Source: Pratylenchus scribneri (taxonomy: Eukaryota > Nematoda > Chromadorea > Rhabditida > Pratylenchidae). Taken from it: 64,000 nucleotides of DNA. Location: assembly GCA_030063045.1 (NCBI GenBank), contig JAQSEB010000001.1, positions 2,976,001 through 3,040,000 of the forward strand, given 5' to 3'. Position numbers and translations under genes: made by a program. Of the stretch, positions 1-64,000 are shown in pieces (the first letter of the stretch is position 1; each line of letters begins with the position of its first letter). The notes below the pieces were generated by a model that saw only the letters and a program-made list of their open reading frames with translations, ran no database searches and had not been told where the DNA came from.

Positions 1-628
1 TGGCCTTCAATCGTGCCTTCTCCTGGCTGCCATTCTCTGCTTTCGTCGGAGGCAGAATTCTCTGTGAGTTTATTTTACGACTTAATTTTTATACTAAACT
101 CCCAAAATTCCAGGTACACACGGTGGCATCTCTGAACGGATTCAAAGTCTGCAGCAACTTCGTCAACTCAAATGTCCAGCAACAGATTACGATGCCCAAC
201 GGCCATGCGCAGAACTCGACTTGCTGTGGGCGGATCCGGAACAAGGAATCAAGGGCACTGGGCCGAGCAATCGAGGTTTTGATCTGGTTTTATAATTTCA
301 TTTACCAATTTTTATTCAGGAGCAAGCGTCATGTTCGGTGAGGATCTCGTCATGCGCACTCTCAAGCAATTGGATATCGACTTGATTGTCCGAGCTCATC
401 AGGTTAAAATTTTGCGCACTTTTTGCCATTCATTTTACATTTAATTTGCAGTTTGTCCAGGATGGGGGGGGGGCCGAATTCTTCGCCGATCGTCGACTCA
501 TCACCCTCTTCTCTGCACCTCAATATGCTGCCCAATACAACAATGCCGGAGCGACAATTCAAGTTGGCGGGGACCTTCAATGCACATTCCACATCTTCGC
601 TCCCATGGATGACGCTCAACTTCACTGA
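1..628 (+). CDS. PP1-like serine/threonine phosphatase, copy 1 (5' end outside window)
   Basis: Three exons are visible and the gene begins before the window. They cover the second half of a PP1/PPP-family catalytic domain: LLWADPEQG (as in PP1 LLWSDP), a DLIVRAHQ segment with the conserved metal-site His, and LITLFSAPQY, followed by a TGA at 626-628. Introns at about 61-114, 276-319 and 403-450 have GT-AG ends. The same gene occurs in inverted orientation at 47186-48304, and similarity continues through the 3' UTR to about position 775. Compared with that copy this one has a run of ten G instead of four around 463-472, which adds two Gly in frame, and Gln for Lys near the C-terminus. The exonic segment at the left edge matches the part of copy 2 just after the lost GNHE motif, so catalysis is doubtful here too. 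Confidence 0.85.
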
Positions 629-947
629 TGCGACAAGGACTGATGAAGAAGCAGCAAAGAAGGCAGAAACCCATGTGATAATTCCCCCATATTCTCATCA
701 ATAATTGTATTGTATAAATATTCCTCCATCTCATCTTCATATTGTCTCCCTAATTGTCATATTTGCATTTTGTTACAAATTGTTATTATGTTTGTATAAA
801 AAATTTTGAATAAATACTTCCATAAATTTTATTTTTTTTGTTTTTAATAGACTTTAAAATGGTCATATTTAATTAGTTGATATTGATTGATAATAATATG
901 TAAATGTAAAATGATTAAGTTTCAAACATTTAGATTTAAAAACAAAA

Positions 948-3900
948 ATGGATATAAACAATATAATTGAAGCTTTGAGATCTACAACAATTGCGGAAGG
1001 GCAAAATCAAGCCTCCGAATATCTCAAAAAAGTTAGATTTTGATAATTTTGCAAATATCAATCATAAAAGTTAAGGTCTCGTCCATAATTGGCTTCCCGC
1101 AAGTGCTGCTTCGAATCATTCAGGATGCTCAATTAGATTATTCTGTAAGACAAGCAGCGGTTATTTTTCTGAAAAATGTTGTCTACGAGCATTGGAGTGT
1201 GGACGACAAAGATGATGGAAAACAATGGGAATTGAGTGACCAAGATAAGGCGCCTTTAAAACACCAAATAATACAGGCGATAATTCATTCTCCTGAGCCC
1301 ATAAAGTTTCTTTTAATTATATTACCTAATTTTATAAGTAATAATGTATTCATCAGAGTTCATTTGTGTACAACAATGCAATCGATTATGCGCCATGATT
1401 TTCCAGAGAAATGGCCTGGTCTTACTGATGAACTGCTTCCACTTTTGAGTTCACAAGAAAGTGAAATTCTCATGGGAGCTTTGCTGATTTTGCACCGACT
1501 CTGCAAAATATTTGAGTAAGCACTTAATGTAGTTCTTCCATTTTTCCGCCTATTCAGGGCGTTGAAAAATCGATGGTGGTCCTCATGGTCCACCGATATC
1601 ATACCTAGGACATTAGTCTTATCACAACCAAAAAGGTTGTTTAAACCAATACTCAAAACGTTTATTTTTCAGATATAAACGTCAAAAGGAGAAAACACCG
1701 CTTGTCGACTTCATGTGCAGAGCACTGCCCATTCTTCGTGAACGTCTTTCTACGCTCATTGCAAACAAAACATCTGCTTCATATTTCGTCCAAAAACAAA
1801 TACTTAAAATTTTTTATTCGATTGTTCAGGTTTGAATTAAATAATTGAATAAATACAAATTCTATATTTAGTTTTCATTAAATTTACAAATGCTTCCAAT
1901 TGAAGAATATGCCAGATGGTTAAAGAATTTCATGGACATTATACAAAAAGAAATACCAGCTGAATGTGATGCAGTGCCGGAGGATGAACGCGCCGAGACT
2001 ATTTATTGGAAATGCAAGAAATGGGCTTTGAAAAATGTTCAACGGGTCTTTGAAAGGTTTATTTAATTATTTATTTAAAATAAATAAATTTATATAATAA
2101 AGATATGGCAATAAAGGAAATGTTGACAAAGCCTATGTGACATTTGCTGAAGAATATTCCAAAAATTATGCCTTGCCAGTCATTGAATCATTGGTTTGCA
2201 TTAAACTTCAATTTTCATAAAATTATAGTACATTTTAGATGGTGGCTATTCTCAACGATTATATTGATGGAAAATTTGTGTCCGATTATGCACTTTATCT
2301 GACTTTAAATCATTTATCTGATGCTTTGAACCAAGCACAAGTTTGGCAAATAATAAAACCCAAACTTGAAGTAAGCTAAACCTACTATTATTCACACAAA
2401 TAAATTTACATGATTTTAGATACTTCTCAAAAATGTTATATTTCCATTACTTCAACATTCAGCTGAAGATGAAGAACTTTGGTCGGATGATGTTGAGGAA
2501 TATTTGCGATATAAATATGACGTTTATGAGGTTTTATTACATTTAAAACATTTTAAATAGATAAATAATTTAAAGGATCTTCATCAGCCATCATCAGCGG
2601 CCTCAACTTTGCTACAAATGATTTCAAAAAGGCAAGGAATTATGCAACAAATATTGGAATTTATTCTTCGGAATTTGACACCGACCTCAACGGCCCACCA
2701 AATTGATGGAGCATTGCACATGATTGCGGTTATTTCTTCGCAATTACTTAAATCGAAGGTAAAAAAATAAATTATAATATAAACATTCATTTTTTTACAG
2801 AAATACAAAAAAGATGTTGAGAAATTAATCGACGCCCATGTAACAATGCGTACTGCCCATGAGGTTCATATTTTAATGTTTTATTCGATGACCTAAACCT
2901 ATTTTTAGGTTCGTTTTGTTCGAATGCGTGCTTGTTATGTACTTCATTATGCCTCCGAAACGCCATATAAAAATTCAAAAATATTGGAACGAGTGATCAA
3001 TGCTTTGGTTCAAAGGCTAAAAGAAGACGCCGAATTGCCGGTTAAAGTGGAGGCCTCACTAGCCATTCAATCACTGTTGAATGATCAAACACTGAAAACA
3101 GTGCCATTGCTGAAGCCACATATTCGAGATGTGATTATAATTGTGTTGAGATTGGTGGCCGAAACCCACTTGGATGATTTGCCAGCCGTCGTGGATACTT
3201 TGATTGAAAATTTTGAAGAAGATGTCATCCCAATTGCCTATGAAATCACACTTGAATTGGTTATTTTAAAAATCTAAAAATTAAATTAATTAATAAATTT
3301 AGGTAAATATATTCAATAAAATGGTCACTGGCGAAGGTGCGGACGGAGATGGTGATGATGTTGTTGAAGAACACACCGTCGGCGTGATGGGCATTTTATC
3401 GACGCTGGAAACCATTTTGGACCTTTTGGAGGAACATGAAGAAATTATAAAGAAAATTGAGCCAATTGTTCGAAGTTGTGTAATTTCCATCTTCGAATGT
3501 TATTGTGAAAGTAAGCTTAATTTTAATTACATTATTAATTACGCAAATTTAGATTATTTTGAAGAGGCTCTTTCACTTACAAATACTCTAATTCAAGTGC
3601 ATATTTCACCTGAAATGTGGCAAGTTTATGGTGAAATTGAATTTATTATTTATCAAAATTTAATTTTATTTATTTAGATTTGGTCTATAAAACCTTCCTG
3701 GAGGAAGACAATTGCTTCTTCAGCGGTAAATAAATAATTATATTTAATTTTTAGTAAAATTGTTTATTTAAAGATTGTATGCCTGTTTTGCATGCATTTG
3801 TTACCAAAGGTAAATTTATTTTGTACTTTCCTATTATCGGAGGGAGAGGTAAGGCGACGAAGAAGAAGATGATGATGTGGATGAGTAGAGGATGATGGAA

Positions 3901-5757
3901 ATGATGATGTGGATGATGAAGATGAGAATAAAGAGAAAGATGATGTATCACCACATCTTCATTATTCTCATTCTTCACAATCTTCATCCTCAACGTCTTC
4001 ATCTTATTTTTCTTCATCATCTTCTTCAACATCTTCTTCTTCTTCTTCTTCTTCTTCTTCCTTCATCATCATCTTCTTCTTTATCATCCTCATCTTCTTC
4101 TTCTTCATCATCATCTTCTTTTTTATCATCCTCATCTTCTTCTTCTTCATCATCTTCTTCTTCATCATCATCTTCTTCATCGTCATCATCTTCTTCTTTT
4201 TTATCATCCTCATCTTCTTCTTCATCATCATCATCTTCTTCTTTATCATCCTCATCAGCTTCTTCTTCACTCATCTTCTTCTTCATCATCGCCTTACACC
4301 TCTCCAACAAAACAGGAAAAAATTATTTTCATTTTAATCGACAATTTATTTAAATAAAAATTTAGATACCGGCACATTTTTGGCATCACAAGAACGGATC
4401 CAAAAATTGCTAACAATGTGTGAGAAGACAATGTCCGACAATGATTTGGATGAGAGTACCAAATCGCATGCAGCAAAAATGATTGAAGGTGAACGCATTT
4501 AAATGTTTAAAATTCATTCCCCAACAAATTTAAAGTGTTCATTCTGCAATGTCAGGGCCATATAGACGCACTTTTGCCCAGTATTTTGCAATTAGTTTTC
4601 AATCAACTTCAACAACCAATCAATGAATCGACCAATTTGAACTGTTATAAGCCACAACTTTTAATGGTTTATTTCCATCCATTTTATTCATAAAATATTT
4701 ATTAAATGTTAAATATAATTTAGGTACTGATCAGTGCTTTGTATTCCAATTTTCAAATCACTGCCACACTTTTTGGTCAAATTCGAATTGATCCACAATC
4801 GAATACTTTTGAATGGTTTCTGGCTGAATTGTATAAAAATCGAGACCACTTTGAGGGAATTCACGATCGAAAAATGGTAATTTGGATGATTTGCCGTCTT
4901 CTTTCCGATGGAATTGTTCCTGCAATATTCCATAATCAAATTGATAAGGTAAAATAATAAATAATTTTTTAAATTTGCTATTTTAGTTTATGAATTGGAT
5001 TTTGACACTATTTGATGAATTGCAACGGTGCATGAAGGAATTGGCTGATCGAAACAAAGAAGACGATTCGGATGATGATGAGGAAGAGTCGAGTGATGGC
5101 GAGGATGATCGAATGAATGAAGAATTGAAGGATTCGGATGATGATGTCGATGAAGGTTTTTTACATATTTTAAATATTATATTTATTTTTTAATTAGAAA
5201 ATATGGAATATTTGGAAGCATTGGAACAAGAAAATAATCGTCGCCAACAAAGACGATCAAGAAGGAAAGCAAGCACCAGGAGTATGGCAGATCAGACAGC
5301 GGAGGGAAATATTTTCGATGATTCAGCTGATGATGAGACCGATTCGGAAGATTATCAAGATTTTCAGGTTATTTAAATAAAATAATAAATTTAATTCATT
5401 TCAATATTTAGGAAGAAACTGATTTGGAGGCTTTCACAACAATTTTGGATGAGCAAGATAACAATCCTGGTCTTAACGTTTTTCTCCTCTTCAAACACAC
5501 AATCGAAGGTTTGTATTATTTTTCTCAGAATTATGATTAGTAAATTTTTTTTAGTTCTAAAAGAGCAAAATGCAACAATTTTCTCGGCTTTGTGCGGAGA
5601 ACAATTTTTAAATTCAGAAAAACTGGCAAAATTGAAAGCTCTCATGGAAATTTGCACACGAGAAGAGAATTTACAAAAATCAAAGCAATTGGCATTGACT
5701 GGTGGATACACTTTTGATGCAACCCAGGCTGTGCCAAATTCATTCAAATTTGCTTGA
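948..5757 (+). CDS. IPO7: Importin-7/8-type nuclear import receptor (importin beta superfamily)
   Basis: A multi-exon gene of about 1000 residues from ATG 948 (MDINNIIEALRST, as in importin-7 MDPNTIIEALRGT) to TGA at 5755-5757. The family pattern is followed from end to end: VRQAAVIFLKN near the N-terminus, EEYLRYKYDVYED, DGALHMIAVISS, MRARACWVLHY-like MRACYVLHYASE, PVKVEASLAIQ, HDRKMVIWMICRLL, an acidic Asp/Ser-rich stretch (about 5055-5150), and the C-terminal GGYTFDATQAVPNSF motif that matches importin-7 GGYKFSAPVVPSSF. It carries ribosomal proteins, histones and other basic cargo into the nucleus with RanGTP. Introns are about 40-60 bp, except the one at about 3812-4364, which is swollen by a TTC/ATC microsatellite. 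The acidic loop is genuinely coding, unlike the microsatellite. No frame breaks were seen. Confidence 0.93.
3870..4300. repeat. TTC/ATC-type microsatellite inside an importin-7 intron
   Basis: About 430 bp of irregular CTT/TCA/TCT triplets, with GAT/GAA/ATG-rich sequence at its left edge. It sits between the exon ending near 3811 (VLHAFVTK) and the exon starting near 4365 (DTGTFLASQERI). On the other strand it would read as Asp/Glu-rich, but nothing links it to neighbouring exons in frame, so it is intronic. Confidence 0.85.
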
Positions 5758-6032
5758 CAAACAAAATGGAAAATGGAAGAACAAATTTTGATTCAATTTG
5801 ACATTTAAATTATCAGATTTGCCTCTATAACAAATAATTAACAATATAAATTTATGAATCGTTGATTATTTTCTTATATTTTTCGACCATGGCTCAATTT
5901 TTATTCAATTTGTTGCTTTTTTAAAAATAAAATAAATAATAATTCCAATTTATTTTTAAATAAAGTTTTTTAAACTTTTAATTTTAGTAAATTTTAAATG
6001 TAAATTTATATTTAATTAAATAAATAATAGTT

Positions 6033-7478
6033 ATGTTTAAAGCTTCATTGCGCCATTTGCATTTATCGAACAAAACTAGAGGGCCCTTTCCCTTTTTTAA
6101 TCCGAATGAAACAAAAACTTTAACTGGTGCATATTTACAGGTAATAATAATTTATATTTAATAGTTTATCTTCAAATTAAGCTTTCAAAATGTCGTCTCA
6201 CTGCTTTAATTGCCTCAACCGCAGTCGGAGGATTTTTAATGTCCCCCGTTGCATTTACATCTCCTGCCTTGTTTGGTTCCTGTATAATTGGGACAACTCT
6301 ACTCTCAGGTTTAAATGGACTTTTCTTTTATTCTTTAATTACATTTTTAGCATCAGCTTGTGCATGCAATAATATAATGGAACGTCATTATGATGCACAG
6401 ATGAAAAGTAATATTTAGTATAAAATATCTTACTTCTTATAAATCCAGGGACCCAATCTCGAGTTCTTCCAATTGGTCGATTATCAAGTTCGCAGGCATT
6501 GATGTTTGTTGGTGCCACCGCCTTTACTGGACTGGGAATTCTCTGTCTAAGTTAGTTGACATTTAAAAAATTTAAAATTTTTATTTATTTCAATTTAAAT
6601 TATAAATGTTCTTTATATTTTCATGTTGTAATCATCTCACTTCCGGCCTAGGATTTATTAATTTCGCTCTTTATACGGGAGTTTACACACCCATGAAAAG
6701 ATGGTAAATATTTATTTGAACAAACATAAAATCGTAACATGAAATTTATTTTAGGCATCATAGTTGCACTTGGGTGGGAGCAATTGTGGGAGCAATCCCA
6801 CCGTTGATGGGCTATGCAGCGGCTACAGGTTTAAAATTAACAGAAAGTTTATCAAAATGTAACACATATTTCAGGTGAATTGGACACAGCTGCTTTTGTT
6901 TTGGGCGGTTTACTTTTTTCCTGGCAATTTCCTCATTTCAATGCACTAAGCTGGAATTTACGGGATGACTACAATAAAGCTGGATATAAAATGGTAAAAA
7001 GTTGGCAAATTTAAACAAAAATCAATCGTTCACTTTTTAGATGTGTGTTACAAACGAAGGACTTTGTCGTCGAACAACATTAAGGTAGAGAAATAATTAT
7101 TATCAACAACTTATGATTTGAAGGCACTCTCTGATCTTGGCATTTCTCTGTCAATTTGCTGCTCCATTAACTGAACTTACAACATGGACTTTCGCCGTTA
7201 CTTCATTGCCATTAAATCTGGGGATGATTGCATTATCATGGAAATTTTATAAAGGACCGGATAAAAAGTTAGCAAAATTCTTTTTAGCTAATAATTTAAT
7301 TAAACACTTCTTTAGAAATGCCAGCAATTTATTCAAATATACACTTGCATATTTGCCATTATTGATGCTTTTTATGTTTTTATCAAAGAGTCAAATTAAA
7401 AGGAAGGAAACCAATGAAAATGAAGCACAATTAAAGAAAGATGAAAAATATAAAAAGATTCGATTGGCAATAATTTAG
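6033..7478 (+). CDS. COX10: Protoheme IX farnesyltransferase, mitochondrial (heme O synthase)
   Basis: Adds a farnesyl group to heme B to give heme O, the precursor of heme A for cytochrome c oxidase; a multi-pass inner mitochondrial membrane enzyme. Start ATG 6033 gives a basic N-terminus suited to mitochondrial import, then [13 protein letters not shown]. The UbiA-family signature is clear: [20 protein letters not shown] (first Asp-rich motif region) followed by VLPIGR, later a [19 protein letters not shown] segment, an [19 protein letters not shown] segment and the second polar motif [13 protein letters not shown]. Several hydrophobic segments follow to the TAG at 7478. About seven short introns with GT-AG ends. 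The C-terminus is Lys-rich. The gene lies 276 bp downstream of importin-7 in the same direction. Confidence 0.94.
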
Positions 7479-7802
7479 TTGTTTTTGTTTGTTTTTTAGG
7501 CTCTTTTCCCATTAAATTTTGCACAGCTTTAGGTTTCATTTTTGGATAAATTTTGTTGATAAAATTTCAAATATGATATTTTCTATTGAATTATTTCTTT
7601 TAACTTATAGAATTTTTATATTTTTTGGTTGCTTGATTTTTAAATACGGCCAAAATTGGTCGCGCACAATATAAAAGAATTATTCTATTCTGGCGTTTTA
7701 ATCATTAAACAAACAGAGACAGAGAAGAGAAGAAGAATTGGTGCGGGTGCTTTGTACATCATAAAATTTGACGACAAAAACATTAAATAAATACCCAACA
7801 AA
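7479..7802. other. Intergenic, 324 bp
   Basis: AT-rich sequence between COX10 and the ubinuclein-like gene. AACATTAAATAAATACCCAACAAA precedes the ATG at 7803. No other feature was seen. Confidence 0.5.
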
Positions 7803-8606
7803 ATGTTTATGTTTCCAAAAAAGAAGAATATTGTTGATGGGCCAAAATTTCGAATAATGGAATTTGAACTTTTTCCTCCTACATCTCGGAATTATCCTCG
7901 ATTTGATTATGAAGAAATATGCTCGAAATTAGAGGTTGGTTGTTATTATAATTCATTCTCTAAATTTCACTCTAAATTCAGGTCAGTGGATCTTCCAAGA
8001 CACAATCTGAAGTTCATGAAGAGTTTCGGGATAGAGATGCCGCCGATGAAATTGTTAGGAGGTTGGAAGAGAAATATGTACGTTTTTTTTGCACAGTTAA
8101 AATACACTAATTCAATTTAAATTAAGGGGACAAATACGGTTCAAATGTGCTCAACTTCTGCTGAACCAAAAAAGTCCAAGAAGAGTAAGAAAGGCCACAA
8201 ATTTGCCCCAGAAGATGGTATGGATAAAGGATTTGGCTATGTTCAAGAAGATGGTATTTTTTATTGTTCAAATTATTTTAAAAAGCCCATTTTATTTAAA
8301 GATTTTATTGATGATACGCAAGCGGTATACCCAATATAAAAGATAATTAAAATAACATTTGAATTTCAATAGTACGATGAATGGGTCCCAACAACAATGG
8401 ACACTGCAAAACGAGGCCATTATGTGAACAAAGGACCGCTGGAATTTCGTCAACTGGAATTTTTATCATCATCTTCTTTGTCCCGGGAATCTGAGAGTAG
8501 CAATATTTCCACAATTCCTGCTGAAAATCCAAGTTCATCGGGTGACGAAATCGAAATCATTGGAGATGATAAAAATGACGAAAAATTAAAGACCAGCAAA
8601 AAATAA
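7803..8606 (+). CDS. Ubinuclein-like HIRA-complex subunit (Hpc2-related/HUN domain)
   Basis: A short multi-exon gene (about 190-230 residues). Its central exons carry the Hpc2-related domain: an FKDFIDDTQA exon (about 8283-8320) joined over an intron to YDEWVPTTMDTAKRGHYVN and then GPLEFRQL. This matches the ubinuclein pattern [33 protein letters not shown]. Ubinuclein binds HIRA and H3.3-H4 for replication-independent nucleosome assembly. A Lys-rich linker (KKSKKSKKGHK) precedes the domain, and a Ser- and acidic-rich tail ends with TAA at 8604-8606. Only the N-terminal half of animal UBN1 is represented; the long C-terminal part is absent, as in compact nematode versions. Exact splice sites around 8219-8285 are uncertain. 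Confidence 0.8.
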
Positions 8607-8774
8607 GTACAAAAATTTTTAATTTAATGTCTTAATTTGCTTTATCATTTTTCAATAAATTATTTGAATAAATTTTCATATTAATTTTATTCAATTTCCA
8701 TAAATATCCATGGATTATTTCAATATCTGTTCTAATTTAATGAATTCATTTTAATAAATAAATAGCTTTTACAG

Positions 8775-9963
8775 AATTTTTAAATATTAAAGCCAACAAA
8801 TTGGAAAATCTGTTTTTAAAAACGGCCAAAATTGCTCCGCTGTGGAAAGGGCTGATGCTGAATGACGACGACTTCCCAGCCTTGCCAAATTCAACAGGGC
8901 AAAACAGTCAACAACAGGTACATTCAATTTTGCAAATTATTTGAATAAAAATCCAATTTTTGTTAAGAAGAATCTATCAGGAACAATTACCGGAAATGAG
9001 GAGTTGAAGAGGAGGCATCGGTTGGCAATCGAAAGCAATGATAAAGTTGGAATACAAACACATCCTGATGGTTTTTAATCATTAATTTTATATTAATTTA
9101 TGCATTCTTTTTAAGGAAGGGTCACGAATATTCCGCCCGGCATGCTCAATGACCAGTATACGAATTAATTTTGTAATAAACCATATTTTATTTTTAGGTT
9201 CGGGATGGCCGGTTTGCTAACATTCCTGAGAACAATAGAAAGTGCGCCATCCATTGTTGGTTTGGCTCTCGGACACGATTTGACGAATCTGGGTCTCAAT
9301 TTGAATTCATCAAAGTTTGCAACCAACAAATTAATTAATTAATTAATATTTTTAGAAGGAATCTTTACCAAACATTCGGCGGGCCTTGGGCCGATTTCCC
9401 TTGTCGAATACAGGACCTGGACACGAAAGTGCCCGAAGAATATTTGACCAATGCGACCATCCGAGACAAACTGCCGAATATAAAATTGAACAAATTGCAC
9501 GAGGATGTGCTCTTCTATCTTTTCTACAATTGCCCCGGTGAAGTCTACCAAGTGGCCGCTGCTTCCGAATTGTTTGTCCCCAATCCAATCAATAAATCAA
9601 TAATATTGCAATTTAAGGTATGCTCGAGACTGGCGGTTCCATAAATCCGAACGATTTTGGCTACAACGAGCCCCATTCTCTGCACCACCGCGGGAAATTG
9701 GCGGAACGTACGAAAGATGTCAATACAATGTATTCGATCCAATCCAATGGAGAAGAGTGCCAAGGGAAATGGTATTGGAGTACAAGGACCTCGAAGGGAA
9801 GCCGACCGTGTCGGGCACCGCCGCCACCACCCAAAATCATCAACAATCCTCATCATCCACCGCCAACACCAACTCCGTCATCGTCGGGGGAGGATCGACA
9901 ATGCCACCAACACATCCACATGTTCCAACAAAAACTGATGGAGACCCGTCGATCTTTTCGTGA
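8775..9963 (+). CDS. CNOT2: CCR4-NOT complex subunit 2 (NOT2)
   Basis: A scaffold subunit of the CCR4-NOT deadenylase that pairs with CNOT3 through the C-terminal NOT box. The N-terminal part has DDDFPALP, the conserved short motif of CNOT2. Later exons show NIPPGMLNDQFGMAGLLTFL, LALGHDLTNLGLNLNS, PWADFPCRIQDLD, VPEEYLTNATIRDKL, LFYLFYNCPGEVYQ and, after a 50-bp intron, YARDWRFHKSERFWL and YERCQYNVFDPIQWRRVP, all closely following human CNOT2. A Ser/Thr/Pro-rich tail ends at TGA 9963. The first visible exon starts after a TTTTACAG acceptor at 8774, only about 170 bp after the ubinuclein stop. The first in-frame Met is at 8855. That acceptor may be a spliced-leader site, so the true start is 8855 or lies in an unseen exon. 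Confidence 0.9.
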
Positions 9964-10152
9964 TTTTGATTATTATTATTTTAAAATATAACATTTTCTT
10001 GTCCTCGATTTGATTGAAAAAAATTCCAATAAATTTCAACAAGTTTTCACATTTATTTTATTTTCACATTTTAATTGGTTTAAATATTTCCAATTTTATT
10101 TTTTATTTATTTATTTATATTTTCCATTGCATTTTATTAAATTTATAAAAGC

Positions 10153-12161
10153 ATGGCGGACTCATTATTGGCTAATCGACCATTATTGCAATTTTTGACA
10201 ACCCAAAATGATGAATTGGTCCAACGTAAATATTTTAAATTGAATTATTTTACTTTTAAAAATATTATAGAATTATATGAACAAAAGCATTCAGTCATTG
10301 CCATTTATCGAATGTTGCCTTCACTGGCCCAACAATGCCTTCTTCAAATGATTTTCAGGAAAAATAGGTTTAATTTTCAATTTTATTATTTGTCAAATTT
10401 TTTTAAGTGATTGGCGTTCATGGACGAATGCACGAAATCAATTGGTTTTGTACAATTGTTTGGAATTACTTCACAAAATTAAAATATTAGAAGGCAATTT
10501 GGAAGATGAACTACAAATAAATGTAAAAATAAATTTAAATTAATTACCAATAAAATTAGAAATTTAAGTTGGATTTCAAAATGAATTTTATTTCGAGCAC
10601 TTTGACCAGTGTTTCCGAATTGAGTGGCTTTCGATCGCATCCATTGGATGAAAAATCACAAAAAGCAGCAAATAAAGATTTGATGGGGAAAAGTGTGGAA
10701 CGATGGGAAAGCATTCTTTGCTATTTGGCATTGCCCAGTGATTCAGCGGAGAAGGGCGTTTCCGAAACGACCCGATCACTTTTTGATTACATTGGCCTGG
10801 TCAAAGGACGTAATATTCCATTTTTTTTAATATTACTAAAAATTATTTTTTAGGTGCAAAAGAGCAGGAAATTTCCTCCGCCGGTTTTCAATTTCTTTTG
10901 TTGGGCCGATCCGAACAAATTTGGACATATTTAACGCATTATTTGCATTATTTGGCCTCAAAAGGGGAGGACATTTTGCCATTGTTGGAATTCTTTCTCC
11001 GCCTAATGTTGTGCATTCAACGGAGTGAAAGTAAGAAATTAATTAATTTAAAAAGTGCACAAATTTAGCTCAAATTTATCCAATTGTTTTTGAACAAAAT
11101 TGGCCCGAACCAATCCATGCCTTTATGCAAACCCTCCGCGAAATTGGACTTATTTTTATTCGAAAGAGGAAGGATGGGTATTTTTTAAATTATTTATAAA
11201 TTATTTAATTTATATTAAGTTGGTTTTTATTGACCCCATTGATGACTCAAATTGCCCAGGACGCATGTGGCCAGCTGGAAAATGGAAATGAAATTGATGG
11301 GAAAGGTGCAAGCAAAAGTGGATTTTTGATTGTTGAAACGAATTATAGGTTATTTATTTATTATTAAATTAAGGAAAATATTAAATGATGCTTCAAAAAT
11401 TAAAATACCATCCTTTAATTAATTCCAATTTTCAAATTTATTTTAGGGTTTATGCCTACACAAATTCCACCCTTCAATTGGCAATTTTGTCCACATTTGC
11501 CGACATTCTTTATCGTTTCCAGAATATTGCAATTTGTTTGTTTATAATTTTATTTCAATTAATTATTCACATTTTTAGGCCTTCTCACCAGAGATTCAGT
11601 CCGTCGAGCATTTCAAGTAATTCTTTTCTCCTTTTTAATTTCATTTTTTGGAATTTAGACGGGAATAACTGCCCGCCAAATCAGTCAATATTTGCGGGCA
11701 AATGCACATCAACAAATGGAAAATATTTCCACCCAAAATTCTGAACCAATAATTCCGGTCACCGTTATTGACCAAGTTAGTCCATTCCCATTCATTCCAT
11801 TTAAATTTGAATTACAGATTTACTTATGGGAACAAGAGCGAAAAAGATTCACTTGCAACGAAGGAGTTCTCTATTCGAATTTTGATTCCGGTGAGCAATT
11901 TAAATAAATTGAATGAAATTTATTATTAAATATTTTTTCATAGAATCCGATTTTGTGGCATTTCGTGATTTTGCCCTCCAAAACAAATATTCCCTTTGGC
12001 ATTGCAACATTCAAAAGGTTTGTTCATTGAAGAATGAATATTTTATTAATTAATTGCTAATTTAGATGATTATTGTAGACTCGGAATGGGATGAATTGAT
12101 GAGGAATTGGCTGAATGAATCGAAGGGAGGAAGAAGTGCAGAAGGAAGTTCAGGACGATAA
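10153..12161 (+). CDS. GTF2H4: TFIIH subunit p52 (Tfb2)
   Basis: A structural subunit of the TFIIH core that regulates the XPB ATPase in transcription initiation and nucleotide excision repair. ATG 10153 starts MADSLLANRPLLQFL. Family landmarks in order are AIYRMLPSLAQQCLLQM, ERWESILCYLALPS, SAGFQFLLLGRSEQIWTYL, FMQTLREIGLIFIRKRK, GFLIVETNYRVYAYTNS.LQLAIL (split by an intron at about 11347-11445), an exon with ITARQISQYLRANAH, and IYLWEQERKRFTCNEGVLYSNF. These match GTF2H4 segments such as GFIVVETNYRLYAYTES and ITDQIRLWELERDRL..TEGVLY. About eleven short introns. It ends with a Ser/Gly-rich tail and TAA at 12159-12161. No disruption was seen. Confidence 0.92.
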
Positions 12162-13121
12162 AACATTAAAAAGGTTAATTTATTGTTTTTGATATTTGCA
12201 TAAATTTTAATAAAAATCCATCATCGATTGACATCCACTTGACCAACTAAAATTGGGAAATAAGCTAAACTACAACCACAAAATAATTTACTCCCCCCCC
12301 CACATTTGTGCTTTTCCTTATTAGTTTAGATTGAATAGGCGAAAATGTTCAGAAAAGGGAAGAAAATGGGAAGGGTGGTGGCGAGCATAAAAGAAATGAA
12401 TGAATTGACACTGAAGAGGGAGGAGGAGGGGGATATGGTCAAATTGAGGGAAAATAGGGAGGAGGAAATGCCGACTGGCGATTAATCTGGCGGCTGGTTG
12501 GTTGGTTGAGGCGAATTGGCGAGAAGGAGGATTGGTGGTGGATTGTGGTGTGGGCAAGGTGGAAGGGAGGGAGGGAATTGCGCACGATGGTGGGGAGGAG
12601 GAATGGCTCATATTTCCCGACTTTGCTTTTCTTCCATCTCAAATCCATCGACAAAGCAGAACAACTTTATTTTTGATGAGAAGAAAATGACCACCATCTC
12701 GGCCCAACGCCTCTCTTCCTTCCCTTGCACATTGCCTCATTCACACACCGACCTGACCCAACCTTCCAACCAACAATTGTCATTTCACCTTTCATATAGG
12801 TAGGGGTAGGTGGACATTCTCTTCCCAAAGGCCTTTTGCTTTTCTTTCTCGTCCAAATCCGAAAAGCATTTTATTATTATTAGCCTTTCCAACCATCCAT
12901 CTCCTCCCTCATCCCTCAATGTTGTGCTCTGCACGATTAGTATCCACCATTAGTATGGGCCCCTTATTTGTTTACCAGTGTTGTGGCTGTTCCACCTCCA
13001 TCTAATCCATTCAATTCCTCCTCCTCCAATTTGTTGGTGGCCTAATACAATAATCGGCCATTTTTTTCCGTCCAAAAAACATCACATCAATTTAAACAAT
13101 TAAATAAAAAAATATTTCAGG
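12162..13121. other. Intergenic, 960 bp, probable promoter region of the Shroom-like gene
   Basis: Contains a C9-10 run near 12292, a G-rich stretch (12340-12600) and C/T-rich sequence. Reading frames here have no recognisable content. It ends with a TATTTCAG acceptor right before the ATG at 13122, so an upstream 5' UTR exon or a trans-splice is possible. Confidence 0.4.
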
Positions 13122-13225
13122 ATGGACTATCATGATGACACTTTAACAAATGCACATCGGAATAGGGCGGCCAGTCGAAAACTCTTTGAACATTGGAATA
13201 ATGCCAATGGAAATGGACGATTGGC
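13122..13225 (+). pseudogene. Left half of Shroom-like exon 1, cut by the Maverick
   Basis: ATG 13122 follows an acceptor-like TTTCAG. The frame reads MDYHDDTLTNAHRNRAASRK and on to GNGRLA, ending inside the 6-bp target duplication. Reading continues without a frame change in the sequence after the right end of the Maverick (39953 on). Past 13225 the frame runs on by chance through the terminal repeat for about 68 codons. Confidence 0.75.
13220..13225 (+). repeat. Target site duplication, left (ATTGGC)
   Basis: ATTGGC directly before the first base of the Maverick. An identical copy directly follows the right end at 39947-39952. Six bp is the expected Maverick/Polinton duplication size. Confidence 0.95.
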
Positions 13226-13460
13226 AGTAGGAAGTAACCCGGGAGTCGGTAAATCGGCGCTAAGGAAATCGATGGTTTTAAGCAGACATCTAATCGCCCA
13301 CTTGGAAGCGCCAGGATATTCGCTTCCTTTGCCTCGACCACCCAGGCGGCCGGCCAACAGATATCCTCTTAGTTTAACCAGTAAGTTAGAGAAACGAGAG
13401 GGATATTTACTAATGATGAGGGAAAGGGTATAGAACAAAAATTCCCAAGCAAATAGCCAC
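13226..13460 (+). repeat. Maverick left terminal inverted repeat
   Basis: Starts AGTAGGAAGTAACCCGGGAG and is the reverse complement of 39712-39946, with one C/T difference near 13444. Beyond 13460 weaker inverted similarity, broken by indels, continues to about 13755 and pairs with about 39530-39711. Confidence 0.95.
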
Positions 13461-13994
13461 CGTCCACTCGCCGTTCTGAGGAAAGGGACAAAAAGGGGAA
13501 AGGGAAATAATTCGGGGGATATTCTCAAATAAATTCCCTCAATCGTTTAGATGTTGCCTGTTGGCTGTTCTCCAAATGAAGGATGGTCCCTCAATTGCCG
13601 ATGACGGCGACCCAACCCAAAGTGGACATTGGCTACGAATGGAAAAGAGAGGCGATAGCCGACTCAAGCCAGAGAAATCGGCGATGAGATTTCTATGGGC
13701 GATGACCTTCAATTGCCGAAAGGCTGACTCAAAAGGAAAAGAGGAAGAAGAACGAAGGAAAAAAGGGAAAAGGGAAAACACTTTCACTTTCATTTCTACA
13801 GTATACAATTTTACCGCAACCATTTTTTATCCAATTGTTTGAAAGAAAATGAATATTATTGAAATGGATTATTTTGAATGAGGGATTATTAAGGGGAGGG
13901 ATATTATTTTCGAGGGAAAATGATTATTAATGAATTATTATTGGGAGGGATATTTTTGAGGAAAATGGATTATATTGAGGAAATCGAAGAAAAT

Positions 13995-15039
13995 TCAAAG
14001 TGGTCGAATTCGAAAAGCGACCGATTTATAACGGACGGCCCTGGCGCGACAAATGGGGCATTTTCTGTCTTTGATGATGCGACAACAAGGGGCGCACATG
14101 CAAAGGTGTCCGCACACATTGTACATCAATGGTCTCGCCACACGGCATGTACAACAAACCGGCTCCGGGATCAAAGTCGGATCCTCGAACAGCCATGTCC
14201 GTCCACCCAACCGTTCCGGGAGGCATAGTACATTGTTGAGGCCTTCCCTGTTGTAACCGTAATTCGGGGAAATTGCCACACGAATCGGTTCCCCAAAGAA
14301 AGCCCTCCGATTAGTTCCATCGCCGCCAATAACTAAAATTCAATTAATTATTATTATTTCAATTTTTTTTGAAAAATGAGGAATACCGAAAGGAAGGTAC
14401 ATTTCGGCTAAATGTCGATTGAAATGGATGTCGACATTGAACGCGGCCTGCACTTCTGAAAAGAATGTCTTCAATTTTAAATAAAAAGGGGAAAAATATT
14501 ACCCTCCGGACTTTCGTTTTGAGGAACGATCTCAATCCACTCATCCGGGACCATCCAACTCATGTCGAGACCATTCAATTCATAGAGCGCATTCTGGATT
14601 TCCCGATTGACTTGAAACTGAAATTAAATTATTAAAAAATAGCCCTTATATTCTTCATACATTTCTCAGGTAGATGTCCAGTTGGTCCACCTCGTCAACT
14701 ACCATGGGTTGACCGTCAGCCCCAACAAGCTAAAAATAGTTTTCCTCAAAAATTATATTTTCAAAAAAACCAACCACTCGTGGCTGACGCCAAACCAATT
14801 CCCCTCTCCGCCGTTGACGAATGCTGGCCAAACGTGGCCCGGCGAGTTGTGGCCAGGTCAAACGGTAAGGACGACTCCGGCGCTGAAAAATGAAATTTCC
14901 TCAAAATTATTTTCCTCAAAATTTCTACCTGATATCCCCACGCTTCAAGCTGTTCGAGCCGTGATGCTAGTGTTATGGCCACAGTCTCGAGGACTTCAAT
15001 GCGCGACCTCTGATCCCGAACATCGTTTTGACCGGCCAT
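13995..15039 (-). CDS. RING-finger protein, intron-split Maverick gene
   Basis: Start ATG at 15037-15039 (MAGQNDVRDQRSRIEVLE), then about six exons joined by 40-55 bp GT-AG introns (about 14883-14928, 14734-14775, 14619-14663, 14455-14506 and 14338-14390), ending at 13995. Total about 310 residues. The last exon holds a C-terminal RING: CCTCRVARPLMYNVCGHLC, then C..C and KCPICRARAVRYKSVAF. The Cys/His order resembles the C3HC4 RING at the end of IAP-type E3 ligases; no BIR domain is visible. The likely role is ubiquitin ligase (inference). It sits next to the left terminal repeat and, unlike the intronless core genes, is spliced. It may be captured host material or a late-type accessory gene. 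Confidence 0.7.
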
Positions 15040-15126
15040 TTTTTCGAGGAAGATTGAAGAAAATGCTATATTAAAAATAAATGAATAAAATTAAAAATAG
15101 GATTTTTAAAAAGATGAAAGGACCTT

Positions 15127-15339
15127 TCAAAAAGACGGAAGCCAGATGGTGAACAATACGGAAAATGAAATGACAGCCGATTGAGGCAAATATTCAAATT
15201 TCTCCCCCTCTTCCAGAATTTCCAAATTAAAATTACCCGCCCACTCAAATTCCCTCGAACATGACACCCGCATCTTCCATCCCCCTTTTTTGATCTCATA
15301 AAACTGACAGGCACGCGATAGCGGCGACTGTCGCGCCAT
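15127..15339 (-). CDS. Small ORF of unknown function
   Basis: 70 codons starting MARQSPLSRACQFYEIKKGG and ending IWLPSF. No family recognised. It lies between the RING gene and the polymerase. An upstream exon starting at 15476 is conceivable but its splice sites are unconvincing. Low confidence. Confidence 0.3.
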   Translation of the reverse strand: MARQSPLSRACQFYEIKKGGWKMRVSCSREFEWAGNFNLEILEEGEKFEYLPQSAVISFSVLFTIWLPSF

Positions 15340-15546
15340 CTTCCCGCCAAGGTCGTTAATTGCCGATTTTTAAAAATGAAAGTAAAAGGGGAGGGGTTCA
15401 AAAAATAAAAATATAAGAAGAAAAATGATGATTCATCGAACTTGGCGCCAAAACTCCGATCAACAGCTGCATCCAAATCCTCGATGCTGATTGGCTGATC
15501 ACTCTAAATGTTTGAGCAAGTTTAGACCTCGCGCCAATTTTTCGAC

Positions 15547-15553
15547 TATAAAA
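15547..15553 (+). promoter_or_regulatory. TATA box upstream of polymerase gene
   Basis: TATAAAA, followed by CCCCGAA, 109 bp before the likely ATG at 15662. Part of a recurrent promoter pattern in this element. Confidence 0.5.
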
Positions 15554-15661
15554 CCCCGAAATTTCGCCTCCGGAGCTCATTCTTCCAAAAATTCAAATTT
15601 TGGAATCCCAAAAAATTCTCTCTGCTCCGAAAAATTCTCTCTCCTCTTCCGAAAAATAAAA

Positions 15662-18160
15662 ATGCCCTCAAAGAATATTTCCTCATCCTCTCGGCGGTCT
15701 TCCCCTCCTTCCTCTCCCCCTCCCTCAAAGCGTTCTCGCTTTGAAGAGACCGACCCGACCCTGGATGAATTTATGGAAATAATCGAGAATGGAAATCGTA
15801 CAATTCCCGGCCATCAAGTCCACAAAAGCCGTTCCACATTCCGTATTAAAAAATTCCCCGAACATCCTGAATCAATAATTGGTGGCATGTTCCAAGATGT
15901 CACAACCCGTGCCGTTTTATCCGCAACCCAAATCAAAGTGGACACCATTGGCTTTATGATTAATTCGCAAAACTTGGAAGAAGGGCAACCCATTTATTCC
16001 GGCTTCAAACCTCTGCATTTGAATACGATCGAATCACTCCTCAACCTTTTCCTCAAAGTCGAACAAAGCCGTAAAGCCCTCGGCAAATCCCTCTTTGATG
16101 TTCCTCTTGAAATTGAAGTCACCGTATTGCAACGTAAAGGCCTCTCTCAAAAAGTTCGAAAAATGTTTGGCGGTCGTTATGCATCCAAACGTAATTCCCT
16201 AAATATCACCCATGTCATTGCCGAAAACCAAAAAATGAGGATCCCGGATCAAAAGGGCAATCGTTGTTTATTCTATGCCCTTCATGCTGCCCTACAATAT
16301 CAAATTCGTGGATTCGATCAAAATGCCTGGAAATTTTATCGAAGAAGTGTACATGGTCAAAGAGGGAAAATTCATAGGGAGGTGGAACAATTGATGAGGG
16401 AATTAAAAATACCGTTATGGGAGAAGGAATATAATGCATTTGATTGGGTGCCCGACGTCGTCAACTATTGGAACAATATTTTACATGCCGGCCATTACAA
16501 AATTAAAGTATGGTTTTTTGGGCCTCGAGGACTCATGAAACCAATGTACAAATATGGAGCCGAAGACTATAATATTCAACTCGTTATTCATTGGGATGGC
16601 ACTCATTTTATCGGACTCTATCAAACTGGCTCACTTTTTGGAAGACCATATTGCCTCCAATGCGAAAAGTGTTATGATAAAGACTCCAATCATGACACCC
16701 GATGCAAAAGAAAATGTTTAAATTGTCTTCGAGTTGGCGCCTCATATCCTTGCAAACCCGAAGGCAACTTCAAATTAACATGTCAAAAATGCTCAAAAAT
16801 TTTTGTCTCCCGCCAATGTTATGAGCATCATATTTCCTCAAAATCCTGCAATTACTCAAAAAGATGTCCCGATTGTGGAGTTATTTGGGACACTCGTGTA
16901 CACACAAGGAACGGATGGGGGCCACACAATTGCTATGAGAGATATTGTAAAACTTGTTATGGATATCACAGAAAGGACGACAAACGAGGATGCTTTATTA
17001 AACCGCTAGAAGTCAAACCACCAAAACCATGCCGATTTATTGCCTTTGATATTGAAACAACAGAAATTAGAGAAATTATACCGCCCAAACGCCCATATGA
17101 GCCTCCAAAAATTCAAAAGAAACTGGTGCCCAATTTTGTTTCCGTCCGAATTGCCTGCCAGGAATGCATCAGTAATGAGGAGTGGAAATTGCAAAAAATG
17201 AGGACTCCATGTAGTGTGTGCGGTCCTGATCGTACCATTACATTTGGAACTCATCCCTATGCCCGAACGGATATTGAAAAATCCGTCATTTGCAATGATC
17301 CAATCAAATCCTTCACATTATGGCTCCTCGATGAACTTCCTCAAGATCGAAACTCATACATTTATAGTCATTATGGAGGCAAATTTGATATCCACTTTGT
17401 TATTGTCGAATTCTACAAATTAGGCTGCAATCCCGATTTGATTAGACGAGGCAATAAAATAATTACAATGGATGTGGAGAAGGAAAATGGCTACCAACTT
17501 CACTTTCGAGACTCATTCAATCTATTTCCAATGGCCCTCAAACAATTACCCTCTGCATTTGGCCTCCATGTTCCCGACAAAGGCTGTTTCCCGCATAAAT
17601 TGAATCGCCCCGAAAATTTTGACAAAATTATCCAAACAACAGCTGCCGATTATACCCCTGAAAATTGGAAAACTGAAGAATACGAACGATTTATGGAGAA
17701 ATATGAAAATGAGGAAAACAAAGACTTTTATTTAAATGAGGAATTACCCGCCTATTGCACAAACGATACGGATATCCTCATGGCCGCTCTCGTAGCCTTC
17801 CGTCAAGAATTTATGGAAATATCAAAGAGGATCAAACTGGATGAGGACGGGGATGCCGATCGGGCCGGACATCTCAAGGATCCTCATAATGGACTCGATC
17901 CTCTAACGACATCTGCCACCATTGCCCGAGCTTGCATTAATCTATTCAAAGCCAACCATCTTCCAACGCATCATTTGGCACTTGTTCCCGAACGTGGCTA
18001 TGATCGACGGGACAATCAATCCAAGACGGCGTATCAATATCTACGCTGGGTGTCTGAAGAAGAAATGGTCCATATTCAAACAGCATATTCGGAGGGCGGA
18101 GAAAAGCGGTTCGGACCGTACCCCGTGGATGGGTATATGAGGAACAGAACAGAATTATAG
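15662..18160 (+). CDS. Maverick protein-primed DNA polymerase B, N-terminal part with OTU-like protease region and exonuclease (frame broken)
   Basis: The frame is open from 15491, but the Met at 15662 follows the TATA box and begins a Ser/Lys-rich leader, so it is preferred. Numbered from 15491, residues about 255-380 contain GNRCLFYALHAAL (Cys259) and HWDGTHFIGLY (His372), an OTU-like thiol-protease layout reported for Polinton polymerases. Residues 388-500 hold a run of CxxC pairs (zinc-binding). The 3'-5' exonuclease follows: FIAFDIETTE (Exo I), HYGGKFDIHF (Exo II) and YCTNDTDIL (Exo III). The frame stops at 18158-18160, just after the conserved PVDGY start of the polymerase region. Homologous sequence continues at once in another frame, so the gene has a frameshift near 18135. 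It would copy the element by protein-primed replication. Confidence 0.88.
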   Translation: MPSKNISSSSRRSSPPSSPPPSKRSRFEETDPTLDEFMEIIENGNRTIPGHQVHKSRSTFRIKKFPEHPESIIGGMFQDVTTRAVLSATQIKVDTIGFMINSQNLEEGQPIYSGFKPLHLNTIESLLNLFLKVEQSRKALGKSLFDVPLEIEVTVLQRKGLSQKVRKMFGGRYASKRNSLNITHVIAENQKMRIPDQKGNRCLFYALHAALQYQIRGFDQNAWKFYRRSVHGQRGKIHREVEQLMRELKIPLWEKEYNAFDWVPDVVNYWNNILHAGHYKIKVWFFGPRGLMKPMYKYGAEDYNIQLVIHWDGTHFIGLYQTGSLFGRPYCLQCEKCYDKDSNHDTRCKRKCLNCLRVGASYPCKPEGNFKLTCQKCSKIFVSRQCYEHHISSKSCNYSKRCPDCGVIWDTRVHTRNGWGPHNCYERYCKTCYGYHRKDDKRGCFIKPLEVKPPKPCRFIAFDIETTEIREIIPPKRPYEPPKIQKKLVPNFVSVRIACQECISNEEWKLQKMRTPCSVCGPDRTITFGTHPYARTDIEKSVICNDPIKSFTLWLLDELPQDRNSYIYSHYGGKFDIHFVIVEFYKLGCNPDLIRRGNKIITMDVEKENGYQLHFRDSFNLFPMALKQLPSAFGLHVPDKGCFPHKLNRPENFDKIIQTTAADYTPENWKTEEYERFMEKYENEENKDFYLNEELPAYCTNDTDILMAALVAFRQEFMEISKRIKLDEDGDADRAGHLKDPHNGLDPLTTSATIARACINLFKANHLPTHHLALVPERGYDRRDNQSKTAYQYLRWVSEEEMVHIQTAYSEGGEKRFGPYPVDGYMRNRTEL

Positions 18161-19887
18161 AAGTCAACGGGTGCAACTTCCATGGTTGCCCCACTTGCTT
18201 CCCCGACGACCATCAAGTTCTGTATCCAAAAGAGAAAACAGCTCTATGGTTACGACAAAACGACGCAAGAAGAATTGCTTTCCTCGAAAAATTTGTGGAC
18301 AGAATCGACGTAATATGGACCTGTGAAATCGATAGAATGAAAGCAGCGAATCCCGAAATGAAGAAAAAATGTGAGGAATATGAGGACCGTTCCCCACTGG
18401 ACCCGAGAGAATGTTTTTACGGAGGGCGCACGGGTCCATCTACGCTATTTTATGAGGCAAAAGAGGGCGAAAAGATTAGCTACTACGACTTCACTTCTCT
18501 CTACCCGTACGTCAACTACATGCTTGAGGAATGGATGATGGGATATCCAGTCGGGCATCCCAAAGTTCATATCAAAAATGAGGAAGTCAATTGGACATCG
18601 GCAGCCGACAATCCGTACAAAACCGCCCTCCTCAAATGCTGGGTCGTGCCGCCCAGACAAATTGATGTGCCAATTCTTCCCATGAAAGTGAATAAAGATG
18701 GGGATGAGCGACTTTTGTTCCCACTTTGCGCAGCATGTGCCGAATATCATCCAGACGGAGGCTACTACCATAACTATCAATGCAGGCATACAGACGACAA
18801 AAGAGGATGGATGAGTTCGTGCACTTCTATTGAGCTGGATGCTGCGCTCAACGAGGGATATAGAGTCACAAAATTGATCCGCGTCTACGAATATGAGGGA
18901 GCCGATCGAGAATTGTTCAGAGGCTACATGAAAGAATTTTTGGCCCTGAAAATCCACGCGACCGGCTTCGACAAAAACATTGAAGGGAACACCGAAGAAG
19001 AGGAAAGATTCATTCGGGAGTGCAAACAAAAATTCGGCATAACAATCGATAGACTCCTAATGAAGATGGATAAAGGGAAGAGGGCGCTGGCAAAGTTGAT
19101 TGTGAACAATTTATGGGGCCGTTTTGCTATGAGGAATTGGGGACTCTACAAAACGGCCATCACCGATGATCCAGTCAAATTAGGAGAGCTATTTGACGAC
19201 AACACAATCGACATTATGAATATTGATGAGCTGGTTGAAGGCAATGAGGAAAGGCCTTCAGTCATTATGGTCACATATCTGACAAAACGAGGCTTCGTCG
19301 AGGAAAACGATGCCTCAAATGTGGTCATCAGCCTTTGGACAACTTCATGCGCCCGCCTCCTCCTTCTTCGATCCATGCAAAAAGTTGTGAGGAGTCCCGG
19401 ATGCAAACTTCATTATGTCGACACCGATTCATTGATCTTCTCCCATCCTGAAAATGATTGCCCTCTACAGCTTGGACCTCATGTGGGCGATTTTACAGAC
19501 GAACTTCCCGACCACGACATTTTGGAAGTTTGTTTTGGAGGTCCGAAGCAATATGGAATAAAAATGAGGAAGAAAAACCAACCAAATGCCCCTCTCGAAT
19601 ATATGCTCAAAATCCGTGGAATCACCCTCAACCATGATGTTATGCACAGACAAGGCCTGCAATATGACAAATTCAAGCAACTTGTCCTCAAATATGCCCA
19701 CACCGGAATCATCGACTCCTTTCCAATTTTCATCTCCAATTTTGTCAAATCAATACGGAAAGGTGCAATCGATGGGCCAATACTATATGTGGACACGATC
19801 AAACATTACAAGCCAGTGGTCAGTAAAGGAATTGTTAAGAAAGGAGATTACACAATTTATCATTTTGGCCAATACATTCCCTCATAA
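18140..19887 (+). CDS. Maverick DNA polymerase B, palm/thumb part (continues after frameshift)
   Basis: From about 18140 the shifted frame shows the family segment NGCNFHGCPTCFP. The first Met in this frame is at 18295. Counting from it, motif A is YYDFTSLYP (about residue 63-71), motif B is KLIVNNLWGRF (about 265) and motif C is YVDTDSLIF (about 373), followed by KIRGITL. All catalytic Asp residues are present. The ORF ends at 19887 with a TAA. The two parts together have the length of a normal Maverick polymerase, so only the frame is broken: either a decayed gene, an assembly error, or less likely a programmed shift. Confidence 0.9.
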
Positions 19888-19979
19888 AATTGTACATTCC
19901 GTTCCAAAAAGCTGACTTTTTAGTCAATCATTTCCGAGTTTAGTGTGGTTTATTTAGACATAATTTTTACCATAATTTT

Positions 19980-20050
19980 TATCGAGGTATCCGAAAGGGC
20001 TCGATTGATTATGGTTTATCGAGGTATCCGAAAGGGCTCGAGTGATTATG
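19980..20050. repeat. Tandem duplication, 37-bp unit, two copies
   Basis: TATCGAGGTATCCGAAAGGG and the following bases occur at 19980-20013 and again at 20017-20050 with one difference, in the 389-bp gap between the polymerase and integrase genes. Function unknown. Confidence 0.85.
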
Positions 20051-20232
20051 TCTTCAAAACCGCAATTTACTCAAAATGAATGATTGATTTCAAGTTTACT
20101 TTGAGAATGGAATATTCCTCAAATACCTCAATTTAAATTTCCTCATTTTTGTATGTTTCATTTTTTCATTTTATGCATTTTTATGATTAATAAATATGAT
20201 TGAATATAAATTTTGTATGGGGAAAATTAGGA

Positions 20233-20240
20233 TATAAGGG
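20233..20240 (+). promoter_or_regulatory. TATA-like box upstream of integrase
   Basis: TATAAGGG about 40 bp before the integrase ATG at 20277; resembles the TATAWAAGGAC box of other genes in the element. Confidence 0.4.
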
Positions 20241-20276
20241 CAAGGATAGGAATAGAAAATTCATCTTCGCCTCAAT

Positions 20277-21371
20277 ATGGAAGAAAAATTGGCTCAAATC
20301 TATAATAATCCCTCAAATCCCGCCGGTTTTACCGGAATCGATTCCCTCTTCAAAGAAGCCAAAAAAGTCGTTCCAAAAATAAGACGTAAAGATGTTGAAC
20401 ATTTCCTCCAAGGTCATCGTACATATTCCCTTACTAAATCCCGTCGTACTCGATTCAAACGAGTCAAAACCATTCCTCTCGGATATATGACCGATTTACA
20501 AGCCGATTTGGCCGATATGCAATCCTTGGCTGAGCATAATGACGGAAATCGATACATTCTCGTCGGTATTGATGTCCTCTCCAAAATGATGTTTGCCAAA
20601 CCAATAAAGTCAAAGAGAGCCGATGATGTCCTCGAGGCAATGCGCCAAATGATTGAAGAAATGCCTCAAAAACCTTGGAGAATATACACAGATTTGGGCA
20701 CCGAATTTAAAAATAAACAGTTGAAGGAATTTTTAAAGAATGAGGAAATTACAAAATTAATGGCCAGTTCCCCATTCCAAAAGGCCTCCTTAGCTGAACG
20801 CTCCATTCGTACCCTCAAACAGCGACTCTATCGTTATTTTCATCAATACCAGACTAAAGAATGGACCAAAGTCCTCCCAAAAATTGTCAAAGCAATTAAT
20901 CATTCCAAAAGTCGAGTCATTGGAATGAGACCCATCGATGTCACCCCGGATAATGCCCAAGCTCTATGGAATAAACAGTATGCAAATGACTTTTTTGGCA
21001 AAAATAAAGCCCCGCCAAAGTTTAAGAAGGGCGATTTTGTTCGAATGAGTCTGGACAAAGGCATATTCGAGAAGGGATACATTACCAATTGGGGCGATGA
21101 AATATTGGAAGTTGATCAAGTCAAGGACACATCAAAACCGTATACCTACAAAGTGAAAGACGAAAAGGGCGAAGAATTCAAAGGACATTTCTATGGCCCA
21201 GAATTGAGCAAAGTCCGGAAAGATGACAAGACCGAATATCGTGTGGAGAAAATATTGAGGACAAGAAAGAGAAAAGATGGAAAGAAGGAACACTTGATCA
21301 AATTTATTGATTATTCCGATCCTCTATGGATTCATGAAAAGGATTTGATTGATTTGAATAAAAAAGAATAA
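20277..21371 (+). CDS. Maverick integrase (DDE, retrovirus-type) with C-terminal chromodomain
   Basis: 364 residues, intronless. N-terminal region typical of Polinton integrases (TYSLTKSRRTRFKR). Catalytic core: QADLADM (Asp77), IYTDLGTEF (Asp139) and ASLAERSIRTLK (Glu174), so the second Asp and the Glu are 35 residues apart, the DD35E spacing of the rve family. An SH3-like KFKKGDFVRMS region follows, then a chromodomain-like end: YRVEKILRTRKRKDGKKEHL, then FIDYSDPLWIHEKDL. It joins the element ends to host DNA and produces the 6-bp duplication seen here. The start ATG lies about 40 bp from a TATA-like box. No frame break. Confidence 0.95.
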   Translation: MEEKLAQIYNNPSNPAGFTGIDSLFKEAKKVVPKIRRKDVEHFLQGHRTYSLTKSRRTRFKRVKTIPLGYMTDLQADLADMQSLAEHNDGNRYILVGIDVLSKMMFAKPIKSKRADDVLEAMRQMIEEMPQKPWRIYTDLGTEFKNKQLKEFLKNEEITKLMASSPFQKASLAERSIRTLKQRLYRYFHQYQTKEWTKVLPKIVKAINHSKSRVIGMRPIDVTPDNAQALWNKQYANDFFGKNKAPPKFKKGDFVRMSLDKGIFEKGYITNWGDEILEVDQVKDTSKPYTYKVKDEKGEEFKGHFYGPELSKVRKDDKTEYRVEKILRTRKRKDGKKEHLIKFIDYSDPLWIHEKDLIDLNKKE

Positions 21372-21485
21372 TACAATACAATACATATACAATACAATAC
21401 ACAATACAATACAATACAATATACAATACAGTACAAAATTATGGGCTTATGTATTAGGGGCAAGCATGTGATTTATGGGTTTAAG
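21371..21485. repeat. Inverted flank of packaging module, left arm
   Basis: (ATACA)n at 21371-21435, then an arm (GGGCTTATG, AGGGGCAAGCATGTGATTTA, TGGGTTT) at 21441-21485. It is the reverse complement of the arm at 23888-23950, which is followed by (TGTAT)n. A related copy lies at 32743-32802. Confidence 0.8.
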
Positions 21486-21489
21486 GGTC

Positions 21490-21514
21490 TATATAAAGAG
21501 TAATGTATATAAAG
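21490..21514 (+). promoter_or_regulatory. Double TATA box upstream of ATPase gene
   Basis: TATATAAAG occurs at 21490-21498 and again at 21506-21514, 40-65 bp before the ATG at 21554. It is the only such box ahead of the three-gene cluster 21554-23888. Confidence 0.5.
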
Positions 21515-21553
21515 CTCAATGATAGATAAATAGAAAGCCCAAAAAATTCCATA

Positions 21554-22210
21554 ATGGACTTGTCCTCATTTTCTGAAAAAGACCTAAAACTAAAACTTCC
21601 ATTCGGTATGATTCTTTCTGGACCAAGTTCCAGCGGGAAAAGTACCTTCCTCCTAAAATTTATTGCCGAAGCCACAGACTTAATTACTCCTCCTCCTCAA
21701 TCCATTCTCTACTGTTTTGGAGAAATGAGTTCAACTGTTCCAATTCTTCAAAAAGCCGGAGTAGCCGTTCATTCCGGAGTCCCAGATGAAGAAGTAATTA
21801 AAAGACAAGAAAAGCCATGTCTCCTCATTTTGGATGATTTATTACTTTCCATCTCCGAGTCATATTTGTCTTCATTGTTTACCGCAAAATCGCACCACCA
21901 GAATTTTGCCATTGTCTTTGTTACTCAAAATTTATTTGAGAAGAAAATAAAGGTAGCCAGACAGAATGCTCAATATCTAGTCCTCATGAGATCTCCAAAT
22001 TCGGCATTGGCTATAAGGAACATTGGTACTCAACTATTTCCTCGACAATTGGATTATTTCCTCGATGCCTATAAGCAAGCTACAAATCAACCCTATGGCT
22101 ATCTGATGATCGATATGCACGCAGCCAGTGATCCTCTGCTTCGCCTACGGACAAATCTATTTAAGGACGATGAATACCCCATAATATTCCATCCAAAAAC
22201 TATTTTGTAA
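21554..22210 (+). CDS. Maverick genome-packaging ATPase (A32/FtsK-HerA type)
   Basis: 218 residues, intronless. Walker A is SGPSSSGKSTFLLKF at about residues 22-36 and Walker B is CLLILDDLL at about 93-101, followed by a sensor-like VFVTQNLF. The overall length and the short gap between motifs fit the poxvirus A32-like packaging ATPases of Polintons, which pump DNA into the capsid. It is first in a tight cluster: the next ORF starts 7 bp after its stop. No frame break. Confidence 0.92.
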   Translation: MDLSSFSEKDLKLKLPFGMILSGPSSSGKSTFLLKFIAEATDLITPPPQSILYCFGEMSSTVPILQKAGVAVHSGVPDEEVIKRQEKPCLLILDDLLLSISESYLSSLFTAKSHHQNFAIVFVTQNLFEKKIKVARQNAQYLVLMRSPNSALAIRNIGTQLFPRQLDYFLDAYKQATNQPYGYLMIDMHAASDPLLRLRTNLFKDDEYPIIFHPKTIL

Positions 22211-22216
22211 AAAAAA

Positions 22217-22594
22217 ATGTACGAGAAATCTCGCCCGCTGTTGACGAACGCATACGAGATACCCAAATATATTCACTCAAATGGCAAGTTTTTGAAACGT
22301 TTGAGTAAAACAAAATCCGATAAAACACTCCGTCAACTGTTGAAAAAAGCCAATACAGAAGAATTGTTGGCGCTGTCCGAAATTTGTCTCAATATTGTCT
22401 CTTCCCGTGTTGATTTGACCCCTCGCCAGAAGAAAAATCTTATGCCATATGCCGACTTTGTCCGACGAATTGGGCGTATAAAAACAGAAAGAGGAGCCAG
22501 AAAATTCATTATTCAGAAAGGAACTGGCGCCGGAAGTCATTTCTTTACCTCATTATTATCACCTATACTCAAACGTTTAACTAATGGCGAATAA
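22217..22594 (+). CDS. Conserved small basic Maverick/adintovirus protein
   Basis: 125 residues, intronless. The central stretch TEELLALSEICLNIVSSRVD with LTPRQKKNL, then basic residues and a Gly-rich hydrophobic end (GTGAGSHFFTSLLSPIL), fits a short protein I recall accompanying capsid genes in Mavericks and adintoviruses and in many animal genomes. Its function is not established; its basic character suggests a DNA-associated or minor virion role (inference). It overlaps the next ORF by 11 bp. Confidence 0.6.
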   Translation: MYEKSRPLLTNAYEIPKYIHSNGKFLKRLSKTKSDKTLRQLLKKANTEELLALSEICLNIVSSRVDLTPRQKKNLMPYADFVRRIGRIKTERGARKFIIQKGTGAGSHFFTSLLSPILKRLTNGE

Positions 22595-23888
22595 ACTTTT
22601 ATTATTACCCGAACAAATTTATCGTGGACTAACTTCCACAGATACCGGTGAACCCAATTTAGATTTTACAAAACATGAATTGGATAGAATTCGTCGTCAA
22701 AAATTAGAACCCTCTAGAAAAAATGTACGATATAATCAGCAACTTCGTCGCTATTTGAAATTACGAAAAGATCGAGAGGATAGACCAGTCAAAGTTGCGT
22801 TGGATAAAGGTGTCCGAATCTTGGTGAAGAAAGGAGATGAAGATGAGGATACCTTAACCGAGACTGGAACAGTACAATCCCAGCCTAGAACCGAACAAGA
22901 ATGGATGGATGATGATCCTCGTATTCCTATAGAACATGAAGAAGAAGAAGAAATTCAGACAGTCCGTCATTCTCCTTCTCCTACCATACTTCCTCCTCAA
23001 ATTGTTCCAACTCTTGAGGAAACGGCTCCACCTCAAGATTCTCTGGAAGTATTTCATCAAGGAACAGATGAAGAACCTCCAAGATTCCCTCCGAGAAGAT
23101 GGCCTCTACTTCGTACTCCAAATGCCAACATCTCCTCTCTGGAAATGTCCAAAAAATCAAAGACAGTGGCAAAGAAAAAGAAGAATGAAAAAACTGGTCC
23201 CGTAGCTGTACGTCCTCATCCTTCGATTATCCGAAAAAACCAATCAATAAGACAAGAATTGGCGCCAGCATCTACTTCGATGGCTTTACCTCCTCCTCCT
23301 CCAGAACCAATGGACCAATCAGTCATACCTTCCTCATCCTCCTCAAATGCTGTTAGAGAACATTTGGGTATATCGAGAAAATCAAAGGCTGTGGCTAAGA
23401 AGAAAAAGAATACAGCAACTGGTCATGTAGCTTTACGTCCTCGTCCATCCATTATTCGGACAAATAAATCCATTAGGAGAGAATTGGCGCCAGCATCTAC
23501 GATGCTGTCGTTGCCTCCTCCAGAATCAATGGACCAATCCGCTCTCCCCTCCACATCGGCTCAGTTGGCTTTACCTGGGATAAGACCTCGAACATCTATG
23601 GAAATTTATGGAAGACCTGGTGTAAAATACCGACCAGATCCAAATCTTATCGAAGTCGTTTCCCATGGTATGAGGAAAAGAAAGTCGAAAGGAAGTCCTC
23701 CGCCATATCCGTACAAGAAAAGTACAATCCAACCAGAGATTCGAAGAGCGCAATGGGCCATAAGAAGACCAACGCAAGAAGAAGCACTAAATTATCATCG
23801 TACTATCTCTTCTAATCGTAATCTTTCGATTATACCCCGACGTAATTCAAGTCATAATGCTATGGAATTATTTCGTACATTATCCTAA
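22584..23888 (+). CDS. Maverick protein with conserved N-terminus and duplicated Lys/Pro-rich repeat
   Basis: 434 residues, intronless, overlapping the previous ORF by 11 bp. The N-terminus (LLLLPEQIYRGLTSTDTGEP, then NQQLRRYLKLRKDREDRPVK) resembles a Maverick-associated protein family of unknown function. The middle is acidic then Pro-rich. A unit of about 65-70 residues occurs twice: KKSKTVAKKKKNEKTGPVA...RQELAPAS...PPEPMDQS and RKSKAVAKKKKNTATGHVA...RRELAPAS...PPESMDQS. The C-terminal 100 residues are basic. Such long, basic, low-complexity tails are common in virion core proteins (inference). Confidence 0.6.
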   Translation: MANKLLLLPEQIYRGLTSTDTGEPNLDFTKHELDRIRRQKLEPSRKNVRYNQQLRRYLKLRKDREDRPVKVALDKGVRILVKKGDEDEDTLTETGTVQSQPRTEQEWMDDDPRIPIEHEEEEEIQTVRHSPSPTILPPQIVPTLEETAPPQDSLEVFHQGTDEEPPRFPPRRWPLLRTPNANISSLEMSKKSKTVAKKKKNEKTGPVAVRPHPSIIRKNQSIRQELAPASTSMALPPPPPEPMDQSVIPSSSSSNAVREHLGISRKSKAVAKKKKNTATGHVALRPRPSIIRTNKSIRRELAPASTMLSLPPPESMDQSALPSTSAQLALPGIRPRTSMEIYGRPGVKYRPDPNLIEVVSHGMRKRKSKGSPPPYPYKKSTIQPEIRRAQWAIRRPTQEEALNYHRTISSNRNLSIIPRRNSSHNAMELFRTLS

Positions 23889-24065
23889 AAAACCCATAAA
23901 CCCATAAACCCCTAAATCACATGCTTGCCCCTAAAAACATAAGCCCCTAACTCATATTATATTGTATTGTATTGTATATGTATTTGTATTGTGTATTCTA
24001 TTGTATTATATTGTATTGTATTGTATTGTATTTTATTGTATTGTATTATATTGTATTGTATTGTA
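23888..24065. repeat. Inverted flank of packaging module, right arm
   Basis: CCCATAAACCCCTAAATCAC and on to about 23950, reverse-complementary to 21441-21485, then a degenerate (TGTAT)n tract to about 24065 that mirrors the (ATACA)n tract at 21371. The 2.3-kb ATPase cluster is thus enclosed by inverted repeats. Confidence 0.8.
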
Positions 24066-24105
24066 TAAATATTGATTTTTTTGTATATTCCGTCAATTCA
24101 TGGAG

Positions 24106-24116
24106 TATATAAGGAC
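24106..24116 (+). promoter_or_regulatory. TATA box upstream of pVI-like and capsid genes
   Basis: TATATAAGGACTTGAA about 50 bp before the ATG at 24163. It shares the GGAC extension with the boxes at 27479 and 29185. Confidence 0.6.
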
Positions 24117-24162
24117 TTGAAGATATGGATTAGTCATAGAGAATAGAAAATCTCTTTAAAAA

Positions 24163-24648
24163 ATGGTTCACGAAATATTCGATACAAACGCATTATCCTA
24201 CGAAGATTATATTCAGATTGGGAAGGGTTTGGATGAAGCCTTCCCAGTCTATAGAGGAGGACCAGTTTTCCAGAGAGGAACTGGTATTGGAGATGTATTC
24301 CGAGGAATATTGAGGTTTTTCATGCCTCTTATTCGACATGCCGGAACAGCTGTCAAAGATGAAGCCTTGAATACTGGTCAACGAATAATCGAACAAATCA
24401 AAGAGGGACAACCGTTGAGTCAAACAGTAATCGAGGAAGGCAAGAAAGGTCTCAAAAATGTAGCCGGACTCAAACAATTTGGCGGTGGACATCACCGTCG
24501 TCGTCATAGGAATCCACATCGGCCAAGAAGTATAAAAGGCCGACAATCTAATCCATTATCACACCAGACTATCATTAGTTCTGAAATTACCAAACCCATT
24601 GTCCATTCAAAGAAAAGGCTTCGTTCCGACGTGTTTGGACTCTACTAA
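24163..24648 (+). CDS. pVI/pX-like minor virion protein
   Basis: 161 residues, intronless. PVYRGGPVFQRGTGIGDVFRG then a hydrophobic/amphipathic FFMPLIRHAGTAVKDEALNTG stretch, a helical segment and a very basic tail (HHRRRHRNPHRPRS). The same plan (YRG..RG.G.G..FRG.FR...PL...A...EAL.TG) occurs upstream of capsid genes in Mavericks and adintoviruses. By position and amphipathic N-terminus it may act like adenovirus pVI, linking capsid and core or disrupting membranes (inference). Its TAA overlaps the ATG of the capsid gene (TAATG). Confidence 0.6.
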   Translation: MVHEIFDTNALSYEDYIQIGKGLDEAFPVYRGGPVFQRGTGIGDVFRGILRFFMPLIRHAGTAVKDEALNTGQRIIEQIKEGQPLSQTVIEEGKKGLKNVAGLKQFGGGHHRRRHRNPHRPRSIKGRQSNPLSHQTIISSEITKPIVHSKKRLRSDVFGLY

Positions 24649-25958
24649 TGGCTTTCTACAAAATTGATTCCGATAGTGTAAATTCCATAACAAATGCCCT
24701 CGATTTCTTTCAAATTCCTCCTACAAATGTTACAGTATCCTCCGCAAAGACTTTTGAAATTTTGACCAGTAATCCCCTCAACGATCCCCCTTATCATTTT
24801 AAAATCCATTCCTCCGATAATTATATTGATCCGACAAAATGTTATTTGCTCACCGAATTCCGAATCCGAAAAGAAAATGAACATGGACAGCTAGTCAATT
24901 TGGCAGCCAACGAGGATGTGGCTCCCATTCAAATGATTGGAAATACATTTATGCATAATATGCGAGTCCAAGTAAATGGTCGAGAAATATTCAATTCAAA
25001 TTCTTTAATGGCCTACAAATCCTATTTTACCCATGAACTTTCTTATTCGCCAACAGCCAAAACGTGTCATCTAAATGAGACCGGTTATTATGGATTCCAA
25101 GACGAAACATTAGAAGCCGGTACAGGACATGAATCGAGGAAGGCCTTATTCGCTGAAAGTAAAACTGCTCAATTCATTGCCAAACTCGATGCCGATATCT
25201 TTTGTCAACCTCTTTTCCTCCTCAACCATATCGAAATCGATATCGAGATTACTCCAAATGAATCAAAATTTGTCCTCGTTTCCCCAAATCCAAACGTAAA
25301 ATACCATTTGGAACTCCAAGCCTGTAAATTATATGTAAAGAAATTGTCCCTAATGGATGGTCTCAGTCTCGATATTGCCCGAAAATTGGAGCTGAAACCA
25401 GCCAGATATGCTGTCCGTAAATCAATGATGAAGTCCATGTTCATTAGTCAAGGCCGCTATGAATTCTCGGCAAACATATTCCAAGACCAAGTCCCTCGTC
25501 GAATCGTTTGCGGTCTTGTAGCCAATGCCGACTACGTTGGTCAATACTCAAAAAGTCCATTCAATTTCCAACCCTTTGATGTCCAAGAAATCTCAATTGT
25601 AGCCAATGGTCGTCAATTTCCCCAAACTCCATATGATTTGGCCTATACCCAAAATCGATATATGAGACCCTTCCATGATATGAACGAAGCCATTGGATTC
25701 GCTAATACATCCGAAGGAAATGGAATTACCTACGCCCAATATGGAAAAACCCATTGTATCTATGTTTTTAATCTAACGAATAGCGGAGAAGATCAAGGAG
25801 GACTTTTTGATTTGATCAAAAACGGAACAACTGCTATTCACATCCGATTTGGAACTGCTGTTCCCAATGGAGGATATATGCTCATAATAATGGGTGAAGC
25901 CGACTCTCTATTCATGCTCGACAAGTATAGAACAATTACTAGTGATACAACTGTTTAA
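24648..25958 (+). CDS. Major capsid protein (double jelly-roll, hexon-like)
   Basis: 436 residues, intronless. The N-terminus FFQIPPTNVTVSSAKTFEIL matches the start of Maverick/adintovirus hexon-like proteins (a V/IPPT...V motif). It is followed by YIDPTKCYLLTEFRI and APIQMIGNTFMHNMRVQVNG, corresponding to the strand-rich first jelly roll. The second half contains FNFQPFDVQEISIVANG and ends in a hydrophobic strand, GGYMLIIMGEAD. Assembly into icosahedral particles is inferred from the family. It is on the same transcript-like unit as the pVI-like gene (shared TAATG), and no separate promoter box is visible. Complete and unbroken. Confidence 0.82.
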   Translation: MAFYKIDSDSVNSITNALDFFQIPPTNVTVSSAKTFEILTSNPLNDPPYHFKIHSSDNYIDPTKCYLLTEFRIRKENEHGQLVNLAANEDVAPIQMIGNTFMHNMRVQVNGREIFNSNSLMAYKSYFTHELSYSPTAKTCHLNETGYYGFQDETLEAGTGHESRKALFAESKTAQFIAKLDADIFCQPLFLLNHIEIDIEITPNESKFVLVSPNPNVKYHLELQACKLYVKKLSLMDGLSLDIARKLELKPARYAVRKSMMKSMFISQGRYEFSANIFQDQVPRRIVCGLVANADYVGQYSKSPFNFQPFDVQEISIVANGRQFPQTPYDLAYTQNRYMRPFHDMNEAIGFANTSEGNGITYAQYGKTHCIYVFNLTNSGEDQGGLFDLIKNGTTAIHIRFGTAVPNGGYMLIIMGEADSLFMLDKYRTITSDTTV

Positions 25959-26610
25959 TTATTTTTCATTCATATTGTATTTTTTATGTTTTGTATAAAA
26001 TTATATGTATGTATGTATGTATGCATGTATAGAAAAACACGCGCCTATAGAAAACACGCGTACCCCTAGAAAACACGCGTACCCCTAGAAAACACGCGCA
26101 CATGTCCATTTTTTTGTACATTTTTGTGTAAAAATGCTTAACTTTGCACTAAATTTTCGTTGCTCGTCGTTAGCGATGCATGTGTTTTTAGATGCTCGTT
26201 CTTACCGATGCCTATTTTCTCCTTAAAAGTGCAATTTTTGACTCTTAGCGTTGCTATCATCGGAAGATGCGCGCATCTTTCGACACCTTCATCGGAAGAT
26301 GCGCGTAACGAAAATCGTTGCGCGTCGTTACCGTTTCATAAAAGTGATAGTTTTTTCTCTTAACGATGCACTTTTTCTCCTTAAAACTGATGTTTTTTAT
26401 TCTTAACGATTTCGTTGCACGTTCTTAACGATGACTTTTTTAAAGTCAAAAAGTCATCGCTAACGACGCGCTAGAAAAATCAAGTGCAACGCTAAGGACG
26501 CGCAACTTAATTTGTAAATACAACATGTTTTGTAAAAAAATATTTATTAATGAATACATGAACGATGTGAATTTTTATAATATATGGATGTATTTAATTC
26601 GATGGATGTA
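25959..26610. other. Convergent intergenic region rich in CGCG motifs with tandem repeats and a hairpin
   Basis: Contains (TATG)n near 26006-26025, then three to four copies of AAAACACGCGTACCCCTAG (about 26033-26102), then many copies of TTAACGATG, GATGCGCG and CGTCGTTA variants. A 12-bp stem hairpin, CGATGACTTTTT and its complement with a 7-nt loop, lies at 26429-26459. Compositionally unlike the rest of the element. No coding content recognised. Confidence 0.6.
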
Positions 26611-27387
26611 TTAATTTGATTCATCGTCGGAAGTTTCCATATCTTCTTCCTTCATGATTCCAACTGGTTCTACTGGAGGCAATTTTTTCTTGAGGCCTAA
26701 AATCTTCTCCAAGAGTTTGGCTTTCTTCCCTTCTTTAGGCTCGACAGGCGGAGTAGAAGCCATAGGAGGAGAAGGTAAAATAGGAGATGGAAGATCGGTT
26801 GGTGGAGGGGTAGCCGACTGAGAAGGAGGCAACTTCGGAATCATCGATTCCGAAGAGACCGGTCGGGAAGATTCCAGCGAATGGCCCAAAAAAGTTGCGG
26901 TTCCGGCGATTAAAGTGAGCATATCATGAAGATCGTATGGGAAGACCTTCATTGGTGTAATCTCCTCCTTTTTTGACAAAAACTCCATATTCTTTTCGTA
27001 AAGATTGTGTTTTTCTTGAGTTGGAAGTTTTAAAATGTCTCTATATTCTTCGTTGACTTTTGAAGGATCGGGCATAAATGAAAAGATGAGACTGTATAAT
27101 TCATCAACGGTCATATCAGCCTTCTTACTAATCTCTACGGCTATATCTGTGGCTGCTGGTCTAGTTTTAGGATAATGGGGAAGAAGGGCAACGAGATAAT
27201 TGACAAAGTTTAAAAGTTCCTCATTTTTCTTTGCCTCCAACTCTTTTGGGGTTGGTTCTTCTTTCTGGACTGGTTCTTCTTCTTTCTGGACTACTTCTTC
27301 GTTCTCTGGTTGTTCATCTTGTATTTTATCCACGTTGAAGAACCGACCAGTGATTTTACCAGAATAATGAATTTCGAAGTTGGACAT
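26611..27387 (-). CDS. Maverick protein of unknown function, Glu/Pro-rich
   Basis: 258 residues, intronless. N-terminus MSNFEIHYSGKITGRFFNVD, then a Glu/Lys-rich stretch (EEPVQKEEPTPKELEAKK), a predicted helical core at about 55-165 (NFVNYLVALLPHYPKTRP...), and a Pro/Ser-rich tail that includes LPPSQSATPPP, which also occurs in the neighbouring penton-like protein. No family recognised. It is transcribed divergently from the penton gene, with a 132-bp shared promoter region holding one TATA box for each direction. A structural or scaffold role is possible (inference from position only). Confidence 0.5.
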   Translation of the reverse strand: MSNFEIHYSGKITGRFFNVDKIQDEQPENEEVVQKEEEPVQKEEPTPKELEAKKNEELLNFVNYLVALLPHYPKTRPAATDIAVEISKKADMTVDELYSLIFSFMPDPSKVNEEYRDILKLPTQEKHNLYEKNMEFLSKKEEITPMKVFPYDLHDMLTLIAGTATFLGHSLESSRPVSSESMIPKLPPSQSATPPPTDLPSPILPSPPMASTPPVEPKEGKKAKLLEKILGLKKKLPPVEPVGIMKEEDMETSDDESN

Positions 27388-27446
27388 TTTTTTTGGGAAA
27401 TGAATAAGGAAATCAGTAAATGGTGAGGAAATCTATTTTTCCAGGG

Positions 27447-27490
27447 TATTTATACTCCTGAGAAATCAATTCTAGGGGTATAAAAGGACC
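27447..27490. promoter_or_regulatory. Divergent promoter with two TATA boxes
   Basis: For the minus-strand gene TATAAATA lies at 27454-27447, 60 bp before its ATG. For the penton gene TATAAAAGGACCGAAA begins at 27479, 41 bp before the ATG at 27520. Confidence 0.6.
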
Positions 27491-27519
27491 GAAAAATCAA
27501 TAATCTTATCATTTTAAAA

Positions 27520-29142
27520 ATGTCCAATACAGTCATTGTTCATTTGCCTAGTAATTCAACGGATTATCCCGATAATAAATCGAATCATTATAGGGTTCAT
27601 CTCGGAAGAACACTCAAATTCCCAGGAGAATGGGTTTGCGGTCTTCATAGTATCTTTTTCCCCTACTCATGGCCTTCAACCATTGGTACATTGGATGACG
27701 ATTATATCGGAATTCATTACAATGAAGATGATATGATAAAAATCCCTGTACCAAAAGGGTCCTATTCAAAAATTGAGGATTTGATGACGTCACTTAATCA
27801 AACACTCATAGACTTTGGAGATGAAAATTACAAAAACAGAACAAGAAGAGCAATCGATAATATCCAATCACCTCCATTGGCCAAAACCGACAATTCAACC
27901 GTAACCCCTAAAAGTCCTCCCTTGCTCAAACCTTCATCTCCTCCTCTTAAGGATAATAAGACCAATCCGGAGCCTGAAAAAACATCTAATAAAAAACGAA
28001 AGACAGATGGTCTCGAATTCTTGTATGGAACAGCACCGCAAGTACCTCCTATAGAAAAGATGAGGAATTTACTAGTACCGGCTCCTCCTCCTCCTACTCA
28101 ATCTACCACTCAAAAATCGACTACCATTCAAGCTTCGGAATCTACGATTCCTCAACCTCCTTCGGAATCTACGATTCCTCAGTTACCTTCTGAGACCACG
28201 GCTCAGAAGCTTACTCCGGCTACGCCTTCGTCTGCTCCTCAAGAGTCGGCTACTCCTCTCCAAGAGGAGGCTAAGCCTCCTCCTCCTCCTCCTCCTCCAA
28301 AGAAAAAACCCAAGACTGATGGTCTCGAATTCTTGTATGGACCATTAGGAGAAGCTTTGAATGCGTTGAATTTGATTCTACCATCAGTTGAACCTCCACG
28401 TACTCCAAAAGATAAAACTCAACCTCCCTCGGAATCTGCGATTCCTCAGTTGCCTCCTTCCCAGTCGGCTACTCCTCCTCCTTCGGAGGAGGCTAAGCCT
28501 CCTTCTCCTCCTCTGGAGGAGGCTAAGCCTCCGCCAAAGAAAAAACCCAAGACCGATGGTCTTGAATTCATGTATGGACCAATAGGACAAGGTTTGAATA
28601 CATTGAGTCTATTCATTCCATCAGTTGAACCTCCACGTGCTCCAAAACCCAAGCCTCCGCCTATGACAGATGACATTATAAAATCAATGATCGATTCTGT
28701 GGAATTTCAATATAATCCGGATATTGAACGCTTCCGAGTTGTCTTCAATAATGAGAATATTACCCATCTGAGTCTATCTCAACAGTTAGGCTATGTCCTT
28801 GGATTTGAGAATCCTTCCTCAATTCATAATAATGAAGTGGCCAAATACAAATCTGATTTACGTGGAGGCTTTACATCATTTGCTGTCTATGCCAAAGGAC
28901 TAACTGGAAATATCATTATTGGGAATCTATTAAATTCTCTACTCCGTGTCGTCAGTTTGAATGGAGCCCAGCCTGGAGACTATGTGGAGAAGATTTATGA
29001 CTCACCACTCTATGTTCCAGTTTTGCCTAAAGAAGTCAGCGAAATTGAAATCAAAATAAGTACATTAGATGGAAGACCTATACCTTTTCAATATGGTAAT
29101 GTCATGATTGTATTGATTTTCAAAAAAGTAATAAATTTTTAA
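27520..29142 (+). CDS. Penton-like minor capsid protein with inserted Pro-rich repeats
   Basis: 540 residues, intronless. The N-terminal 110 residues (VIVHLPSNSTDYPDNKSNHY, then FPGEWVCGLHSIFFPYSW) and the C-terminal 160 (MIDSVEFQYNPDIERFRVVF, YKSDLRGGFTSFAVYAKGL, LYVPVLPKEVSEIEIKI, GRPIPFQYGNVMIVLIFKK) match the single-jelly-roll penton family of Mavericks. Between them, at about 110-380, is a Pro/Ser/Glu-rich insert with three copies of KTDGLEF(L/M)YG at about residues 161, 265 and 344. Two of these are followed by a similar LGEALNALNLILPSVEPPR-type segment. The insert is unusual for the family; it may form a flexible spike or fibre-like projection (inference). Confidence 0.8.
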   Translation: MSNTVIVHLPSNSTDYPDNKSNHYRVHLGRTLKFPGEWVCGLHSIFFPYSWPSTIGTLDDDYIGIHYNEDDMIKIPVPKGSYSKIEDLMTSLNQTLIDFGDENYKNRTRRAIDNIQSPPLAKTDNSTVTPKSPPLLKPSSPPLKDNKTNPEPEKTSNKKRKTDGLEFLYGTAPQVPPIEKMRNLLVPAPPPPTQSTTQKSTTIQASESTIPQPPSESTIPQLPSETTAQKLTPATPSSAPQESATPLQEEAKPPPPPPPPKKKPKTDGLEFLYGPLGEALNALNLILPSVEPPRTPKDKTQPPSESAIPQLPPSQSATPPPSEEAKPPSPPLEEAKPPPKKKPKTDGLEFMYGPIGQGLNTLSLFIPSVEPPRAPKPKPPPMTDDIIKSMIDSVEFQYNPDIERFRVVFNNENITHLSLSQQLGYVLGFENPSSIHNNEVAKYKSDLRGGFTSFAVYAKGLTGNIIIGNLLNSLLRVVSLNGAQPGDYVEKIYDSPLYVPVLPKEVSEIEIKISTLDGRPIPFQYGNVMIVLIFKKVINF

Positions 29143-29184
29143 TTGTAGTTTGTGTTTGAGTATAAACTATACAAAAAATAAGAG

Positions 29185-29197
29185 TATATAAGGACCG
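29185..29197 (+). promoter_or_regulatory. TATA box upstream of Asn/Pro-rich CxxC protein
   Basis: TATATAAGGACCGAAT, 81-93 bp before the ATG at 29278; nearly identical to the penton promoter box. Confidence 0.55.
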
Positions 29198-29277
29198 AAT
29201 TTTGGTCATTTTTCTCATTCTTATCATTCTTGACTTTTTCGACTATTAAATTCACTCCGTTCATTTTGAATAAAAAA

Positions 29278-29658
29278 ATGAATCCGTCCTTCCAAAATAA
29301 TCTTCCGTACCAAGCTCCATTCCCAAATAATCCTCCGTTCCCGAATAATTTCCAAAATAATCCTCCATATCCGAATCCTCAATTCCCAAATCCTCCATAC
29401 CATAATAACAACTTTCCGAATAATGAATCGACTACCTCCAAAAAACCTCATTGGAAATTATTCAAGGGAAAATATGTACTCATCTACTATCTCTGCGAGC
29501 AATGTCAAGACCGATTATATCATTCTCAAGACCGAATTATGGAAAAGGAGGACGGATGGGTCATTAAAATCGAAATGTGTCAAGATTGTGTCGATAAGAA
29601 TTGTAAGGCCACGACTGCCTTATCCAAACCATATGTCAAGAAACAAGAAGAATATTAA
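29278..29658 (+). CDS. Small protein with Asn/Pro-rich repeats and CxxC pairs
   Basis: 126 residues, intronless; the Met at 29278 is chosen because it follows the TATA box. The first 50 residues repeat PFPNN/PPYPN-type units. The rest has CEQCQDRLYH and CQDCVDKNC, a zinc-ribbon-like arrangement of four to five Cys. No family recognised. It could bind nucleic acid or stabilise virions; this cannot be decided from the sequence. Confidence 0.5.
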   Translation: MNPSFQNNLPYQAPFPNNPPFPNNFQNNPPYPNPQFPNPPYHNNNFPNNESTTSKKPHWKLFKGKYVLIYYLCEQCQDRLYHSQDRIMEKEDGWVIKIEMCQDCVDKNCKATTALSKPYVKKQEEY

Positions 29659-29762
29659 AAGACACAAATCATAAATAAATCCTCATTATTTTTTGTGGAT
29701 ATAATTAATTTTCATTTTATCTCATATATAAATTGAATAAAATAAATAAATAAAGGAATGAA

Positions 29763-30281
29763 TTACATATGACTTGTGTATATTCCCATGGGAGTTCCGT
29801 CGTTGTTCATAAAATAGATGGTCCCCATGTTCTTATTTGAATTGAGCAATGCCGGTAGCTCAATCCGGAAGAATGTTCGTAGGACTCCAAATTGGTTGAC
29901 GGGCTCGATATTCTGCACAAAGACATAGGCATATCCTCGAGCTTGGAGGGCATATTTCCTCGAGGCCATGTCCCAAAGTTCTGAAGCCTTCTCAGAACTA
30001 AGCGGAGGTCCAAATTTGTACGTCCCGTTGTTGTTAAACAAATCGAGATCGTCCAAATATTTTCCTCCATGGGTCATTTCGAGGGTCTGGATTTTATGTT
30101 TGATGGCAAATACTTCGGCATGTTTTCGATTGGAGCCAGAGTAGAAGACTCCTCGATTATAGGTGGAAGAGAAATCCAATACTTCTCGAATAAAATACGA
30201 CAAATATTGGAAGACAAATTCGGGATCATCGGAGGTTGTCAATTCGAGGACAGTTGGGAAGGAGATGGAAATTTCGGACAT
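29763..30281 (-). CDS. Protein resembling a C-terminal domain of bacterial polymorphic toxins
   Basis: 172 residues, intronless. The pattern VFYSGSNRKHAEVFA, TLEMTHGGKYLDDLDLF, PLSSEKASELWDMASRKYA, ARGYAYVF and FRIELPALL resembles, from memory, a domain (YSG...TLEMT.GG..LD.L.LF...PL....A...W...S..YA..A.G...F...VF..VELP.L) found at the ends of Rhs-type and other bacterial secreted toxin-like proteins and in some eukaryotic genomes. Its activity is unknown to me. It lies between the CxxC protein and the PAZ protein and is divergent from the latter. No TATA box was found ahead of it. Whether it acts on the host, on competing elements, or in the virion is open. Confidence 0.45.
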   Translation of the reverse strand: MSEISISFPTVLELTTSDDPEFVFQYLSYFIREVLDFSSTYNRGVFYSGSNRKHAEVFAIKHKIQTLEMTHGGKYLDDLDLFNNNGTYKFGPPLSSEKASELWDMASRKYALQARGYAYVFVQNIEPVNQFGVLRTFFRIELPALLNSNKNMGTIYFMNNDGTPMGIYTSHM

Positions 30282-30459
30282 TTTTTCAAGGAAAAAATTA
30301 AATTCGGAGCTGAGTAAATTTGGGAGAGATTTTCGACCTCCGATTTTTGGGTTTTTTCAAGAATGATTTTGAAAAATGGCCGGAAATCGGTTTTAAGCCG
30401 ATATTCGTCGGATGATGACTCATCCTCATTTAGAGGTAGAGAGGCATGGCCGACGGATG

Positions 30460-30467
30460 TATAAAAG
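30460..30467 (+). promoter_or_regulatory. TATA box upstream of PAZ gene
   Basis: TATAAAAGCCCGAAAT, 55 bp before the ATG at 30522; the same layout as the penton gene box (TATAAAAGGACCGAAA), tying this gene to the element's own expression programme. Confidence 0.55.
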
Positions 30468-30521
30468 CCCGAAATAATCATATCTTTCATTCATTCATTC
30501 ATTCCTTTAAAATCCTAAAAA

Positions 30522-31013
30522 ATGAAAACTGTCCTCCAAGAATGCCTTAATCTCCTCAAATGCAAAAATAATCAATTGGATTATAAGATTTCTCATCCCG
30601 AATCCCGAGAGAAATTAATCAAACATTTAATTGGCCATAGAGTCGAAACAACCTATGAAGATCGTAATGGCTTCAAGAAAATATTCACAATTGGCGGATT
30701 AAGCCGTCAAGGAGCCGATTCCATATATGCCTACGGAAAATTGTCCCGAACCTTCAATGTAACTGTCTCCCAGCATTTCTTTTCCCGACATAATATTCGT
30801 CTCAAACACCCCTATCTTCCATGTATCATTGAAAAACATGGACCAAATTCGGAGGATCGTTATTACCCCTTGGAATTACTCAAATTTATCGATGAGGAGG
30901 ACCAATGTAGATGTGCCGATATCTTTGAATTATTCCAACTACAAATTGAGGAGGAGGAAATTGACGATGACTCTCAATGTTCATTTTGTTCTTATTGTTT
31001 ACAATACCATTAA
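30522..31013 (+). CDS. Stand-alone PAZ-domain protein (Argonaute-type PAZ, no PIWI)
   Basis: 163 residues, intronless. Residues about 33-124 follow the Argonaute PAZ pattern: LIGHRVETTYEDRNGFKKIF, then IGGLSRQGAD, VTVSQHFFSRHNIRLKHPYL then PC, and YYPLELLKFID. Compare the family scheme V.T.Y..R.YK+.GLS...A...F......VSV.+YF...YNI.L+YP.LPCL......NYLP+E+C.IV. The PAZ domain binds the 3' ends of small RNAs. The remaining 40 residues are acidic (EEEEIDDD) with a CSFCSYC cluster. No N, MID or PIWI domain is encoded nearby. It has its own TATA box and no intron, like the virion genes. Role inferred: binding host small RNAs, thereby interfering with or redirecting RNA silencing. Confidence 0.85.
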   Translation: MKTVLQECLNLLKCKNNQLDYKISHPESREKLIKHLIGHRVETTYEDRNGFKKIFTIGGLSRQGADSIYAYGKLSRTFNVTVSQHFFSRHNIRLKHPYLPCIIEKHGPNSEDRYYPLELLKFIDEEDQCRCADIFELFQLQIEEEEIDDDSQCSFCSYCLQYH

Positions 31014-31074
31014 TACAAATTAATGCATTACACATAAACATCCGTATATTATAAAATTCACTTTGTTCATTTAT

Positions 31075-31446
31075 TTATTTTATTAATTTATTGACAAATG
31101 ATTTTACGAATAAATCAGGATCATTTTTGGAATCTAACAATTTACAATAATTTTCTAAGGAATGGCCAAGGGTAATATGATAAATGAAGGAAATACAATG
31201 ATGGGGACATGTATTGGCATCAAGGGATTGATAGCATTTGGCATTTCTTCTTACATTTTGAATGTCCAAAGTTGGAGGGTTTCCAAAGCTGTCAAAATAT
31301 AGGACATCATTTTTCCTCAAAAAATAGTAGACCACCCAATGACTACCTTCTTCTCGGGATCCAAATTGACGACAAATGAAGATGGGAAAGTTGAGGGCAA
31401 TTCAAGTCGATCGATGGGCACACATTTCTTAAACGTTTGTCGTGTC
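31075..31446 (-). CDS. Adenain-like cysteine protease (frame broken)
   Basis: Maverick maturation protease of the adenovirus C5 type. The start ATG at 31444-31446 overlaps the stop of the upstream gene, and this frame reads through LELPSTFPSSFVVNLDP. Near 31345-31355 homology passes to another frame: GSHWVVYYFL (catalytic His), VLYFDSFGNPP (Asp) and NTCPHHCISFIYH (Cys; the usual Gly after it is Pro). It ends at 31075. About 123 residues in all, short for the family but with the full triad. The frame change is a single-base-type break in a GA-rich stretch; it could be a real lesion or a sequencing indel. Confidence 0.72.
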
Positions 31447-32014
31447 ATTGGATTGGATTCGAGAATAGTTGTAAGGAGGAGGGTGTCCATCGGGAACGTC
31501 GATATTGGAAAGTCGATTGCTTAATATACGCCCCACATCGTCCATAGTCATTTCGTTGTTGAAAATATGAGGATATCGATTTACAAGATCATTCCTCGAT
31601 CTCTCGAATTCGGTTTGTCGTCTTTCGATTAATTTGAAGCATCCAAATGCCCGACAAGTGAAGAGAAGTCCTCCGATTATGGCCATTAAATAAAAGAGAA
31701 AAGCCATAAGACAGTATGCATGTCCATAAATGTTGTTATTTTCCGGTGTTTCTTTGCAAAGAGGAAGATCAGGCACGAAATTTGGATTGGAATAAATAAT
31801 TTTGAGGTTATCCGTTGGAATCGTAGATTCCAAAGGTTCGGAGGATTTTTGAGGAAATGAGGAACTTTCGGGAGGGATTGTTGTTTGAGGTCTTATCTTT
31901 GTATTGTGAATATTCAGGCAGATTATATTTATATGTATATTTTGTTGGGGGCTCCTCAGTCGGGAATGAGGAAATTATGGAGATTAAGGGGATAATGAAG
32001 AAAATGAAGTACAT
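31429..32014 (-). CDS. Single-pass membrane protein with signal peptide (frame change in the middle)
   Basis: Two overlapping frames, 31808-32014 and 31429-31833. The first starts with a clear signal peptide (MYFIFFIIPLISIISSFP) and a short Tyr/Pro-rich ectodomain. The second contains CLMAFLFYLMAIIGGLLF as a transmembrane segment, followed by a basic cytoplasmic tail with PPPYNY near the end. The switch between frames near 31810-31833 suggests one gene with a frameshift. A TATA-like TATAAATA lies at 32051-32044, about 35 bp before the first ATG. PPPY resembles a late-domain (PPxY) motif used by enveloped viruses to recruit ESCRT/Nedd4 proteins. No family recognised. Confidence 0.5.
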
Positions 32015-32286
32015 TTTTTAAGGATTGATCGGATTTTTTGGAATATTTATACTTATTTTCTGACTCAGAGAGCCTCGAGCTGTCACAATCTTTATCCCTC
32101 ATTATCCCTCAAAGAGCCACCCCTTACGGTTTATTCAAATTTCGCGCGCGCGCAATTAAATTGGATCGAAGCCAGAGACTCCTCTCTACCAGCTGGCGGT
32201 ATTTTCCCTTTCAATTTCCCTCATCCATTCCTCTTCCATTCCTTGATCCCCGAAAATATTTTCATCCTCTATTTCTCCTTCAAAAA

Positions 32287-32731
32287 ATGTCCAATCATCT
32301 GGAAATTAATGAATTGGCCCATTCTTTTGGCAATATGGAAATAACGCCAAAATCACCGGAAAAGATGGACACCTCGGAAAAGATGGTATCATTTTTTATA
32401 TAAATATGAATTAATTAAGTAATCATTTCAGAATTCTCCCGAAAAGATGGAGATTGGGACACCACAACGTCCTCGGATAAAGGCGCCGTCTCCTCCTCGG
32501 GCACCAATCAAAATCAACCCGGTAATGAGGAAAAATAATCACAAAATTCTATCAAATATTCAGATGCGCCGTTTGATTTTTCCTGGGGCATCATCGAAGG
32601 CTCGCCGAAAACTTACCAAAATTCAAAAGAAGCGGGCAAAGAAGGGTAAGAAGATGGAAATGGAGAAGAAGAGGAAATTCATGATCCCAAGAATCCCCCT
32701 CAACGCTATTAAGTTTGGCTTTAAGCCTTGA
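32287..32731 (+). CDS. Small basic protein, three exons
   Basis: ATG 32287 (MSNHLEINELAHSFGNMEIT), exons separated by introns at about 32386-32430 and 32522-32563, ending with TGA at 32731. About 118 residues. The last exon is strongly basic (KARRKLTKIQKKRAKKGKKM) and ends PRIPLNAIKFGFKP. No family recognised; composition suggests nucleic-acid binding or a virion core protein (inference). First of the spliced genes in the right part of the element. Confidence 0.5.
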
Positions 32732-32742
32732 AAAAAAACTTA

Positions 32743-32802
32743 AGCCCATAAGCCCCTAAATCCCATCCTTGCCCCTATCCATAAGCCCATAAACCCATAA
32801 TA
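32743..32802. repeat. Third copy of the AAGCCCATAAGCCCC arm
   Basis: TAAGCCCATAAGCCCCTAAA, then TCCCATCCTTGCCCC and ATAAGCCCATAAACCC. Similar in sequence and orientation to the right arm at 23888-23950, here just after the small basic protein gene. Confidence 0.65.
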
Positions 32803-32948
32803 TAATCAATTTCCTCAAAAATATACCTCATTTTTTATCCAATAATTAATCAATTAATAATGAAATAATAATAAAAATGACCCATAAAATTGACATGAAT
32901 ATTTAATTAATAGTTATCATTTTTTCCTCATTTTCCTCATTTTCTTAA

Positions 32949-33407
32949 CGTCGAAATGAAATTGTCGTTTCCCGACCAACGGCCCTCGTGCGCATCGAAG
33001 CCAATGGAATAAGACTTGTGTCTGAAAATTGGAATTTTTTGAAGAAAATGAGTCAAAATATTACCTGTACTGGGACGGGCATTTCCTTCTTCCTCGCTTG
33101 GTTGTCGCAAAAAGCTTTGCCGAAAGGCATTGATGCAGAAAATGCTGGAAAATATCTATAAAAAATTAAATATATTTACGAGTTTATTTCTTACTTGTAG
33201 AATGAGGATGAGGACTAGGAAGATTAGGATAGGGAGGGCATAGTCGTCAAACGTCCAAGGATTAGCCAGGTAGTTGTTAATTTGGTCGATTGAAATGCGT
33301 TCAGAGACGCATATCACTGGTTTGGAATATGGGGGAGGACGGACGCAATATTGGCCCTTTGGGCAAAAACAAATTTCAATATCCATATGCGTCCAATTTA
33401 CGGACAT
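32949..33407 (-). CDS. Small Cys-containing membrane protein, spliced
   Basis: ATG at 33405-33407 (MSVNWTHMDIEICFCPKGQY, then CVRPPPYSKPVIC). A 70-residue lumenal part with five Cys and an N-glycosylation motif (NWT) precedes the membrane segment ALPILIFLVLILILQ. Two more exons follow (introns at about 33145-33194 and 33020-33063), giving a short basic tail to TAA near 32949. No signal peptide is evident, so insertion would be by the internal segment. No family recognised. Confidence 0.5.
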
Positions 33408-33772
33408 TTTTGGGGGATTATTTTGGGGAATGAATAAATGAAATGAATGATTTGGCCAAATTGGCCCATCTTCCTACCCACCCCTTCTTTCTTCCCCCTT
33501 TTCCAATTTACATATTTTATCGATCATAATTTATTCGGAATGAAAAAGAAAATTTTATAAAAAATGAATCATCGTTTTTAATGGAAATGGAATAAATGGG
33601 GGAGATCACACAAAATTTTTTAAAAGAGGTTTGAGCACAAAATAAAATAAAAAAATGTTCACAATTTTAAAGTGAAATTTGAGGAAAATTTAATTGAGGG
33701 TGGATTCTGATGAAAAAATTAATTAATTTCCAATTTTTGATTGAGCCATTCCTCCTTCTTCAATTCTTCTCA

Positions 33773-34727
33773 TTTATTCGGCTGTGGTCCTTCGGGCGCC
33801 TGGAATCGAACCAATCCGATGAAGACGAACAAACAGAGATGAATGAATGCCAAAATGACCAGGAGCATATTTGAGACGAACATACGTTCTGAATTTACTA
33901 GATTTTAATTCAAAATTAAATAAATTAAACGTACCCTCCCAAATTGAGGCCAAACAAATTGGGAATTGACGGCTCGGTTGAGGGGTTTCCACTGGACCTT
34001 GATCTAAAATATTAAATTAATTTTGAGGTTAATTATAATTAAAAAATACCATTGGTTTGGCGAATGAATCGAGACAAGTCCTCATCGATTTGGCGTTGTG
34101 ACAATGCCGGTGTATGGAGTCGGTCGATCAATGATGAACGTGAAGCTAAAAAATAATTGGAATATTAATAATATTAAAAATTAAATTTGCTTACATGAGT
34201 CGATCGGTGGTGACCAAATTCGAGGGCGTTGACCGATCAAATCTATAAAAAATTGAATTAAATTTACTTGAAAAGGGTTTAATTTTTACCTTGCGGCTGT
34301 CCAATTTGTTGCTGGAGTTGACGCATTCTCATTCGTTTGCGCTGCGGCGATTCCGGTTCTGTAAAAATGTAACTCTGAATAGTTTAAAAATAATAAATAT
34401 TACCTCGGGATTGATCAATTTGTCCATTTTGAGGACGTTCGGCGATGACATTTTCTTTAGGAAATTATAAATCGATTTTTAATTGATTAAAAATACCATA
34501 ATTTGGAGCCAATGATTCGATTGAATGGTCCGCTGGGTGTTCTTCCTCATTGCGAATTGCGGCTGGTCGGCGCGGGTGGCGGAAATAAAATCGACCATTA
34601 ACGAATTCTATAAATAAAAATGAATAAAAATAATTAATTATTGCTCAAAATTACCTCCTTCTTCATGCGTCGGAATAGGCCAGTCAAATGGGTTTGGGTT
34701 CGGTTTCGGCGAATCGCGGTTGTCCAT
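33773..34727 (-). CDS. C-terminally anchored membrane protein in eight small exons
   Basis: ATG near 34727 (MDNRDSPKPNPNPFDWPIPT), followed by exons of only 40-110 bp separated by 40-60 bp GT-AG introns. The soluble part (about 170 residues) is Arg/Pro/Gln-rich (RKRMRMRQLQQQIGQPQ) with no recognisable domain. The last exon has FVSNMLLVILAFIHLCLFVF as a transmembrane segment and a short tail ending QPNK at 33773. Tail-anchored topology is likely. Such exon density differs sharply from the intronless virion genes. Confidence 0.5.
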
Positions 34728-34966
34728 TGTTAGCTGGGGATTGTTTCTTTCAAATTTGTTTTAAAACTGGATAATCTATAAAAATAAAATTGATTCCTCA
34801 ATTTTTATAAAAATAGTGAATTGGATATCCAAAAAAATCAATAATTAAATGATATGCAACAAATTTATTCTGAAAACTGGTAGAAAATTTAAATTGTCCG
34901 CAATAGAATTATGAAGAAAAAATGTCAATAAATTAATTTTTCAATTCTCCTCATTTCTTCATTCAT

Positions 34967-35965
34967 TGTTCTTCCTCGCCTTCTCGGGCCTCATCATCCT
35001 CGTCGCCATCATATTCCTCCGGTTCGGATTCGATCAAAAGTGCGGCCAGTTCTTCATCGGTCAATGGCGGTTGTGGAGAAAGGCCGGATTGACTAAAATT
35101 TTATGAGGATTATTATCATTTTTTTAAAAAACTTACACGCCAAAGGTGGTCATCGGCTGGGGAGAAGATCCGGACTGTTGAGAAGATCCGGGCTGGCTAA
35201 AATTATGTAAATTTTTTATGAGGAATTTTAAAAGAAAACTTACTCGTTTTGGCCAATTTCCACGTTTGCCATCTTCTTGGCCAACTCGGCTTCTGTGTCC
35301 TCGGCCTCCTTTTGAACATTGACCGGATGAATGCTGAATAAAAATTAATGAGGCTTTTAATTTAAAAAACTTACTCGGAAAATTGCCGCTTGTGCATCCA
35401 CTTGACGCCATGGAATTTGGAGTTGACCGCCGCGTGATATGTCGCGCTGAAAATTTGGAAAAATTAATAGAAATTAATTAATTAAAACAAACATTGTGAA
35501 TCCGGCCTTTGTCGTTCTCTCATCCTCTGGTGCCGGATTGGGATTGAGTAATTTCTTTTGAATGATAATCACTGAAAATTTTTATATTTTTTATCAATTT
35601 TTAATAAAAAATCAAACCGTCACTCAGTGCGTCCGAATGCAACATTTGCTCGAAGCAAGAATAATTTCGAGCCCACGCCACGGCATTGCCATCGATTCCC
35701 GATGATTTACTGGAAAATATATAATTAATTTAAACTAATTAAAAATAAATAAAACAGACTAAATGTCATGATGCAGGTCCGCCGGGTCCACATAGCCGTC
35801 CCCGTTTTTCCACAACTCCGTGTACAGGGCTTTTCGAAATTCCTGCCACTCATCCGCTTTGCTTTCGAACGATTTGGTGTGTCGAGCAATGTGTGCAATC
35901 CGGAATTCATGTTCCAGTTGTTCGCCATATTTTTTGTTCAATGGCTTTTGGGAGAATCGATTCAT
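34967..35965 (-). CDS. Unknown intron-rich protein, about 240 residues
   Basis: ATG at 35963-35965 (MNRFSQKPLNKKYGEQLEHE). Further exons read GIDGNAVAWARNYSCFEQML, VIIIQKKLLNPNPAPEDERT, KFHGVKWMHKRQFS, AEDTEAELAKKMANVEIGQN, two Ser/Gln/Pro repeats (QPGSSQQSGSSPQP and SQSGLSPQP), and an acidic end (EPEEYDGDEDDEAREGEEEQ). Introns are 40-60 bp. The Trp/Arg-rich helical N-terminus is not recognised. Exon borders are approximate. Confidence 0.45.
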
Positions 35966-35999
35966 TTGTCGTCAATTTGAATTGTAGTCCACGGAATTT

Positions 36000-36565
36000 G
36001 TCGATTTATTTTGCTAAAAATTGGTTTTATTTATTTAATAAATTAATTATTTAATTTTTTGGAAAAAATGAGGATTGGAAAAATGAGGAAAATCAATTTT
36101 ATTTACTGTACTTTGAAAATGAAGACAAATAAATTTTACGAGGAAGAGAGAAGTGAAAAATGAGGAAATAGTACTGAGAAAAGGAAATAGACATTTTTAT
36201 TTTCGGCCATTTTCTCAGAAAAATTAATCTGAGAATGAGGATGGCCTCTATCCTCTTAAGTGAGCAGAGAGTAGATTTTGAAGAAATAGTGTGGTAGTTT
36301 TTTAGGAGAATATGACCCGAGGATAAATGAGAAAGGAAATTGAGATGGAAGAATGATTTTGATTGCTCATCATTATTGAGCCATCCATCGCAAAATCCTA
36401 ACTCATTCACCAAACTCTAGTCATTTTTCCTATTTTTTTAATTTGTAGTTAATTAATTTGTTTGTCGATTTAATTGTAGTTAATTAATTTAATTAATTTT
36501 AGGTTAAACCAAATAAATTTCCTCATTTTCTTTGTCTTCAAATTCTTCATCTTCAAAAATCGAGA
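36000..36565. other. Non-coding gap inside Maverick, 566 bp
   Basis: AT-rich DNA between two divergent spliced genes. No TATA box with the GGACCG extension and no coding content recognised. Confidence 0.4.
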
Positions 36566-39122
36566 ATGGATCCGGAAGAAATTAAGAGGAAATTGGAGGA
36601 ATTGGTAATAATTTTAATTAATTAATTTCTATTAATTTTTCATTTAAGGCCGAGCGGGAAAAAGCGGCGGCAAAGGAAAAAAAGCTTTTGGAAGAAGCTT
36701 TGAAAAAGGCGGAGGAGGTTAATTTATTAAATTTGAATTTTTAAAATAAATTTTATTAAATTAAAGGAATCCAAGAAAAAGGCGGAAGATGAGGCCAAGA
36801 AAATGGATGGGGTAAAAAATGGGGGAAAATGTTTTAATTAATTTTTTCATTTTTTTAGTATCGCGGTCAACTTCGCCAACTTGAAGAACTCCACGCCAAA
36901 GCCTTGGAAAAAACCGGCGAATTTGTATGTGTTTTTTTTAATTTTTTATTAATTTATTTAATTTAGGAAAAGCGAATTCGGGAGTCCTATCTTCGGCAGC
37001 ATCATCTGGTTTGATTATAATTAAATTTTTAAAAATAAAAATTACTTTTTTTAAGGAGACGCAAATCGAGTTTTTGAGGAAGAAATTGAATGTATTTTTT
37101 TTTAAAAATATGGATTGATAATTTAATTTTTTCAGGGACCTCCCTCGACCACTCCGCAACGACAAAGAACCAGTGCAAAGGCGGCTTCGTCATCTCCGAG
37201 AAAGATCACAGCCGGTGAATTACAACATGCAATCTCATGGATTCCAGGCACTTCAAAACCACCGCTGAAAATGAAAATTTCGACAAAGGTATTTTAATTT
37301 TAATAAAAAACAATTTTAAAAAAAATTATTAGCAAATGAAGCCAATTTTGGAGGAAAATTTTGAGGAAAATTTGGAGGATGAGGACGAATTGGTTGGGGT
37401 AAAAAAAAAAGTTTATTATTATTTAAATATTTTATTAATTTTTAGGAGTTGAAATTGGGCCCTCAATACCAAAAGGAAGCGGAGGAGGTAAATTTGAGGA
37501 AATTTATTTTTGAGGAAAATTATTTTAAAAATTAAAGTTTCAAAGAAGGAAGGCTGAGATTCGAGCGATTGTGGGTTTAAAAAATTTTTTTTTAAAAAAA
37601 TGATTTATTTATTTTTTAGCCACCCGTTGCCAACTATGAAAGAATTGGCAATTTGGATCGGGTAAATTTTTTATGGTTTAAATTTTATAAATAAAAAATT
37701 TTTAGTGCTCGCGTTGTCACTATGTGCCAAAACCCGGCAAAAACGAAAACTTCAATTTGAAACGCCACATTGAGGAGAAAAAATGCGAGGTTAAAATTTG
37801 TAAATAAAAATTATAATTAAATGAAAAATTTTTTTAGCAAAAAACCAATGAATATTGCTGGGCGAAGAGGCAAAAAATGAAAGAGCGGATGGTCGGAAAT
37901 GAAGAAATTGGAGAAGATGGTGAAAAGAAGGAAAATAAGAAGAAGGCTGGACGTCCGAAGAAGGAAGAAAAGGATGGGGCGGGGAAGAATGAAGATGATG
38001 GAAAAGTTGTGAAGAAGAAAAAGGATGAAGATGATGGTCCAAAGGGAGAGCTGAAAAAATTGGTCACCGTCCTCGGCGTAAGTTTTTTAATTATTTTTAT
38101 TATGAAAATTTTTAATAATGAATAGACCCCGGCTCATATCATTGGCGATTTTGACAAAAGGATCTCGCGAAGCCAGAGAAGGGAGCAAGAAAATGAAGAA
38201 AGAAAGAGGAAGGCAGCCGTGGTTATGGCGAGGGTTAGGAAGGAAAATGAGGAAAAGAAGAGGAAGAAAATGGCGGGAGGGATCCAGTGGAACAATGCAA
38301 AGGGTGATTTGGCGGAACTCAACCGTTTGGAGAACGAGAAAAAGTTGATTGAGGTAATTAATTTATTAAAAATTATATTAAAAAATTAGAAATTTTATGA
38401 AAACGGGGTGGAGTTAAGTCGGAGGGAGATGGAAGGAGAATTATTAAAATTGGTATAATAATTAAAATGATTTGTTAATAATTTTTTTATTTTCAGAAGA
38501 AGGTGGGGGACAATTTGGATGGCAACCGAGCTGGAAATGAGGCCGACTTGGACAAATTTTTCAAAACCCCAGTATGTTTTTTGAGGAAAAATTTTTTTTT
38601 GAGGAAAAATAATTTATTTAATTTTAGATTCAATCGCGACTTCGCAATGTTCCGTCAAACCCTTTGCCGGAAAATCTTCTGGTAAAAAATTTTTAAAGAG
38701 GATATTCTGAATAAATAATTTTTAGGATATAGAACCGATGGTAATCGAACCGACTCCAAAGAAGGCATTGCCAACCATGAGAGCTGTAATGATTTTTTTT
38801 TTGGAATTAAATATTATTATTTATTTATTTATTTTTAGCGCCCCGGCGGATATATATGGAAACAAGGGCAGGAAGAGAGCGACAAGGAGGAGGACCGATT
38901 GGTGATCGATGAAGATGCGACTGACAGCGATTCGGATTCGAGCGCTGGGGAACATTGGCAAACTTATATTCGAGTAATTTTTTTTTTGAGGAAAATTATT
39001 TATATTAATTAATTAAGAGGGCTCGCCGTTCTCAATGCAAGCCGCCACCGGAAGAAAAGGGCAAAAAGAACGAGGACGATGAGGATGATAGTGAAGGCGG
39101 TCAAATTGAGGTGGTGGTTTGA
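36566..39122 (+). CDS. Coiled-coil protein with a zinc-finger motif, about 20 tiny exons
   Basis: ATG 36566 (MDPEEIKRKLEEL), then many exons of 30-230 bp with introns of 40-60 bp rich in T. The N-terminal third is Lys/Glu-rich coiled coil (AEREKAAAKEKKLLEEALKK, YRGQLRQLEELHAKALEKTG). The middle has a C2H2/BED-like CSRCHYVPKPG...NLKRHIEEKKCE (about 37706-37790). The rest is highly charged, ending in an acidic tail (DATDSDSDSSAGEHW ... DDEDDSEGGQIEVVV) and TGA at 39122. Roughly 500 residues. It could be a nucleic-acid-binding cargo protein; no family recognised. Exon order is well supported by consistent frames, exact borders less so. Confidence 0.5.
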
Positions 39123-39711
39123 AGGTTGAGGAATGAAGGAAAAGAAAGGAAATTGTTTTTTTTATTTGTTATCTTCAAAAATTCCAACCCATCCAAAAAA
39201 CCGATCCCCAGACCGAATCCATCCCATCCGAAAAACCGATCCAAATCCCCAGACCTCAAAATTTGTTTCATCCAAATTTCTCATTTTCAATTTTATAATT
39301 TGTTCTCACTTTTATTTTATTTTCAAAAATAAAATCTCTGGCTTATAAAATCCGATCTCCCCTCTCACATATTCATCTTGTTGCCTTATTTACATTTCAT
39401 CAAAATTTGTTAATTGTTTTCATTTTATTTAATTCACAACCTGGCTTTTTTTTTTAAAATTTTGAATAAACTTGACATAAAAAGGGGGAAAATTATTTGA
39501 GGGAATATTGATTTGAAAATTGGGTAAATGAATCTTCGTTCTTCTTCCTTCCTTTTCCTTTCGTCGCCAATGTCCACCGCCAATTGCGCATTTTGGAGGG
39601 ACCATCCAACACCTAAACGATTGAAGGAATTAATATTGAGAAAGTCCCTCATTCCCATTTTCCCCTTTTCCATTTTCCCTCATTCCTCCCTTTCCTCAGA
39701 TTGGTCATCGA
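39123..39711. other. Non-coding right subterminal region of Maverick
   Basis: Contains A/C-rich direct repeats around 39180-39260 (CCAAAAAACCGATCCCCAGA, varied) and, from about 39530, the degenerate inner part of the right terminal repeat. No gene seen. Confidence 0.5.
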
Positions 39712-39946
39712 GTGGCTATTTGCTTGAGAATTTTTGTTCTATACCCTTTCCCTCATCATTAGTAAATATCCCTCTCGTTTCTCTAACTTACTGGTTAAAC
39801 TAAGAGGATATCTGTTGGCCGGCCGCCTGGGTGGTCGAGGCAAAGGAAGCGAATATCCTGGCGCTTCCAAGTGGGCGATTAGATGTCTGCTTAAAACCAT
39901 CGATTTCCTTAGCGCCGATTTACCGACTCCCGGGTTACTTCCTACT
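39712..39946 (-). repeat. Maverick right terminal inverted repeat
   Basis: Reverse complement of 13226-13460 with about one mismatch. It ends ...GGGTTACTTCCTACT immediately before the ATTGGC duplication. Confidence 0.95.
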
Positions 39947-39952
39947 ATTGGC
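39947..39952 (+). repeat. Target site duplication, right (ATTGGC)
   Basis: Identical to 13220-13225. Confidence 0.95.
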
Positions 39953-40061
39953 GGATGAATACTCCTCCTCGGCAGCCCGAATGGCACAATTGACTGCATC
40001 AAATCCCATTTCAACATTGCAATCCATTCAACAGCCATTTCCTTCTTCACAATTTGCGCAG
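39947..40061 (+). pseudogene. Right half of Shroom-like exon 1
   Basis: Continues the frame broken at 13225: ADEYSSSAARMAQLTASNP and on to FPSSQFAQ, ending at a GCGCAG/GTGAAT donor at 40061/40062. The donor phase (0) fits the acceptor at 44537, whose exon opens in frame with HSSPSSKPPP. Confidence 0.7.
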
Positions 40062-40246
40062 GTGAATCCATTAAATCAAATAAATCAAATCCAAATGGTT
40101 TCTTCCTCCCTATTTACTACTTTTAATGGATTTATCGGAAGGGCGGAACCGTTGTATTTTTTATTTTTATCCAATTTGCCATTTGCCCCCTTTTCTCCAT
40201 CTATTTTCCATTTGATTTCGGCTACAAAACTAATTGGGATTATAAT

Positions 40247-40757
40247 TTGTAATTGTAAAATTCTGATTTGCATTTGTAATTGTAATTCTGATTTGTAATT
40301 GTAATTCTGATTTGCGATTGTAATTGTAATTCTGATTTGCGATTGTAATTGTAATTCTGATTTGCGATTGTAATTGTAATTCTGATTTGCGATTGTAATT
40401 GTAATTCTGATTTGCGATTGTAATTGTAATTCTGATTTGCGATTGTAATTGTAATTCTGATTTGCGATTGTAATTGTAATTCTGATTTGTAATTGTAAAA
40501 TTCTGATTTGCGATTGTAATTGTAATTCTGATTTGCGATTGTAATTGTAATTCTGATTTGCGATTGTAATTGTAATTCTGATTTGCGATTGTAATTGTAA
40601 TTCTGATTTGTAATTGTAAAATTCTGATTTGCGATTGTAATTGTAATTCTGATTTGCGATTGTAATTGTAATTCCGATTTGCGATTGTAATTGTAATTCT
40701 GATTTGTAATTGTAAAATTCCGATTTGCGATTGTAATTGTAATTCTGATTTGCGATT
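40247..40757. repeat. 25-bp minisatellite
   Basis: About 20 tandem copies of GATTTGCGATTGTAATTGTAATTCT, with interspersed variants TTGTAATTGTAAAATTCTGA. Located in the intron of the Shroom-like gene between the two transposons. Confidence 0.95.
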
Positions 40758-41203
40758 GTAATTTTATTTGGACAACATCGGTTTTCATTCTCCACCCATT
40801 TTCTCATTAAACCACAAAACAAAAAACTCCTTTCTTGACCAGGGAGAATTTTCGCCGAGGGGGCATTTCTTTCCCCTAAGAACATTTATTCCGGGGTGTG
40901 CCCCAACCCAAACCAATCCTCTTTTCTGCCTCCAATCCCCACATTCCCAATCAATGGGAAGGGAAAAGGCCAAGGGCACGACCTAACCATCCAATCGACC
41001 GAAGGCCTGACTGTTGGATGCTGACGGTGACGATTGAATGAATAGTCAGTCAGCAATGGAGGAGGAATAACTAAAAGGGGCGAAAGGAATTCTTCTTTCC
41101 TCCAATCTTTCACAGTCATTCAATTCTCCTCCCCCTTCTCCCCAGCCCCACATTCCAATTGGCATGCTTGTAATCAACATTCCATTAGGAAAAAGGGGGT
41201 AGA

Positions 41204-44188
41204 CAGGGATGCGATCTCCAAAACCCAAAAACTCGGCATCCGGGTCTAAAAACTCGGAAAAAACTCGGCAAAAATTTTTAAAAACTCGGCAAAAAACTCG
41301 GCACTTATAAATCGTATTAAAATGCAATATAAAAGCTTTAAAAATATTTATACTTTATATTTTTCTTGTGATTTGACTTGTTTGAGCAATTCAGGTTGTG
41401 AAATAAAGATATCATATGCTTGAATACAATTAAAATCGGCATTTGTTTTGATAGAAATAAGAGAATTGATTAATTTAGATTCTATTTTGTTCCGTTCATC
41501 GGTTTTGAGATTTTTTAAGATCGAAAAAATAGATTCACAATATGAATTGGAAGGAAAAAACGAGAATAAAATAACGACTAACTTTTTGATGAGCACGAAA
41601 TTTTTGTTTTTAAACAATGTTGTCCACCGTTCTTCAATTTCTTTGTCTTCAAAACCGGTTCCTGTTAATTTGTCCAACAATTCATTTAATTCAGCAACCT
41701 CATTGAATAAATTGTCCAATTCATCTGGAGTACGGCCGCAAAATTTTTTGTAAGCATTGGAAATTTTTTGAATTGTTGGCCGTTCCTCAAAAATCAGCCA
41801 ATCCGAAACAAAGTCCGCTAATTCATTGACGTGCGCACTCCATTTGTTCAAATATTCAAGTGAATTTTCGTAAAAGTTCTAAATAAAATAATTGGAATAA
41901 CAACAAATAATTAAACAGCTAACCAAAAATTCAGCTTTCAAGCGCCCACAAATGTCCAAAGAGCCTTCCTCCTCAAGCCGAATTAATCGTTCATTTGCCT
42001 CATTTCCAAAATAATTCTCATCATGCGCCTGTTGAATTTTTCTTTTCAATCCGAGAAGTGCTTTCATCATTTCGGGAAAGGCCAAATTTTGCTTCTAATC
42101 AGAATTTCCAATTTTAATTTCTTTTATTATTAATTTAATACCTGGCTTATCAAATTAAATTTGTTGAATTGTCCCAATGCAAACGAACAAAAGGAAAATA
42201 AAATCCTATATTCCTCTGCTTTTGGCGTCAATTCATCATTGAAAATATTTCTCATAAATTTTGGACATTCCGCATTTCTGCATGATCTGAAGTATGATTC
42301 AATAGCCTCCCATTGGCCACAAATTTGATCGCATATTCCTTTCAATGAGAGCCATCTTGTCGGACAATAATCGGGGAATTTGAGAATTTTAATCTAAAAT
42401 TTAACAAAAATAAAATAAAATTAAAAAATATTTACTTGAAAATTTGTTGCAAATTTCTTGTAATATTCCCAGCGTATAGCTGTGTTAAAATGCCCGCATA
42501 ATTTTGTGCAAAAATTTTCAATATCATAATTCAGTTGCTCAACCGCATGCCTGATTGAATTGTTATCAATATGCGATACACAGCCAATACCATTCAATGA
42601 TGGATGGTCTTAAAAAATTTAAATCAAAATAAAAATTTTTATTAAATTACCTTGTTTTAATAAATAGAACAAATTGTTTTGACCTCTGCGATGAAGCCCG
42701 CCGAAATTGGCATTTGTATTGTCGGCCGTCAGTGCTGCCATTTTCGTCAATTCCAGGTCATTTTCAATTAAAACTTGCTTCAATAAATTGGCCATATCGA
42801 CCGCTTTTTCACTCGACTCATCCACAATTTTTAGCAAACGTTGTTTCGTTCCTTTTTCAATGTCAAAATATCTATTTAAAAATCTTTCATTTTTTTAAAT
42901 TCAATTCAAACCTAATGACAACTGCATGAAATCGTTTTTGTTGTATTTCCGTCGAATCAATTCCAATTGAATAGTAGCCTCCATTTAATTTTATTCGGCT
43001 TAAAAAACGCTTTTGCAAAAATGGATAAATCACTCCTTAAAAATAATTATTTTTTAATTTCAATATTTGGTAAAAATTACCATTAATAATGGCCGTTGTT
43101 TTGTCACGTGCAGATGCAAAGTCCTCTGCTTGTTTGAACAATTTTGGAAGCAGTTCGCTGGTGCAGTTTGAACTTTGCATAGAAAAATTGTGAGCGCCAG
43201 AATGGAAAGCCATCAAAATTTCAGCTAGCAATACGCTTTTTTCTTCATTTTCCTTTAATTAAATTAATTTTTTATTTTTTTATAAACAAAATAAACCGTT
43301 CTTTTCTTGATGAATTGATTAATTGTCTGATTTTTTCGAAAATCAGCAAGACGATCTTTGTGCTTTTTTGTCTTTATATGATCATTGATTAACGTTTGAC
43401 CATTTTTGCTCAATGCCAAATCACTATTACATGCTTTACAAAAAAAATATCCGCTCCTTTTGCTGGCCTCAATTGTTTCTTCTGGATTTGCATAATTTGT
43501 TAAAAATTTTGAATGCCCTCTTCCGGGTAATTTGTGCGACTTCTTCCTCTTTTTTGGTGGAGAAGAATCCTAAAAATTTATTCTGTATTTATTTAAAATT
43601 TTTCTAACTTTTTGTAATTCATTTTCATCAGCTTCGTCTTCACTATTTGTTTCAATTTCTTGTTCTTGTGCTTCTTCAGCCTCGGAAATGGCTTCTTCTT
43701 CATTTTGCTCAGTTGTTTTTTCAGAATTTGTTGTTGAAATCGAAATATTCCGAACGAAATTAAGTAAATTTGATTGTTTTTGCGCCATTTTTCTGTAAAT
43801 AGAAATTATTAATAATATATTTTTGTTGTTAATCAAATCCAATTAATTTTTAAGAAGCAGTAAATATTTCATTTTTAATTGCTTCTAACTTAGTCAAAAA
43901 ATTAATTCATAAGTAATGAGAAATTCATAGAACACAGATCAATATTATGAAGAAAAAATAGATAAAGAAAAAGAAAAATTGAGAAAAATGAAATGACAGA
44001 CAAGAAAATTGTGGATAAATATTCAATTTTTGGCAATTATTATAAGAAATTTAAAAAATCGGCAAAAACTCGGCAAAATATGAAAAACTTGGCAAAAAAC
44101 TCGGCACTGACAAAAACCCGGCAAAAACTTGGCAGGGTCATCAAAAACTTGGCACGCGCCAAGTTTCCACGGTATTATCGCATCCCTG
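41204..44188 (-). mobile_element. hAT DNA transposon, complete, 2985 bp
   Basis: 12-bp terminal inverted repeats CAGGGATGCGAT (41204-41215) and ATCGCATCCCTG (44177-44188), with identical flanking 8-bp duplications GGGGTAGA at 41196-41203 and 44189-44196. Both ends carry subterminal repeats of AAAACTCGGC and AAAACTTGGC (41225-41305 and 44055-44155), probable transposase binding sites. One transposase gene on the minus strand. Confidence 0.95.
41348..43789 (-). CDS. hAT transposase with BED-type zinc finger
   Basis: Start MAQKQSNLLNFVRN at 43787-43789, about nine exons with short introns. An acidic leader is followed by a BED/C2H2-like finger (YFFCKACNSDLALSKNGQTL, then HIKTKKHKDRL), the DDE core with YSIGIDSTEIQQKRF and LTADNTNANFGGL, then PTRWLSLKG, and a C-terminal hAT dimerisation region (LVVILFSFFPSNSYCESIFS, then LKTDERNKI). 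No stop or frame break was found, so the element may be active. About 680 residues. Confidence 0.88.
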
Positions 44189-44537
44189 GGGGTAGAGGCA
44201 AAAATATTAAGTGATTTATGCAAATTAGTGGATCGCGCATCTTTCCATCCTTCTTCCTAATAAATAAGATTTTCGTTGATTCAACCAATTATTTCCGGCA
44301 TCGATCCAAATGTCCAAAAAATAAATTGGATGACTCATTTTCCTTCCTTCTCTTACTCATATTTTCCCTTCCATCCATCCATTCCCCTCCGCCCTCCCCC
44401 TTTCTGCGCAACTGGCCGACCGGACACCGATTATTCCCTCTTCCCCCTGTGGGCGTCCCCCCAAATTTGAATCCCCTTTTATTTGCGCATTCACATTTAT
44501 ATCGATTGATTTTTTATATTCGTTCCATTTTATAAAG

Positions 44538-46737
44538 CATTCTTCGCCTTCCTCCAAACCGCCACCGATGACCACCACTAACATTTTCACAAACGGGGGC
44601 ACTGCCGCCACTTCTTTCGAGAGCAACGGCGGCATTATTGGGCACCACCAACCTCAACAGCAACATCAAATTCCACCGCAACAATCGAATAATATTCTTT
44701 TGCATAGAAGTCCATCGGGAGCTCAACGAAAAATCCGACAAAAGTAAGTTTGAAAGGGAATTCATTATGGATTAACTAATTTTGCAATTTTGCAGAGCCC
44801 AACAACAACAAAATAACGGAATTATTGGAGTTGGAGGAGGCCAGCAGCAGCAAAATATACCCCAACAACAACAACAAATGGCCTATCGCAATTTGATCCG
44901 CGAAAATGGCTATCGGTCAATTTTGGGAGAAGAAATGGACGGAAGGGCGGCGGGTGGTGAAATGCAAATGACACCACCAATGGATTCAAATTCACCCACT
45001 CTTTCGGTTGGCCAACTCATCGATCGAATGAACAGGTAGATAATGGAATAGGGCTGCCATTTATTTATTCATTTTTCAGACTTGACACTTTTCCAAAACC
45101 AATGCAATCCATTGATTCCTCTTCTTGGCTTCAGTCCACCAACGGCTGCAATTCAATTGATAAAATGCCGGCATTCTCAAATTTGGATGGCCAACAACAT
45201 TCATCCGTCTTTCCCTTTAGCAACAAACCAACAGTCCAGGTAAGCCAAATTCCCACTAAAAATGATTCATTCCATTCTCATTTTTTTGGAGGGCAAAAAA
45301 ATAAATTTAAAGCATATCATTCCTTTCCCAAAATTTATTCCTCCTTCAAATTTACAGGTCCATCCTCTTCCAATTCCGCCTCGACATCGTTCCATGAGCG
45401 TCATTTCCAGCTGCTCTTCCATCTCCCAAAAACCAATTCCTCCACCACTTCCACCCAAAAAACATTCCTTGATGGCCTCCTCTCAATATGGGAAAAGAAT
45501 TCAACAACAACAAAGCCAACCGGGGGAGGAATCAACAAAGGTTTGACTTGGGGTGTGGATGAAGAGGACCAAATGAATTTTGACTTTTCATTCACAGATT
45601 TTGAATGGTCCACATTGGCAATCAAGCGTTCTTTCCAGCAGCAGCCAATCCTCCATCTCCCATTCTCAATCATCCAGCACTGAAACCGAATTCCCCGGTT
45701 TTTCAAAACAACAAAAACAATTGACTGAAGAAAATAACAATTCTGGCCAACAATTCATTGAAGAAAGTGTTGGAGAAGAAGAAAATGAGGGAGGAAGAGG
45801 CCAGCAGAAGCCAATTGTAGAACCACGAAAGGATTTGGGTTTGGGACGAATCAACAGCCAAAAACAACAATTGGAGTACAACAAAATTAATGCAAAACCT
45901 ACTCCATTCTATTCGCCACCACCCTCATTGAGCAGTTCACCTTCACTGGCTTCCCTCCAAAACAGTCTTCATTTTGCAATTGAAAATCCCGAAAAACATT
46001 CCTGCGAACAACTTAAAGAGTTGGACCAACGACGATTACAGGTTGGAAATTGGTGGGGGAAGGAAATAAAATGAACCAAAACCAAAATTAATTTAAGTCA
46101 ATTGAATCATTGGGCAAAAAGGCTGCCGAAAGGGAGCAGGACCGGCAATTATTGTGCCGCGATTTGGAAGAAGTTGGACAGGTCAATACTCAATATTTGG
46201 AATTGAATCAAATCAATGCTTAATTTTAGCTCAAAACAACACTTTTTGCTCGAATCAGCCAAAATCGGCATAATTCGGAATTGTTGAATAGGCTAAATTT
46301 ATTTCTAATTGAACTGGAAAAGATGACCGAATTGGAAGCATTTTTGCATTGTCAACTGGCCAGATTGAGCGAAACAACCAAAATTACAAGAAAAGAAGAA
46401 TTGGCAAAAGTGGAAGAAGAAAAAGCAGAATGGGAAAAAAGATTGCGAGAACAGTAAGTGGTCTTTTATGGAAAAATGGTATTGATTAATTGAAAAATTT
46501 AGAATCAATGATTTGCATTTACTTGGAGGAATGCTGGCCGCCAGAGAACGCCAATTGGATGCAGAAATGGCGGAGGAATTGGGCGACGCCGAAGCATTGC
46601 ATGAATGGATATTTTGCAAAGAACAATTGGGCAAATTAAGTGCCGAAAAGAGGCAATTAGAGGAAAGACTTCGAGATGTTCGCAATTTAATTGATTCACT
46701 TGGAGCAATTTGCCTATGCCCGCCAAAATCAGAATAA
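44538..46737 (+). CDS. Shroom-like protein, main part with C-terminal SD2 (ASD2) domain
   Basis: Exon 44538 opens in frame with the split exon 1. Gln/Pro/Ser-rich exons follow (PIPPRHRSMSVISSCSSISQ, PLPPKKHSLM). The C-terminal exons form a coiled coil: FLIELEKMTELEAFLHCQLA, EELAKVEEEKAEWEKRLREQ, LGGMLAARERQLDAEMAEEL, EWIFCKEQLGKLSAEKRQLE, RLRDVRNLIDSL. This fits the Shroom SD2 scheme (LE..R..L..Q...A..L...++RRE..V...L...L..E...DY..+...K..L..E.R.LE++I). SD2 recruits Rho kinase to drive apical actomyosin constriction. Stop at 46737. No N-terminal PDZ domain is seen, as in several invertebrate Shrooms. The coding exons here are intact; only exon 1 is cut. Confidence 0.7.
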
Positions 46738-47185
46738 AACAAAATATAATTTGAAACCCGAACTTTTTACATGTTTCATAAATTTGTCACAAAATTCACA
46801 CACTTTTCTGTTGTATTTTTGATATGAGGAATAAATTTTTTACTTGTCAATTCTAAAGTGAATATGAACCATCCAAAAAATGAACCGGGAAAACTTAAGA
46901 CTCATTTTCATCATTAGAGAATAAGATTTGTAAGAAGAAACAACTTCTGATTGAACAAACCCCTAATAAGCTCTAAAATTTAAGCAAATAATTACATTCA
47001 AAATATATAATTTTATTCATTGAAAAAATAAGAATTTATAACAAAATGCAAATATGACAATTAGGGAGACAATATGAAGATGAGATGGAGGAATATTTAT
47101 ACAATACAATTATTGATGAGAATATGGGGGAATTATCACATGGGTTTCTGCCTTCTTTGCTGCTTCTTCATCAGTCCTTGTCGCA
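46738..47185. other. Convergent intergenic, 448 bp
   Basis: 3' regions of the Shroom-like gene and of the PP1-like copy 2. Similarity to copy 1 extends from 47185 down to about 47035. No gene seen. Confidence 0.5.
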
Positions 47186-48304
47186 TCAGTGAAGTTTAGC
47201 GTCATCCATGGGAGCGAAGATGTGGAATGTGCATTGAAGGTCCCCGCCAACTTGAATTGTCGCTCCGGCATTGTTGTATTGGGCAGCATATTGAGGTGCA
47301 GAGAAGAGGGTGATGAGTCGACGATCGGCGAAGAATTCGGCCCCATCCTGGACAACCTGCAAATTAAATGTAAAATGAATGGCAAAAAGTGCGCAAAATT
47401 TTAACCTGATGAGCTCGGACAATCAAGTCGATATCCAATTGCTTGAGAGTGCGCATGACGAGATCCTCACCGAACATGACGCTTGCTCCTGAATAAAAAT
47501 TGGTAAATGAAATCCTAAAACCAGATCAAAACCTCGATTGCTCAGCCCAGTGCCCTTGATTCCTTGTTCCGGATCCGTCCACAGCAAGTCGAGTTCTGCG
47601 CATGGCCGTTGGGCATCGTAATCTGTTGCTGGACATTTGAGTTGACGAAGTTGCTGCAGACTTTGAATCCGTTCAGAGATGCCACCGTGTATACCTGGAA
47701 TTTTGGGAGTTTAGTATAAAAATTAAGTCGTAAAATAAACTCACAGAGAATTCTGCCTCCGACGAAAGCAGAGAATGGCAGCCAGGAGAAGGCACGATTG
47801 AAGGCCATGAACAGGGATTGACCATCTCCTCGCAGTAGGAAGATGTTGTTCGGGTATCGCACTTTGTAGGCCAGCAGCAACACGGCAGTCTCAATACATT
47901 GTCGCCCTCTGTCAACGTAGTCTGAAAAACAAGGAAAACTTATTATTGATCTTTAAAATGACTAATTTTTTACCTCCAAGGAAGAGATAGTTCTTTGTTG
48001 GTGGGAATTCGAGTCGTGCAAAAATCCGCATCAGGTCCGCAAATTGGCCGTGGATGTCGCCGCATATGATGACAGGTGGTTGGAGCTCGACCATGGCTGA
48101 TTGGCTTTGAAGAACTTCGATCACAGTATTGCACAGAGCCTTGATTTCCGAAGCATCGACCTGAAATACAATTTTTATTATTGATTTGAAAGAATTTTTG
48201 ATAAATTTAAAACTGACCAGTGACGTGAAACGTTGAGCATTGCATAGGAAGATTCGTTCGATGATTGTGTCCACTTCTTGCAGGTTGAGTTTTTGCTGCG
48301 CCAT
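47186..48304 (-). CDS. PP1-like serine/threonine phosphatase, copy 2, lacking the GNHE segment
   Basis: Complete from ATG 48302-48304 (MAQQKLNLQEVDTIIERIFL). Metal-site motifs present: VIICGDIHGQFADLMRIF (GDxHG) and, across the intron at about 47924-47974, FLGDYVDRGRQCIETAV (GDxxDRG). Where PP1 has [20 protein letters not shown], this protein goes from FLLRG straight to DGQSLFMAFNRAFSWLPF. About 20-24 residues are missing, including the Asn-His-Glu that supplies a metal ligand and the catalytic His. The later RAHQ and FSAPQY motifs remain. The first intron (about 48163-48219) is 57 bp without stops. It may be an inactive or divergent phosphatase of the expanded nematode PP1-like group. Confidence 0.88.
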
Positions 48305-48779
48305 GATGTCCGCTTTGGTCCCGACGTTGATGAGTTGTTCGCAGGAAATGAGTTGATATTCGTTGATGGAAATGACTGAAACTTGGAAAATTGTTCGCTT
48401 TTATAGGAAAAAAGTGAACGTGCGTGCGTCACGTTTTTCATTTTTCATGTATGAAAATTAATAAATAAATAAAGCATACTGTATCGGAAAAATCAATAAA
48501 TCAGCGTCTTTTTCTCTCCGTCCTTCTTGTCTCTCTCACGCATACGCATTCGTTCGCAATATAAAGAAAATAAAGAAGATTTTTTTATCATCATTTTTAA
48601 TTTAATAGTAGCGCATAGCGCTCCAAGAATTTCACCCATCCCACCTCATTCATTCATATTTTCCATGCCAAAATTGTGTACTAATCCGCATTTGTTTTTA
48701 TAATGTTCGTTAAAAATTAAAGGCAAAACTAATAAAACAAATAATTTTTAATAAAAATCACTTCACTACTCTACAAATC
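48305..48779. other. Divergent intergenic, 475 bp
   Basis: Upstream regions of PP1 copy 2 (-) and of the acidic repeat protein (+). AT-rich, with a TCTCTC/GTCTCTC stretch near 48513-48540. No element recognised. Confidence 0.4.
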
Positions 48780-50601
48780 ATGTCGTCTATCGAGCAGCAA
48801 GATGAGCAAATAGTCCAGGAAATTGTCGGCCAAGTCATGAATGTCACACTTGGTAATATTTGCATAATTCTTTTTAACTATTCACTTCATTTTTAAGACG
48901 ATGAAAATGTCGACAAACTTGATGACCATCATAACAATTCTTCACCAAAGTTGAACAACGACGAAAGCATTGCACTTGAGGTTTCAAATTTGAATGCTTG
49001 CGATGTTTCCACTGATTACACCGATTCGGAGGAAGCCAATAAGAAGGATGAATCACTGCATTCACCGAAAGAAGAGAAGCAACAGGTTCGCGAATTGAAT
49101 AGAGATTTGCTAACTTCTAGAAACCTTAAGATTTAGGAGGGCAAGAAACCTTAAGAATATGGACAAAAAACCTTAAGATTTACAAGGGTAAAAAACTCAC
49201 AATTTTTGCTTTTTAAGATGAACATTTCATCAATGTCCGAAGGCAAGGATGAGGCTGCGGTGACCGCCAACAGCTTTGGAGACGACTCGTCAGTGCTAGG
49301 AGGCAAGAACGACAAGGAAGTTTCTGCGATGACCAACGGCATTGGAGATGAATCGGTAACGAAATAAAAACATTAAAAGCTCATTAAATTTGGTAACCTA
49401 GCCTAGTGTTTTTTTACCTCTCAAATCACTATATTTCGACTAAAAAATGTATTTTAGAATGTCTAAAAGTGGATAAAAACCAAGCCCAGAAAATACCATC
49501 CTCTGAGCGGATTCGAACCCACGACCTAAATTTTACAAAGTTAAGGTCCACTCTAGGTCGAAAAATCTCCAAAAATTATTTGTTAAAATTGATAAAACAT
49601 TTTTGCATATTTTCAGAGCCTTCCACATGAATCCGACAATTTGATGGACGAGGGGGTAGCCAAGAAGGAAGAATCATCGCCGCCATCACTCAAAGAAGAA
49701 GAAGATGGAAAGCAAAAGGTTTGAAAAATTTGCTTTAAACATTCATTGGTAATTTGCTTCATTTTTAGAAGGACATTTCAACGATGGAAGGCAATGGTGA
49801 AGTTTCTGCGATGACCACTGCCACCAACGGCGTTGGAGAAGAATCGGTATTACCAAAAAAATTTAATTCTTTTAATTTGTATTTTTATAGGATCCTCCAT
49901 TCAATTCTACTGCTGGACAAAACGGTGGTGACCACTCCTCTTCGGTTCTTGAGGTGTTAAATCTTCTTGATGTTTCGGCGACTGATTCCGACGACAATTT
50001 GGAGAAATCCACGAAAACCGCAATACCACCAACACCGAAAGAGGGAGAAAGGCAACAGGTAATTATTTAATGATGATAATAGGTAATTTAATTAATTTCC
50101 TGCTTAGAAAGACATTTCAATGCTGGAAGTCAACAAGAATGAAGTTCCTGCGATGGTCGCCGAGAGCGGAGAAGAATCGGTAACTTTTTTGGAATTACAT
50201 TTTAGGAATCATCTTAAGTTTTTTTTGAATCATCTCTTAAGGTTTTTTGGCCATCTTAAAGTTTTTTGGACCATCTTAAGGTTTCTTGAACCATCTAAAG
50301 GTTTTTTGAACCATCTTAAGGTTTTTGGTCCATCTTAAGGTTTTTTGGACCAGATTAAGGTTTTTCGACCAACTTTAGAGTTTTTGGAGCACATTAACAT
50401 TTTTAAATATTTTAGGATCTCGCACCCAATTCTGCTGGTGGCCAAAACGACAAGGATGGTGGCAATGACAACATCATCGCCAACAACGACATGGATTCGG
50501 ATACAGCAGCAAATGGTGATGGAGCTGAAGAAGGCAAAGTCGAACCGAAGCAGCAGCCACCGCAAAAGACCAACAAGACCAAAATGTGCAGCGTTCTTTA
50601 A
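48780..50601 (+). CDS. Acidic repeat protein with C-terminal CaaX box (CSVL)
   Basis: ATG 48780 (MSSIEQQDEQIVQEIVGQVM). Exons encode repeated Asp/Ser/Gly-rich units: KDEAAVTANSFGDDS, KEVSAMTNGIGDES, GEVSAMTTATNGVGEES and NEVPAMVAESGEES, alternating with SPKEEK/TPKEGE-type stretches. The exon from about 50416 ends KTNKTKMCSVL with TAA at 50599-50601. That is a polybasic run followed by a CaaX motif whose final Leu favours geranylgeranylation. Membrane attachment is therefore predicted. No known family. Intron 50180-50415 is filled with a roughly 20-bp repeat (AAGGTTTTTTGGACCATCTT). Confidence 0.6.
50205..50400. repeat. Intronic tandem repeat, AAGGTTTTTTGGACCATCTT-like
   Basis: About eight imperfect copies of a 20-22 bp unit inside an intron of the CaaX protein gene. 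Related AACCTTAAGA motifs are also found in its intron at 49100-49200. Confidence 0.8.
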
Positions 50602-51018
50602 GAAGTTGGCGGGCGCCGGGACCATCAAAGAAGATGTGTGTGCTCACTTGCGAATATCGATTGATTGATTGACTAATTGACATGATGCTCCATAACTAAT
50701 ATATTCCATTAAATAATTTGTTTTTGTTTGGAGGCCCAGGTTGTGCCTATTTTTAATTGTTTTTTTGACCTTCACCCCAAAATAATTTTATCGATGCATA
50801 TTATTCATTTTATATCATGTTCGCATTTTCAACACAACGATAAAATTAAATTTAAACTCTGATTTACAAATTTTAACTTCGTTTTGAACCAATAATGGTT
50901 TAAAAACCATTTAATATTTTTTTAAAAATCCGAATTTGAGGATAATGCCAAAATTTTTACTTAAAATTTTTATAAATTTCCTAATTTTTGTCCTTTAATT
51001 TTTGTTCGGTTTAAGCTG
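50602..51018. other. Intergenic, 417 bp
   Basis: AT-rich spacer between the CaaX protein and membralin. Nothing recognised. Confidence 0.4.
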
Positions 51019-53624
<2,606 letters not shown>

Positions 53625-53843
53625 ATATTTTTTTATTTATATTCCCATAAATCATTTGTAAATAAATAAAAATTATATATTATATTTCAATTTTATCACC
53701 AATAAAAGAATAAAATCTCATCAGATAATAATTCCAAATTTGGATAGAGAGAATTAATTATAATGCAATTTTGATTGGGGAAGGAATGAAGAATTGGGTG
53801 GGGAATAGCACAAAAGTATGTTGTTCTTGATTAGCCAAAATGT

Positions 53844-55449
53844 TCATTCATTCTTCCTCTCGCCATTTTTGCATTCCGTTGACGATTTTTGACTGTTTTC
53901 CGAGAGCCTTTCCCATGAATTTGAATTACTGTCCGATTGGGCTTCTTCCCCTTCGCCCTCATTTTGTTCATCTTTCCGGTTATTTTGCTCTTCCTCCTCT
54001 TCTTCTTCTTCATCTTCGTCCATATTTTGCTGCTCTTCATCCTCCGCTGTGCTCGATCCATCTTCTTCTCCAGCAATTTCATCGTAAAAAGTATTTTGAA
54101 ATATATTTTTTTATATTTATACCTTTTGACTGAATAAGTTGCCTTTTTTCTTCATCCTCCTCCTCCTCTTCGTCCTTTGTTCCTTTATGACCTATCTTCT
54201 CCTCTTTTTGATCATTTTTGGCAAAGAAGCCGCCGGGCGTATATTCCTTAATTATAAAATTAAAATATTTTGTTAAATCAACTCACAAAAATCAGAATTA
54301 CAATTAAAATATTAGAATAATTTACTTATTAGAAATAAACTCACGTATGTGTAAAAAGGCTGAAAACTTTCGAAGAAGCCGCAATCTTCCATTAAATTTG
54401 GCAAAATCCATAAATGATGTCGACCCAAAGTGAACAGCCAAATCAATGCATATAAAATTGTGCGGGCTAAAAATAAATTAAATTATTAATTTTTAAATAA
54501 TTTTTTATTACCAAGTGCAACGCCAAGCAATAATCCGAAGAGGCCAATTCCAGTGACTAAAATAAATTTATTTCAAAATAATTTTTTTTTAAAAAATTAA
54601 CCAGAAAGATAATAAACGACAAGGCGCAACCATTCAGGCCACAATGGAAATAAGCATCCACCAATCGTTCCAAAAACAATCAAAATTCCAACGCATTTTT
54701 TCCAGAATGGTGTCGGATCGAAAACCCAAGCGTAGACGTCATTTGTGTCAATTTCGAATGTTTGAATTTCGTTAAAAACCAATTTCACCTTCTTCTTTTT
54801 CTTCTTATCCTCTTCCTTTTAAATGTTTTATTGAATTGTTTCATCAAATTTCAATAACCTGATCGCCGCTTTTTTCTTCGCTAGGCTCCTCTTCTCCTCG
54901 ATTTTTCTCCTTTTTGCTCGTCTTCGGTGATTTGCTCACATCTCGACTTTTTTCGGGTTTCAACTCTTGGCTTTTGTCCTTTTTCTTCAACACAATTTTC
55001 CTTGCACGGAAAAAGAGGCCTTTGTCCAATAAAATTTGCAAAAATTCCTCGGCATCCGTTTTGTCTGCGAATTTTGGTGTTTTTGCCTTCTCGCCATATT
55101 TCTTCGAATCAACCAACAAATCGACAGCCTTTTTCCCTGCAAAATCAAAAATATTACCCATCTCATCAGAAAAAAAATTTACCAGAAAAATAATGAACTT
55201 CATTCCCATCAAAAATTGTTGTATTTGTCGGACAATTGAATCGTACAAATCGAGCAATCTAAAAATAAAACAACTTCAAAAATTAATTTAAAAAAACCCA
55301 CAGCATCCTCCTCCTTTGTTAATTTGTTGGAATTCTCACTGGAGGCTGCAGCACCTTTCTAAATTAGTTTATTTTATTTTATTAAATTTAATTTATTTAA
55401 TTAAATTAACCTTGGCCAATTTATCTTTTTTCTTCTTTTTGTCGCTCAT
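53844..55449 (-). CDS. SEC62: SEC62, ER protein translocation subunit
   Basis: Post-translational translocation through Sec61, acting with SEC63. ATG 55447-55449 (MSDKKKKKDKLAK). FLQILLDKGLFFRARKIVL (as in Sec62 ..LL...+FFRA+K), then a Lys-rich linker, then DVYAWVFDPTPFWKKCVGIL, LFPLWPEWLRLVVYYLS (intron), LLLGVALARTILYALIWLFT, GRHHLWILPNLMEDCGFFES and FQPFYTYEY, which match the two transmembrane helices and the invariant GRHHFWFLPNL. The tail is Glu/Asp-rich (DEDEEEEEEEQNNRKDEQNE) and stops at 53844-53846. It is transcribed towards membralin, with a 219-bp gap between stops. Confidence 0.93.
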
Positions 55450-55846
55450 TTCAATTTTATAAATTTGGAAATTTTCTGAAATTATTTTAAAATGAAAATA
55501 AATCAACTTTCCCATTATCAAATCCGATCGAAATAATCCCAGTTTAATCTTCATAATTTTGTATTCAATTTTATAAAACAATGCGTGGCTTTTAATTTAC
55601 GTGTAAACTGGGAATTTTAAAGCTGATGCGACTGACGTGGTTGGTTTTTCTTCACGTACAAAAACGGAAAAAAGGAAAAGCTAAGCTAAAAAAATCGAAT
55701 TTAATTAATTGGGATATATTGTCATAAAACAAAATGCCAATATAATATGCAATTTAAATAAATACGAATTGCCCTCTTTTTTCTTTCATAGTTTTTTTGA
55801 CAAACTTTTTAATCGATTTCTCATTTTTGTTCTACATTAATCAATT

Positions 55847-56951
55847 ATGAGTTTGTTGCCTAATTTTCGTCAGGTAAAAATAAATAATAAAAAAAAATAA
55901 AAATTAATATTTTCAGCTTTTTGATCAAGTTTCCAACACATTTACATACATTTTGAGTTGTTCAATAACAAGACAAGCAATTATCATTGATCCGGTGCTA
56001 GAAAATGTTGACAGAGATGCAAGGGTTCCGAAATATTTACTAAATAATTCAATTAATTCATTTTTCCAGTTAATTCGTGAACTTGGCCTCAATCCAATTT
56101 ATGGATTAAATACTCATGTTCATGCAGGTTTTCATTTAAATTCGCTGATAAAAATAATTATTTTCAATAGATCATGTTACGGGGACAGGTCAAATGAAGA
56201 AAGCTGAATATTTTCTACAAATGAAATCCATTATCTCAAAAAATGCGGGCGCAAAAGCAGGTAAAAATTTTTAAATTATTCAAAATAAATTCTCCTTTTA
56301 ATTAATTGATTTTAGATATTTTCGTGAAACATGGCGAGGTGATTAAATATGGGAATGGGATGGAATTGGAAGTCAGGGAAACGCCGGGACATACGGCAGG
56401 TTGGAATTGGATTTAAATCACAAAAAATTCATCAATTTAGGATGCCTCACTTTTGTTTGCCATCGGCATAAAATGGCATTCACCGGCGATGCCCTTTTGA
56501 TTCGGGGATGTGGCCGAACTGACTTTCAACAAGGAAATGCAAGAAAATTATACCAATCTGTTCACAGCCAAATATTCACTTTGCCAAATGATTATTTCCT
56601 TTTCCCGGCACACGGTTGGCGACAAATTGGATGAATTTTTGGATTACTTTTTGTTAATCAAAAAATAGATTATGCGGGCAGAATGGTCACAACAGTGGAG
56701 GAGGAACGGCAATTCAACCCGAGATTGACCAAAAGTGAAGATGAATTTGTGCAACTGATGAATTCCCTCAAATTGCCTTACCCAAAACGAATTGGTAAGA
56801 AAAAATGGGGGAATAAATTCATCAATCATCAAATAATTCATTTTCAGATAAATCGGTGCCTGCAAATTTGGTTTGTGGAATTTCCGAATTGATGGATGAC
56901 CAATTGAGGGAGAAAATATTTTGTCCCGGTTCAAGCTGTCAAGCGGCATAA
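55847..56951 (+). CDS. ETHE1: Persulfide dioxygenase ETHE1
   Basis: A mitochondrial iron enzyme that oxidises glutathione persulfide to sulfite in sulfide detoxification. A metallo-beta-lactamase fold is shown by YGLNTHVHA (intron) DHVTGTGQM (HxHxDH), the ETPGHTAG His, MAFTGDALLIRGCGRTDFQQ and FPAHD (the last residue formed across an intron at about 56614-56670), then VTTVEEERQFNPRL and KSVPANLVCG. All follow human ETHE1. ATG 55847 (MSLLPNFRQLFDQVSNT); no obvious targeting peptide. Stop TAA 56949-56951. Introns about 45-60 bp. Confidence 0.94.
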
Positions 56952-57062
56952 ATAAAAATAACCCATTTTTTGTGATGAATTTTCCATTCATTTGCTCAAT
57001 TTTAATTTAAATAAATAAATAAAACAATAAAAAATATTCAAATTCTATTAATTCCATCATTT

Positions 57063-57518
57063 TTATGCCATTCCAATATTTTGCATTGGATATCCAAATG
57101 CTAAAATGTGAACATCGTTGAATAAAAGTAATTCATTTGCCCCTTCCCAATCGATTTTATCCAATTCCAAATTATAATTCAATTTTTTGCTAATTTCGCC
57201 CTCCTTTTTTGTGGCACATTCCTTCAAATTATTTAATTAAAATTCCAATAAAATTTTGGCTACCGCTTCGATGGTCAAATTCCCATTTGGACCATTTTCA
57301 TTCCAAGGCACTTCAATTTGAAAATTTCCATCAGAAATTGTTTTATTTGCCTTTGGGTCAATCATTGTTTCATTTACCATTTTTGTGGGTTCAAAATTTA
57401 ATGTACGAATTGAAGGCGAAGGACATGGCTCCATTTCAGAAAAAAGCCTTCCTTTCAGAATTTTGTTGGAGGTAATAAAAGTGAAAAGAAGAAGAAAAGG
57501 AATTAAAAGAATTTGCAT
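57063..57518 (-). CDS. Small secreted glycoprotein candidate
   Basis: The Met at 57518 is favoured because it starts a signal peptide (MQILLIPFLLLFTFITSNK). An upstream in-frame Met at 57590 would add 24 residues. The mature part has NET, NKT and NLT glycosylation motifs. A 42-bp intron (about 57218-57259) joins TIEA to ECATKKEGEISKKLNYNLEL. The protein ends NIGMA before the TAA at 57063-57065, about 138 residues. No family recognised. Confidence 0.5.
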
Positions 57519-57945
57519 TGGGCCAAAATAGATGGATTTGGCCAAATGAATTTGGGGGAATAGGGTGGATTGGATTATTGCTGTTGGCATCCATCCCTAA
57601 TCCATCGTTGATCGATAAATAGATGGATGGTTGGTGAACTGCATCACAATGGCTTCTGTGATCGGCGGACAACAAACCAAAAAAAATGGATTAAATCAAA
57701 ATATAAGGAGAAATATTTGGCGAACGAAATAATTTAATCAAAGTCCAGAGGGTATTTTGTACAAAAAACATTTAAAAAATATTAAAGGAAAGGGGAATTG
57801 CTTTGATCTAATGTGAGCAGGAATACTGTATTCGAAATCTGTGTCTTTGGTTGCATTCTGAGGAAAATGTGCAAACATTTATGAAAAGAGAAACAAACAA
57901 TTAATTCCGCCTCCAAACAATATGCCTGTTTCGCGAACTTTTTCA
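57519..57945. other. Intergenic, 427 bp
   Basis: Upstream of the secreted protein gene and left of the 29-bp satellite. No feature recognised. Confidence 0.4.
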
Positions 57946-58823
57946 AGAATGAACACAAAAAATCAGAATTCTTTCCGGAAAACACAAAAAAATCAGAATT
58001 CTTTCCGGAAAACACAAAAAATCAGAATTCTTTCCGGAAAACACAAAAAATCAGAATTCTTTCCGGAAAACACAAAAAATCAGAATCTTTCCGGAAAACA
58101 CAAAAAATCAGAATTCTTTCCGGAAAACACAAAAAATCAGAATTCATTCCGGAAAATACAAAAAATCAAAATTCATTCCGGAAAACACAAAAAATCAGAA
58201 TTCTTTCCGGAAAACACAAAAAATCAGAATTCTTTCCGGAAAACACAAAAAATCAGAATTCTTTCCGGAAAACACAAAAAATCAGAATTCATTCCGGAAA
58301 ACACAAAAAATCAGAATTCTTTCCGGAAAACACAAAAAATCAGAATTCTTTCCGGAAAACACAAAAAATCAGAATTATTTCCGGAAAACACAAAAAATCA
58401 AAATCTTTCCGGAAAACACAAAAAATCAGAATCTTTCCGGAAAACACAAAAAATCAGAATCTTTCCGGAAAACACAAAAATCAGAATCTTTCCGGAAAAC
58501 ACAAAAAATCAGAATCTTTCCGGAAAACACAAAAAATCAGAATTATTTCCGGAAAACACAAAAAATCAAAATCTTTCCGGAAAACACAAAAAATCAGAAT
58601 CTTTCCGGAAAACACAAAAAATCAGAATCTTTCCGGAAAACACAAAAAATCAGAATCTTTCCGGAAAACACAAAAAATCAGAATTCTTTCCGGAAAACAC
58701 AAAAATCAGAATTCTTCCGGAAAACACAAAAATCAGAATTCTTCCGGAAAACACAAAAATCAGAATCTTTCCGGAAAACACAAAAAATCAGAATTCTTTC
58801 CGGCAAACACAAAAAATCAGAAC
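57946..58823. repeat. 29-bp minisatellite, about 30 copies
   Basis: Unit CAGAATTCTTTCCGGAAAAC plus ACAAAAAAT, with 27-29 bp variants lacking TT or an A. The plus strand happens to lack stops for about 300 codons because of the unit sequence. No conserved protein is implied. Confidence 0.97.
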
Positions 58824-59085
58824 TTTCTGAAATACCCCGTATTTCATCTCTAATTAAATCAATCCACTTCCCTCCCCTTTTGTATTTTTTGATAAAACAT
58901 TTTGTATTTTTTAAGTTTTATTTCATTGAATAAAAAAGTTAATATTTTAAATCAAAATTATGGGCTTTATAATTTTATAGAAGAATTCTCAAAAAAGACC
59001 AACAATAATTTTTGATTAACAAAATAAATTAAAAGTAAAAAAATATACAAAAATAATCACAAAATATTCCAATCATTCAAAATCA

Positions 59086-62000
59086 TCACAAATCGTCATG
59101 ATGCCCTTGGCAAAGGCCAATCATTTGGAGCATTGATTCAATTGTGTTCGCCTCCTTCCTAAATTCCTTTGTGTTGGCCCCATTCGTTGGTGCTTTTGGT
59201 TTTGGGCCAATTTTCCTGCAACAAAAAGTTATCAATTAATTATTGATGGCCGGCCGAATGCCAACATTCCATTTTATTACTCTCAATGACAATAATGCCT
59301 GCTGGGCCTTCCCTATTCATCCTACTGTACCCGCACTTTCTTTCCTAATCAACCCATCACCCTATCAATCAAATATTACCCCAATCTGCCTTTTTTAACT
59401 CGCTCTATTTTCACTAAAAGATCAGTGTTTTCATGATAGTGCTAATATGATATGATAATGATATGATAGTGATATGATAATGATATGATAGTGATATGAT
59501 AGCACTTTGACTATCATATCAGTATCATATCATTTTGAGAAATTTTCTATCATAAAAAAGTGATACTATCATGATAGTATCATGATAGTTGAAAGCAGAC
59601 AATTTTCAAAAAATTTTTTAAAATTTTGTCCATTTTTCAAAGAATTTCCAAAAAATTTTTCCAATTTTTGACTAAATTATTATTCCTGGACCTTTATTGG
59701 CATTTTAAGCAATCTAATTTTCTCTTATGAAACTCTCTTTCTTAAATATTCATTAATGAATTTTTCATATACGATTCTGAATTAAATTTAAAAAATCCAA
59801 AATTTAAATAATTTAAAATTTGAAAAAATTTTTTGCATTGGATTGGAAGCTTCTGGAAGGATTGGGAAATTTTATATTGACCTTAAATATTTATTCAAAT
59901 TTCTTCAAGCATTCCGGTAGAAAGTTTTTTTAGCCAATATTCTTTTAAAAAATGAAATCCAAATAAACTTATTTATGTAACAAATGAAAATTATTTAATT
60001 TGGAAAGAAAATTTTGTTGAAATGTCGGTATAAAAATTTTTGACGATTTTGTAATATATTTTTCTCGGTTTTTTCTAAATGATAATGATAGAAAAATGAT
60101 ATGATAATGATAGTGCTAATATGATATGATAATGATATAATAGTGATATGATAGTGATAATTGTCACTATCATTATCATATCATATCATTTTGAATGATA
60201 CCGTTTTGACTATCATATCACTATCATATCATTTGAAAATTTTGGTATCATGAAAACACTGTAAAAGATTCACTTTTTCTATTATCATATTTTTCCACAC
60301 AACAGATAATTAAATAATTAAGGTCTTCCTCTAAAATCCCTATCCCGTAATTTGCCCTCGGCGAAGTCCCCGGGCGAGAGCTTAGGCCAACTCCCGCCTC
60401 AAATAACTTTAGCCCTAGATTAGTATTAATAATTACCCTTCTGTTTGCTGCAAAAATGAGCCAATTTGGAGATTATTTTTATTGGCCATTAATGTCTCCT
60501 CCTCCTCCCCTTCTCCTTCACCATCACGTGAAAATGCCACCAATTCATCCGTTGCCCCATTTCCCTTCTGACCATCTGCCGTTGGCATTGGTGGGGTCAC
60601 CGCAATCTTCAAATGGAATCCTTTTGCACCGGATGGTCCATTCCTCTCCGTAAATTTCACATTTGCCGGAAAAACCGCCTGGGCCAATGTCAATCCGTCC
60701 TGCAAACTTTGAATGAAATCCGTCACACCGCCAAGGATTCCGCCACTCCCCAAATGTTTTTGCTTGTCAAAATTGTCATCATACCTATGGATGGGTCATA
60801 TTCACCCCAATTTACCCTCTAAACCAACATATCATAATAATCCAATGCTTCCATTGGTTCATTCGCCGGCATTTCACCGCCATTCTTTTTCCTCTTCATT
60901 TCCATTGTTGTTGTTGTCATTTGTGCCATTCTCTCTTTGTTTTCCTTCTCAGCCTCCAAACGTGCCCTGATCCGTTCATTCTGAATGGCCAAAAAATAAG
61001 TTAATATTTCCAAAAATGCTCACAAATTGGAGTAATCTGTGGGATTTTTGCATTCCAATTGGTCTCATTGATGTTTGGCTAATCATCAATTTTGGCATAT
61101 CCACTGACTGATCAGTGGTGGTCGTAGTTATCGCTGGCGTCCAATTTTCCTCCTCTTCTTCCCTTTCGGCAATCTGTAATTGGGAATTTGCCATTTATTT
61201 GGTCAATTCCCCATTAATAACCATGGTTGTTGTTTTGGCCATTTCTGTTGTTGTCGGTTGAATTGAATTGGCCAAAAATGTTCGTCCTTTTTTGCCCAAA
61301 ACCGCATAGGAATTCACATTTTTGGCATTTTGCGATATTGATGTTGGCATTCTTCTTTGGAAAAATGGCTGAATTGAATGGAATATTCAAATTATTTTGG
61401 GGGAAATTACATGTAATGGTGGATGATAGTCCAAAGGGAATCGAGAATTGGCCAACCATTCCTTTGGCACTTCCCTCCTTGCCCTCACTTCATTCCCAAT
61501 TTTGCCTATGGCCAAATCAATTGGACAAATTTGAAGCCACCATCGCCGATCCCTTTTGGCCCAATTAAATTATTCTCTAATTTCCCCATTTCAACCCATT
61601 TTCTGAAATTGCCTGCCAACGGCGAATAATCTGGGCGGATGAGCTGAATGAGGAGGCGCGACGGAAATCATTGATGAATTTTGTTTCGATGCAATCATTC
61701 GGCCGAATTTGGATGAATTCACTTCGACAACACAAAAATTGCCACATTTCCCCGCTATTTTCCCTTTCCTCAATTTGAACGCCTACGGTATACTGGAATT
61801 TGTTCAAAATCATTGTTTTTTGTCCCAATTTTCATTGCCTGATCACTGCCACAACTCAAATAAACGTCGGCACCGGCACCAAAACTGGCCATTTCGGTGC
61901 TTTCACATTTTTCCTCCAAAAACAATGTCCCGTGGAATTTTGAGCAGCCAAATTTGTAGAAACGTTCGGTGCCATCAAAAGCGGAGCTGAACCGGGAGAG

Positions 62001-62117
62001 GTAATGTCCTTCTGGGCATTGGACCCGGGTGGAGCCAATTCCGCCGTGGGCAACATGGAAAAACAGGAAGAAAAGTGGGAAAATGAGGGAAAGGAAAAAA
62101 GAAGAAAACATTGGCAA
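59086..62117 (-). CDS. Secreted protein with N-terminal dermatopontin-like domain
   Basis: ATG near 62117 leads a signal peptide ([20 protein letters not shown]). The first domain has [30 protein letters not shown] and VYLSCGSDQ, then (across a 46-bp GC-AG intron ending near 61789) [20 protein letters not shown] and CC. This is the CP.G...I.S.....DR.W...C....C....S..V.G..S.....+DR.W.F.CC scheme of dermatopontin-type extracellular proteins. Later exons are Thr/Asn/Glu-rich ([11 protein letters not shown]), a coiled stretch ([20 protein letters not shown]), a Gly-rich exon ([17 protein letters not shown]) and a last exon [16 protein letters not shown] to TGA 59086-59088. Exon linkage in the middle (61.2-61.7 kb) is tentative; two genes are possible. 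Confidence 0.5.
59423..60261. mobile_element. hAT-type MITE, 839 bp, non-autonomous
   Basis: 15-bp terminal inverted repeats CAGTGTTTTCATGAT (59423-59437) and ATCATGAAAACACTG (60247-60261), with a perfect 8-bp duplication TAAAAGAT at 59415-59422 and 60262-60269. Internal ends are GATATGATAATGATA-like arrays facing each other. No transposase. It sits in the last intron of the dermatopontin-like gene. Confidence 0.92.
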
Positions 62118-64000
62118 AATTCAAAGAATATTTTTGAGTGGATGGGCCATTCAGAATTAAATTTGAGGACATTGCCAAATGGAATTGAATGAGGATGGCA
62201 TTGTTATTAGGGAGGAGGGGGTTTTTGAATGGGAAATTGTGGATTGAAAGCGACAAAATTGTGAGTCGATGGATTATTAGGGAGGGGTGAAGAAGTTCTT
62301 CCCTTTTTGGGGTGAGCCGACACTTCAATTCACCTGCACAAAAGCCGACCACGCAATCCAATCGCGCGGTATCCACAACTCCAATCAATCCTCCTCCCCC
62401 CATTTCCCCTATGGCGCCATTTCAACCACCAAAATCCCATTTTCCTTCAATTTTTCCCCTTTTCCATCCATTCGATCAACTCGATTGCTCATAACCCTTT
62501 TCGGGTGCACAATTTGGAGGAGAATTTGAGTATGGAAGGGAGAGAGCATTTTGGTGGTCCGGATTTCATTCAATTTTGTATTGCAAAATGTGAACAAATT
62601 GACTAATTAAACTTACGCAAATTCTCTATTAGAAGCCCCGAGGCTATAATTTCTGAGACCCTCTGCTGCTGCTAAAATAATGTCTTTTCTGATTTTTTGT
62701 GCCAAGAAATGTTTATTTTGGCTTAAATGATCTAAAATTTAGCTATTTTGACATACATTTTTAAGTGGGTAGGCTTTTAATAGAAATGAGCTTAAAAATT
62801 TCAAAGAACCCCCAAAGGGGACTTCAAAATAGAGAGAGGGCTTTTAATAGAGAATTTACGGTATTTTTGAATGATTCAATTCCCTCAAATGTCATCATCA
62901 TAGTCCATTCTATCAATTTATTCGTTTTCATCGTCGTTTTTTAATTCTGCAAATTCATTCTCATTCTCATTCTCATTCCAATTCCAATTTCAAACCTTTT
63001 GGGACTTCCATTCTCGCCAAAAACAAAACAAACAAAGAATAAAAAAAAATTATAAATGAATGAATGTAAATTGTAGTCATCCTCCATTCCCCCCATATTC
63101 CCCGTCAATTTATTTAATGAGGCGCCCCCATTCCCCTCAAGTCCATCCGGAATTTGTTCCCCCACCGCCGAGTGGGCATTCGGAAATGATGATGACGTGC
63201 TTTTGTATAAATAATATTGGCCAACGATTTTGGTTGATGAACAAAACGATGATTAAAAGAAAAAGTGAAGGAGGGAAAATTGCCTTTGGCCAATTTGATG
63301 AGAAGGAGGAAAAGCCTGAGGCGAAGATTTGGGAGGAATTGGCCAAAAATGGGAGAGGTGGAGAGGGCCAAATTGGGATTTTTGGTTGAGAGAAGAGGAT
63401 TATGGAGGCAAAAGTCGAAAAGATTTGATTAAATTAGGAAGAAGCGAATATGGCCAAAACGATGAACTCTGCTGAAGTGGGGCCGAAAATGAGGCCAACA
63501 ACTTGCCTCGAGGACCCCTCACTTGCATCCAAATTTGGCTCCATTTTCCTCGTTGTTGGACATTTTCCAAAAATCATTTGGTGAATATTTTTTTGAGAAT
63601 GCTAATTTCATTTCCATATTTTTTCCGTTTTATATTTTTTCCTTGCCCTCATTTTTCATTTCAATTTCAATTCTTCCAAATATTATTATGCAAAATTCAC
63701 TTTTTGGCACACGTGCGCATTATCCAAAAAGGGGCGTGGCTAAAATGGAATTGTGAAGGGAATTTAGCCTCCGTCCGATGGATGGACGCCAAAAGCCATT
63801 TCCGGAATTTGTCTTTTTTCACTCGAAATTTGTTGGTAAAAAGCTATTACCACATTTTGGGTGGAGGAAGGGATTATTCAATTCGCGCAACCGACAAAAG
63901 TAGACAGCCACTCGACGCATCCCTCTGGCCACCAAACTATTCCGGGAATGGCAATGGAAAATACGAGGAAAAAACATATTTTCATTCAGCCAATTCAGCA
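62118..64000. other. Region without a supported gene
   Basis: Contains a MITE-like element (62617-62864) and an ATTCTC simple repeat (about 62955-62980). The remaining sequence has open frames without recognisable content. The start of a gene outside the window cannot be excluded. Confidence 0.4.
62617..62864. mobile_element. Short MITE-like element with AAATTCTCTATTA ends
   Basis: AAATTCTCTATTAGAAGCCCC at about 62619-62639 is inverted as GGGCTTTTAATAGAGAATTT at about 62838-62857, enclosing 200 bp without coding content. Target duplication not clear. Confidence 0.55.

Follow-up and report, generated by a model that had tools for sequence, protein, structure and literature searches.

Mavericks, also called Polintons, are the described elements closest to the locus analyzed here; they carry terminal inverted repeats (TIRs), a 6-bp target site duplication (TSD), a family B DNA polymerase, an integrase, and a packaging ATPase. 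The element in our window, a 64,000-nucleotide stretch of a Pratylenchus scribneri contig, shares all of these features and adds two genes, one encoding a stand-alone PAZ domain and the other an ADP-ribosyl-cyclase-like protein; to our knowledge, neither is part of the Polinton gene set. The PAZ protein is in turn closest to the PAZ domain of Argonautes (PF02170; human AGO2, PDB 8thq), with which it has in common the fold, the domain length, the domain start, a net basic charge, and the equivalents of H316 and, mostly, of R315. Unlike an Argonaute, it lacks a PIWI domain and leaves no space for N or MID, and unlike the AGO2 PAZ, it has changed F294 and L339 positions and an added acidic, Cys-rich tail. 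PAZ-only proteins of the same family are already in sequence databases under automatic names: the UniRef “PAZ domain-containing protein” entries of Meloidogyne and Globodera are named by domain alone and are known here from proteins without genomic context. In expected effect, the nearest parallel is 340R of IIV-6, a DNA virus; according to the available part of its report, 340R binds siRNAs and blocks RISC loading (PMC4231766). The same effect, siRNA binding away from RISC, is expected of the Maverick PAZ protein, which likewise comes from a DNA virus-like agent that has an invertebrate host. However, 340R uses a double-stranded-RNA-binding domain and needs no 3′ overhang (PMC4231766, same part), whereas PAZ, a domain of the host effector itself, would recognize the 3′ end. 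Among the matches listed in the literature searched, which lay largely outside subscription papers, there was no report of PAZ in a Maverick, nor was there one in the available parts of PMC5934874, PMC8288018, PMC4901422, and PMC6361761.

The window element is a 26.7-kb Maverick/Polinton. It is complete at both ends, because perfectly complementary (100%) 235-bp TIRs (left, positions 13226 to 13460, forward strand; right, 39712 to 39946, reverse strand) are flanked by the TSD ATTGGC (13220 to 13225 and 39947 to 39952) and enclose polymerase, integrase, and ATPase genes. Since the terminal repeats are identical, a recent insertion is suggested. The Maverick context proposed in an earlier note on this DNA is thus borne out, with all three enzymes scoring above their Pfam cut-offs: a family B DNA polymerase of the organellar/viral type (15662 to 19887, forward; PF03175, E = 6e-20 and 2.9e-19), a retroviral-type integrase (20277 to 21371, forward; rve, E = 1.1e-8, 35.7 bits versus a cut-off of 32.6), and an A32-like packaging ATPase (21554 to 22210, forward; Pox_A32, E = 1.8e-5, 24.8 bits versus 22.8). 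Two more forward-strand ORFs have fitting size and place. That at 24648 to 25958, which matches no Pfam family and lies near PAZ in several loci, is, by analogy with Polinton gene content, a putative major capsid protein; that at 27520 to 29142, also without a Pfam match, is a putative minor capsid/penton protein. The polymerase is split into two ORFs (15662 to 18160 and 18337 to 19887), and a similar spacing between the two matched parts was seen in six other loci.

The PAZ gene (30522 to 31013, forward) is an intronless ORF of 163 codons, located exactly where the earlier note had placed it and containing all three PAZ motifs quoted there. Its PAZ identity, which had been set beforehand as refutable, was upheld: Pfam PAZ PF02170 scored 41.7 bits (E = 1.3e-10; cut-off, 28.8) over residues 27 to 126, the best PDB sequence matches were the human AGO2/AGO1 PAZ domains (E of about 1e-6), and the domain proved Argonaute-type by both profile and fold. 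The domain begins at protein residue 1, extends to residue 126 (30522 to 30899), and superposes on AGO2 residues 227 to 350. Residues 127 to 163 (30900 to 31010) form a C-terminal tail rich in Cys and His, modeled with low confidence (pLDDT of <50 for residues 129 to 136 and 138 to 163); the PAZ part has a net charge of +7 and the tail −11, consistent with the acidic Cys-rich tail noted earlier. Across 41 copies, the median PAZ net charge is +8, versus +5 in AGO2. The gene also has the TATA box attributed to it, TATAAAA at 30460 to 30466 (forward), which precedes the ATG by 62 bp. Among the 38 PAZ copies with enough upstream sequence, 34 have a TATA-like motif in the 160 bp before the gene, compared with 18% of random 160-bp windows. 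When ten related proteins were scanned with PF02170, seven scored above the cut-off and three (P0007, P0010, and P0015) below it. Searches with the window protein gave no fold match in BFVD at an E of ≤0.001 and, in IMG/VR, 29 pattern matches with no relative among them.

This gene is not confined to one element. With 150 of 296 candidates scored, all 150 matched, so the 227-Mb genome holds at least 150 matches to the window PAZ protein. There is no internal stop in 124 of them; the other 26 contain stop codons, and part of the family has therefore decayed. Twenty loci, picked from the best PAZ matches, were read at 8.5 to 9.9 kb; other genes of the window element, in differing order, were present in 19, the sole exception (L012) lying near a contig end. 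Using the window integrase as a query, we found at least 112 integrase matches (112 of 438 candidates scored), 88 of which have a PAZ match within 15 kb, and a second integrase query gave at least 121. The union of both queries comprises at least 203 integrase loci; PAZ loci that lack a downstream PIWI number at least 171. A Maverick integrase lies within 15 kb of 120 of these 171 PAZ loci, and 119 of the 203 integrase loci are near PAZ; about 2.7% of the genome is that close to an integrase. The same PAZ gene, for which the earlier note had proposed a search, is thus present in many other Mavericks. No PAZ was found within 15 kb of 84 of the 203 integrase loci and no integrase for 51 of the 171 PAZ loci; part of these unpaired loci may be missed matches. 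We conclude that nematode Mavericks recurrently carry this gene, which encodes a single Argonaute-type PAZ domain and a disordered acidic tail. A small ORF of the window with paired Cys motifs (29278 to 29658), which has no Pfam match above cut-off, has related stretches in 18 of the 20 loci read.

The Maverick PAZ genes are distinct from the Argonaute genes of the same genome. No PIWI match was listed by Pfam for the 19 other window ORFs scanned. A genome-wide PIWI search gave at least 105 matches with 130 of 162 candidates scored, so the absence of PIWI is not absolute; within this scope, a PIWI match lies within 10 kb of only 2 of the 150 PAZ matches, upstream in both cases, whereas in Argonautes it lies downstream. 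The Argonaute arrangement, with PIWI downstream of PAZ within 10 kb, was found for none of the 150, in agreement with the PIWI-free protein described at the outset. The Pfam PAZ profile gave 138 matches in the genome, 51 of which do not overlap matches to the window protein, and 29 of these 51 have a same-strand PIWI within 10 kb. Only 1 of 29 Argonaute-type PAZ exons is within 15 kb of any integrase found, and none of the 29 is within 25 kb of the matches (at least 112) to the window integrase. On a phylogenetic tree of 35 rows (21 element rows out of 47, with near copies removed, 10 host rows, and 4 others), host Argonaute PAZ rows are split from the element and other rows with a branch support of 98/99. 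Long branches meet on this tree, which does not place the donor Argonaute; a host Argonaute is most likely the source of the Maverick domain. Argonaute counts made from PAZ matches alone can be inflated by such elements. In the available part of the Meloidogyne Argonaute paper (PMC5934874), PRG-1/2 orthologues are reported to be absent from Meloidogyne, and there is no mention of PAZ-only genes.

Two PAZ subfamilies can be distinguished. Subfamily A, the window type, has PAZ followed by the C-terminal tail; in subfamily B, PAZ is nearer the C terminus and is preceded by an acidic N-terminal extension. Sequence databases contain B proteins of M. enterolobii, M. incognita, Globodera rostochiensis, and G. 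pallida, and a named relative of the window protein is also present in Meloidogyne hapla. The two B loci that were read (L072 and L073, 92% alike) both adjoin polymerase, integrase, and ATPase genes, and their Maverick genes are 26 to 44% identical to those of the window in the main matches. Because the B genes adjoin such divergent genes in both loci, a second, deeply divergent Maverick lineage also has PAZ; PAZ genes are thus found in two divergent Maverick lineages, one subfamily in each. An ORF of 255 to 257 amino acids directly follows the B-type PAZ gene (5176 to 5949 in L072; 4652 to 5419 in L073).

Purifying selection on the PAZ domain is strong. The dN/dS comparison across copies that the earlier note had called for gave a median omega (Nei-Gojobori) of 0.09 for the PAZ part, with no value reaching 0.5, in the 141 of 820 pairs with 0.02 < dS < 1.5, pairs that are not independent; omega is 0.31 between the window PAZ and its nearest copy, and the median for the tail is 0.345 (99 pairs). 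An alignment with AGO2 covered 41 A domains, some of them near copies, and 9 B domains. The H316 position is His in all 50 copies, and the R315 position is Arg or Lys in 44 (35 of 41 A and 9 of 9 B). The subfamilies differ at H271, which is Tyr in 41 of 41 A domains and His in 9 of 9 B domains, and at R277, which is Lys or Arg in 39 of 41 A domains and in none of the 9 B domains. The L339 position is Tyr or Phe in all 50. In the window protein, F294 and L339 of AGO2 align to I68 and Y115, the F294 match being alignment dependent with Tyr71 close by. The available part of one report states that F294A plus L339A in AGO2 promotes miRNA 3′-end modification and exposes 3′ ends (PMC7265490). With H316 and R315 retained and the F294 and L339 positions different, the pocket is partly kept and remodeled; loss of its residues in all homologues, the other outcome that the earlier note had named as refuting, did not occur.

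The neighbor of the PAZ gene, across a 240-bp region and head to head with it, is the ADP-ribosyl-cyclase-like gene (29763 to 30281, reverse), whose 172-amino-acid product is short for the family. Its assignment rests on a Pfam PF02267 score of 26.8 bits (cut-off, 25), on profile matches to 5bnf (the sequence of 5bni, porcine CD38; E = 0.003) and Aplysia cyclase (E = 0.07), and on a model of modest quality (pLDDT of 70.8 from five sequences), for which all nine Foldseek matches at an E of ≤0.001 are titled ADP-ribosyl cyclase/CD38, ADP-ribosyl hydrolase, or NADase. A large protein search found only four proteins at an E of ≤1. Among relatives, P0016 exceeds the PF02267 cut-off, P0017 and P0018 do not reach it, and P0019 gave no match. 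The five-row alignment shows Glu67, Trp102, and Glu140 without variation, and these may be the active-site Glu and Trp of CD38. The gene is head to head with PAZ, 221 to 605 bp away, in 44 of 55 genomic matches, whereas about 0.15 such pairings would be expected by chance; conversely, 44 of the 150 PAZ matches have this partner. On the cyclase side, the intergenic region of the window yielded no TATA motif. Six cyclase-like copies with identical scores lack PAZ (C42:2876040, C57:3996, C101:3692, C127:3855, C172:187205, and C232:49351), and at least four of these have a contig end no more than about 4.5 kb away, a hint of a subtelomeric repeat.

How might a lone PAZ domain serve a Maverick? We regard it as a host-derived counter-defense candidate of a virus-like element, its function being unproven. 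In the explanation that we favor as the simplest, and to which we give an even chance, a Maverick captured the PAZ domain of a host Argonaute, keeping the part that grips the guide and not the part that cuts. The protein would grip host small RNAs by their 3′ ends, or siRNA duplexes by their 3′ overhangs; without MID or PIWI, RNAs so held could not be used and would be kept from loading or exposed to trimming, and silencing of the element would be weaker during its virus-like phase. RNA binding, suppression, and the timing of expression are all conjectural here. The Argonaute-type profile and fold, the Maverick linkage in two lineages, the low omega, the invariant His and mostly basic R315 position, the net positive charge, the 340R precedent, and the frequent pairing with a second host-directed-looking gene count for this explanation; the F294 and L339 changes, the missing basic R277 residue of subfamily B, the unpaired loci, and the decayed copies count against it. 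Isolated PAZ domains are usually weak RNA binders, and sequestration would therefore depend on high expression or on a contribution from the tail.

The tail could act in another way. GW/WG hooks dock on Argonaute, and an acidic, Trp-bearing tail might dock the protein on a host Argonaute, where PAZ would compete for the 3′ end of the guide and leave it open to decay. In 27 nonredundant tails out of 41 (one of the 27 being a single residue), which are acidic and variable, Glu and Asp make up 26.5% of residues, Trp is present in 23, and GW/WG occurs 19 times, versus 5.0 in shuffles (0 of 2,000 as high). However, related tails inflate this count, GW/WG is found in only 12 of the 27, and the window tail has no Trp. 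CxxC, which the window tail does have, is equally enriched (28 versus 5.2 in shuffles; 14 of 27 tails) and points instead to a zinc-binding role. On these grounds, we consider such a decoy unlikely; the tail is possibly either a zinc knuckle or an Argonaute hook. A CSL zinc finger (PF05207) was rejected for the window tail, with 15.4 bits versus a cut-off of 29.2, and was not listed for the close relative P0003.

PAZ domains bind 3′ ends generally, and the protein could instead serve the element's own nucleic acids, holding single-strand or guide-RNA 3′ ends in replication, packaging, or integration; its many copies, conserved like a core gene, would fit. A core function sits poorly with the 84 integrases near which no PAZ was found, in the same and related lineages, with the gene's own TATA-like motif, with its shuffling neighbors, and with its frequent divergent partner, which is not a replication gene but an enzyme that looks directed at the host, and we think it quite improbable. 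Another alternative is conversion of the fold into a protein-binding or structural module without any nucleic-acid role, for which the altered F294 and L339 equivalents and the R277 position of subfamily B could be cited; the invariant His at H316, the net basic domain, and the strong constraint make us very doubtful of it. A final alternative, that the ORF arose by chance or is a broken piece of a host Argonaute, would account for the resemblance to Argonaute PAZ and for the 26 matches with stops; it is already contradicted by the 98/99 tree split, the near absence of Argonaute PAZ from the vicinity of integrases (0 of 29 at 25 kb, 1 of 29 at 15 kb), the 124 stop-free matches, and the low omega, which leave it a negligible probability.

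The capture of PAZ as a silencing antagonist, if true, would define a new class of antagonist, built from the silencing effector itself. If small RNAs are bound, mobile elements would have turned the host's guide-gripping domain against RNA silencing, and the contest between Mavericks and nematode small RNAs would become directly testable. More tentatively, and with less confidence than we place in the capture itself, the head-to-head genes could form a two-gene counter-defense island, in which PAZ would disarm small-RNA silencing and the divergent, NAD-consuming cyclase-like enzyme would act on host signaling; the PAZ half of such an island is shared between two deeply split Maverick lineages of one genome and with relatives in cyst nematodes, and would accordingly be old.

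The PAZ gene might also help to explain the spread of Mavericks to at least 203 integrase loci in this genome. A PAZ-like match at C46:518671-518808 was reported within a 3,606-codon open frame, perhaps a masked stretch; in three 1.5-kb pieces further on, every frame had at least three stops. On contig C138, three PAZ matches with identical scores (at 42279, 80688, and 119097) are spaced ∼38.4 kb apart, and on contig C63, three more (at 11712, 31857, and 52001), again with identical scores, are ∼20.1 kb apart, suggesting either Mavericks in tandem or an assembly effect.
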